Below are positions 1 to 33,248 of a DNA stretch of 33,248 bases, in pieces (position 1 is the first letter of the stretch; every line of letters begins with the position of its first letter). The notes beneath the pieces are model-generated. The model searched no databases. It saw only the letters and a list, made by a program, of their open reading frames with translations, and had not been told where the DNA came from. This DNA comes from Elusimicrobiota bacterium (lineage in GTDB: Bacteria > Elusimicrobiota > Elusimicrobia > Elusimicrobiales > UBA9959). A program made the position numbers and the translations under genes. The stretch spans positions 1 to 33,248 of the forward strand of contig JAAYVI010000068.1 in assembly GCA_012517235.1 (NCBI GenBank). Reading direction: 5' to 3'.

Positions 1-1932
1 CCCGTAAGCGGCATTATTTCTCATCGCTTCTTTAACGTTAAAAAGTATTCTGCTTATATTTTTTTCTCTTAACTTGGAATATATCTCTTTGTGATCTTTT
101 GCCTGTTTGGAAATATCTATTAGCATATTCCTGTCGAATACGCTCGAAGCCTCAAAAGGCGCGTTGACATAAAGAGTTTTAGAATCTCCGAAGAATAAAA
201 CTTTTCCTTCTTCTTTTTTGGATTCCAGATAAGGGAAAACTCCGTTGGAAGGCCAAGGATATCTCGCTCTTGAGGAAGAAAGATATTCCTGTTGTGTCAT
301 AAAACCCAGAACTACTTTCCATTTGCCTTCCATATAAAAAAATAAAAAAGACCAGTAAAAGGATAAAAATACGGTAAAAAAAACGGCAAATCTAAGAAAC
401 CTGGAGAATATTGAGTCGAAAGCTTCGAAAGCGTAATAAGATACCAGCAAGGAAGCCGCAAACCATGCCGGCATAAGATATCTTACGACATTGCTCGAAA
501 AAGACCATAAAAGCCATGAACATAAGAAGTAAATCCAGAGAAATTTCAAAGAAGAATCGCTTTTTTTTGAGAAAAAAGCCAAAGGCAAAATTAAAGCGAA
601 AATAGGAGTAAAATATTCGTCGTTTGCTATGCTTCCGGAAGAAACGGCTATGGGATGGTAAATCCAGTCTTTAAAAGAAAAAGTAAACTGTTTAACTTCT
701 CTCATAAAACTTTCTATTAAAGCCGCGTCGAAAGAATCCATATTTTTTTGGAAAATTTTATAAAGCATAGGGTAAAAAGGATTAGAATATAAAACGGCGT
801 TTTTTAAAAGCCAGCCCGCGGAAGGTATTAAAGAAAAAATAGAAAAGAAAACAAAAAATTTAAGAAACGAAAAAGATTTTTCTTTTCTATAAGACCAGAC
901 AGCGGCGAGAATTCCAAGTATAAATATGGCCGAAGTGTATTTTATCCCCATGGCAAAACCGGCCGATAGTCCGGAAAATAAAACATAAGAGACAAGATTT
1001 GTTTCGGTAAATCTTTTGGCGCAATAAAAGGAGCAAAGAATAAAAAAAGAAAGGAAAACATCGTTCGAAGCATACCACGAGACATTCATATAATGGAAAA
1101 TAGAAAAGAAAACAGCGGCCGCCGCGAAAAGAGTTTTCTTTGAAAAATCGCGGCCGAAAAAAGCAAAGAAAGAAAGAAGTGTAAAAAAAGAAGCAAACCA
1201 ATTTAAAATTTTAGCCGAATTTATGCCGCCGGTCATCAAGCCGTACAAGTATACGAGTCCGTGATTAAAAGGCATTTTGGAAAATATGAGATTGGGCATA
1301 TCTTGAATACGCCCTTCTATTCTCCAATAATTGGGCACGGCCAAGTGATATATGACGGTATCGTAGAATGTTTCCGGAGCTAAAGATTGGATCAAATTTA
1401 CGAAGAGAATTAGCGCAAAAAAAAGCCAATATAAAGAATAACTTCCGAAAGTTTGAGACGGGAAAAATATTTTTTTTCTTTCTTTCCAATAAGCCGCGGC
1501 CGCAAGAAATATTCCTAAAAAAGAGAGAAAATAAAAGTAGGAACTTTTAATGAGTCCAAAATATCCCAATAAAGCGGATAGAACCGCGGAAATAAAAAAA
1601 CCGAAAGCGCAAGAAAGTATAAGAGAAGGAAAAAAATCTTCTTGTGTCTTGAAAAGTTTAACAAACCAATAACCACATCCCAAAACTCCCAAAAAAGATA
1701 AAAAACCTTTCACAAAAGGTAAAAAAATATTAAAGGCCGCGGTTTTAAAATCGAAAGGGATATATTGTCCCGGAGAAGCGGCCGCAAAAAGAGAAGCCAT
1801 ATCGGGAGTAAATTTTGAAAAATAACGTGTAAAAATCAAAAAAGATAAAATCAAAAAAACCGGCCAAACCCAAAAAGAAACTTCTTGTGTTCTTATCTCT
1901 TCTTTTTTGCTTTTTTTATTTTTATTTGCCAT
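1..1932 (-). CDS. GT-C/GT39-like polytopic membrane glycosyltransferase (3' end cut by window)
   Basis: An open frame runs without a stop from an ATG at 1932 to the window edge, giving at least 644 residues with the C-terminus missing. After a short basic start (MANKNKKSKKEE) the protein is a series of hydrophobic helices rich in Phe, Leu and Trp. Around residues 185-200 the first large loop carries ETFYDTVIYHLAVP. An acidic residue shortly before YHLA fits the loop that holds the catalytic aspartate in GT39/ArnT-like, lipid-phosphate-sugar-dependent glycosyltransferases. The last visible 130 residues are more polar and probably form the extracytoplasmic domain. The likely role is transfer of a sugar from a polyprenyl carrier to a glycan or protein; the substrate is unknown. 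The start lacks a Shine-Dalgarno and lies only 8 nt after a terminator hairpin, so the next in-frame ATG (1800) cannot be excluded. Confidence 0.72.
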   Translation of the reverse strand, partial: MANKNKKSKKEEIRTQEVSFWVWPVFLILSFLIFTRYFSKFTPDMASLFAAASPGQYIPFDFKTAAFNIFLPFVKGFLSFLGVLGCGYWFVKLFKTQEDFFPSLILSCAFGFFISAVLSALLGYFGLIKSSYFYFLSFLGIFLAAAAYWKERKKIFFPSQTFGSYSLYWLFFALILFVNLIQSLAPETFYDTVIYHLAVPNYWRIEGRIQDMPNLIFSKMPFNHGLVYLYGLMTGGINSAKILNWFASFFTLLSFFAFFGRDFSKKTLFAAAAVFFSIFHYMNVSWYASNDVFLSFFILCSFYCAKRFTETNLVSYVLFSGLSAGFAMGIKYTSAIFILGILAAVWSYRKEKSFSFLKFFVFFSIFSLIPSAGWLLKNAVLYSNPFYPMLYKIFQKNMDSFDAALIESFMREVKQFTFSFKDWIYHPIAVSSGSIANDEYFTPIFALILPLAFFSKKSDSSLKFLWIYFLCSWLLWSFSSNVVRYLMPAWFAASLLVSYYAFEAFDSIFSRFLRFAVFFTVFLSFYWSFLFFYMEGKWKVVLGFMTQQEYLSSSRARYPWPSNGVFPYLESKKEEGKVLFFGDSKTLYVNAPFEASSVFDRNMLIDISKQAKDHKEIYSKLREKNISRILFNVKEAMRNNAAYG

Positions 1933-1940
1933 AAAATCAA

Positions 1941-1965
1941 AAGGCGCCGGGAAAACCGGCGCCTT
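1941..1965 (-). terminator. Intrinsic terminator of the MutL/KOW operon
   Basis: A perfect 10-bp stem (AAGGCGCCGG paired with CCGGCGCCTT) with a 5-nt loop lies 13 bp past the stop of the KOW-protein gene. Read on the minus strand it is followed by TTGATTTT, a moderate U tract. On the plus strand no T run follows, so it works leftward. It is the only textbook intrinsic terminator I see in the window. Confidence 0.85.
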
Positions 1966-1978
1966 CGCTCAATATAAA

Positions 1979-3106
1979 CTATTTTTCCACTATTTCCACA
2001 TTGGCTCTGGGAATAACTATTTTATCGCCTTTCTCAAGCTTAACTTCCAAAACTCTTACATGGCTTTCGGTGGCTATGGACTGAAGTTCGGGAGGAAGAG
2101 CGGTTACGGTTCCTATTATTCCGAAATGAGGTTCTCGTATTATTCTGACCTGATCTCCTATTTCTATCCATCCTCTCGATTCTTCCTTTCTTTTTAGATT
2201 TTTATCCGGAGAACCGGGAATTATTATTTCGGGCCTCATAACTCCGGCTCTTATCTGAGTGGCGCCGGAAACCGACGCTTTCTCTCCTTCTCTGGATTTT
2301 AAAAGCTTAAAGGTATATTCGGCCATAGGAATATGACCGAAACCTTCGGTAACTACCAATGTTATTCCTATTTTTTCGGTTCCTGTTACGGCCACTCCTA
2401 TGTCATATCCCAAAATCTCCCTTAAGTCTTTATCGTGTATTCCGCCTACGACAACCGCATTTACTCCTATCTTTATCGCTTTTTTAATGGCGTCCAATCC
2501 GGCATGTCTTCCGCCGACTATTATTTTGCCTTTGTATTCTTCTTTTATATCTTCGGGCTTAAGATCGACATCGGGCCCGTCTACGGCTATTTTTATTTCT
2601 CCGTTAGTTTCTCCGCCTATGCCGAAAATTCCTTGTATGAAAGTTCCTTCCGTTTCTACTACCACTCCGAATTTTTCTTCAACTTCCACTATCTTGCCTT
2701 TCACATAAGCTTGAAGGGGAAGAACTTTCGGAGGCTCTCTGAAAAGGACTTGTCCGGTAATTTCCGATACGGATTCTAACGTTCCTGTTATGGGAGATTC
2801 TACGGAAGATTTGAATATGGAAAGACCCAAGAAAGGTTTTGTTTCCGCTATTATTTCTCCTTTCTTAACCGGATCTCCTTCTTTTTTTAGCATAAAATTT
2901 CTTACTTCCGACGCTTCTATGCCGAGCCTGTTGGCTATGTTTACGGAAAAAACCTTTCCGGGCAATTCGGTTTGCGCCACTATGTCCAATGCGTCTACCT
3001 CTTTGCCTTTTTCATACAATACTTTTCCCGGTATGGGGAGCATTCTCCTCTTTCTTAAAACCATCAGAGGAACAACTTTAAGTCCGGGCGAATAAGCGTG
3101 TGCCAT
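1979..3106 (-). CDS. KOW-domain protein with barrel-sandwich-like N-terminal half, partner of MutL-type reactivase
   Basis: The protein has 375 residues. Residues about 27-125 contain short beta segments with turns such as KKEGDPVKKGEIIAET and SPITGTLESVSEITGQVL, the pattern of a biotinyl/lipoyl-like barrel sandwich, as in RnfC or the RNA polymerase beta-prime hybrid motif. Residues about 130-300 form an alpha/beta region rich in Gly and Val (GGRHAGLDAIKKAIKIGVNAVVVGG). Residues about 313-340 (IEIGDQVRIIREPHFGIIGTV) match a KOW motif as found in NusG and ribosomal proteins. No catalytic signature is visible. A strong ribosome binding site (AGGAGG) precedes the ATG 14 bp after the MutL stop, so the two genes are co-transcribed and translated in step. 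I cannot name a function; a scaffold or RNA/protein-binding role is inference from the KOW motif only. Confidence 0.7.
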   Translation of the reverse strand: MAHAYSPGLKVVPLMVLRKRRMLPIPGKVLYEKGKEVDALDIVAQTELPGKVFSVNIANRLGIEASEVRNFMLKKEGDPVKKGEIIAETKPFLGLSIFKSSVESPITGTLESVSEITGQVLFREPPKVLPLQAYVKGKIVEVEEKFGVVVETEGTFIQGIFGIGGETNGEIKIAVDGPDVDLKPEDIKEEYKGKIIVGGRHAGLDAIKKAIKIGVNAVVVGGIHDKDLREILGYDIGVAVTGTEKIGITLVVTEGFGHIPMAEYTFKLLKSREGEKASVSGATQIRAGVMRPEIIIPGSPDKNLKRKEESRGWIEIGDQVRIIREPHFGIIGTVTALPPELQSIATESHVRVLEVKLEKGDKIVIPRANVEIVEK

Positions 3107-3120
3107 TTTTCCTCCTGAAA

Positions 3121-4908
3121 TTAGGGATACATATCCAGTTTTTTATACCATTTTTCCAGACATTCGACTCTTTTGTTTTCCGCTTTAGGCAGTTCCAAAG
3201 GTCTTCCTCTTCCGTCAAATATTACGCCTACGGTACCGCCCTGTATTTTGGCTTCATGTTTAGCGCCTTTACCGGCTCCGACATCGAAACCTTTCGCGGG
3301 TTTTAAAATTATCTCCGCTTTATCGTCTTTAAGAGGGACCGAAAATATTTCTCCGAAGCGAAGTTCTCCGCTTTGAGATCCGCTTGCGGCTTTTATTTCC
3401 CATTCCAGTATCTTTTCTCCTTCTTTGGCCAAACCTTTGGGAGATATGTTTGTTCCTAATTTTATGAGACAATCGTTGTAGAAAACATCCAAAGAAGCTT
3501 TTTCGTTTATCTGAGCCAAAACTCCCAAATGAGGCATCATAAATATGGAATCTACCGCAAGCATGGTAACGCCTTCAAGCTGATAGGAATCTATCATCAT
3601 AAGGGCGGATTGTATTCTTCTCGGAGAATGAGCGAGTATCCCTCCGGAACCTATGACATAGTTAAGGTTCATCATATTTATCAAGCTTTGTCCGCTTGCG
3701 GTTTGTTCGAAAGCGTCCGATATGGATCTTTCCTGCTGAACTCCTTTAAGACCTACGGCCAATGCCTTATGCTGATCCAGGGCAAGCCTTAAAGCTTCTC
3801 TTGCGACCGCATGCTCAACTTGAAGATCTTCTTGAGTCTGAGGTATAGTGGTGGGTCTTATCATTTTATTCTTCAATCTGTTTCTTACTTCCTGCTCCTC
3901 TATTCTAAAAGGCAGCCACCGCATTATATTGGGAACGCCGGCTTCCGCCATAACATTCGATACGGAATAACTCATTCCCAAATTTGCGCTTACAGTTCTA
4001 TTAAATATTTCCGAAAAGACGGAGAATACGTCGGTAGTGGCGCCGCCTATGTCTACCGCCAAAACATTATAATTGTTGGCTCTGGCAAATTTTTCCGTCA
4101 TAAGTCCGACGGCCGCCGGAGTAGGCATAATCGGAGCGCCCACCATTTTCATAAGTTTGGGATATCCCGGAGCCTGCTGCATGACATGTTCGAGGAATAT
4201 GTCGTGTATCTTGTGTCTGGCCGGCATAAGATTTTCTCTTTCTAAAATGGGTCTTAAATTTTCGGTTATTATCAAAGCGGTTCTTGATCCCAATATTTCG
4301 TTTATTTGAGGATGCGCCTTATTATTTCCGGCGTAAATAACCGGCAGTTTATAAGAAGCGCCCAATCTCGGTTTCGGATCCGCGGCTTTTATAAAATTAG
4401 CAAGTTCCACGACGTGATTTACGGTTCCGCCGTCGGTTCCGCCGGAAAGAAGTATCATATCCGGTCTCAATTGTCTTATTCTCTCTATTTTTTCGTGATC
4501 GGCTCTCCCGTCATTTGAAGCCAGGACATCCATTACTATGGCGCCGGCTCCCAAAGCGCATCTTTGAGCCGACTCTCCGGTCATCGCTTTAACCGCTCCG
4601 GCTACCATCATTTGCAATCCTCCGCCCGCGGAACTTGTCGAGACATAAACGTCGACTCCGGTATTCCCGTTATTTGGCGTTATGACTTTTTCGTTTTCGA
4701 GTATTTTCCTTCCGGAAAGTTCTTCTACTTCCGTAATTGCGTTTAAAACTCCTCTTGTTACGTCTTCGAAAGGGGCTTCTACCGTAGTAGGAGCCTCTCC
4801 TCTGAAGGTTTGCCGGTAAGTATCGCCTTTCTTTTCTATGAGAATCGCTTTAGTTGTCGTGCTTCCGCAGTCCGTGGCTATTATTACATTGAGGTCTTTA
4901 TCTTGCAT
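3121..4908 (-). CDS. glmL: Glutamate mutase MutL-family (GlmL) ASKHA ATPase, putative reactivase
   Basis: The protein has 595 residues and ASKHA (actin/Hsp70 fold) nucleotide-binding signatures: phosphate-1 loop DCGSTTTKAILIEK near residue 13, phosphate-2 DIGGATTDVFSVF near residue 286, and a Gly-rich adenosine loop GSGGILAHSPRR near residue 420. This arrangement is characteristic of the MutL/GlmL family named from clostridial glutamate mutase operons, where MutL is thought to reactivate or chaperone the coenzyme B12-dependent mutase. No glmS, glmE or other B12 mutase gene lies in the window, so the client is unknown. The C-terminal part after about residue 460 makes it longer than the classic family members as I recall them. 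AAGGAG precedes the ATG. It is the middle gene of a three-gene operon. The name is unrelated to the mismatch-repair MutL. Confidence 0.82.
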   Translation of the reverse strand: MQDKDLNVIIATDCGSTTTKAILIEKKGDTYRQTFRGEAPTTVEAPFEDVTRGVLNAITEVEELSGRKILENEKVITPNNGNTGVDVYVSTSSAGGGLQMMVAGAVKAMTGESAQRCALGAGAIVMDVLASNDGRADHEKIERIRQLRPDMILLSGGTDGGTVNHVVELANFIKAADPKPRLGASYKLPVIYAGNNKAHPQINEILGSRTALIITENLRPILERENLMPARHKIHDIFLEHVMQQAPGYPKLMKMVGAPIMPTPAAVGLMTEKFARANNYNVLAVDIGGATTDVFSVFSEIFNRTVSANLGMSYSVSNVMAEAGVPNIMRWLPFRIEEQEVRNRLKNKMIRPTTIPQTQEDLQVEHAVAREALRLALDQHKALAVGLKGVQQERSISDAFEQTASGQSLINMMNLNYVIGSGGILAHSPRRIQSALMMIDSYQLEGVTMLAVDSIFMMPHLGVLAQINEKASLDVFYNDCLIKLGTNISPKGLAKEGEKILEWEIKAASGSQSGELRFGEIFSVPLKDDKAEIILKPAKGFDVGAGKGAKHEAKIQGGTVGVIFDGRGRPLELPKAENKRVECLEKWYKKLDMYP

Positions 4909-4923
4909 GGTAGCGCTCCTTGC

Positions 4924-5208
4924 TTAAAGATTTTCCTTAAAAAATTCCAAAGCGGCCGGATTCTGAAACAAATCCGCCAGCCTTTCGACTTCTTTTTTTT
5001 CAAAAATGATGTTTAAAAAAGGCATACCGAAAATGACCGCCTGGGAAAAGATATTGTGAACCGGAACGGTTGCTTCCGCGGTCAAAGATGCCATTTGCGA
5101 AAGATTTTTCTTTTTTATAAGAGAGCAAGCTTTTATGAGAAAAGCTTTGTCTTCTTCGCTTAAAGGTTTCTTTCCGGGTATCTTAAAAGCGTTAGACCAA
5201 ATTCCCAT
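4924..5208 (-). CDS. Small protein of unknown function, first gene of MutL/KOW operon
   Basis: It has 94 residues and is soluble, with no signal peptide or membrane segment. The predicted make-up is mostly helical: a basic N-terminus (KIPGKKPLSEEDKAFLIKAC), an amphipathic middle, and a C-terminal helix with EKKEVERLADLF and LEFFKENL. I do not recognise a family. The N-terminal LSEEDKAFLIKACSLIKKK could be a small helical bundle. It ends 15 bp before the MutL start and is transcribed with it. Its role may therefore be linked to the reactivase, but that is inference from position. The ATG has no Shine-Dalgarno and is 7 nt after a TAAAAT -10 candidate, so translation may be leaderless. Confidence 0.6.
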   Translation of the reverse strand: MGIWSNAFKIPGKKPLSEEDKAFLIKACSLIKKKNLSQMASLTAEATVPVHNIFSQAVIFGMPFLNIIFEKKEVERLADLFQNPAALEFFKENL

Positions 5209-5215
5209 GTTTTTA

Positions 5216-5221
5216 ATTTTA
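5216..5221 (-). promoter_or_regulatory. -10 element candidate for the MutL/KOW operon (leaderless start)
   Basis: On the minus strand TAAAAT sits 7 nt before the ATG of the 94-aa gene, so transcription would begin at or next to the start codon. The decamer TATGTAAAAT is identical to the one in the tRNA-Gly promoter at 15243-15248. The -35 region is weak (TTTTCT at a 17-bp spacing). Confidence 0.4.
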
Positions 5222-5247
5222 CATAAATTAAAATAAAAAGAAAAGTA

Positions 5248-5276
5248 TTGAAAAAAAGCGCGCCGAGGTGTATACT
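5248..5276 (+). promoter_or_regulatory. Sigma-70-type promoter for the ASH-domain surface protein
   Basis: TTGAAA (5248-5253) and TATACT (5271-5276) are separated by exactly 17 bp. A start near 5283 would give a leader of about 40 nt that includes the strong ribosome binding site GGGGGAGG before the ATG at 5325. It is the best-matching full promoter in the window. Confidence 0.7.
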
Positions 5277-5324
5277 ATATTTTATACTTTAAACTTATAG
5301 CCCTTAAAATATGGGGGAGGTTTT

Positions 5325-6992
5325 ATGTTTAAGAAAGAAGAAAAAAAATTTTATAAGCCGGCCGTTGTGGGCTTATCCGTACTGCTGGTATCGGGAGCTT
5401 TATTCATAGCGGGTAAAAGTCTTTTTTCCGAAGCCTCTTCGGCTTCATTATCCGACGGAAAGGGGAAATCGTCGTTTTTTGAAAAAGAAGGGGAAAGTAA
5501 ATTTTTGCCTTCTGCCCAAATTCAAAGCGCGACAAGATCCGATTCTATTTCAATTTTAGCAAAGGCCAATGCCGGATATTCGCAATCTTCCTCGGTTTCT
5601 TCCAAAGAAGGCTCTTTGTCTTTTTCCTCGACACTTAACTCTCAAAAAGGCGTTCCGGAATCCGCTCTTTCCGATTTTGAAAAACAAGCCCTGGCCGAAT
5701 TAGGAGAGCCGGATAAAACCGAGCAGCCGCCTTCGGCGGGAGCGGCGAAAGCGGCGGGCGCTAAACCCGAAGAACAAAATCTCTCATCAGTAGCGTCCGA
5801 CAAGTCTTCTCCGTCTAACCAATCTTTTTCCGGGAAAAGCGGATTATCCGGGAAAAAATCTTCTTTTACCAGCAAACTTTCCGCAATGAACAATTTTAAC
5901 CGCGCAACAAGATTGGGAAAGAACTTTGCTTCCGGCGACGAAGAGTCGTCTTCTTCTTATCAAACCGGTTCTTCTTACGGCACAAACAAAGATTCGGCCG
6001 ATTCTTACGGTAATTCGTCCGCTATGGGAGCATCAGGAAACTCGGGAGGTTCTTCGTCTATGGGAGGCGCTTCTTCGTCCGGAGGAGCTTCTTCGTCGGC
6101 TGGAAGGACCGACTCTGCCCCGCAGTCCAAACCCGATGTTCCCAGACCGCAAATGCTCGTATACAAGCAAGTGTATGACTTCGGCACGGTAAATCTATAC
6201 GAGTATTCCAAGCGTTTAATAACGGTAATGAATGTGGGCAAAAAAAATCTTTCCATAAGGAAAATAAACAGATTAAACGACGAAGATTCGTCTTTTTACG
6301 TCGATCAAAATTATTGTTCAAATAAAACGTTAAAACCCGGCGAAGAATGTACGTTCCAAATAGTATTCCACCCTTATTCTTACGGAGAAAAAGGCGACGG
6401 TTTTGAAATAGAAAGCAATGATGCCGATAAGATACCTTACTCTAATTATATAGAAACCACCGGAAAAACCGGCTCCTACTGGTACTATTATTACTGGCTT
6501 AATAGATACCAGGCCACTACAAAAATGGATTTCGGTACAGTTACGGCCGGACATTCTCTTGAGCTAAATTACTTATTAAGAAACAATTCGGGACATCAAT
6601 GGAGCGAAATAACTTTTATAAGAGACGCAAATGCTTCTTTCTCTGTTTCTTACTCGAATTGTCCTCAATATCTCAATAACGGCGCATATTGCTTGGTTAG
6701 AATAAAATTTGCGCCGCAAGACGCTTTCTTGAAAGGACTTTCCGCAAATTACGGCAAATATCACGCCGTTAACGGATATAACGGGAAAAAAGAAATAATG
6801 CCTAAGCCGGCTTTTCCTCCCAACATAATAGACAAACCTTTCGAACTCGAACTGGGCGGATATATAAGAGTCAAAGCAAGAGTTTCGGGTTCTTCTCCGA
6901 TAATAGTAAGGCATATCCCTTTAAGAGCTTTTACAAGCGCAAGATATCCGGATCCCAAAGTAAAAAGGGTAGACAAGTATTATTCCTTTTAA
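5325..6992 (+). CDS. Anchored surface protein: Ser/Gly-rich stalk plus two ASH (choice-of-anchor D)-like domains
   Basis: The protein has 555 residues. A basic N-terminus (MFKKEEKKFYKP) is followed by a hydrophobic segment at residues 13-30 (AVVGLSVLLVSGALFIAG), which is a signal-anchor with no clear cleavage site. Residues about 33-265 are low-complexity and very rich in Ser, Gly, Ala and Lys, typical of an extended stalk. Residues about 280-380 (VYDFGTVNLYEYSKRLITVMNVGKKNL, FYVDQNYC, LKPGEECTFQIVFHP) fit an ASH/HYDIN-type immunoglobulin-like fold. A second copy follows at about 400-480 (MDFGTVTAGHSLELNYLLRNN, SNCPQYLNNGAYCLVRIKFAP). Each copy has two cysteines placed for a disulfide, consistent with export. 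A Tyr/Trp cluster, WYYYYW, links the two domains. It is likely anchored in the inner membrane and exposed to the periplasm. It has its own promoter and a strong GGGGGAGG site. Confidence 0.75.
   Translation: MFKKEEKKFYKPAVVGLSVLLVSGALFIAGKSLFSEASSASLSDGKGKSSFFEKEGESKFLPSAQIQSATRSDSISILAKANAGYSQSSSVSSKEGSLSFSSTLNSQKGVPESALSDFEKQALAELGEPDKTEQPPSAGAAKAAGAKPEEQNLSSVASDKSSPSNQSFSGKSGLSGKKSSFTSKLSAMNNFNRATRLGKNFASGDEESSSSYQTGSSYGTNKDSADSYGNSSAMGASGNSGGSSSMGGASSSGGASSSAGRTDSAPQSKPDVPRPQMLVYKQVYDFGTVNLYEYSKRLITVMNVGKKNLSIRKINRLNDEDSSFYVDQNYCSNKTLKPGEECTFQIVFHPYSYGEKGDGFEIESNDADKIPYSNYIETTGKTGSYWYYYYWLNRYQATTKMDFGTVTAGHSLELNYLLRNNSGHQWSEITFIRDANASFSVSYSNCPQYLNNGAYCLVRIKFAPQDAFLKGLSANYGKYHAVNGYNGKKEIMPKPAFPPNIIDKPFELELGGYIRVKARVSGSSPIIVRHIPLRAFTSARYPDPKVKRVDKYYSF
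6048..6101 (+). repeat. Three tandem 18-nt units in the stalk coding region
   Basis: Units at 6048-6065, 6066-6083 and 6084-6101 share the core TCTTCGTC and encode the peptide pattern G-(S/A)-S-S-(S/A)-x. The repeat keeps the frame, so changes in copy number would alter stalk length without breaking the protein. Confidence 0.7.
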
Positions 6993-7007
6993 ATCGGAGG
7001 TTCGTCT

Positions 7008-7241
7008 ATGGTTACGGGATTAGTTTTGGTCAAGTTAGCTCCTGGCAAAGAAAAGAACGCTTTAATGAAGCTTAAAAGCATACCTGAAGTAATACATATG
7101 TCGGCGGTATTCGGAAGATGGGATTTGGTTTTGGATATGGAAACCGAAGATCTGCCCGAATTGTCCGACATAGTCGTAAGAGAAATAAGAGGAATTCCGG
7201 GCGTAATATCCACGGAAACTCTGGTTACGACTTCCCTGTGA
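7008..7241 (+). CDS. Stand-alone Lrp/AsnC ligand-binding (RAM) domain protein
   Basis: It has 77 residues covering a single beta-alpha-beta-beta-alpha-beta RAM fold: TGLVLVKLAPGKEKNALMKL, then VIHMSAVFGRWDLVLDMETED, then the C-terminal GVISTETLVTTSL. The G-x-W/Y-D segment (FGRWDLVL) is typical of the Lrp/AsnC effector domain. There is no helix-turn-helix domain, so this is the stand-alone form known from bacteria and archaea, which can bind amino acids and assemble into dimers or octamers. A good GGAGG site lies 7 nt before the ATG, 15 bp after the ASH-protein stop. It probably senses or buffers a small molecule; the ligand and partner are unknown. Confidence 0.88.
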   Translation: MVTGLVLVKLAPGKEKNALMKLKSIPEVIHMSAVFGRWDLVLDMETEDLPELSDIVVREIRGIPGVISTETLVTTSL

Positions 7242-7723
7242 AACGAATGAGGATTTCGATAGCGTTCTTTTTCATTACCGCGCCGTATTTGTTTTCCCAG
7301 CAATTCTCCGCGGGCGCGGTATTTGATCCTTCTTCCTTCTCCTCAAAAGAAAAGGATATCTCGATATCTTCTTATTCTTTTTCTTCGGCTTTATTGGATT
7401 ATTTTTCCGTTTCTCAAGACTCGGCCGCAGCCGCCGGTTTTAACGCCAATCTGGATAAAAGCGGTTTTACCAGAACGGAAATGACGGCCGCCGCTATTTT
7501 ATCTAAAAAAAATTCGGAAAATTTTTACTCAATACTTCTTGAAATAAAAAAAGAAAAGGGCATAAAGAAACCGGCCGAAAAAAGGGGTATGGATCCTAAA
7601 AAACTATTCGAAGAAAGCTCGCTTATAAAAAAAGAAATTGAAAAAAAAGCCGGAGACGAAATAGCGGCGATGAGAGAGATCTGGACTTCGACGCAAAGCG
7701 CGAATATTTTCTATGAAGAATAA
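7238..7723 (+). CDS. Small exported protein of unknown function
   Basis: The gene most likely starts at GTG 7238, which overlaps the preceding stop as GTGA, or at ATG 7247. The frame continues further upstream but only as a shadow inside the preceding gene. The start gives a signal peptide (MRISIAFFFITAPYLFSQQF). The mature part is Ser/Phe-rich at first (about residues 20-60) and then Lys/Glu-rich and helical (ILLEIKKEKGIKKPAEKRG, EIEKKAGDEIAAMREIW). I recognise no family or catalytic motif. It is translated in a run with the RAM-domain gene before it and the DUF192 gene after it, overlapping the latter by 11 bp. A periplasmic helical protein is the most that can be said. Confidence 0.6.
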   Translation: MKRMRISIAFFFITAPYLFSQQFSAGAVFDPSSFSSKEKDISISSYSFSSALLDYFSVSQDSAAAAGFNANLDKSGFTRTEMTAAAILSKKNSENFYSILLEIKKEKGIKKPAEKRGMDPKKLFEESSLIKKEIEKKAGDEIAAMREIWTSTQSANIFYEE

Positions 7724-8225
7724 AATCCCGTACGCTTTATTTTTTTTGATTATTGTTTCCGCATTTTTATTTTTATATCGCCCGAATAAAATAGATTTTA
7801 AAAACGCCGCATGCGCTCAAATAGAAACCTTAACGGGAGAAAAAATAAATCTGGAACTTGCCAAAAACCCTCACGAACACGCTTTCGGCTTAATGTTTAG
7901 AGAATTTTTACCGGAAAACAGAGGAATGCTTTTTATTTTCGAAGACGACGAAAATAAAAACTTTTGGATGAAAAATACTTTAATATCTCTTGATATATTA
8001 TTTTTGGACCCGAATTTAAGAATAAGAAAAATATTTAAATCGGTTCCGCCCGCTAAAATCGATCAAGCGGATTCTTCAATACCTTCGGTTTCCCATAAAG
8101 CAAAATATGTTCTTGAAATAAAATCCGGAACTGCCGACAAATACGGATTAAAAGAAAAAGAAAGAATAAGCATAAAAACATACGACAAAGAATCCTGCGC
8201 TTCTATCATTTCGGAAATCAATTAA
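7713..8225 (+). CDS. DUF192 family exported/anchored protein
   Basis: It has 170 residues. Residues 5-22 are a hydrophobic signal or anchor (IPYALFFLIIVSAFLFLY). Residues about 35-150 match DUF192 (PF02643): ELAKNPHEHAFGLMFREFLP, the hallmark RGMLFIFEDD (70-79), and FWMKNTLISLDILFLD (84-99), followed by a later beta strand YVLEIKSGTADKYGLKEKE. DUF192 proteins are small beta-barrels, mostly exported, with no settled biochemical role. The gene overlaps the preceding one by 11 bp and is the last gene before a new promoter at 8273. Confidence 0.88.
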   Translation: MKNKIPYALFFLIIVSAFLFLYRPNKIDFKNAACAQIETLTGEKINLELAKNPHEHAFGLMFREFLPENRGMLFIFEDDENKNFWMKNTLISLDILFLDPNLRIRKIFKSVPPAKIDQADSSIPSVSHKAKYVLEIKSGTADKYGLKEKERISIKTYDKESCASIISEIN

Positions 8226-8272
8226 AAATCGTTGCAAACCTTCCTTTAAAAAATTATCTCTTTCATTTTTTA

Positions 8273-8278
8273 TATAAT
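8273..8278 (+). promoter_or_regulatory. Consensus -10 element of dtd, leaderless arrangement
   Basis: A perfect TATAAT ends 6 nt before the dtd ATG at 8285, and no Shine-Dalgarno lies in between. Transcription would start at or next to the A of the start codon. No good -35 hexamer is found at 16-18 bp. Confidence 0.5.
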
Positions 8279-8284
8279 TAAAAA

Positions 8285-8725
8285 ATGCGCTGCGTAATAC
8301 AAAGAGTTAAGAAAGCTTCGGTTTGTGTCGAAGGGAATATCGTATCTTCCGTAGAAAAAGGTCTTCTCGTTCTTCTCGCCGTAGCGTCCGACGACACAGA
8401 AAACGACGCGGTAAAAACAGCAAAAAAAATATCCGATTTAAGAATATTTTCCAACAAAGAAGGGAAATTCGATCATAGCGTAAAAGAGATAAACGGAGAA
8501 ATTCTTTTGGTATCTCAATTCACTCTTTACGGCGACGCCTCAAAAGGAAGAAGGCCGGATTTTTCATATGCCGCCGATCACGGCAAAGCAAATATGTTAT
8601 ATGAAAAAACCAAAGAAGAATTGATTAAAGAAGGCTTAAAAGTAAAAACCGGAGTTTTCGCCGCGGAAATGGAAGTTAATTTAATTAACGACGGACCTGT
8701 TACGGTAATTTATGACACTAAATAA
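8285..8725 (+). CDS. dtd: D-aminoacyl-tRNA deacylase
   Basis: The 146 residues match the full length of the bacterial DTD family. The enzyme removes D-amino acids (and glycine mischarged on tRNA-Ala) from tRNAs in the cytoplasm. The N-terminus MRCVIQRVKKASVCV and the two signature motifs are intact: SQFTLYGD at residues 77-84 and the Gly-cisPro motif NDGPVT at residues 135-140, which builds the chiral selectivity filter. The gene overlaps the following M20 peptidase gene by 14 bp, so the two are co-transcribed. Confidence 0.95.
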   Translation: MRCVIQRVKKASVCVEGNIVSSVEKGLLVLLAVASDDTENDAVKTAKKISDLRIFSNKEGKFDHSVKEINGEILLVSQFTLYGDASKGRRPDFSYAADHGKANMLYEKTKEELIKEGLKVKTGVFAAEMEVNLINDGPVTVIYDTK

Positions 8726-9836
8726 AGAAAGGCTTTTATTTAATTTCATATCTTTTGCAAAAATCCCGTCTCCTTCTTTAAAGGAAGGGGAAATTTCATC
8801 TTTTATTTTCGACAAATTTAAGCCTTATGCGAAAGAAATTTTTTCCGATTCGGCCGGGAAAATAATAGGAGGAGAAACCGGAAATTTGATAATAAAAATT
8901 CCGGGGAATACTACCAAGCCGCCTTTTATGCTTTCCGCCCATCTGGACACCGTAGCCGTAAAATCAAAAATAAGACCTTTAATAAGAAATAAAGCCGTCT
9001 ATTCGGACGGCACTACGATACTCGGCGCCGACTGCAAAGCAGGAATCGCCGTTATATTGGAAACAGTGGAAACTCTTAAAAAATCGAAAAAAGATCATCC
9101 GCCCTTAGAAATAGTATTAACCGTAAGCGAAGAGAACGCTTTGCTGGGAGCTAAAAATTTGGATTTTTCCGAAATAAAAGCAAAAAGAGGATTGATTTTC
9201 GACAATGAACAAGATTTCGAAAACATAATAATAAAAGCGCCGGCGGCAAAAGGAATAGAAATAAAAGTCATAGGAAAAGCATCCCACTCCGGAGTGGCTC
9301 CGGAACAGGGTATTTCCGCCATAAAAGCGGCCGCTTTGGCTTTAGTTGAAATGAATTTGGGAAGAATAGATTTTGAAACCACGGCAAACATAGGATTTAT
9401 AAGGGGAGGGGAAGGAATAAACATAGTTCCTCCTTTGACGATCATGCAAGGCGAAATAAGAAGTCTAAGCGAGAAAAAAATAGAAAAAACGGAAAACAAT
9501 TTTAGGGCTGCTTTAAGAAAAGCAGAAAAAGAGTTTCCGGGAAAATTAAAACCCGATTTTGAATTTAGAACCGAATACAAATTTCCGGCTTTAAACATAA
9601 ATCCTTCGGATCCTACCGTAAAGCTTATAAAAAATTCAATGAAAGATATGGGATATAAACCCAAACTTTCCGTCTCGGGAGGAGGAACGGATGCAAATAT
9701 ATTTTGCGGCAAAAAAATAATAACGCCTATACTTGCTACCGGAATGCGAGACGTTCATACAAACGGCGAATATCTCGATCTGGAAACTTTTTTTAATTGC
9801 GCCAGTTTAACTTTGAAAATATTATCCGCGGCATAG
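8712..9836 (+). CDS. Peptidase T-like M20 family metallopeptidase
   Basis: It has 374 residues. The di-zinc M20 site is complete: SAHLDTV (His77, Asp79), GADCKAG (bridging Asp kept; the next Asp of the usual GADDKAG is Cys here), TVSEEN (catalytic Glu and ligand Glu), IFDNE, and a final HTNGEYLD near residue 350. A lid/dimerisation domain with GKASHSGVAPEQG lies in the middle. The overall order fits PepT-like aminotripeptidases and related M20 proteins, which act in the cytoplasm on small peptides. The exact substrate cannot be read from sequence. It overlaps dtd by 14 bp and is followed 9 bp later by a transporter gene, consistent with peptide salvage. Confidence 0.88.
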   Translation: MTLNKERLLFNFISFAKIPSPSLKEGEISSFIFDKFKPYAKEIFSDSAGKIIGGETGNLIIKIPGNTTKPPFMLSAHLDTVAVKSKIRPLIRNKAVYSDGTTILGADCKAGIAVILETVETLKKSKKDHPPLEIVLTVSEENALLGAKNLDFSEIKAKRGLIFDNEQDFENIIIKAPAAKGIEIKVIGKASHSGVAPEQGISAIKAAALALVEMNLGRIDFETTANIGFIRGGEGINIVPPLTIMQGEIRSLSEKKIEKTENNFRAALRKAEKEFPGKLKPDFEFRTEYKFPALNINPSDPTVKLIKNSMKDMGYKPKLSVSGGGTDANIFCGKKIITPILATGMRDVHTNGEYLDLETFFNCASLTLKILSAA

Positions 9837-9845
9837 GAGAATAAA

Positions 9846-11312
9846 ATGGAAAAAAAGGAAAACTTTTTAGAAAAATTTATCGTTCTAAAAACGGCAATAA
9901 GAGAACTCTGGATAATTTTTGCGTCCAAAATATTAACCATTTTGGCTTATAGCTTGGTAAATTCCACTTTGGTCTTATGGCTCTCTTCCGACTTAGGGTT
10001 AAGCGACAAAAGCGCCGGATTTATAATAGCCAGCTGGTCTACGGTTTTGACGATATTTACGGTAATGGTCGGTTCTCTGGTCGACGCCGTAGGCATAAAA
10101 AAATCTCTTATAACCGGCTTTGCCATGGCGGCTTTTGCGAGATTTATAATGGCCGTTTTTGCCGTAAAATGGATAGCTTTGCCTTTCGGACTTTTGCCTT
10201 TGGCCTTAGGAGAAGCTCTGCAGACTCCGGTAATGGTAGCCGCGGTAAGAAGATTTTCAAGCACCAAACAAAGATCTATGGCTTTTTCGGTTTATTATGC
10301 GATGATGAATGTCGGTTTTGCCGTAGCCGGCTGGACTTTCGACAAAATAAGAACCGCTTTGGGGGAATACGGTCATTATACTTTGCCGGTATTTAATTTT
10401 GAAATAAGCACATATCAAACGATAATATTTCTCGGAATGCTTTTTACTTTGCCTAATATTTTAATGGCATGGTTTCTTATAAGAGACGGAGCCGAAGCTT
10501 CGGACGAAGGTCTAAAAATTACTCCTCAAGAAAGCAAGTATAAAGATAAAACTTTTATTCGGGCTTTTATTCTCTCGTGCAAAGATGCCGGAGCCGATTG
10601 GTTTAAAATTTTTTCGGGTTTGTGGACACAGCCGAGATTTTACAAATTTTTGGCCTTTTTCGGACTTGTAGTGTTTACAAAGCTCATCCTATACCATATG
10701 TACTATACTTTCCCCAAATTTGCCATAAGAGAATTGGGAGAAGGCGCTCCGGTAGGAAGAATATTCGGGACTTTAAACGCCGTAATAGTAATAATACTGG
10801 CGCCTTTGATAGGAGCTCTTACTCAAAAATTCAGCGCCTATAAAACCGTCATAATAGGGACTTTTATAGCCGCCTCTTCGGTATTCCTTCTTGCGGTAAA
10901 TCCGAATATTTTTTCTCCTTTGGCCGAAGGTTTATTGGGAAAGGCGATAGCTTCATGGTTAGACATAAAAGGCGCGGTAAATCCTCTTTACTGCGCCATA
11001 GTTTTGTGCGTCTTTTTCTATTCCATAGGAGAATCTTTTTATTCTCCCAGACTTTACGAATATCCCGCGGCCATAGCGCCAAAAGGTCAAGAAGGATCAT
11101 ATTTGGCTCTTTCAATGCTTCCTTATTTTTTCGCAAAATTTTTTGTCGGAACTCTTTCGGGTTTTCTTTTGGAAAAATTTTGCCCGGCTCAAGGCCCGAG
11201 AAACTCTCAAGTTATATGGCTTATAGTGGCTTCGATGGCTATGCTTACGCCTTTGGGTTTAATAATATATAAGAAATACATAAAAGTGGAAGAAGAGGGA
11301 AGGCAAGACTAA
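9846..11312 (+). CDS. MFS transporter
   Basis: It has 488 residues and about 12 hydrophobic segments. The N-terminal half holds a loop 2-3 motif (GSLVDAVGIKKSLITGF), a variant of the MFS motif GxLaDrxGrkr. A cytoplasmic central loop at about residues 205-240 is polar, and the C-terminal half repeats the pattern (LIGALTQKFSAYKTVIIGT). A long soluble insert lies near residue 340-360 (LAEGLLGKAIASWLDIKG). The later part (SIGESFYSPRLYEYPAAIAPKGQEGSYL) resembles the POT/PTR2 region where helices contact substrate, but the ExxER motif of helix 1 is not evident. The ATG is preceded by AGGAG, and the gene directly follows the M20 peptidase, so peptide or amino-acid transport is a reasonable guess. 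Confidence 0.82.
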   Translation: MEKKENFLEKFIVLKTAIRELWIIFASKILTILAYSLVNSTLVLWLSSDLGLSDKSAGFIIASWSTVLTIFTVMVGSLVDAVGIKKSLITGFAMAAFARFIMAVFAVKWIALPFGLLPLALGEALQTPVMVAAVRRFSSTKQRSMAFSVYYAMMNVGFAVAGWTFDKIRTALGEYGHYTLPVFNFEISTYQTIIFLGMLFTLPNILMAWFLIRDGAEASDEGLKITPQESKYKDKTFIRAFILSCKDAGADWFKIFSGLWTQPRFYKFLAFFGLVVFTKLILYHMYYTFPKFAIRELGEGAPVGRIFGTLNAVIVIILAPLIGALTQKFSAYKTVIIGTFIAASSVFLLAVNPNIFSPLAEGLLGKAIASWLDIKGAVNPLYCAIVLCVFFYSIGESFYSPRLYEYPAAIAPKGQEGSYLALSMLPYFFAKFFVGTLSGFLLEKFCPAQGPRNSQVIWLIVASMAMLTPLGLIIYKKYIKVEEEGRQD

Positions 11313-11401
11313 AAATTTAAATATATAAAAGAATCAAAATTTGCGGAAAATCCTCAATATTTGTATCATATTTATATCTTAATTATAGGACGGTCAGATA
11401 A

Positions 11402-12970
11402 ATGGTTATTTATTCTCAACTTAAATTAACTGCTTCAAAATACCCGAATAAAACCGCTTTTGTGGACGGAGAAAAAAGATTTACCTATAAAGAAATACTT
11501 CACTACAGCGACAGATGCGCGGAAATGTTCTGGCAGTTAGGAATAAGAAAAGGCGATTCCGTAGCAATAGCTTTAAGAAACTCCGCCGAATTCGTTATTT
11601 CGTATATGGGACTTAGCAAATTGGGCGCGGTAGCCGTTCCTATAAATTTTATGATTTCCAAACAAGACGAGCTCGCCTATATATTGGAAAATTCAAGATC
11701 GAAAGGCGTAATAACCGAAGAAGATTTCCTAAAAAACTATGAAAAACTTCCGGCCATTTTGCCGGATTTGAAATTCATAATTTCTACAAACTCGGTCAAA
11801 GAAAAAATACATAATTTTTGGACATATTTAAAACATAGTCATCATTATCCTCAAGCCGATAAAGTTTGGGCCGACCCGGAAGATATTTCATCCATACTTT
11901 ACACTTCCGGCACCACAGGACATCCCAAAGGCGTACTTTTAACACATAGAAATATGCTTGAAAACGCCAAAGCGGCCATAGACATAATAAAACCTTCCGA
12001 AAAAGAAGTATTTATGGCCCTGCTGCCCATGTTTCATACTTTATGCTGGACCGCCAATGTCATAATACCGATAGTACTTGGAGCAAAAACTTTAATAGTA
12101 AGGAATATAACTCCTCCCAAACCGTGGCTAACCGCCATGGGTAAAGAAGGAGTAACCATAATGATAGCCGTGCCGCAGATTTACGGCGTCTTGGCCAAAG
12201 AAGCAAAGGGATTTAAGAAAATTTTTTTAAAATACTGGGCCTTTAGGAAGGTTTGGCTTGCGGTATCGGGAGCCGCTCCTCTCAACAAAACCATAATACA
12301 TGCTTTTGATAAAGCTTTCGGATTAAAAATATGCGAAGGATACGGTCTTACCGAAACGAGTCCCGTAGTAACCATTACTCCGCCTAAAAAAATAAAGCAC
12401 GGTTCCGTAGGAAAAGCATTGCCCGGAGTGAATATAAAGATTATAGACGAAAACGGCAATGAAATAAGCAACGGTCAGCCGGGGGAAATTTGCGTAAAAG
12501 GTCCGAATGTAACGCGCGGATATCATAAAAACGAAAATGCGACTTCGGAACTTTTTACAAAAGACGGATGGTTAAAAACGGGCGATATAGGAATAATAGA
12601 CGAAGACGGCTTTCTATTCATACAGGACAGAAAAAAAGACATGGTAATAGTAAAAGGATTAAAAGTGTTTCCCGCTCAAATAGAACAGGTGATAAACACA
12701 CATCCCAAAGTACAGGAAAATGCGGTAATAGGAATACCCGATTCTTCCGGAAACGAGACGATGAAATGCTTCTGCGTAGCAAAACAAGGCGAAACATTGG
12801 ACAAATCCGAAATAATAAATTTTATAAAAACTAATCTTGACGCCTATAAAAGACCCAGAGAAGTGGAAATAGTCGATTCGTTGCCTAAAAACAGCTTGCA
12901 GAAAGTTCTCAAAAGAGAATTGCTTAAAAGAGAGCTGGAAAGAAAAATGCGAGCGCATGTGCCGGCTTAA
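11402..12970 (+). CDS. AMP-forming acyl-CoA synthetase (long-chain fatty-acid-CoA ligase type)
   Basis: It has 522 residues and all ANL-superfamily core motifs: the P-loop YTSGTTGHPKGVLLTH near residue 167, GYGLTETSP near 313, GWLKTGDIG near 389, the hinge DRKKDMVIVKG near 410, and the C-terminal catalytic lysine in SLQKVLKREL near 500. The enzyme activates a carboxylic acid to an acyl-AMP and then an acyl-CoA. The chain is close to FadD-like medium/long-chain ligases, but chain length cannot be set from sequence. It starts after an 89-bp gap with a weak promoter candidate (TTGTAT at 11361) and AGGA before the ATG. No beta-oxidation or lipid genes are adjacent. Confidence 0.92.
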   Translation: MVIYSQLKLTASKYPNKTAFVDGEKRFTYKEILHYSDRCAEMFWQLGIRKGDSVAIALRNSAEFVISYMGLSKLGAVAVPINFMISKQDELAYILENSRSKGVITEEDFLKNYEKLPAILPDLKFIISTNSVKEKIHNFWTYLKHSHHYPQADKVWADPEDISSILYTSGTTGHPKGVLLTHRNMLENAKAAIDIIKPSEKEVFMALLPMFHTLCWTANVIIPIVLGAKTLIVRNITPPKPWLTAMGKEGVTIMIAVPQIYGVLAKEAKGFKKIFLKYWAFRKVWLAVSGAAPLNKTIIHAFDKAFGLKICEGYGLTETSPVVTITPPKKIKHGSVGKALPGVNIKIIDENGNEISNGQPGEICVKGPNVTRGYHKNENATSELFTKDGWLKTGDIGIIDEDGFLFIQDRKKDMVIVKGLKVFPAQIEQVINTHPKVQENAVIGIPDSSGNETMKCFCVAKQGETLDKSEIINFIKTNLDAYKRPREVEIVDSLPKNSLQKVLKRELLKRELERKMRAHVPA

Positions 12971-12979
12971 AAACACCGC

Positions 12980-14467
12980 ATGACGCAAAAACTCCTTAAT
13001 ACGCTTAAAAATTCCGATGTGGAAATTTGGCTTGTAGGCGGCGCTTTAAGAAATCATATTCTAAAAAAACCTATTAAAGATCTGGACTTCTCCGTAAAGG
13101 CAAGCATCCCTAAGTGCGCTAATTTTGCAAAAAGCGTTTCAAAAAAACTTAAAGCGCCGTGCTTTCCTTTGGACGAGGAAAGGGGGATTTGGAGAATCTC
13201 ATTAAAAAACGCCGTAACATTGGACTTTTCTCCTCTTAAAGAAGATATAAAAACAGATCTGATGTCCAGAGATTTTACCGTAAATTCTTTTGCCTTGCCG
13301 GTCAAAGAAATTTCTAATATATCTTTGACAAAAAAAGGCTGCGTTTCTTTAAAAATAAAAAGCAAAACTTCCGTCTTGGACTATTGCGAAGGTTTTAAGG
13401 ATATCGAAAAAAAGAGAATAAGAACGCCAAATAAAAATAATTTCAAGGAAGATCCTTTAAGATTGCTAAGAGCTTTCAGATTTGCCGCGGAACTCGGTTT
13501 TTCCATAGATAAAAAAACATTAAAAGAAATAAAAAGCAAAGCGGATTTAATAAGTTCATGCGCCAAAGAAAGAATAAAAGAAGAACTTTTAAAAATATTC
13601 GCAACGTCTATTTCTTCAAAGATAATTCAAGAGATGAAAAAAAGCGGTCTACTTTTTCAAATTTTTCCTCAATTAAAAGAGCAAGAAACCTGCGCCGAAA
13701 TATATTACGGTAAAGGCGGCGTATTAAAACATACTATTAACGTATTAAAAAGGGCGGATTTATTCTTTAGTTCTCCTTTAAAATATATGCCGGCTTATAA
13801 AAATTTCGGCTTTAAGCAAGAAAACATACCTTTATTAAAATTGGCCGCGCTTTTACACGACATAGCCAAACCTTCTACCGCAAAAGAAATAAACGGAAGG
13901 CTTAGATTTTTCGGACATGAAGAGAAAGGGGCGGCGATTTCTTATAAAATACTAAAGGATCTTAAATTTTCAAACGAAGAAATAAGATTTATATGCAGAA
14001 TCATAGGCCAGCATTTGAGAATAGGCAATATAGCTCACAGCGAAGTAATATCTCAAAAAGCCATGTTTAAAATTTTCTCGGATTTAGGCGAATCCGCCTC
14101 GGGTCTTATAATTCTCTCATGGACGGATCATGCCAGCTATATATCCGAAAAAAAGATTTTTAAATCGCTTGATAAAATGAAGAAAAAACCGTTTAAAATC
14201 CCGCTAAAAGGTCTTCCTAAGACCGGTTTTATAAAAACTTTAAGATTTATACAAGTGGTAAATCTAATAGCTAAAAATTACTCGTTAAGAAAAAAAGATT
14301 TTCAAGCCAAATCTATTTTAGACGGGAACGAAATAATGAAAATATTGTCCATACCGCCCGGACCGAAAGTTGGAGAGATAATAAGAAGGATAAAATTTAT
14401 ACAATTTCAAGGCAAAATAAAAACTAAAAAAGAAGCGGAAAGCTATATCAAAACTTTGAAAATTTAA
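12980..14467 (+). CDS. cca: tRNA nucleotidyltransferase / poly(A) polymerase family protein with HD domain
   Basis: It has 495 residues. The class II nucleotidyltransferase head holds LVGGALRNHILKKPIKDLDF (residues 18-37), with the metal-binding Asp-Leu-Asp at 34-36. LMSRDFTVNSFAL follows near residue 93, and EDPLRLLRAFRFAAELGF near residue 156 marks the neck. An HD domain follows, with LLHDIAKP near residue 291 and a later GHEEKGA and IGQHLRI, the set expected for metal-dependent phosphatase/phosphodiesterase activity. The family adds or repairs the CCA end of tRNA or adds A tails; both types share these motifs and cannot be told apart here. The tRNA-Gly in this window does not encode CCA, so such an enzyme is needed. 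The gene starts 9 bp after the acyl-CoA ligase without a clear ribosome binding site. Confidence 0.88.
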   Translation: MTQKLLNTLKNSDVEIWLVGGALRNHILKKPIKDLDFSVKASIPKCANFAKSVSKKLKAPCFPLDEERGIWRISLKNAVTLDFSPLKEDIKTDLMSRDFTVNSFALPVKEISNISLTKKGCVSLKIKSKTSVLDYCEGFKDIEKKRIRTPNKNNFKEDPLRLLRAFRFAAELGFSIDKKTLKEIKSKADLISSCAKERIKEELLKIFATSISSKIIQEMKKSGLLFQIFPQLKEQETCAEIYYGKGGVLKHTINVLKRADLFFSSPLKYMPAYKNFGFKQENIPLLKLAALLHDIAKPSTAKEINGRLRFFGHEEKGAAISYKILKDLKFSNEEIRFICRIIGQHLRIGNIAHSEVISQKAMFKIFSDLGESASGLIILSWTDHASYISEKKIFKSLDKMKKKPFKIPLKGLPKTGFIKTLRFIQVVNLIAKNYSLRKKDFQAKSILDGNEIMKILSIPPGPKVGEIIRRIKFIQFQGKIKTKKEAESYIKTLKI

Positions 14468-15061
14468 TTATTTTGAAGCTATATAAAGCCATTTACCGGA
14501 AGCCTTAACTTTCTGAGAAGTTTTTTGAAGAGATAAAAGTTCCTTTTTCAAATTGTCGAGATTTTCTTTCTCTTTCAATATCTGAGTTAATTTTTTTCCT
14601 TTTGCCGTTTTTTTGGAAGAAATCGGCGCATTCCTATACGCGGGAGAATACGAAGCTTTTTCTATGTTTGCGGAAATCGCTCTTATTTTTCTATCGATCT
14701 TATTGGCATAAGCCATTATCGTTCTCGTATATTTTGAGGTCTCGGAGCCGGGAGATACGAAAGCGAGCTGATTCTTATTGAGAACGGCGGCTTCGTTGAG
14801 ATTTTTTTGAGCGTTTTTGGCCAAAACTGCCATTTCGGATAAAAAAGACTCGGTTAATTTTGAATTTTTACTTTTTTCCAAAGCTTCGTCTAAAATTTCG
14901 TCTTGTTTCACCAATTTGTAGAGTATTTCTTTATAACCGTCAAAAGATACCGATTTATTTTTGGAGGGTAAACTTAAATTTTCTTTAGACTGAGTATTTT
15001 TGGCAAATATGTAAGAAGAAAAGAAAAAGACTGTCAAAGAAACCAAAATAACTTTTTTCAT
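14468..15061 (-). CDS. Exported helical protein of unknown function
   Basis: I place the start at ATG 15061 because AGGAGG lies 4 nt before it; the frame opens 21 bp further up without support. The protein has 197 residues. Residues 1-20 are a signal peptide (MKKVILVSLTVFFFSSYIFA). The rest is polar, with long Lys/Glu/Leu-rich helices (KLVKQDEILDEALEKSKNS, ILKEKENLDNLKKELLSLQ), probably coiled coil. No family or active site is recognised. The stop codon touches the stop of the convergent nucleotidyltransferase gene with no spacer. Confidence 0.7.
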   Translation of the reverse strand: MKKVILVSLTVFFFSSYIFAKNTQSKENLSLPSKNKSVSFDGYKEILYKLVKQDEILDEALEKSKNSKLTESFLSEMAVLAKNAQKNLNEAAVLNKNQLAFVSPGSETSKYTRTIMAYANKIDRKIRAISANIEKASYSPAYRNAPISSKKTAKGKKLTQILKEKENLDNLKKELLSLQKTSQKVKASGKWLYIASK

Positions 15062-15282
15062 TATGCCTCCTCTCATTATCAATATTTTAACTCGTATACG
15101 GCAAATTCAAAAGGGCTCAAAGTATTACTATTTTATTTTTGAAGACCCATATATTTTTAGGACTAAAGACCCAACTAATATAAACATTTTATCATGTAAA
15201 TCCAAAGTTAATACCAAAATTGCCAAATTTTAGTATTTTATGTAAAATTTAACTTAAAGAAATTTGACTGTTATCTGATTTC
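15062..15282. other. AT-rich divergent spacer between the exported-protein gene and tRNA-Gly
   Basis: This 221-bp stretch holds no open frame worth calling. It carries the ribosome binding site of the minus-strand gene at its left end, two copies of AAGACCCA about 27 bp apart (near 15142 and 15169), and the tRNA promoter at its right end. The rest is low-complexity AT-rich sequence. Confidence 0.6.
15220..15248 (+). promoter_or_regulatory. Promoter of tRNA-Gly
   Basis: TTGCCA (15220-15225) and TAAAAT (15243-15248) are 17 bp apart. Transcription would begin near 15255, giving a 5' leader of about 28 nt to be removed by RNase P. Confidence 0.6.
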
Positions 15283-15353
15283 GCGGGCGTAGTTCAATGG
15301 TAGAACGAGTGCTTCCCAAGCATTAGACGTGGGTTCGATTCCCATCGCCCGCT
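15283..15353 (+). tRNA. tRNA-Gly (anticodon CCC)
   Basis: A full cloverleaf folds. The acceptor stem is GCGGGCG (15283-15289) with CGCCCGC (15346-15352) and discriminator T. The D arm is GTTC/GAAC. The anticodon stem is AGTGC/GCATT with loop TTCCCAA, so CCC at 15315-15317 reads GGG. The T arm is GTGGG-TTCGATT-CCCAT. U73 fits bacterial tRNA-Gly. CCA is not encoded. A 67-bp sequence beginning in the T loop is repeated 176 bp downstream (see repeat entries). Confidence 0.95.
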
Positions 15354-15402
15354 TTTAGACTTGCTCAATCTTTTAACTAAGAAGTAAAGCCGACTGCTCG
15401 GC
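15336..15402 (+). repeat. tRNA-Gly 3' end plus trailer: copy 1 of a 67-bp direct repeat
   Basis: This segment runs from the T loop of tRNA-Gly (CGATTCCC) through the acceptor 3' strand into the downstream hairpin. It matches 15512-15578 with a single mismatch (TTTTAACTA versus TTTTAGCTA). A duplicated tRNA 3' end is the usual footprint of site-specific integration or of local tandem duplication. Confidence 0.9.
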
Positions 15403-15405
15403 TTT
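15386..15405 (+). terminator. Hairpin after tRNA-Gly, possible terminator or processing signal
   Basis: AAAGCCGA and TCGGCTTT form a perfect 8-bp stem with loop CTGC. It is followed by ATGTTGGG rather than a T run, so termination would be weak. In the second repeat copy only the GCCGA/TCGGC core remains because the repeat ends inside the stem. Confidence 0.4.
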
Positions 15406-15511
15406 ATGTTGGGAATAGAAAGCCGCAGCGTTGTCGAGCGAGCACGCGAAGACCGCGAGGCGGGACTGCGCGACCGAACGCGAGCGGCGGCGAGCGTGAG
15501 AGTTGTGCATG
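15403..15511. other. GC-rich 109-bp insert between the two tRNA 3' end copies
   Basis: This block is far richer in G and C than the surrounding DNA and is made of CGAGCG/GCGAGC/CGCGA-like words (for example GTCGAGCGAGCACGCGAAG and CGAGCGGCGGCGAGCGTGAG). It holds no plausible gene. Frames that cross it owe their length only to the lack of AT-rich stops. It looks like an intergenic repeat element or a remnant of transferred DNA. Confidence 0.6.
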
Positions 15512-15578
15512 CGATTCCCATCGCCCGCTTTTAGACTTGCTCAATCTTTTAGCTAAGAAGTAAAGCCGACTGCTCGGC
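15512..15578 (+). repeat. tRNA-Gly 3' end plus trailer: copy 2 of a 67-bp direct repeat
   Basis: It repeats 15336-15402 with one mismatch, including the terminal 3' part of the tRNA (GATTCCCATCGCCCGC). It lacks the rest of the tRNA, so it is not a second tRNA gene. It ends at GCTCGGC, after which the sequences diverge. Confidence 0.9.
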
Positions 15579-15607
15579 AAAATAGATGTATGGATGCGTA
15601 GAGGTAT

Positions 15608-15777
15608 GGCAAAAAAAGATGATTAGAGGATTGGAAGATTGGATGATTGGCAAAAAAAGCGAGCTTGCGTTTTCGAACCGAAAAATATAATACGACAGAT
15701 GTAAAGAGTATAGTCGTACGAAAAAGCTTTCGGCGGTTTTGAAGACGGCCCGTAGGATTGGAAGATTGGATAATTAG
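15608..15777. repeat. Intergenic micro-repeats and nested inverted repeats upstream of folE
   Basis: GGCAAAAAAAG occurs at 15608-15618 and 15649-15659. A 24-bp motif starting AGGATTGGAAGATTGGAT occurs at 15627-15650 and 15754-15777 with two mismatches and is itself built of 7-8-nt GATTGGA units. Between them lie nested inverted repeats: CCGAAA (15678-15683) with TTTCGG (15728-15733), enclosing TACGAC (15691-15696) with GTCGTA (15713-15718). No gene is supported here. Confidence 0.65.
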
Positions 15778-15817
15778 AAAGTAAATTTGAAAAAATAAGG
15801 ATAGACGAACATTTAAT

Positions 15818-16363
15818 ATGATTGAAAAAGAAATAAAATCGATACTTTATAAAATAGGCGAAAATCCGAATAGAGAAGGTTTGATTAAAACTCCGCAAAG
15901 AGTGGCCAAAGCTTACGGCGAAATAATGTCGGGATATAATGCCGATATGGACAAAATATTTAACGGAGCTTTTTTCAAAGTAAATTACAAAGAAATGGTA
16001 ATAGTCAAAGACATAGATTTTTATTCCGTATGCGAGCATCATATGCTGCCTTTTATGGGTAAGGTTCATGTGGCTTATATGCCGAAAGGTCTCATAGTAG
16101 GCCTTTCCAAGATACCGAGAATAGTCGAAGTTTTTTCAAAAAGGCTTCAAATTCAAGAAAGATTAACCGTTCAAATAGCGGATCTTTTGTACAAAAAACT
16201 TAAGCCCAAAGGAGTCGGAGTTATAATAGAAGCAAGACATTTATGCATGACTATGAGAGGGGTTAAAAATCAAACTTCTACCGCGGTAACAAGCTCAATG
16301 TTAGGCTGTTTTGAAAAAGATCCGAAAATAAGAAGCGAATTCTTATCCCATATAAGGAAATAA
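15818..16363 (+). CDS. folE: GTP cyclohydrolase I (type IA)
   Basis: The 181 residues are the usual length of the core enzyme. It converts GTP to 7,8-dihydroneopterin triphosphate, the first step of tetrahydrofolate synthesis, in a cytoplasmic decamer. The zinc ligands are present: Cys72 and His75 in CEHHMLPF, and Cys143 in RHLCMTMRG. The N-terminal NREGLIKTPQRVAKAY and the KIPRIVEVFSKRLQIQERLT segment are also conserved. AAGGAT lies upstream of the ATG. The other folate genes lie 8 kb away on the minus strand (folP and folK-folC). Confidence 0.97.
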   Translation: MIEKEIKSILYKIGENPNREGLIKTPQRVAKAYGEIMSGYNADMDKIFNGAFFKVNYKEMVIVKDIDFYSVCEHHMLPFMGKVHVAYMPKGLIVGLSKIPRIVEVFSKRLQIQERLTVQIADLLYKKLKPKGVGVIIEARHLCMTMRGVKNQTSTAVTSSMLGCFEKDPKIRSEFLSHIRK

Positions 16364-16407
16364 ATATCTTTATTTTTTTCTTCTAATATATTAAAATTTT
16401 TTGAGAT

Positions 16408-16923
16408 ATGAAAAATAAAAATTTACTTTATATTATAATTATCGTTTCTTTAACCGCCGGATTTTGGTCGGCTAAGGAAATATATTCCAAAATTAAACTT
16501 CACCTATACGGCGACAGCATAGAAATAAATCCCAAACCGGAACACATAATAGCCAAAGAAGAAGAAAAAACTTCGGTGAAATCCGATTCGGAAACCCCAA
16601 AGGAAAATCCGATAACTGCTGTAGAAGAAAAACTCCCTGAAGCCGCAAAGCCTCAACAGGAAGAAATCAATAAAGAAACCAAACCTAAAGCCGTAAAAAC
16701 AGTTTTTAAATATAAAAATAAGAAAGCAAAAAAGGTTTCTCTTTCCGGTTCTTTTATGAAATGGAAAGAAAAACCGATGAAACTTAAAGACGGGCAATGG
16801 GAAATAGAAGAATATATACTTCCCGGAAGTTATTTTTATCATTTCATAGTAGACGGTAAAAAAACATTGGATCCGCAAGCGCCTAAAACGCCTTTGGGGG
16901 AGTCTCTGGTAGCGGTAAAATAG
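16408..16923 (+). CDS. Membrane-anchored protein with C-terminal glycogen-binding (AMPK1/CBM48-like) domain
   Basis: It has 171 residues. Residues 5-22 form a membrane anchor (NLLYIIIIVSLTAGFWSA). Residues about 30-95 are a charged Glu/Lys/Pro linker. Residues about 98-165 match the AMPK-type glycogen-binding domain: KKAKKVSLSGSFMKWKEKPM, LKDGQWEIEEYILPGSYFYH, FIVDGKKTLDPQAP. The aromatic and Trp positions used for sugar contact in this fold are present. There is no catalytic domain. It probably binds an alpha-glucan-like ligand or a protein partner in the periplasm. It lies just upstream of the giant Kelch/FN3 gene. Confidence 0.85.
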   Translation: MKNKNLLYIIIIVSLTAGFWSAKEIYSKIKLHLYGDSIEINPKPEHIIAKEEEKTSVKSDSETPKENPITAVEEKLPEAAKPQQEEINKETKPKAVKTVFKYKNKKAKKVSLSGSFMKWKEKPMKLKDGQWEIEEYILPGSYFYHFIVDGKKTLDPQAPKTPLGESLVAVK

Positions 16924-16948
16924 CTGCGTCCATTTAACAAATATTTAA

Positions 16949-16954
16949 TATAAT
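16949..16954 (+). promoter_or_regulatory. Consensus -10 element before the giant Kelch/FN3 gene
   Basis: A perfect TATAAT lies exactly 6 nt before the ATG at 16961, with no Shine-Dalgarno between them. This is the same geometry as at dtd and suggests a leaderless transcript. No clear -35 hexamer is seen. Confidence 0.45.
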
Positions 16955-16960
16955 ATTAAC

Positions 16961-19900
16961 ATGCTTTTTCTAAAATATATTTTGATGAAACGCCAAATGA
17001 AAAAAAGGATTTTATTTTCATTTTTATTTTTAGAGGTTTTGCTTTTTTCAAATGTTAACGCTTTTTATCTGAGGCAAGGCAATGCCGTAGGACTTATGCC
17101 AAACGGAAACTTTGTTTCTTGCGGAGGCTGGGTCTGCTCAGGGGCATCTCCCAACGAATGCTCGGTTTACTCTCAAACCAATTCTTGCGAAATTTATTCT
17201 ACGACGGTAAGCGCTTACTCTCCGATAGCATCGATGAATGTCTCAAGATCTTCTCACACCCTGACGGTTTTATCGGACGGAAGAATATTGGTAACCGGAG
17301 GATATTCGAATACCGGAGCAATTCTTCAAAGCGTAGAAGTATATGACCCCAATTCTTCGCCTCCTTTAGGAACATGGACGAACTTAGGAAATATACTTTC
17401 GGTTCCGCGAGGCGGTCATAGCGCCACATTGATACCTCGCGGCCCAAATGCCGGCAATGTCCTTATATGCGGAGGCCAAAACGCCGCCGCGGGCGTATCC
17501 AGTACTTGCGACATATTCGTAACGGCTTCAAATACGATAAATGCCGGACCTTCTATGAATGCGGCCCGTCAAGCGCATACTACGTCCATAATGCCAAACG
17601 GTAAAATATTTTTTTCCGGGGGATTAAATTCTACCAATATTTCGGCTGCGCTAAGCTATAATATTTCTCAGGAAATATACGACCCCGTATCTAATAGTTT
17701 TACTCCGGCAAATTCTTTAATGGAAGGCAGAGCTTTTCATAATGCGGTAACTTTAAATAACGGGAATGTTTTGATAATAGGCGGATACAACTACGTAAAT
17801 CAAAGAGATATTTACTCCAAAGATAAAAGAGGCCCCGCCTATATGGAAGGTCTCGACGACGTACAGACAAGACAGAACCAGGGGACTCAGGGATATCTGG
17901 AAACATTCGAAATGTTTGACCCTAACGGAGCCAGAGTAACTATAAACTCTTTAAGCTATGGGACCTTGCCTTATAGAGTATCAAAATCCGCTACGATACT
18001 AAAAAATGACGGCACGGTTAATTTGGTCGGAGGTTACGGGAATATCCCCGTAACTTACGGACAGCCGCCGAATTTGCAAATACAACCGGGATCTTTTATA
18101 AACACCAATAACACTACCGGAATAATAACGGGCGGTAATATAACTTTTCAGCCTCAATCCGATATTCTGCTTTCGAGAAAACAAGCGGAAGGCCGTTTGG
18201 TAGAATCGGATTTTTTCTTTGCTCCGAAAGATACCAGATATATAACTCCGTCGATAAGTCTTGAAAATGTCAAAGTATTCATAGGAGAATCCACATCCAC
18301 ATTGGATTCGCAAGCCGTAGTTTGCGTCAAGGCCGGAGACTGCGGATGGTTAGCCGTTAAAGGCGTGGATTTAACATTAAACAATCCGGGCAATATATCT
18401 ACGGCTTATGTCACATGGGATCCTATCAGCGTCACCGATTCCAATAATATAACGATAGCGAGCGGAAAATATACTTGGACCGGGCCTATGGATTCCGGAC
18501 AAACTAAAACTTTAATAGTTACTTCTACGATTTCTTTCACCGCAAATTTCGAAATACCGGAAATATATATAGGACATAATGTATACGGCACATTGACAAT
18601 AAACAATGCCCAGATATCAGACGATTTATCTATGTATATGATGTCTCTTTCGGATATTTATAATGTAAACATACCTACGACCACAATAACACAAACCATA
18701 ACTCCGGAAGGAATAAGAAAAGGACTTTTAACCGTAACATTGGGACCTTTAAATATAGCGGGCCAAACAATACAAAGTTCTACCGAAGGAGTATTATATT
18801 CTACAAATACCAATCCGGCCGGAGACATAATGACCGGACTTATGGGAAGATTGATATTTACTTCCGACGGTTTGGATTTGACCGGCGTAAGAGATCTGGC
18901 GGTATCAAACGACGATTTGACGCCCAATTACGAAGTAGGAGAATCTACAATAGTAGTAAGACAGATGATAATGAGCCCGAGATACGGCTTCTCTCCTCTT
19001 CAATCGGCTTTTATAGACAATACTTACGGTTTCGATCCTGTATTCGATAACTCCGGAGTTCTTACTCCGGCCACAGATATGTTTTTCTCTTCCGGTCTAA
19101 ATTGCGAATATAATCCGTCTAACGATTGTCTGAGAAGTAATAAGGTTTTTAGGCCTTACTCATGGGAGAGCGTATATGTGGAGCAGTTTTATCAAGAATG
19201 GCCGAGCAATAATATAAAATTAAATCAAAAAAGAGCGAAACACACATCTACCGCTTTACCGAACGGTTCGGTTCTCGTATGCGGAGGTACCGACGGAATA
19301 AAGACATTGCAGTCATGCGAATTATTTGATCCTAAAACCGAACAATTCGTGTATACAAGTTCCATGACAATACCGCGCTCCAACCATACCGCCACATTAT
19401 TATCCAACGGCACGGTACTGATAGCGGGGGGGACATGGAACGACGGTATGTATTCGGTGGTATTATCCAGCGCGGAAATTTATTATCCTGACACAAAAAG
19501 ATTTGTGCCTACTTCTCAAATGAATACAGGCAGAATGCTTCACAGCGCTACGCTTTTGGCCGACGGTAATGTTTTGGTCGTAGGAGGAGCGGTTAACGGA
19601 GGATATGCCAATTACGGAGAAGTTTATATAAGCAGCGCCGCAAGATGGGAAACGACTCAAAATAGCGCGGCCGCAAATAATAGACAGGAACATACCGCCA
19701 CTTTCATGAAAAACAATAGAGTTTTAATAGCGGGCGGACTAAACGGAAGCATAGCTTTGAATACGGCTTACAGTTATAATCCGGCTAATAGAAGTTTTAC
19801 CGCCGCCGCATCCATGTCCACCAGAAGAGCGGGGCATACGGCCAATCTGCTTAAAGACGGAAGAGTTTTGGCAATAGGCGGTTCCGACGGCAATCAAGCT

Positions 19901-22831
19901 TTAGATACGGTAGAGTGGTACAGATATGAAACAAATTCATGGACAACACCGTTGAATCCTTATAGTCTGCCGGTGAGAATGCTTTCCAAAAAACACAATC
20001 ACAGAACGGTTTTGCTTCCCAACGGAAAAGTTTTAATAACAGGCGGAGAAAATCCGGGACTTAGAACGACTTTTGCCGAAATGTATAATGTGGATTTCCC
20101 GACTTTTACTTTACACGGAATTATTCCGGTAAGACAGCTGCATACTTCGGTAATAACTTCAAGCGGTATGGTAATGAATATAGGCGGCTTTGACGGTCAA
20201 AACTATTTGGACAGCGTAGATTATAAATACTTTTCCTCTTATCCCGACGCCGAAGGATATTCGACTACTTTTAGAAGAAGACCTATCATATCCACGGCCA
20301 CATTATTCGTAGACAGAGGCGAAAATTTAACTTTAATGAGTTCGGCCACAAACTTTCATTCTATGGGAGAAGCCGGTACAGGTCTGGCCGGGGGAAAAAG
20401 TTCTTCTCATTTTCAGCCGAGAATATATTTAAGCGCGGTAGACAATCCTTCAAGCTTTCTGGTAGATCTCACTACCAGAATATACGGCGGATTAAATACT
20501 TCATGGGAAAAGACCTTATCGTCTATGACTATAACCATGCCGTCTAATCCGGGAGAACTTCCATACGGCTGGTATTATCTATATGCGGTTTCAAACGCTC
20601 AGTTTTCCGAAGGTTATCTGATTCAAGTAACTACTCCAAGACCCAAAGGACAAATAGTTAATTTTTCAGCCGGAGCCATAACGACTTATTCGGTTACCTG
20701 GAGCTGGAATTTGGGTTCTTTGAGCGGCGCTGAAGGGTATGCGGTATTTTCTTCCAGCAATAATGTTTTTATTTCTACTCATGCTTTAAACGACCCGGCA
20801 ACTTTTATTCACGGCGGCCTACAAGCCAATACACCTTCTTCATTAAAAGTAACCGGATATAATTTCGGCGGATACGGCTCGCCTTTAATACAATCGGCTA
20901 CGGTTTATACTTATGCCAATAGACCTATAAATTTGGCGATAGCCAAATCCGGATTTAACTCGATAGAATTAGAATGGGCTCCCAACGGTAATTCAGATAT
21001 GACTCCTTATGAAGTTTCTTTGGCGGAAGAAGATCCTACTTTTACCACCGGAGTATCGACTCCCGTTCCGTTTAGCAATAATCATATAACTACCTCGACG
21101 GTAATATCTTCTTTAACTCCCAATAAGAATTATTACTTCAGAGTAAGAGCCAGAAACGGGGACGGAGTAAATACGGCATACGATCCGGATTTTGCCGGAG
21201 GAACTCCCGTTTCTACTATCACGGTGGCGGCAATAACAAACTTGGGAGGGACGGCATTATCCGTATCGCAGATTTACTGGTCATGGGACTCGGCGCCGGG
21301 AGCAAGCGGTTACGAAGTTTACGATGTCACTTCGGGCACCGATACCGCGGTTTATATAGGATCTACGAGCGTAAACAACTATATACAAAACGGAATATCT
21401 ACCAATACTATGACTATGGTGGAAGTGAGAGCTTTTAGAACCATAGGTATGAATACGGTTTACGGGCCTTTTGCTATTTCTCCGGAAGTATCTTCTTTGG
21501 CCGCGGATCCTTTGCCGGGAGTTCCTAATTCTTATATAAATGTCACGACGGGCAGTCTGACATTGAATTGGATTTCCAACGGAAATCCTCCTTATACCGA
21601 ATACGTAGTCGCTTTTTCCACTACCAATTTCGCTCCGAACACGGAAACATCTATTTATAAGGTAATAGCGACAAGTTATACCGTATATAATCTAAAACCG
21701 AATTATCCTTATAATGCGGCCATAGGAGCTTTAAACGGCGACGGGATAATGTCATCTACAATAACATTCGGCCTAAAATATACTTTAGCCAGACCGCCCG
21801 TAACCGTAAAACCTTCAAAAATATCTTTATCCGGAGTTTATTTGACATGGGATAATCAAGATAATTCCGGAGATACATATTACAGAATAAGGGTAAGTAC
21901 CGATATAAATATGACGCCTTACACCATACCTTACGGCGCAAGTTTTACGGATAAATTTAAAGGAAATTCTTTCGACATATCCGGGCTATGGACAAATACG
22001 ACTTACTATATAGACGTAACCGGCATAAATATGGAAGGAATAATGACGGCTTCCGTAAGAGCCACTCCAAATCCCGTAACGCTTTCGGGTCCGTCGGGGG
22101 CGCCGCCGTTGTCGGTAGGAGGAACTTCCGATCCTACAAAGGATGTGGTAGTGCAGGGAGTATTGCCGCCGGATCCTTTTATATTGCCCGACACAAGACA
22201 AATTACCCTAACCATACCTTCGGGTTCTTTTGAAAAAGAAACAGCCGTGGCAATATCGAGCTCCGCGGAGAATAATTGCGGCTGGCTATCCGAAGGAAGT
22301 CATTCCATAGCCTTTAAGGTCTTTTCGGATTCTCAGCCCAAAGAGCCGGTAACTCTTAAATTCAACTATACTTATAACGAAGCCTATGCTTCCACAAACG
22401 GCATAGACATAAACAGAAACAAAATCGTTCTGGCAAGACACAATCCTCAAACCGGACAATGTATACCTCTTGAAACCAAAGTGGATCAAGGCAATAGAGA
22501 AATAACGGCCAGATTAAACCATTTCAGTTTCTTCCAGCTTATGGTTTATAATCCGGCTAATAATCTTAATAATGTAAGAATTTTTCCGAATCCTTTCTAT
22601 CCCAATAAAGGACAAGGGTATGTTACATTTAAGGATATGCCGGCCGGAGCAAAATTATCGATTTATTCTCTAAGCGGCGATTTAATTTATGAAACCGTTT
22701 CAAACGGTTCCGGAAACGCTTATTGGGAAGGGAGAAATAAAAAAGGTTTTTATGTCGGAAGCGGCGTATATTTATGCGTAGTAAAATCTTCCGCGGGTAA
22801 AAAAGTATTTAAACTGGCGGTGGAAAGATAA
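16961..22831 (+). CDS. Giant secreted Kelch/fibronectin type III protein with FlgD/T9SS-like C-terminal domain
   Basis: It has 1956 residues. A signal peptide covers about residues 13-35 (MKKRILFSFLFLEVLLFSNV). A first block of about six Kelch repeats spans about 38-365 (units like SHTLTVLSDGRILVTGG). A beta-rich domain follows at about 430-700. A second block of seven Kelch repeats spans about 750-1090 (HTATLLSNGTVLIAGG and similar), enough for one seven-bladed propeller. A domain at about 1100-1225 resembles the C-terminal domain after galactose-oxidase propellers (RPIISTATLFVDRGENL ... YGWYYLYAVSNAQFSEGY). Five fibronectin type III-like domains lie at about 1230-1700. The last 85 residues (VRIFPNPFYPNKGQGYVTF ... 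GVYLCVVKSSAGKKVFKL) match FlgD-Ig/type A sorting domains. It is likely a cell-surface adhesin or carbohydrate-binding protein; no catalytic residues were identified. The start could instead be ATG 16985 or 16997. Confidence 0.85.
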   Translation: MLFLKYILMKRQMKKRILFSFLFLEVLLFSNVNAFYLRQGNAVGLMPNGNFVSCGGWVCSGASPNECSVYSQTNSCEIYSTTVSAYSPIASMNVSRSSHTLTVLSDGRILVTGGYSNTGAILQSVEVYDPNSSPPLGTWTNLGNILSVPRGGHSATLIPRGPNAGNVLICGGQNAAAGVSSTCDIFVTASNTINAGPSMNAARQAHTTSIMPNGKIFFSGGLNSTNISAALSYNISQEIYDPVSNSFTPANSLMEGRAFHNAVTLNNGNVLIIGGYNYVNQRDIYSKDKRGPAYMEGLDDVQTRQNQGTQGYLETFEMFDPNGARVTINSLSYGTLPYRVSKSATILKNDGTVNLVGGYGNIPVTYGQPPNLQIQPGSFINTNNTTGIITGGNITFQPQSDILLSRKQAEGRLVESDFFFAPKDTRYITPSISLENVKVFIGESTSTLDSQAVVCVKAGDCGWLAVKGVDLTLNNPGNISTAYVTWDPISVTDSNNITIASGKYTWTGPMDSGQTKTLIVTSTISFTANFEIPEIYIGHNVYGTLTINNAQISDDLSMYMMSLSDIYNVNIPTTTITQTITPEGIRKGLLTVTLGPLNIAGQTIQSSTEGVLYSTNTNPAGDIMTGLMGRLIFTSDGLDLTGVRDLAVSNDDLTPNYEVGESTIVVRQMIMSPRYGFSPLQSAFIDNTYGFDPVFDNSGVLTPATDMFFSSGLNCEYNPSNDCLRSNKVFRPYSWESVYVEQFYQEWPSNNIKLNQKRAKHTSTALPNGSVLVCGGTDGIKTLQSCELFDPKTEQFVYTSSMTIPRSNHTATLLSNGTVLIAGGTWNDGMYSVVLSSAEIYYPDTKRFVPTSQMNTGRMLHSATLLADGNVLVVGGAVNGGYANYGEVYISSAARWETTQNSAAANNRQEHTATFMKNNRVLIAGGLNGSIALNTAYSYNPANRSFTAAASMSTRRAGHTANLLKDGRVLAIGGSDGNQALDTVEWYRYETNSWTTPLNPYSLPVRMLSKKHNHRTVLLPNGKVLITGGENPGLRTTFAEMYNVDFPTFTLHGIIPVRQLHTSVITSSGMVMNIGGFDGQNYLDSVDYKYFSSYPDAEGYSTTFRRRPIISTATLFVDRGENLTLMSSATNFHSMGEAGTGLAGGKSSSHFQPRIYLSAVDNPSSFLVDLTTRIYGGLNTSWEKTLSSMTITMPSNPGELPYGWYYLYAVSNAQFSEGYLIQVTTPRPKGQIVNFSAGAITTYSVTWSWNLGSLSGAEGYAVFSSSNNVFISTHALNDPATFIHGGLQANTPSSLKVTGYNFGGYGSPLIQSATVYTYANRPINLAIAKSGFNSIELEWAPNGNSDMTPYEVSLAEEDPTFTTGVSTPVPFSNNHITTSTVISSLTPNKNYYFRVRARNGDGVNTAYDPDFAGGTPVSTITVAAITNLGGTALSVSQIYWSWDSAPGASGYEVYDVTSGTDTAVYIGSTSVNNYIQNGISTNTMTMVEVRAFRTIGMNTVYGPFAISPEVSSLAADPLPGVPNSYINVTTGSLTLNWISNGNPPYTEYVVAFSTTNFAPNTETSIYKVIATSYTVYNLKPNYPYNAAIGALNGDGIMSSTITFGLKYTLARPPVTVKPSKISLSGVYLTWDNQDNSGDTYYRIRVSTDINMTPYTIPYGASFTDKFKGNSFDISGLWTNTTYYIDVTGINMEGIMTASVRATPNPVTLSGPSGAPPLSVGGTSDPTKDVVVQGVLPPDPFILPDTRQITLTIPSGSFEKETAVAISSSAENNCGWLSEGSHSIAFKVFSDSQPKEPVTLKFNYTYNEAYASTNGIDINRNKIVLARHNPQTGQCIPLETKVDQGNREITARLNHFSFFQLMVYNPANNLNNVRIFPNPFYPNKGQGYVTFKDMPAGAKLSIYSLSGDLIYETVSNGSGNAYWEGRNKKGFYVGSGVYLCVVKSSAGKKVFKLAVER

Positions 22832-23874
22832 TGGTAAAAAATTATAACCATACTTCCGGTAAAGCGATTAAATACGCTTTTTTGCCGCTTATATTTTGCT
22901 TTTCTTTTGCTTTGGCCGAAGAGCCGCCCCAATATTTTTCTCAACAGGCAAGGGGGATAACAAGCGCCGACTTTCTAAATTTAGATGTCAGCCCAAGAGC
23001 TTCGGCCATGGGCGGAGCTCAAAGCGCGGTAGCGGAAGATATTTCCGCCATACACTCAAATCCCGCAGGACTTGTGCAAATTTCAAGATTGTCCGCTATG
23101 TTTATGAGAAGCCAATATGTGGCCGATATTAATTATCAGTATGCGGCTTACGCGCATAGACTTTCCTTCGATTCCGTAATAGCGGGTTCAATCCTAATGA
23201 CGGACATAGGCAGCATAGACAATACCGATATTTCCGGAAATAAGCTCGGCACTTTTTCGCCTCAAGATCAAGTATTTACTTTATCCTATTCAAAAGGCAT
23301 CATAGAATTTTCCGACAAAGATACCGACGTATCGATGGGAATAGCTTACAAATATATAAATTCTAAAATTTTAAACAAAGCAAAAGCCACCGCATTCGAT
23401 TTCGGCGTAATGACTTATAATTTTACCGCCATACCTTATAAGCTAAGCATACTTATGCAGAATTTGGGCAGCGGTTTGAGATATGACCAAGAATCCGTTC
23501 CCACTCCTTTGACTTTCAAAATAGGAGCCAGCATAAACCCCTTTAAAAACTTAATGTTTGCCACGGATGTCGTTATGCCCAAAAACAACAGCTCTTATTT
23601 CTGCATAGGCGCGGAAATATCCAGTCAAACCAACGAACAAACCAGATTTGCCGTAAGAGGGGGAATAAATACTCTAAGGATGAAAGACAAAGTCGGAGGC
23701 GCAAATTTCGGTTTGGGTATGGTTCTTAAATTCTTTTCAATAGATTATGCTTTTGTTCCTATGGGCGATTTGGGAACCACTCACAGAATTTCTCTCACTT
23801 TCGATTTTCCTAATAAATCGCCGGTTTTTGAGAGAAAAGACAGATCCATATACTCCAAAATCTCGGATAAATAA
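22831..23874 (+). CDS. PorV/PorQ (UPF0164)-like outer-membrane beta-barrel protein
   Basis: It has 347 residues. A signal peptide (IKYAFLPLIFCFSFALA) precedes the family signature FLNLDVSPRASAMGGAQSAVAEDISAIHSNPAGL (quoted in pieces: DVSPRASAMGGA, then SAIHSNPAGL). The rest is a series of alternating amphipathic strands ending in aromatic-rich segments (KFFSIDYAFVPMGDLGTTHRI SLTF), as in FadL-like PorV barrels. In Bacteroidota, PorV takes part in type IX secretion by shuttling cargo with C-terminal sorting domains. The ATG overlaps the stop of the giant Kelch/FN3 gene by one base (TAATG), so the two are translationally coupled, which supports a shared export or anchoring role. This is inference. 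Confidence 0.83.
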   Translation: MVKNYNHTSGKAIKYAFLPLIFCFSFALAEEPPQYFSQQARGITSADFLNLDVSPRASAMGGAQSAVAEDISAIHSNPAGLVQISRLSAMFMRSQYVADINYQYAAYAHRLSFDSVIAGSILMTDIGSIDNTDISGNKLGTFSPQDQVFTLSYSKGIIEFSDKDTDVSMGIAYKYINSKILNKAKATAFDFGVMTYNFTAIPYKLSILMQNLGSGLRYDQESVPTPLTFKIGASINPFKNLMFATDVVMPKNNSSYFCIGAEISSQTNEQTRFAVRGGINTLRMKDKVGGANFGLGMVLKFFSIDYAFVPMGDLGTTHRISLTFDFPNKSPVFERKDRSIYSKISDK

Positions 23875-25521
23875 TCAAGAAACTATCATTTCTTTGGGAT
23901 GAGATATTTTCTTATTTTTAATTAACGCTTTTATATCGGCGCAAAAATAAAGGCTTCCGGAAATTAATATTTTACTTGAAGATTTTAATGCTTTTTTAAA
24001 AGCTCTTTCTAAATTTTTTTTCAAAACAATTTTTTTTATATGCGGAATTTTATCTAAAATTTGTTCCGCTTTGGCGGTTCTATACGAAGAGCCTTCCGTC
24101 AAAATTATTTGGTCGCAATTCTTATTCAATATTTCCATACATTCTTTAATTTCTTTATCTTTTAAAAAAGATACCAATGCCGTGTCAAAAAAACCGTATT
24201 TCTCAAATAGTCTTTCAAAAGAGATGGGAATATGAGCCCCGTCCAATAAGATTTTTTTGCCTTTATAAATTAAAAACTCTTCTCTGCCCGGCATATTTTC
24301 ATATTTAAAACTTTTTTTTATTTTTGGGGGGCCGAAAATAGAGATTAAAGCTTTTTTTGCAAGAATAATATTCTCATCTTTTCCGTATTCTTCGACAATT
24401 TCAAAATCTTTATTTGTTTTTTTTGATTTTTTCTTAATCCAAAAAGCAATTTTTCCTTTATTTTTCGCGGAACATATTACTTTGGATTTTATCTTTATTA
24501 TTCCGCTTTTTTCTAAAACTATGTCTTTAAGACGCGGACCTATGATATCGGCATGCTCTTTTGTTATGGGGGTAAAAACGCACAGATCGCCGTCGGCGGC
24601 ATTTGTCGCGTCTCGCGCTCCTCCGAGCCCCGCCTCTATGACCGCCAAATCGGTTTTATTTCTTGAAAAATAAAGAAACGCCGACGCCGTCATAAGCTCA
24701 AAATAAGAAAGCTCGCAAGGCGATTTTGATATTATCTCAATTAATATGTCAAAAAAATCTTTTTTGCTTATTTTTTTTCCGTTTACCGATATTCTTTCTC
24801 TAAATGATATTATATGAGGACTTATATAAAGGCCTGTTTTCAAAAAATATTCTTTATGAGCTTTTTGAGCGCAAAAAAAAGCCGTTCCGGTTTTTCCGGC
24901 CGAACCTGTTATATGTATGATTTTTCCGATATCTTTTTGCGGATTGTTCAAAACTTTCAACAAATCTTTTATGTCCTTTAATCCGTAAGAATCGGCTTTT
25001 TTTGGTTTTAAAGAGTTTAAAAAAAAATCCGTCTGCGAAGGATTGTTCGGAATTTTAATCGTATTATTTTTTAAATTACGAACGATACGGCAAATTTTTT
25101 CTTTTATCTTCGGATCTTGAAAATTAGGATTTATTTCATTAAGCGGAATCATCACAAAAGGCCTTTCCAAGCGGCCGGGATGAGGTATTTCGAGAAACGA
25201 AGATTTTATTATTTCGGTTCCGAAATATATTATATCCATATCCAAAGTTCTCGGACCTTTTTCTACGTATCTTTTCCTTTTCAAATATTTTTCCGCATCC
25301 AAACATATTCTTAAAGTTTTACAAGCCGAATAAGGCGAAAGAATACAAGCCGCGGCATTTATAAAATAAGGCTGTTTTTCGTAATACATCGGCGAAGTTA
25401 TATAAAAAGAAGATATTTTTTTTATTTTCAAACCTTTTTTTTCTAAAAAAGAAAGACCTTTTTTTATGTTGTAAATTCTATCGCCCAAATTGGAACCTAA
25501 GGATATTAAAACTTCTTTCAT
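23875..25521 (-). CDS. folK-folC: Bifunctional HPPK (FolK) - folylpolyglutamate/dihydrofolate synthase (FolC) fusion
   Basis: It has 548 residues from ATG 25521, which overlaps the folP stop as ATGA. The N-terminal part (about 1-135) is 6-hydroxymethyl-7,8-dihydropterin pyrophosphokinase: ISLGSNLGDR at 6-14, GPRTLDMDIIYF at 89-100 with metal ligands Asp94 and Asp96, and PHPGRLERPFV. Residues about 180-540 are a Mur-ligase-fold FolC: P-loop ITGSAGKTGT (205-214, a variant of GTNGKGS), SPHIISFRERI, FELMTASAFLYF, EAGLGGARDATN, and LLDGAHIP. The fusion would pyrophosphorylate the pterin and, after FolP has condensed it with p-aminobenzoate, add glutamate. The activities flank FolP in the pathway. 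The C-terminal end touches the convergent PorV-like gene. Confidence 0.93.
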   Translation of the reverse strand: MKEVLISLGSNLGDRIYNIKKGLSFLEKKGLKIKKISSFYITSPMYYEKQPYFINAAACILSPYSACKTLRICLDAEKYLKRKRYVEKGPRTLDMDIIYFGTEIIKSSFLEIPHPGRLERPFVMIPLNEINPNFQDPKIKEKICRIVRNLKNNTIKIPNNPSQTDFFLNSLKPKKADSYGLKDIKDLLKVLNNPQKDIGKIIHITGSAGKTGTAFFCAQKAHKEYFLKTGLYISPHIISFRERISVNGKKISKKDFFDILIEIISKSPCELSYFELMTASAFLYFSRNKTDLAVIEAGLGGARDATNAADGDLCVFTPITKEHADIIGPRLKDIVLEKSGIIKIKSKVICSAKNKGKIAFWIKKKSKKTNKDFEIVEEYGKDENIILAKKALISIFGPPKIKKSFKYENMPGREEFLIYKGKKILLDGAHIPISFERLFEKYGFFDTALVSFLKDKEIKECMEILNKNCDQIILTEGSSYRTAKAEQILDKIPHIKKIVLKKNLERAFKKALKSSSKILISGSLYFCADIKALIKNKKISHPKEMIVS

Positions 25522-26312
25522 ACGGAAATTATTTTCCCCGTTATTTCCAAAGCTTGCCTGCACGCTTTAACGTCGTGCACTCTAAAGATATCGGCTCCGT
25601 TTAAAAATCCCAAAACATTGGCGGCTATGGTTGCGCCCAATCTTTCTTTCGGATTTTTTTCGGCGCAATAAAATCCTATGAAAGATTTTCTCGAAACTCC
25701 TATCATAATAGGTTTGCCCAATTTTTTAAAAAAGGAAATATTTTTTATAAGGATCAGATTATGTTCGTAGGTTTTGCCGAATCCTATTCCCGGATCTATA
25801 GCTATTTCTTTAACTCCGGCTTTTTCAAGTTTTTTTATTCTATCTTCAAAAAAAGAACATATTTCTCCGAGCAGATCTCCGTAAGAGGGATTATCCTGCA
25901 TTGTTTTCGGCTCGCCTTTCATATGCATTATCACGGCTTTGGCATTATATTTTGCCGCTATTTCTATCATTTTTTCGTCTCTAAAACCGGTCACATCGTT
26001 TATTATCGATGCTCCCGATTTAAGAGCTTTTTCGGCGGTTTTCCAATTGCGGGTATCCACGGAGATCTCGGCCTTAACTTGCGATTTTATTTTCTCTATC
26101 GCCGGTAAAATTCTTTTTTCTTCGTCTTCTTGACTTACCGGGGAAGAAAAAGGTCTGGTAGACTCTCCGCCTATGTCTATTACGTCCGCTCCTTCTTCTT
26201 GCATTTGAGCGGCTTTTTGAACGGCTTTTTCAATGTCTAAAAAACTTCCTCCGTCCGAAAAAGAATCTGGGGTAATATTAAGTATTCCGAAAATACTTTT
26301 TTTGTTAAACAT
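25518..26312 (-). CDS. folP: Dihydropteroate synthase
   Basis: It has 264 residues. ATG 26312 is chosen because GGAGA lies 5 nt upstream; a TTG 30 bp further up has no such site. The TIM-barrel motifs are complete: ILNITPDSFSDGG near residue 9, the loop-2 signature GGESTRPFSSPV near 57, ISVDTRN, GASIINDVTG, VIMHMKG, AIDPGIGFGKT near 180 and IGVSRKSFIG. The enzyme joins 6-hydroxymethyl-7,8-dihydropterin pyrophosphate with p-aminobenzoate and is the sulfonamide target. It is followed in an ATGA overlap by the folK-folC fusion, and shares an 87-bp divergent region with speD. Confidence 0.97.
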   Translation of the reverse strand: MFNKKSIFGILNITPDSFSDGGSFLDIEKAVQKAAQMQEEGADVIDIGGESTRPFSSPVSQEDEEKRILPAIEKIKSQVKAEISVDTRNWKTAEKALKSGASIINDVTGFRDEKMIEIAAKYNAKAVIMHMKGEPKTMQDNPSYGDLLGEICSFFEDRIKKLEKAGVKEIAIDPGIGFGKTYEHNLILIKNISFFKKLGKPIMIGVSRKSFIGFYCAEKNPKERLGATIAANVLGFLNGADIFRVHDVKACRQALEITGKIISV

Positions 26313-26353
26313 AATATCTCCGCAAATTGACTTTAAGGGCAAAATTTTGTAAA

Positions 26354-26381
26354 TTTAAAATTCATATTTTTATTTTATAAA
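26354..26381 (+). promoter_or_regulatory. Promoter candidate for speD-speE
   Basis: TTTAAA (26354-26359) and TATAAA (26376-26381) are 16 bp apart in the divergent folP/speD region. AGGA (26390-26393) follows as ribosome binding site, 6 nt before the speD ATG. Confidence 0.4.
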
Positions 26382-26399
26382 ATTGCGACAGGAAAAAAA

Positions 26400-26759
26400 A
26401 TGAAAGTCGAAGCCCTCGGAAAACACCTGATAGTCGAACTCTACGACTGCGATCAAAAACTCCTTTCGGACGTGCATTTCATACAGGAAACCATGCTTGC
26501 CGCCGCAAAAGCCGCGGATACTACCGTCATAGATACCGTTTTCCACGCTTTTAAACCTTTCGGCGTTTCCGGCGTCGTCGTAATAGCCGAATCTCATCTT
26601 GCCATACATACATGGCCGGAGCATAAATTCGCATCCGTTGATTTCTTTACTTGCGGAGACAAGTCGAATCCCTGGAAAGCTTTCGAACTTATGAGAAAAA
26701 AACTCAAGTCAAAGCATTTCAGCGTAATGAAAATGAAGAGAGGTCTTTTGATAAAATGA
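26400..26759 (+). CDS. speD: S-adenosylmethionine decarboxylase proenzyme (prokaryotic class 1B)
   Basis: The 119 residues are the normal length of the short bacterial/archaeal SpeD. The proenzyme cuts itself between Glu64 and Ser65 in the motif AESHLAIHTWPEH; Ser65 becomes the pyruvoyl cofactor. The catalytic His70 and Cys85 (FFTCGD) are present. The product, decarboxylated S-adenosylmethionine, is the aminopropyl donor for the aminopropyltransferase encoded next, whose ATG overlaps this stop codon (ATGA). Confidence 0.97.
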   Translation: MKVEALGKHLIVELYDCDQKLLSDVHFIQETMLAAAKAADTTVIDTVFHAFKPFGVSGVVVIAESHLAIHTWPEHKFASVDFFTCGDKSNPWKAFELMRKKLKSKHFSVMKMKRGLLIK

Positions 26760-27721
26760 ATTTTTCCTCTTTTTCATGGATAAAGAAAAACGGTTCGAAA
26801 ATGCCTTCCGGCGAGTGGTTCATAGAATTTTTTACAAAAGGAGAGTTTCACTGCCATCAAATTTCGTCAAAAATAGCTCATTATAAAACCGAGTTTCAAG
26901 AAGCCACATTGATAAAAACTCATACTTTCGGGAAAGTTCTTGTTCTGGACGGAGAAACCCAGTCGAGCGAATACGACGAATTTATATATCACGAAGGACT
27001 TGTTTTTCCTGCTCTTTACTCTCATAAAAAACCAAAAAAAGCTTTGATTTTAGGAGGGGGAGAAGGCGCCACGGCCAGAGATATACTAAAAAGAAAAAGC
27101 ATCGAAAAAGTCGTGATGGCCGACATCGACCATAATATACTGGATTTTGCCAGAAAACATTTGCATACGTGGCATAAAGGATCTTTCGAAGACGAAAGAA
27201 TGATTCTCTTATGCCAGGACGCAAAAAAATGCGTTGAAAATACAAAACTTAAATTTGATTTGATTTACTCCGACCTGCCAAGTCCCATAGAAGGAGGTCC
27301 CGCTTTCTCTCTTTATACTTTGGAGTTTTACCGTAAAATGAAAAATATAATGCAAAAAGACGCCATATTCGCCATGCAGTCTGGACCTGGAACTCCTTTG
27401 CAATTCGAACTGCATCCGATGATTTTTGCGACATTATCCAAAGTTTTTAAATATACGGCGTCCTATTCTTTTTTCATACCGAGCTACGATATGCCTTGGA
27501 CATATCTTTTGGCATCCGATTTCGATTTCAAAAAAGCGGTTTTATCTTATTCTTTTGACAAAAGAATAAAAGAATATTTTAGCGAAGGGCCAAAATTGTT
27601 AGACTCTCAAAATATAAAAGGATTGTTCGAAAGCATGCCTTTTTATCTTAAAGAGAAAATAAGAAAATGTAAAAAACCTATTACGGAAAAAAATCCTATG
27701 TTCTTTTCCACTTCCAGATAA
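26756..27721 (+). CDS. speE: Spermidine synthase-family aminopropyltransferase
   Basis: It has 321 residues from ATG 26756, which overlaps the speD stop; the frame is open further upstream only as a shadow. The N-terminal beta domain has FGKVLVLDGETQSSEYDEFIYHE (in pieces: VLVLDGETQ, then EYDEFIYHE). The Rossmann fold has the S-adenosylmethionine motif LGGGEGATARD at 99-109 and VMADID at 120-125. The catalytic Asp173 is in SDLPSPIEGGPAF, followed by LYTLEFY. This loop is closer to the D-L-x-D/S-P-x-E-G-G-P-x-x-x-L-Y-T-x-x-F-Y pattern of thermospermine/triamine-type aminopropyltransferases than to the D-S-T-D-P pattern of standard spermidine synthases, so the acceptor may not be putrescine. 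Confidence 0.9.
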   Translation: MNFSSFSWIKKNGSKMPSGEWFIEFFTKGEFHCHQISSKIAHYKTEFQEATLIKTHTFGKVLVLDGETQSSEYDEFIYHEGLVFPALYSHKKPKKALILGGGEGATARDILKRKSIEKVVMADIDHNILDFARKHLHTWHKGSFEDERMILLCQDAKKCVENTKLKFDLIYSDLPSPIEGGPAFSLYTLEFYRKMKNIMQKDAIFAMQSGPGTPLQFELHPMIFATLSKVFKYTASYSFFIPSYDMPWTYLLASDFDFKKAVLSYSFDKRIKEYFSEGPKLLDSQNIKGLFESMPFYLKEKIRKCKKPITEKNPMFFSTSR

Positions 27722-27730
27722 GGAGATCTT

Positions 27731-28213
27731 ATGAAAAAACAAATAAAAAATTCCAAAACGGCCAAAAAGTCAAAAGCCTCTTCCGTTTTAAAAAGACCGA
27801 TTAATAAAACGAAAGCAAAAAAAGCCGCCGATAAGGACCTTAAAAAAAAGGTTAATCAAACATTAATTTTTTCTCCGAAAGAACTTTCGGAAATAGAAAA
27901 ATCTTTGACGGAAAGAAAAAACGATCTTATTAAAAATATAGAAGACAAAAGAAATTACGATTTAAAAGAAAGCGAAGTCGGCGACCAAATAGACGAGGCA
28001 TCCGACAGTTTGGATAAAGAAATTTTATTCGGTTCTTCGGAAAACGAAAGAAAAATACTCGACGAAATCGAAGCCGCATTAAGAAGAATTAAAAACGGAA
28101 TTTACGGCAAATGCGAACAATGCGGAATAATAATAGACAAGAAAAGGATAAAAGCTCTTCCTTATTCCAGATATTGTATTAAGTGTCAGATAAAGAACGA
28201 CTCTTATAAATAA
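27731..28213 (+). CDS. DksA/TraR-type C4 zinc-finger protein
   Basis: It has 160 residues. The first 45 are an extended, very Lys-rich tail (KKQIKNSKTAKKSKAS). Residues about 48-125 form the DksA coiled coil with the tip motif DQIDEA (85-90, DxxDxA), which reaches into the secondary channel of RNA polymerase in DksA. The C-terminal zinc finger is complete: Cys128, Cys131, Cys149 and Cys152 (CEQC-x17-CIKC). It probably modulates transcription initiation together with ppGpp. GGAG precedes the ATG, 9 bp after speE, so it may be co-transcribed with the polyamine genes. Confidence 0.9.
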   Translation: MKKQIKNSKTAKKSKASSVLKRPINKTKAKKAADKDLKKKVNQTLIFSPKELSEIEKSLTERKNDLIKNIEDKRNYDLKESEVGDQIDEASDSLDKEILFGSSENERKILDEIEAALRRIKNGIYGKCEQCGIIIDKKRIKALPYSRYCIKCQIKNDSYK

Positions 28214-28230
28214 GTTTCTAAATTTAGTAG

Positions 28231-29106
28231 CTAAGGATTTTGTTCCGATTTATTTTCGGACATATCCGAAGCTTCGACCTTCGTTTTTCTCCAGTTTTTT
28301 GCTTTTGCGGAAATTATGTAATGTTTACCGTTACTGGCTATTTCCAAAGAATTCTCGGCCAAATTGTCGGAAATCTCTTTTCTAACCGCGGGAATATTTC
28401 TCGTCAAATCGGCTAACCTTTTGATATCGTCGGTATAAAAACCGTATTTTTGGAAGTGTATTTCTTGAAGTTTGGCCAATTTGGCTATGGTTCTATTTGC
28501 TTTGCTTATTTGCCTCTGTTCATAAGGAGTAACGGCCAAAACGCTCTTCTGTACCCAATTGCCGGCAAAAAAAGCCATCAATGCCCAAGATAATACCAAA
28601 ACCGTTCCTTCGGCGAAATCGCCTCTCTCTTTAATCTTAATTACCCGGCTTCCCGCCAAATAATCGTGCAAAGCTTTTTTACCGGGAGTAAAAAGGGCTA
28701 TCATATATCCCAGGTTTATAGTATAAGAGCCTATGAAGTACCCTATCGTTCTTAAGAAAGCCTTAAAAGGAGATAATTCGCCTCCGTCGGAGGCTCTTAC
28801 TCTTATTCCGAGCAGGTATTTTCCCAGAGTGGCTCTGCCGCCGGAAGAAAATATTATTTCATACAAAAAAAACAAAGCTATCCATAGAATTTTCCAAGCC
28901 GTCATGGAAAAAGAAGACAAGGGTCCGTTTTTTACCAAAAAATCATAAGTAAAATAAACCAAAAACCAAAAAGGCAAAGTATCTATGACATAAGCCAAAA
29001 AACGTTCCGAAAATCCCGCGTTGACAATTTCTTGAGATTTAGTTTGCTCTTCGGCGCTTTTTAAACTTTCGTTTTCTTCGTTAAGATTTATATTAAGTTC
29101 GCTCAT
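28231..29106 (-). CDS. RDD-family membrane protein with pilin-like C-terminal region
   Basis: It has 291 residues from ATG 29106, chosen for AAGGGG 4 nt upstream. Residues about 31-157 are an RDD domain (FSERFLAYVIDTLPFW; GGRATLGKYLLGIRV; FTPGKKALHDYLAG) with three membrane helices. A further helix at about 168-190 (TVLVLSWALMAFFAGNWV) precedes residues 197-270, which look like a type IV pilin or pseudopilin body without its prepilin leader: RQISKANRTIAKLAKLQE, FQKYGFYTDDIKRLADLT and a later beta strand KHYIISAKAK. The C-terminus is charged. RDD proteins are membrane proteins, some implicated in ion transport; the tail is probably outside the cytoplasm. It converges on the DksA-like gene with a 17-bp gap. 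Confidence 0.82.
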   Translation of the reverse strand: MSELNINLNEENESLKSAEEQTKSQEIVNAGFSERFLAYVIDTLPFWFLVYFTYDFLVKNGPLSSFSMTAWKILWIALFFLYEIIFSSGGRATLGKYLLGIRVRASDGGELSPFKAFLRTIGYFIGSYTINLGYMIALFTPGKKALHDYLAGSRVIKIKERGDFAEGTVLVLSWALMAFFAGNWVQKSVLAVTPYEQRQISKANRTIAKLAKLQEIHFQKYGFYTDDIKRLADLTRNIPAVRKEISDNLAENSLEIASNGKHYIISAKAKNWRKTKVEASDMSENKSEQNP

Positions 29107-29116
29107 AAAACCCCTT

Positions 29117-29129
29117 CGCGCAAAGCGCG
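29117..29129 (-). promoter_or_regulatory. Short GC hairpin next to the RDD gene ribosome binding site
   Basis: CGCGC and GCGCG form a 5-bp stem with a 3-nt loop directly before the AAGGGG ribosome binding site (29111-29116) of the RDD gene. Within an AT-rich leader it could affect ribosome access; this is inference. Confidence 0.3.
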
Positions 29130-29170
29130 TAATCGATATAAATAATTTTAGCATAATTTTTCAAAACTTA

Positions 29171-29199
29171 TTGTAAAAGCGGCTTAAATTTTATTAAAT
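29171..29199 (+). promoter_or_regulatory. Promoter of the glutamine amidotransferase gene (near-leaderless)
   Basis: TTGTAA (29171-29176) and TTAAAT (29194-29199) are 17 bp apart. The ATG at 29209 lies 9 nt after the -10 and has no Shine-Dalgarno, so the leader would be only a few bases. Confidence 0.45.
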
Positions 29200-29208
29200 A
29201 TCTCAAGT

Positions 29209-30036
29209 ATGTGCAGAATGTTCGCGGCGATATCGACCGAAAATATTTTTCCAAAGGCGGCTCATTTCCTTTTGGACAGCGAAAAATCTCTAATTAAGCA
29301 GTCTTGCGCAAACCCGGACAGACTTCAAAAAGACGGCTGGGGAGTTGGTTTTTTCAAATCCGGAGAAGTTCGAATAATCAAAAGCCGCGGTCCAATTTTC
29401 AAAGAAGAAGATAAAGTTAGAAAAATTTCCGGGGAAGCCGATATTTTTCTGGCTCATATAAGAGAAGCTTCCAATCCTAAAAAACTCCCGCATAAAAAAC
29501 TTATATCACAAGCAAATTCTCAGCCTTTTTCGGCTCAAGGTTTTATTTTTTGTCATAACGGAACTTTATGTATTCCCGACGCCGTATCCTCAAATCTCGG
29601 CGGTCTTAAAAAAAATTTAAAAGGCGTAAACGACAGCGAGGTTCTTTTCTGGCAAATCATAAAATCTCTAAACGCATACGGAGATCCGGTAACCGCAATA
29701 AGAATGTCAGTAGACGAAATAGAAACCGTCTGGATTTCGGTAAAAAAAGAATACGAAAAAAAAGGTATCGCAACCCCTTATAAAGGATTGAATATAATTC
29801 TGGCCTCCAAAGAAGCTCTTTATGCCCTTTGTCTCTACCCGGAAAACTCTTCTAAGAAAGCCATACTTACTCCTTCTCGGCCTTTCGGAAAAATGGCATA
29901 CAGGAAAGAGGGAAAAACTTTCATTTTCGCCAGCGAACCTTTGGACGGCGGTAAATGGGAGAATCTCGAAAACGGTTTTATTTTATCGGCCGTAAAATCA
30001 AAAAACGAAATAACTTTGAGAAAGGAAAAATTATGA
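29209..30036 (+). CDS. Class II glutamine amidotransferase (YafJ/EgtC-like)
   Basis: It has 275 residues. Cys2 after the initiator Met (MCRMFA) is the N-terminal nucleophile, which fixes the start codon. The glutaminase motifs follow: KDGWGVGFF (41-49), LAHIREAS (81-88, the Arg that binds the glutamine carboxylate), ANSQPF (102-107, where the common His is Gln) and CHNGTL (115-120, oxyanion Asn-Gly). There is no synthase domain, so this belongs to the stand-alone GATase_4 type, whose members include the ergothioneine-pathway hydrolase EgtC and the uncharacterised YafJ. The substrate here cannot be told. It overlaps the next gene as ATGA. Confidence 0.9.
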   Translation: MCRMFAAISTENIFPKAAHFLLDSEKSLIKQSCANPDRLQKDGWGVGFFKSGEVRIIKSRGPIFKEEDKVRKISGEADIFLAHIREASNPKKLPHKKLISQANSQPFSAQGFIFCHNGTLCIPDAVSSNLGGLKKNLKGVNDSEVLFWQIIKSLNAYGDPVTAIRMSVDEIETVWISVKKEYEKKGIATPYKGLNIILASKEALYALCLYPENSSKKAILTPSRPFGKMAYRKEGKTFIFASEPLDGGKWENLENGFILSAVKSKNEITLRKEKL

Positions 30037-30659
30037 AATGGATAATACTCATATTAATTTTTGCCGGCGGAATATATTACATAGTAAACGAGAAAAAACA
30101 GGAAGAAATAAGAAAAATACAAGCCGAAGAGATTAAAAAAAATGAGATGAGAGCTTTGGAATCGCCTTTACCGGAAAGCGTAAAAAAAGAATATTCCCTT
30201 TCGCTTTCTAAGGACACCGTATCTACTCTCAGAGGTCTTACCGAAGATACCAATGAAAAGGTAAGAATAAGCGCGGTGGAACTTCTTTGGCAAATGCAGG
30301 ATCCGGAAAGTCCCAAACTTATAAAAAAAATGCTTGAAAACGAAACCGAAACTTCTGTAAAAATAAAAATAATAGAACTCATTTCAAGAGACAAAACCCG
30401 TCTATCGCTAAAATTGCTTGCCGAAGCTCTTAAAAATTACGATAAAGACACCAGAGTTAAAGCCGCGGAAGTTTTGGGTGAATATGCTACCGAAGACGCC
30501 ATAAAAACTTTGAACGGCGCTTTAAACGACTATGACGAAGAAGTTAAGCTGAAAGCCTTGGAGTCGGTTAATAAGATAAAAAAGCAAATAGAAAAACAAA
30601 GAGAAGAAAAAATAAAAGAACTTGAAAATCCCAATAAAGACCCTTTAAAAGTGGAATAA
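30033..30659 (+). CDS. Membrane-anchored HEAT-repeat protein
   Basis: It has 208 residues from ATG 30033, which overlaps the amidotransferase stop. Residues 2-20 are a membrane anchor (KWIILILIFAGGIYYIVN), followed by a charged linker. Residues about 62-185 contain three to four HEAT-like helical pairs of about 30 residues (NEKVRISAVELLWQMQDPES; KDTRVKAAEVLGEYATEDAI; DEEVKLKALESVNKIKK). The C-terminus is a Lys/Glu-rich helix. The family is a protein-protein interaction scaffold with no catalysis. Confidence 0.8.
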   Translation: MKWIILILIFAGGIYYIVNEKKQEEIRKIQAEEIKKNEMRALESPLPESVKKEYSLSLSKDTVSTLRGLTEDTNEKVRISAVELLWQMQDPESPKLIKKMLENETETSVKIKIIELISRDKTRLSLKLLAEALKNYDKDTRVKAAEVLGEYATEDAIKTLNGALNDYDEEVKLKALESVNKIKKQIEKQREEKIKELENPNKDPLKVE

Positions 30660-30710
30660 ATATCTTAAACTTTTCCGTTTTTTCCCGTATAAACTTAAAA
30701 AATATCTTTT

Positions 30711-30719
30711 TGATATAAT
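30711..30719 (+). promoter_or_regulatory. Extended -10 promoter of the MoxR operon
   Basis: TGATATAAT is a perfect extended -10 (TG-n-TATAAT). No good -35 is present, as is common for extended -10 promoters. A leader of about 50 nt with the strong ribosome binding site CGGAGG precedes the ATG at 30777. Confidence 0.6.
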
Positions 30720-30776
30720 ATTTATATGTCGCTCTAAAAGCAATTTTGGGTTCTCTATTAATTCGGAGGTATTTTT

Positions 30777-31766
30777 ATGGACGAACAGTTATCCAAGCTT
30801 GGCGAAGCTATAAAAGAGCAAAGCGTTTTCATCCAAGATATAAAAAAGGAAACCGCAAAGGTAATTTCAGGCCAAGAAGATTTGGTAAACGGAATTATCA
30901 TAGGTATTTTGGCCGACGGTCATGTTCTTGTGGAAGGTTTGCCGGGACTGGCAAAAACCTTGACGGTAAAAACCATATCGCAAACCATAAATGCCTCTTT
31001 TCAGAGAATACAATTCACTCCGGATTTACTTCCAGCGGATATAACGGGAACTCCGATATTTAATTCGGCCGAAAATAAATTCAACATAAAAAAAGGTCCT
31101 ATTTTTTCAAATATAATACTCGCCGACGAAATAAACAGAGCGCCGGCAAAAGTTCAAAGCGCCTTGCTCGAAGCCATGCAGGAAAGGCAAGTTACCATAT
31201 CGGATACCACATATAAGCTTCCTATTCCTTTTTTGGTAATGGCGACGCAAAATCCCATAGAACAGGAAGGAACATATCCTCTTCCGGAAGCTCAAGTGGA
31301 CAGGTTTATGCTTAAAATAAACATAACCTATCCCGATAAACAGCAGGAACATAAAATGCTTTCCGATATGACCGCGGCAAAACCTCCTCAAGTAAATCAA
31401 ATAGCGTCCGTAGAGCAAATATTAAAAGCAAGAGAACTTGCCGCGTCTGTTTATGTCGACGATAAAGTTAAAAATTATGTGCTTGACATAGTAAACGCGA
31501 CAAGAACACCGTCTCTTTACAAATTAGACGCGATAAAACCCTGGATAAGATACGGAGCAAGCCCCAGAGCGTCCATATCGCTAATACAAGCGGCAAAAGC
31601 ATACGCTTTCATAAGCGGAAGAGCATATATAACTCCGCAAGACATAAAAGCAGTGGGATTCGATGTTTTAAAACACAGAATAATGCTTAGTTACGAAGCC
31701 GAGGCAGAAGAAATAGACTCCATAAAAATAATTAAAACTATTTTCGAGGCCGTCGAAGTACCTTAA
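30777..31766 (+). CDS. MoxR-family AAA+ ATPase
   Basis: It has 329 residues. Walker A is GLPGLAKT at 54-61, Walker B is ILADEINRAP with Asp117-Glu118, and sensor 1 is MATQNPIEQEGTYPLPEAQ followed by the arginine-finger segment DRFMLKI. The C-terminal lid domain ends with YGASPRASISLIQAAKAYAF and RAYITPQDIKAVG, both typical of MoxR. The family acts as a chaperone-like ATPase that matures or activates protein complexes together with von Willebrand A proteins. The DUF58 gene follows 8 bp later, the usual MoxR operon order. Confidence 0.96.
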   Translation: MDEQLSKLGEAIKEQSVFIQDIKKETAKVISGQEDLVNGIIIGILADGHVLVEGLPGLAKTLTVKTISQTINASFQRIQFTPDLLPADITGTPIFNSAENKFNIKKGPIFSNIILADEINRAPAKVQSALLEAMQERQVTISDTTYKLPIPFLVMATQNPIEQEGTYPLPEAQVDRFMLKINITYPDKQQEHKMLSDMTAAKPPQVNQIASVEQILKARELAASVYVDDKVKNYVLDIVNATRTPSLYKLDAIKPWIRYGASPRASISLIQAAKAYAFISGRAYITPQDIKAVGFDVLKHRIMLSYEAEAEEIDSIKIIKTIFEAVEVP

Positions 31767-31774
31767 TTGCGTTT

Positions 31775-32671
31775 ATGAAAATAAATACTGCCGAAATTTT
31801 AGCCAAAGTTAAAAAGATAGAGCTTAAATCAGGCAAACTCGTATCGGATACTTTTTCCGGACAATATCTAAGCGTATTTAAAGGAAAAGGAATAGAGTTT
31901 GCCGACGTAAGAGAATATGTTCCGGGAGACGACATAAGAGACATAGATTGGAACATAACCGCGCGTCTTAGAAAACCTTATGTAAAAAAATACGACGAAG
32001 AAAGAGAACTGACATTGCTTGTGGCTTGCGACGTTTCCGCGTCAAATCTATTCGGCACGTCTTCTTCTTTTAAAAATGAAACTGCGGCCGAGCTTTCGGC
32101 TCTGTTTCTTTTTTCGGCTTTGAAAAACAGCGATAAAACCGGACTTTATCTTTTTTCGGATAAGACTCAGCTATATGTGCCTCCCAAAAAAGGAAGAAAT
32201 CACATCTTAAGAATAATAAGAGAAATGCTGGCCTTTGAACCCGACTCTCCCGGAACAAATATAGCCGAAGCTCTAAAAAACATAAACAAACTTCTCAAAA
32301 GAAAAGCGATAATAATATTAATTTCGGATTTTCTCGACAAGGATTTTGAAAAAGCGGCCGCCGTAACCGAAAGAAAACACGACTTGATACCGGTTATATT
32401 GAGCGACAAAATAGAATACGCTCTTCCGAAGATACCCGCCGTTTTAAATTATAAAGACGCAGAAACCGGAAAGAAAGCCGCGATAGATCTGTCGGACCCG
32501 GATTCGGTAAATCTTTACGAGCAGGAAGCCAAAAAAAGAAGAGAGAAACTTAAAAGTTTTTTTATCTCTCACAAAATAGATTTTATGGAGATAAGCGCCG
32601 GAGAAGATATTTATACTACGGTAATAGATTTTTTCAAAAAAAGGAAACTTAAACTCAGGATTTCGAGATGA
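31775..32671 (+). CDS. DUF58 family von Willebrand A-like protein
   Basis: It has 298 residues. The DUF58 signature FADVREYVPGDDIRDIDWN lies at about 42-60, followed by RKPYVKKYDEERE. A vWA-like domain follows, with the metal-site motif DVSAS at 86-90. There is no membrane segment in this copy, so it is probably cytoplasmic or membrane-associated through its neighbours. It is the standard partner of MoxR. The next gene starts inside its stop codon (ATGA). Confidence 0.93.
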   Translation: MKINTAEILAKVKKIELKSGKLVSDTFSGQYLSVFKGKGIEFADVREYVPGDDIRDIDWNITARLRKPYVKKYDEERELTLLVACDVSASNLFGTSSSFKNETAAELSALFLFSALKNSDKTGLYLFSDKTQLYVPPKKGRNHILRIIREMLAFEPDSPGTNIAEALKNINKLLKRKAIIILISDFLDKDFEKAAAVTERKHDLIPVILSDKIEYALPKIPAVLNYKDAETGKKAAIDLSDPDSVNLYEQEAKKRREKLKSFFISHKIDFMEISAGEDIYTTVIDFFKKRKLKLRISR

Positions 32672-33248
32672 GAATAAAACCTTTAATTATTTTAATTTTT
32701 CTTATGTCCTCCGGTTCTTTTGCCGAAAACGCTTTAAAAGTTTCCGTAGAGAAGAATATAAAATTGGCCGTCCCTTTTAAAATAATTTTTCAAGACGCTC
32801 AAGGAAAAGAAATAATATCCGTATCCACGTCTTCTTTCAAAAACTCGGAATTTGAAATTCTAAAAATAGTAAAAAAATCTCCTTCTTCCATAGAACTTGA
32901 AATAATGCCTTTTTCCATAGGCATATCCACTTTTCCTCCTCTGGAATTTTCGGATTCGTCGGGAAAAAGATCGACTCCGGAAATACCGATAAAGATTGAA
33001 CCGAGATTTGAAAAAACCGACGGGAAAATCAAGGACATATATCCGCCTTTATTCTTCTTAAACTTAAAGAAAATGCTCCTTATTTTTTTGATTCTAATCG
33101 CCGCGTGGCTGGCGGCAAAGAAATTATTGAGAAAAAAAGAAACGAATAATTCTTACGTTGCGCAAGCAATTCAAGATTACAGAACCCCCTACGAAAAAGC
33201 TTTGCAGGAAATTCAGGAACTGGAAAAAAAAGCCGAGGAAAATTTTTC
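32668..33248 (+). CDS. BatD-like anchored protein of the MoxR operon (3' end cut by window)
   Basis: An ATG overlaps the DUF58 stop, and the frame stays open to the window edge, giving 193 residues without a stop. It begins with a signal peptide (MRIKPLIILIFLMSSGSFA). A beta-rich segment follows (about 22-112), then a membrane helix at about 130-150 (MLLIFLILIAAWLAAKKLL) and a cytoplasmic part with YEKALQEIQELEKKAEE. This order (signal, beta domain, helix, short helical tail) is that of BatD/DUF4381-like proteins encoded after DUF58 in MoxR operons. The family assignment rests partly on position. Confidence 0.7.
   Translation, partial: MRIKPLIILIFLMSSGSFAENALKVSVEKNIKLAVPFKIIFQDAQGKEIISVSTSSFKNSEFEILKIVKKSPSSIELEIMPFSIGISTFPPLEFSDSSGKRSTPEIPIKIEPRFEKTDGKIKDIYPPLFFLNLKKMLLIFLILIAAWLAAKKLLRKKETNNSYVAQAIQDYRTPYEKALQEIQELEKKAEENF

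What the first reader, a model, noticed from the sequence alone, without database searches (positions are those of the whole stretch)
15283..15578. tRNA-Gly(CCC) 3' end duplicated 176 bp downstream around a GC-rich insert
67 bp starting in the T loop and running past the acceptor stem are repeated with one mismatch. Between the copies lies a 109-bp GC-rich block unlike the AT-rich surroundings. A repeated tRNA 3' end is the mark of an attachment site, but the enclosed DNA is far too small for an integrase-borne element. It could be a minimal remnant, a non-autonomous element targeting tRNA ends, or a local duplication.
Basis: seen in the sequence. Interest (0 to 1): 0.6.

Follow-up and report, generated by a model that had tools for sequence, protein, structure and literature searches.

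The report
Mobile-looking structured RNA tailing tRNA genes
The odd repeat behind one tRNA gene is one copy of a previously undescribed, roughly 115-base folded RNA-like element that sits behind many different tRNA genes in Elusimicrobiota and Patescibacteria, and each copy carries a stretch that mirrors the particular tRNA it sits behind.

Summary
The GC-rich block and flanking tRNA 3'-end copy recur behind other tRNA genes in the same genome (Gly-GCC twice, Val, Ser, Arg). A covariance model built from ten copies finds units in 139 of 341 genomes of the phylum (Elusimicrobiota by record titles) and 48 of 380 sampled genomes of a second phylum (Patescibacteria by titles). In the window's family, 111 of 127 units lie behind a tRNA on the same strand, at 26 tRNA species.

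Each unit has a hairpin (P0), an 11-nt segment complementary to nt 54-64 of its own tRNA (98-100% over nt 54-62), a two-hairpin core with strong RNA-type covariation, and a truncated copy of the tRNA 3' end. At syntenic tRNA loci of congeners units are present, absent or of another subfamily. Cores are up to 99% identical at different tRNAs in one genome, while the arms fit each tRNA. No Rfam family, paper or transposase explains it.

Best reading: a non-autonomous structured-RNA element of tRNA 3' ends, using tRNA-complementary arms to recognise its host tRNA locus. Structure, tRNA matching and turnover are shown; transcription, mobility and the machinery are inferred.

The parts
15283..15353 (+). 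host gene tRNA-Gly(CCC), no encoded CCA
   Evidence: ARAGORN; Rfam RF00005 71.5 bits
15334..15344 (+). X: T-loop and T-stem 3' strand (tRNA nt 54-64, TTCGATTCCCA), the partner of the complementary arm
   Evidence: sequence; permutation test over 100 units
15354..15382 (+). tRNA trailer (left copy)
   Evidence: direct repeat D2
15384..15407 (+). P0 hairpin (GTAAAGCCGA-CTGC-TCGGCTTTAT), locus-specific stem
   Evidence: folds; 98.6% of cells paired over 103 units
15410..15420 (+). antiX arm (TGGGAATAGAA): reverse complement of X with one mismatch in this copy; the Gly-GCC copies have GGGAATCGAA, which fits
15423..15463 (+). core hairpin P2 (CCGC..GCGG with inner stems)
   Evidence: fold; covariation
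15467..15509 (+). core hairpin P3 with the conserved GAGCGGCGGCGA tip
   Evidence: fold; covariation; pattern scan
15512..15529 (+). X' and acceptor 3' strand: truncated copy of the tRNA 3' end starting at nt 56
   Evidence: sequence
15530..15578 (+). second copy of the trailer and of most of P0 (end of the direct repeat; perhaps the remnant of an older unit)
   Evidence: compare the C76 tandem array
15383..15518 (+). whole covariance-model match of this unit (129.6 bits)

Best explanation
The feature is one copy of a family of small, protein-free elements that live immediately 3' of tRNA genes. SHOWN: read in the tRNA sense, each unit folds as P0, a left arm complementary to nt 54-64 (and more loosely 65-70) of its own tRNA, and a core of two hairpins (P2, P3). 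It is followed by a truncated copy of the tRNA 3' end starting at nt 56-57, so the tRNA stays intact. Units differ in presence at orthologous tRNA loci, and near-identical cores occur at different tRNAs of one genome with arms that fit each tRNA. INFERRED: the unit is transcribed as a 3' extension of the tRNA transcript, the core is a scaffold bound by an unidentified factor, and the arms are the recognition (guide) part that ties the element to its tRNA gene. That would let it home into or persist at that tRNA 3' end and occasionally seed another tRNA, where the arms become rewritten to the new target.
For: Copies behind several tRNA isotypes in the own genome. 111/127 units have a same-strand tRNA upstream, most within 60 nt, 26 species; repeated in a second family (33/34) and in Patescibacteria (31/38) with any distance allowed. 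antiX matches the local tRNA 98-100% at nt 54-62, 87-90% at 63-64, 8% at the next base; variable positions 4.75/5 against 2.70 permuted, maximum 3.14 in 20000. Anti-acceptor 5.76/8 against 3.25 permuted. 91.4% of cells paired, 35/44 pairs with double changes, covariation 0.473 against 0.162 shuffled and 0.06-0.08 slid. G-U:A-C = 262:55, or 50:21 without two invariant wobble columns, p=8e-4, so RNA in the tRNA sense. Presence/absence at syntenic loci; the model does not fire on 34 tRNA loci without recognised units. Cores 96-99% identical at different tRNAs of one genome while P0 is 58-65% identical and antiX differs.
Against: No transposase, integrase or other protein recurs beside units. Near-complete carriers lack Y1 transposases (G030, G031, G032, G035, also G055, G064) or reverse transcriptase (G000-G002), so any driver is unknown. 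Presence/absence could be loss by recombination between the direct repeats. Near-identical cores could be gene conversion between old units, since P0 stems are conserved at orthologous loci (Arg-TCG, Val-CAC). No transcript data. In some units a terminator-like hairpin lies between tRNA and unit.
Confidence: 0.45

Rival explanations
1. A host-beneficial non-coding RNA domain: a tRNA-like structure (acceptor strand, P0, antiX:X', core) made behind tRNAs and matured by tRNA enzymes, acting in tRNA maturation or quality control. It is not selfish and is vertically kept at old loci.
For: P0 and arms keep pairing at orthologous loci through compensatory changes (Arg-TCG stems GCCGGAC/GCCAGAC/GCCCGAC). 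The anti-acceptor plus antiX arrangement resembles the stacked acceptor/T helix. Units at Val-TAC and Arg-TCG recur in many genomes with shared neighbouring genes. RNA-type covariation.
Against: Patchy: present at only some tRNAs and absent at the same tRNA in congeners. antiX fits the tRNA better than X', and X' is often decayed or deleted. Tandem arrays and long direct repeats look like insertion.
Confidence: 0.27
2. A DNA-level product without function: inverted copies made by template switching at the palindromic T-arm during replication, with cores homogenised by gene conversion.
For: The X / antiX / X' alternation, clearest in the Yanofskybacteria copy L178. P0 is almost perfectly Watson-Crick (904/920, only 3 G-U). 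No protein partner.
Against: The core is conserved between phyla with G-U-tolerant covariation. Quasi-palindrome correction should favour the acceptor part nearest the loop, yet antiX is the better kept part. P0 is regularly inserted between the complements of nt 65 and 64 in the window's family.
Confidence: 0.2
3. Remnant attachment sites of tyrosine-integrase islands.
For: The direct repeat starts in the T-loop and the tRNA is intact, as in known tDNA islands.
Against: One core at 26 tRNA species with arms matching each; hundreds of copies; no integrase recurring nearby; the spacer is conserved structure, not degraded cargo.
Confidence: 0.03
4. A one-off local tandem duplication with a random GC-rich filler.
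For: Only one copy in this window.
Against: The same block recurs in the genome and in two phyla.
Confidence: 0.01

Closest known systems
Integrative elements (islands, phages, tycheposons) at tRNA 3' ends
   Same: Insertion behind a tRNA with a direct repeat from the T-loop to the 3' end that leaves an intact gene and a displaced fragment (the Islander paper, PMC4383910, abstract, describes that signature).
   Different: No integrase or cargo, about 175-bp period, one core for many tRNAs, an inverted T-arm adapted to each tRNA, conserved RNA structure.
REP/BIME palindromes mobilised in trans by Y1 transposases (RAYT)
   Same: Short, non-coding, hairpin-rich, many copies, possibly moved in trans (own knowledge of the family).
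   Different: tRNA-specific location and complementarity; near-complete carriers without any Y1 transposase.
Guide RNAs of IS200/605, IscB/TnpB (omega RNA) and IS110 (bridge RNA) systems
   Same: Works like: a structured scaffold plus a segment complementary to the site where it resides (own knowledge of these systems).
   Different: No nuclease or recombinase gene found beside units; not matched by Rfam; homology not shown.
tRNA-like structures (tmRNA, viral TLS)
   Same: Acceptor/T-stem-like pairing with other domains in place of the usual arms.
   Different: No anticodon or D arm, T-loop region paired, partner is a truncated tRNA copy; processing not tested.

Membership tests
Tyrosine-integrase tDNA island | direct repeat of the tRNA 3' end bounding the element | tested here: met
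Tyrosine-integrase tDNA island | element encodes or closely neighbours an integrase | tested here: not met
   the block is too short to encode one; no recurrent protein beside units
Tyrosine-integrase tDNA island | one attP matched to one tRNA target per element family | tested here: not met
   same core at 26 tRNA species
REP/RAYT system | Y1 (RAYT) transposase in the carrier genome | tested here: not met
   absent in near-complete carriers G030, G031, G032, G035 and in G055, G064
Retroelement moved by a resident reverse transcriptase | RVT_1 gene in the carrier genome | tested here: not met
   absent in G000, G001, G002 and most of the order (30/149 have one)
Known structured RNA family | match to an Rfam 15 model | tested here: not met
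   only tRNA reached the curated threshold in the window, and nothing matched the core; in three related loci the other hits lay on or beside tRNAs or outside the unit and below threshold
RNA-guided mobile element (omega/bridge RNA type) | segment complementary to the resident target site | tested here: met
RNA-guided mobile element (omega/bridge RNA type) | cognate nuclease/recombinase and guide-dependent activity | not tested
   TnpB, IscB and IS110 families were not searched genome-wide; activity needs experiments
tRNA-like structure | acceptor and T-stem pairing closed by the unit itself (antiX:X') | tested here: inconclusive
   84.7% of cells paired with double changes in 6 of 9 pairs, but weaker than antiX with the tRNA's own X, and X' is often decayed
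tRNA-like structure | processing by RNase P / CCA addition | not testable with these tools
   needs RNA data

The most novel reading that the evidence does not exclude
A new class of RNA-guided selfish element without its own protein: a folded RNA co-transcribed with a tRNA whose arms, rewritten at each new site, direct it to tRNA 3' ends, and which has crossed between Elusimicrobiota and Patescibacteria.
Probability: 0.3. Interest if true: 0.95.

Novelty: categorically new. Interest (0 to 1): 0.85.

Why it matters
Hundreds of copies of a conserved, covarying structure sit behind tRNA genes in two phyla known mostly from metagenomes, unmatched by Rfam and not found in the open literature searched. 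If mobile, it would be among the smallest mobile elements known and would have arms rewritten to each target, a property I know of in no other small element. If it is a host RNA, it would be a new layer of tRNA biology in organisms with small genomes. Either way it may explain contig breaks at tRNA genes in these assemblies, and it gives a ready covariance model for annotation.

Tried and rejected
Integrase remnant, simple duplication (see rivals). RAYT and reverse transcriptase as drivers: absent in good carriers. GIY-YIG endonuclease as partner: an ORF of that type was read by eye upstream of the tRNA in L178, L199 and G013, but all-against-all comparison of ORFs around 183 loci showed no recurrent GIY-YIG cluster among the top clusters. 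Phage or plasmid origin: no match in plasmids; the phage matches listed cover only the tRNA; viral contigs gave one hit that lies among ordinary bacterial genes. tRNA-primed reverse transcription (PBS-like arms): the complement generally does not reach the CCA end. Literature searches found no description (one structured-RNA survey checked; another, doi 10.1093/nar/gkx699, is not held). Structure prediction of proteins was not relevant.

Full report
OBSERVATION. The window carries tRNA-Gly(CCC) at 15283-15353. A 74-nt stretch that begins in the T-arm is repeated at 95% 176 bp downstream. The DNA between is about 65% GC in an AT-rich neighbourhood.

THE BLOCK IS A REPEAT FAMILY OF tRNA TAILS. 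Searching the window's own genome (1.94 Mb, 140 contigs) with 15329-15578 gave ten places, lying behind tRNA-Gly(GCC) (two tandem units), Val(CAC), Ser(CGA), Arg(TCT), Arg(TCG) and a decayed Gly(TCC) copy. All 42 tRNA genes were then extracted and read; further full or partial units stand behind Val(GAC), Trp, Asn and Thr(CGT). The core is shared while the ends differ and match the local tRNA.

ANATOMY. Oriented with the tRNA, a unit reads: tRNA, short trailer (sometimes a terminator-like hairpin), a loose complement of the acceptor 3' strand, hairpin P0 (often with the tip CAACTGCTTG), an 11-nt arm antiX complementary to tRNA nt 54-64, a core of two hairpins P2 and P3 (conserved GAGCGRCGGCGA tip, ending TTGTGACC), then the tRNA 3' end again from about nt 56. 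In 100 units of the window's family, antiX equals the complement of the local tRNA at 98-100% for nt 54-62, 87-90% for 63-64 and only 8% at the next base, so the arm has a sharp end. At the five variable positions the match is 4.75/5 against 2.70 when arms are dealt to other tRNAs (maximum 3.14 in 20000 permutations). The anti-acceptor matches 5.76 of 8 against 3.25 permuted. P0 sits between the complements of nt 65 and 64.

STRUCTURE. A covariance model (R1) was built from ten units with P0, P2 and the P3 tip only. On 103 aligned matches the full structure has 91.4% of cells paired, 35 of 44 pairs with changes on both sides, and covariation 0.473 against 0.162 shuffled and 0.06-0.08 slid. G-U cells outnumber A-C cells 262 to 55 (50 to 21 without two invariant wobble columns, p=8e-4), which points to RNA in the tRNA sense. 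P0 is different: 904 of 920 cells are Watson-Crick and only 3 are G-U. The P1 helix between antiX and the downstream copy X' is weaker (84.7% paired) than antiX with the tRNA itself.

DISTRIBUTION. R1 hits 48 of 59 genomes of the family and 139 of 341 of the phylum. Titles of pattern matches name Elusimicrobia or Elusimicrobiales, and also Parcubacteria and Yanofskybacteria. Five genomes behind such loci carry 1-10 units each, and 48 of 380 genomes sampled from that second phylum have hits. In the family 111 of 127 units have a same-strand tRNA upstream, 26 species. In four near-complete genomes of a second family there are 8-16 units per genome; there 33 of 34 sampled units, and in the second phylum 31 of 38, have a same-strand tRNA upstream, with the arm match again above permutation. 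Best core identity between the phyla is 85% (L199, whose phylum was not independently verified) and 78% for the clearer cases. R1 gives no hit on 34 tRNA loci without recognised units. E-values are rough, and the assemblies are mostly metagenome bins, so a few placements may be wrong.

TURNOVER. Using the two congeners G001 and G002, synteny of tRNA loci was established from flanks. At Val(GAC) and Thr(CGT) only G000 has a unit; at Trp G000 (partial) and G002 have one and G001 has none; at Arg(TCT) G000 has units and G002 none; at Glu(CTC) and Asp G001 has one and G002 none; at Gly(CCC) G001 carries a different subfamily immediately before folE. Within single genomes, cores at different tRNAs can be 96-99% identical although P0 is only 58-65% identical and antiX fits each tRNA. 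Conversely P0 stems at orthologous loci are conserved with compensatory changes (Arg-TCG in three species). So cores spread or are homogenised within genomes, while arms belong to the locus. Gains were not separated from losses.

PARTNERS. ORFs around 183 unit loci show no recurrent protein that could be a driver. Y1 transposases and reverse transcriptases are missing from well-assembled carriers. No Rfam match to the core. Plasmid, phage and viral collections did not show it, apart from one chromosome-like contig.

INTERPRETATION. The facts that need explaining together are the tRNA location, the arm that tracks the host tRNA (better than it tracks the adjacent copy X'), the conserved RNA-type core, and the turnover. 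A protein-free structured-RNA element that uses its arm to recognise the tRNA locus explains these best, but the moving machinery is unknown, so I put this at 0.45. A host RNA with a tRNA-like fold (0.27) and a DNA-level template-switching product (0.2) remain open. A remnant attachment site and a one-off duplication are excluded for practical purposes. No description was found in the searched open literature, which does not cover most subscription journals or preprints.

Noticed in passing
window 15586-15785: AT-rich degenerate repeats (GATGTATGGATGCG.., AGGATTGGAAGATTGG..) and a block AAAGCTTTCGGCGGTTTTGAAGACGGCCCGTAG follow the unit; similar repeats follow units at several other tRNAs of this genome (L002, L004, L005, L009).
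   Followed up: partly
L013 and L039 (G000 C95, C1), behind Gly(TCC) and Ser(TGA): A longer unit type in which the P0 first strand joins AT-rich repeats and only the right end (GCGAGAGTTGTGC..GCGA) resembles the short unit; breaks at P0 loops suggest a preferred breakpoint.
   Followed up: partly
L044 (Leu-CAA, two tandem units) and L045 (Leu-TAA), G000: Leu tRNAs carry units with another core (GAACCCTCATCGGGTTCGCGCTCGAC..) whose arm complements the T-stem 5' side of the local tRNA: possibly a second family with the same principle.
   Followed up: no
L111, L156 (G013) and L104, L106 (G043): Units without any tRNA directly upstream; in L111 and L156 the unit stands directly before an apparent ribosome site and start codon, and X' is lost: possible reuse as a 5' leader.
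   Followed up: partly
L178, L199 and L059: Small GIY-YIG-like ORFs, read by eye, directly upstream of the unit-bearing tRNA; not found to recur across loci.
   Followed up: partly
L187: A tRNA 3' part preceded by what looks like a group I intron, and also tailed by a unit.
   Followed up: no
contig ends in G001 and G002 (e.g. L282, L289, L300): Several contigs end within tens of bases of a tRNA, consistent with assembly breaking at these repeats.
   Followed up: no
window 16961-22831: 1956-aa ORF with many Kelch repeats and fibronectin III domains.
   Followed up: no
genus g4 loci L138, L139, L141, L150, L157, L171: The downstream tRNA copy X' often lacks about 4 nt of the T-stem, which breaks its pairing with antiX.
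   Followed up: partly
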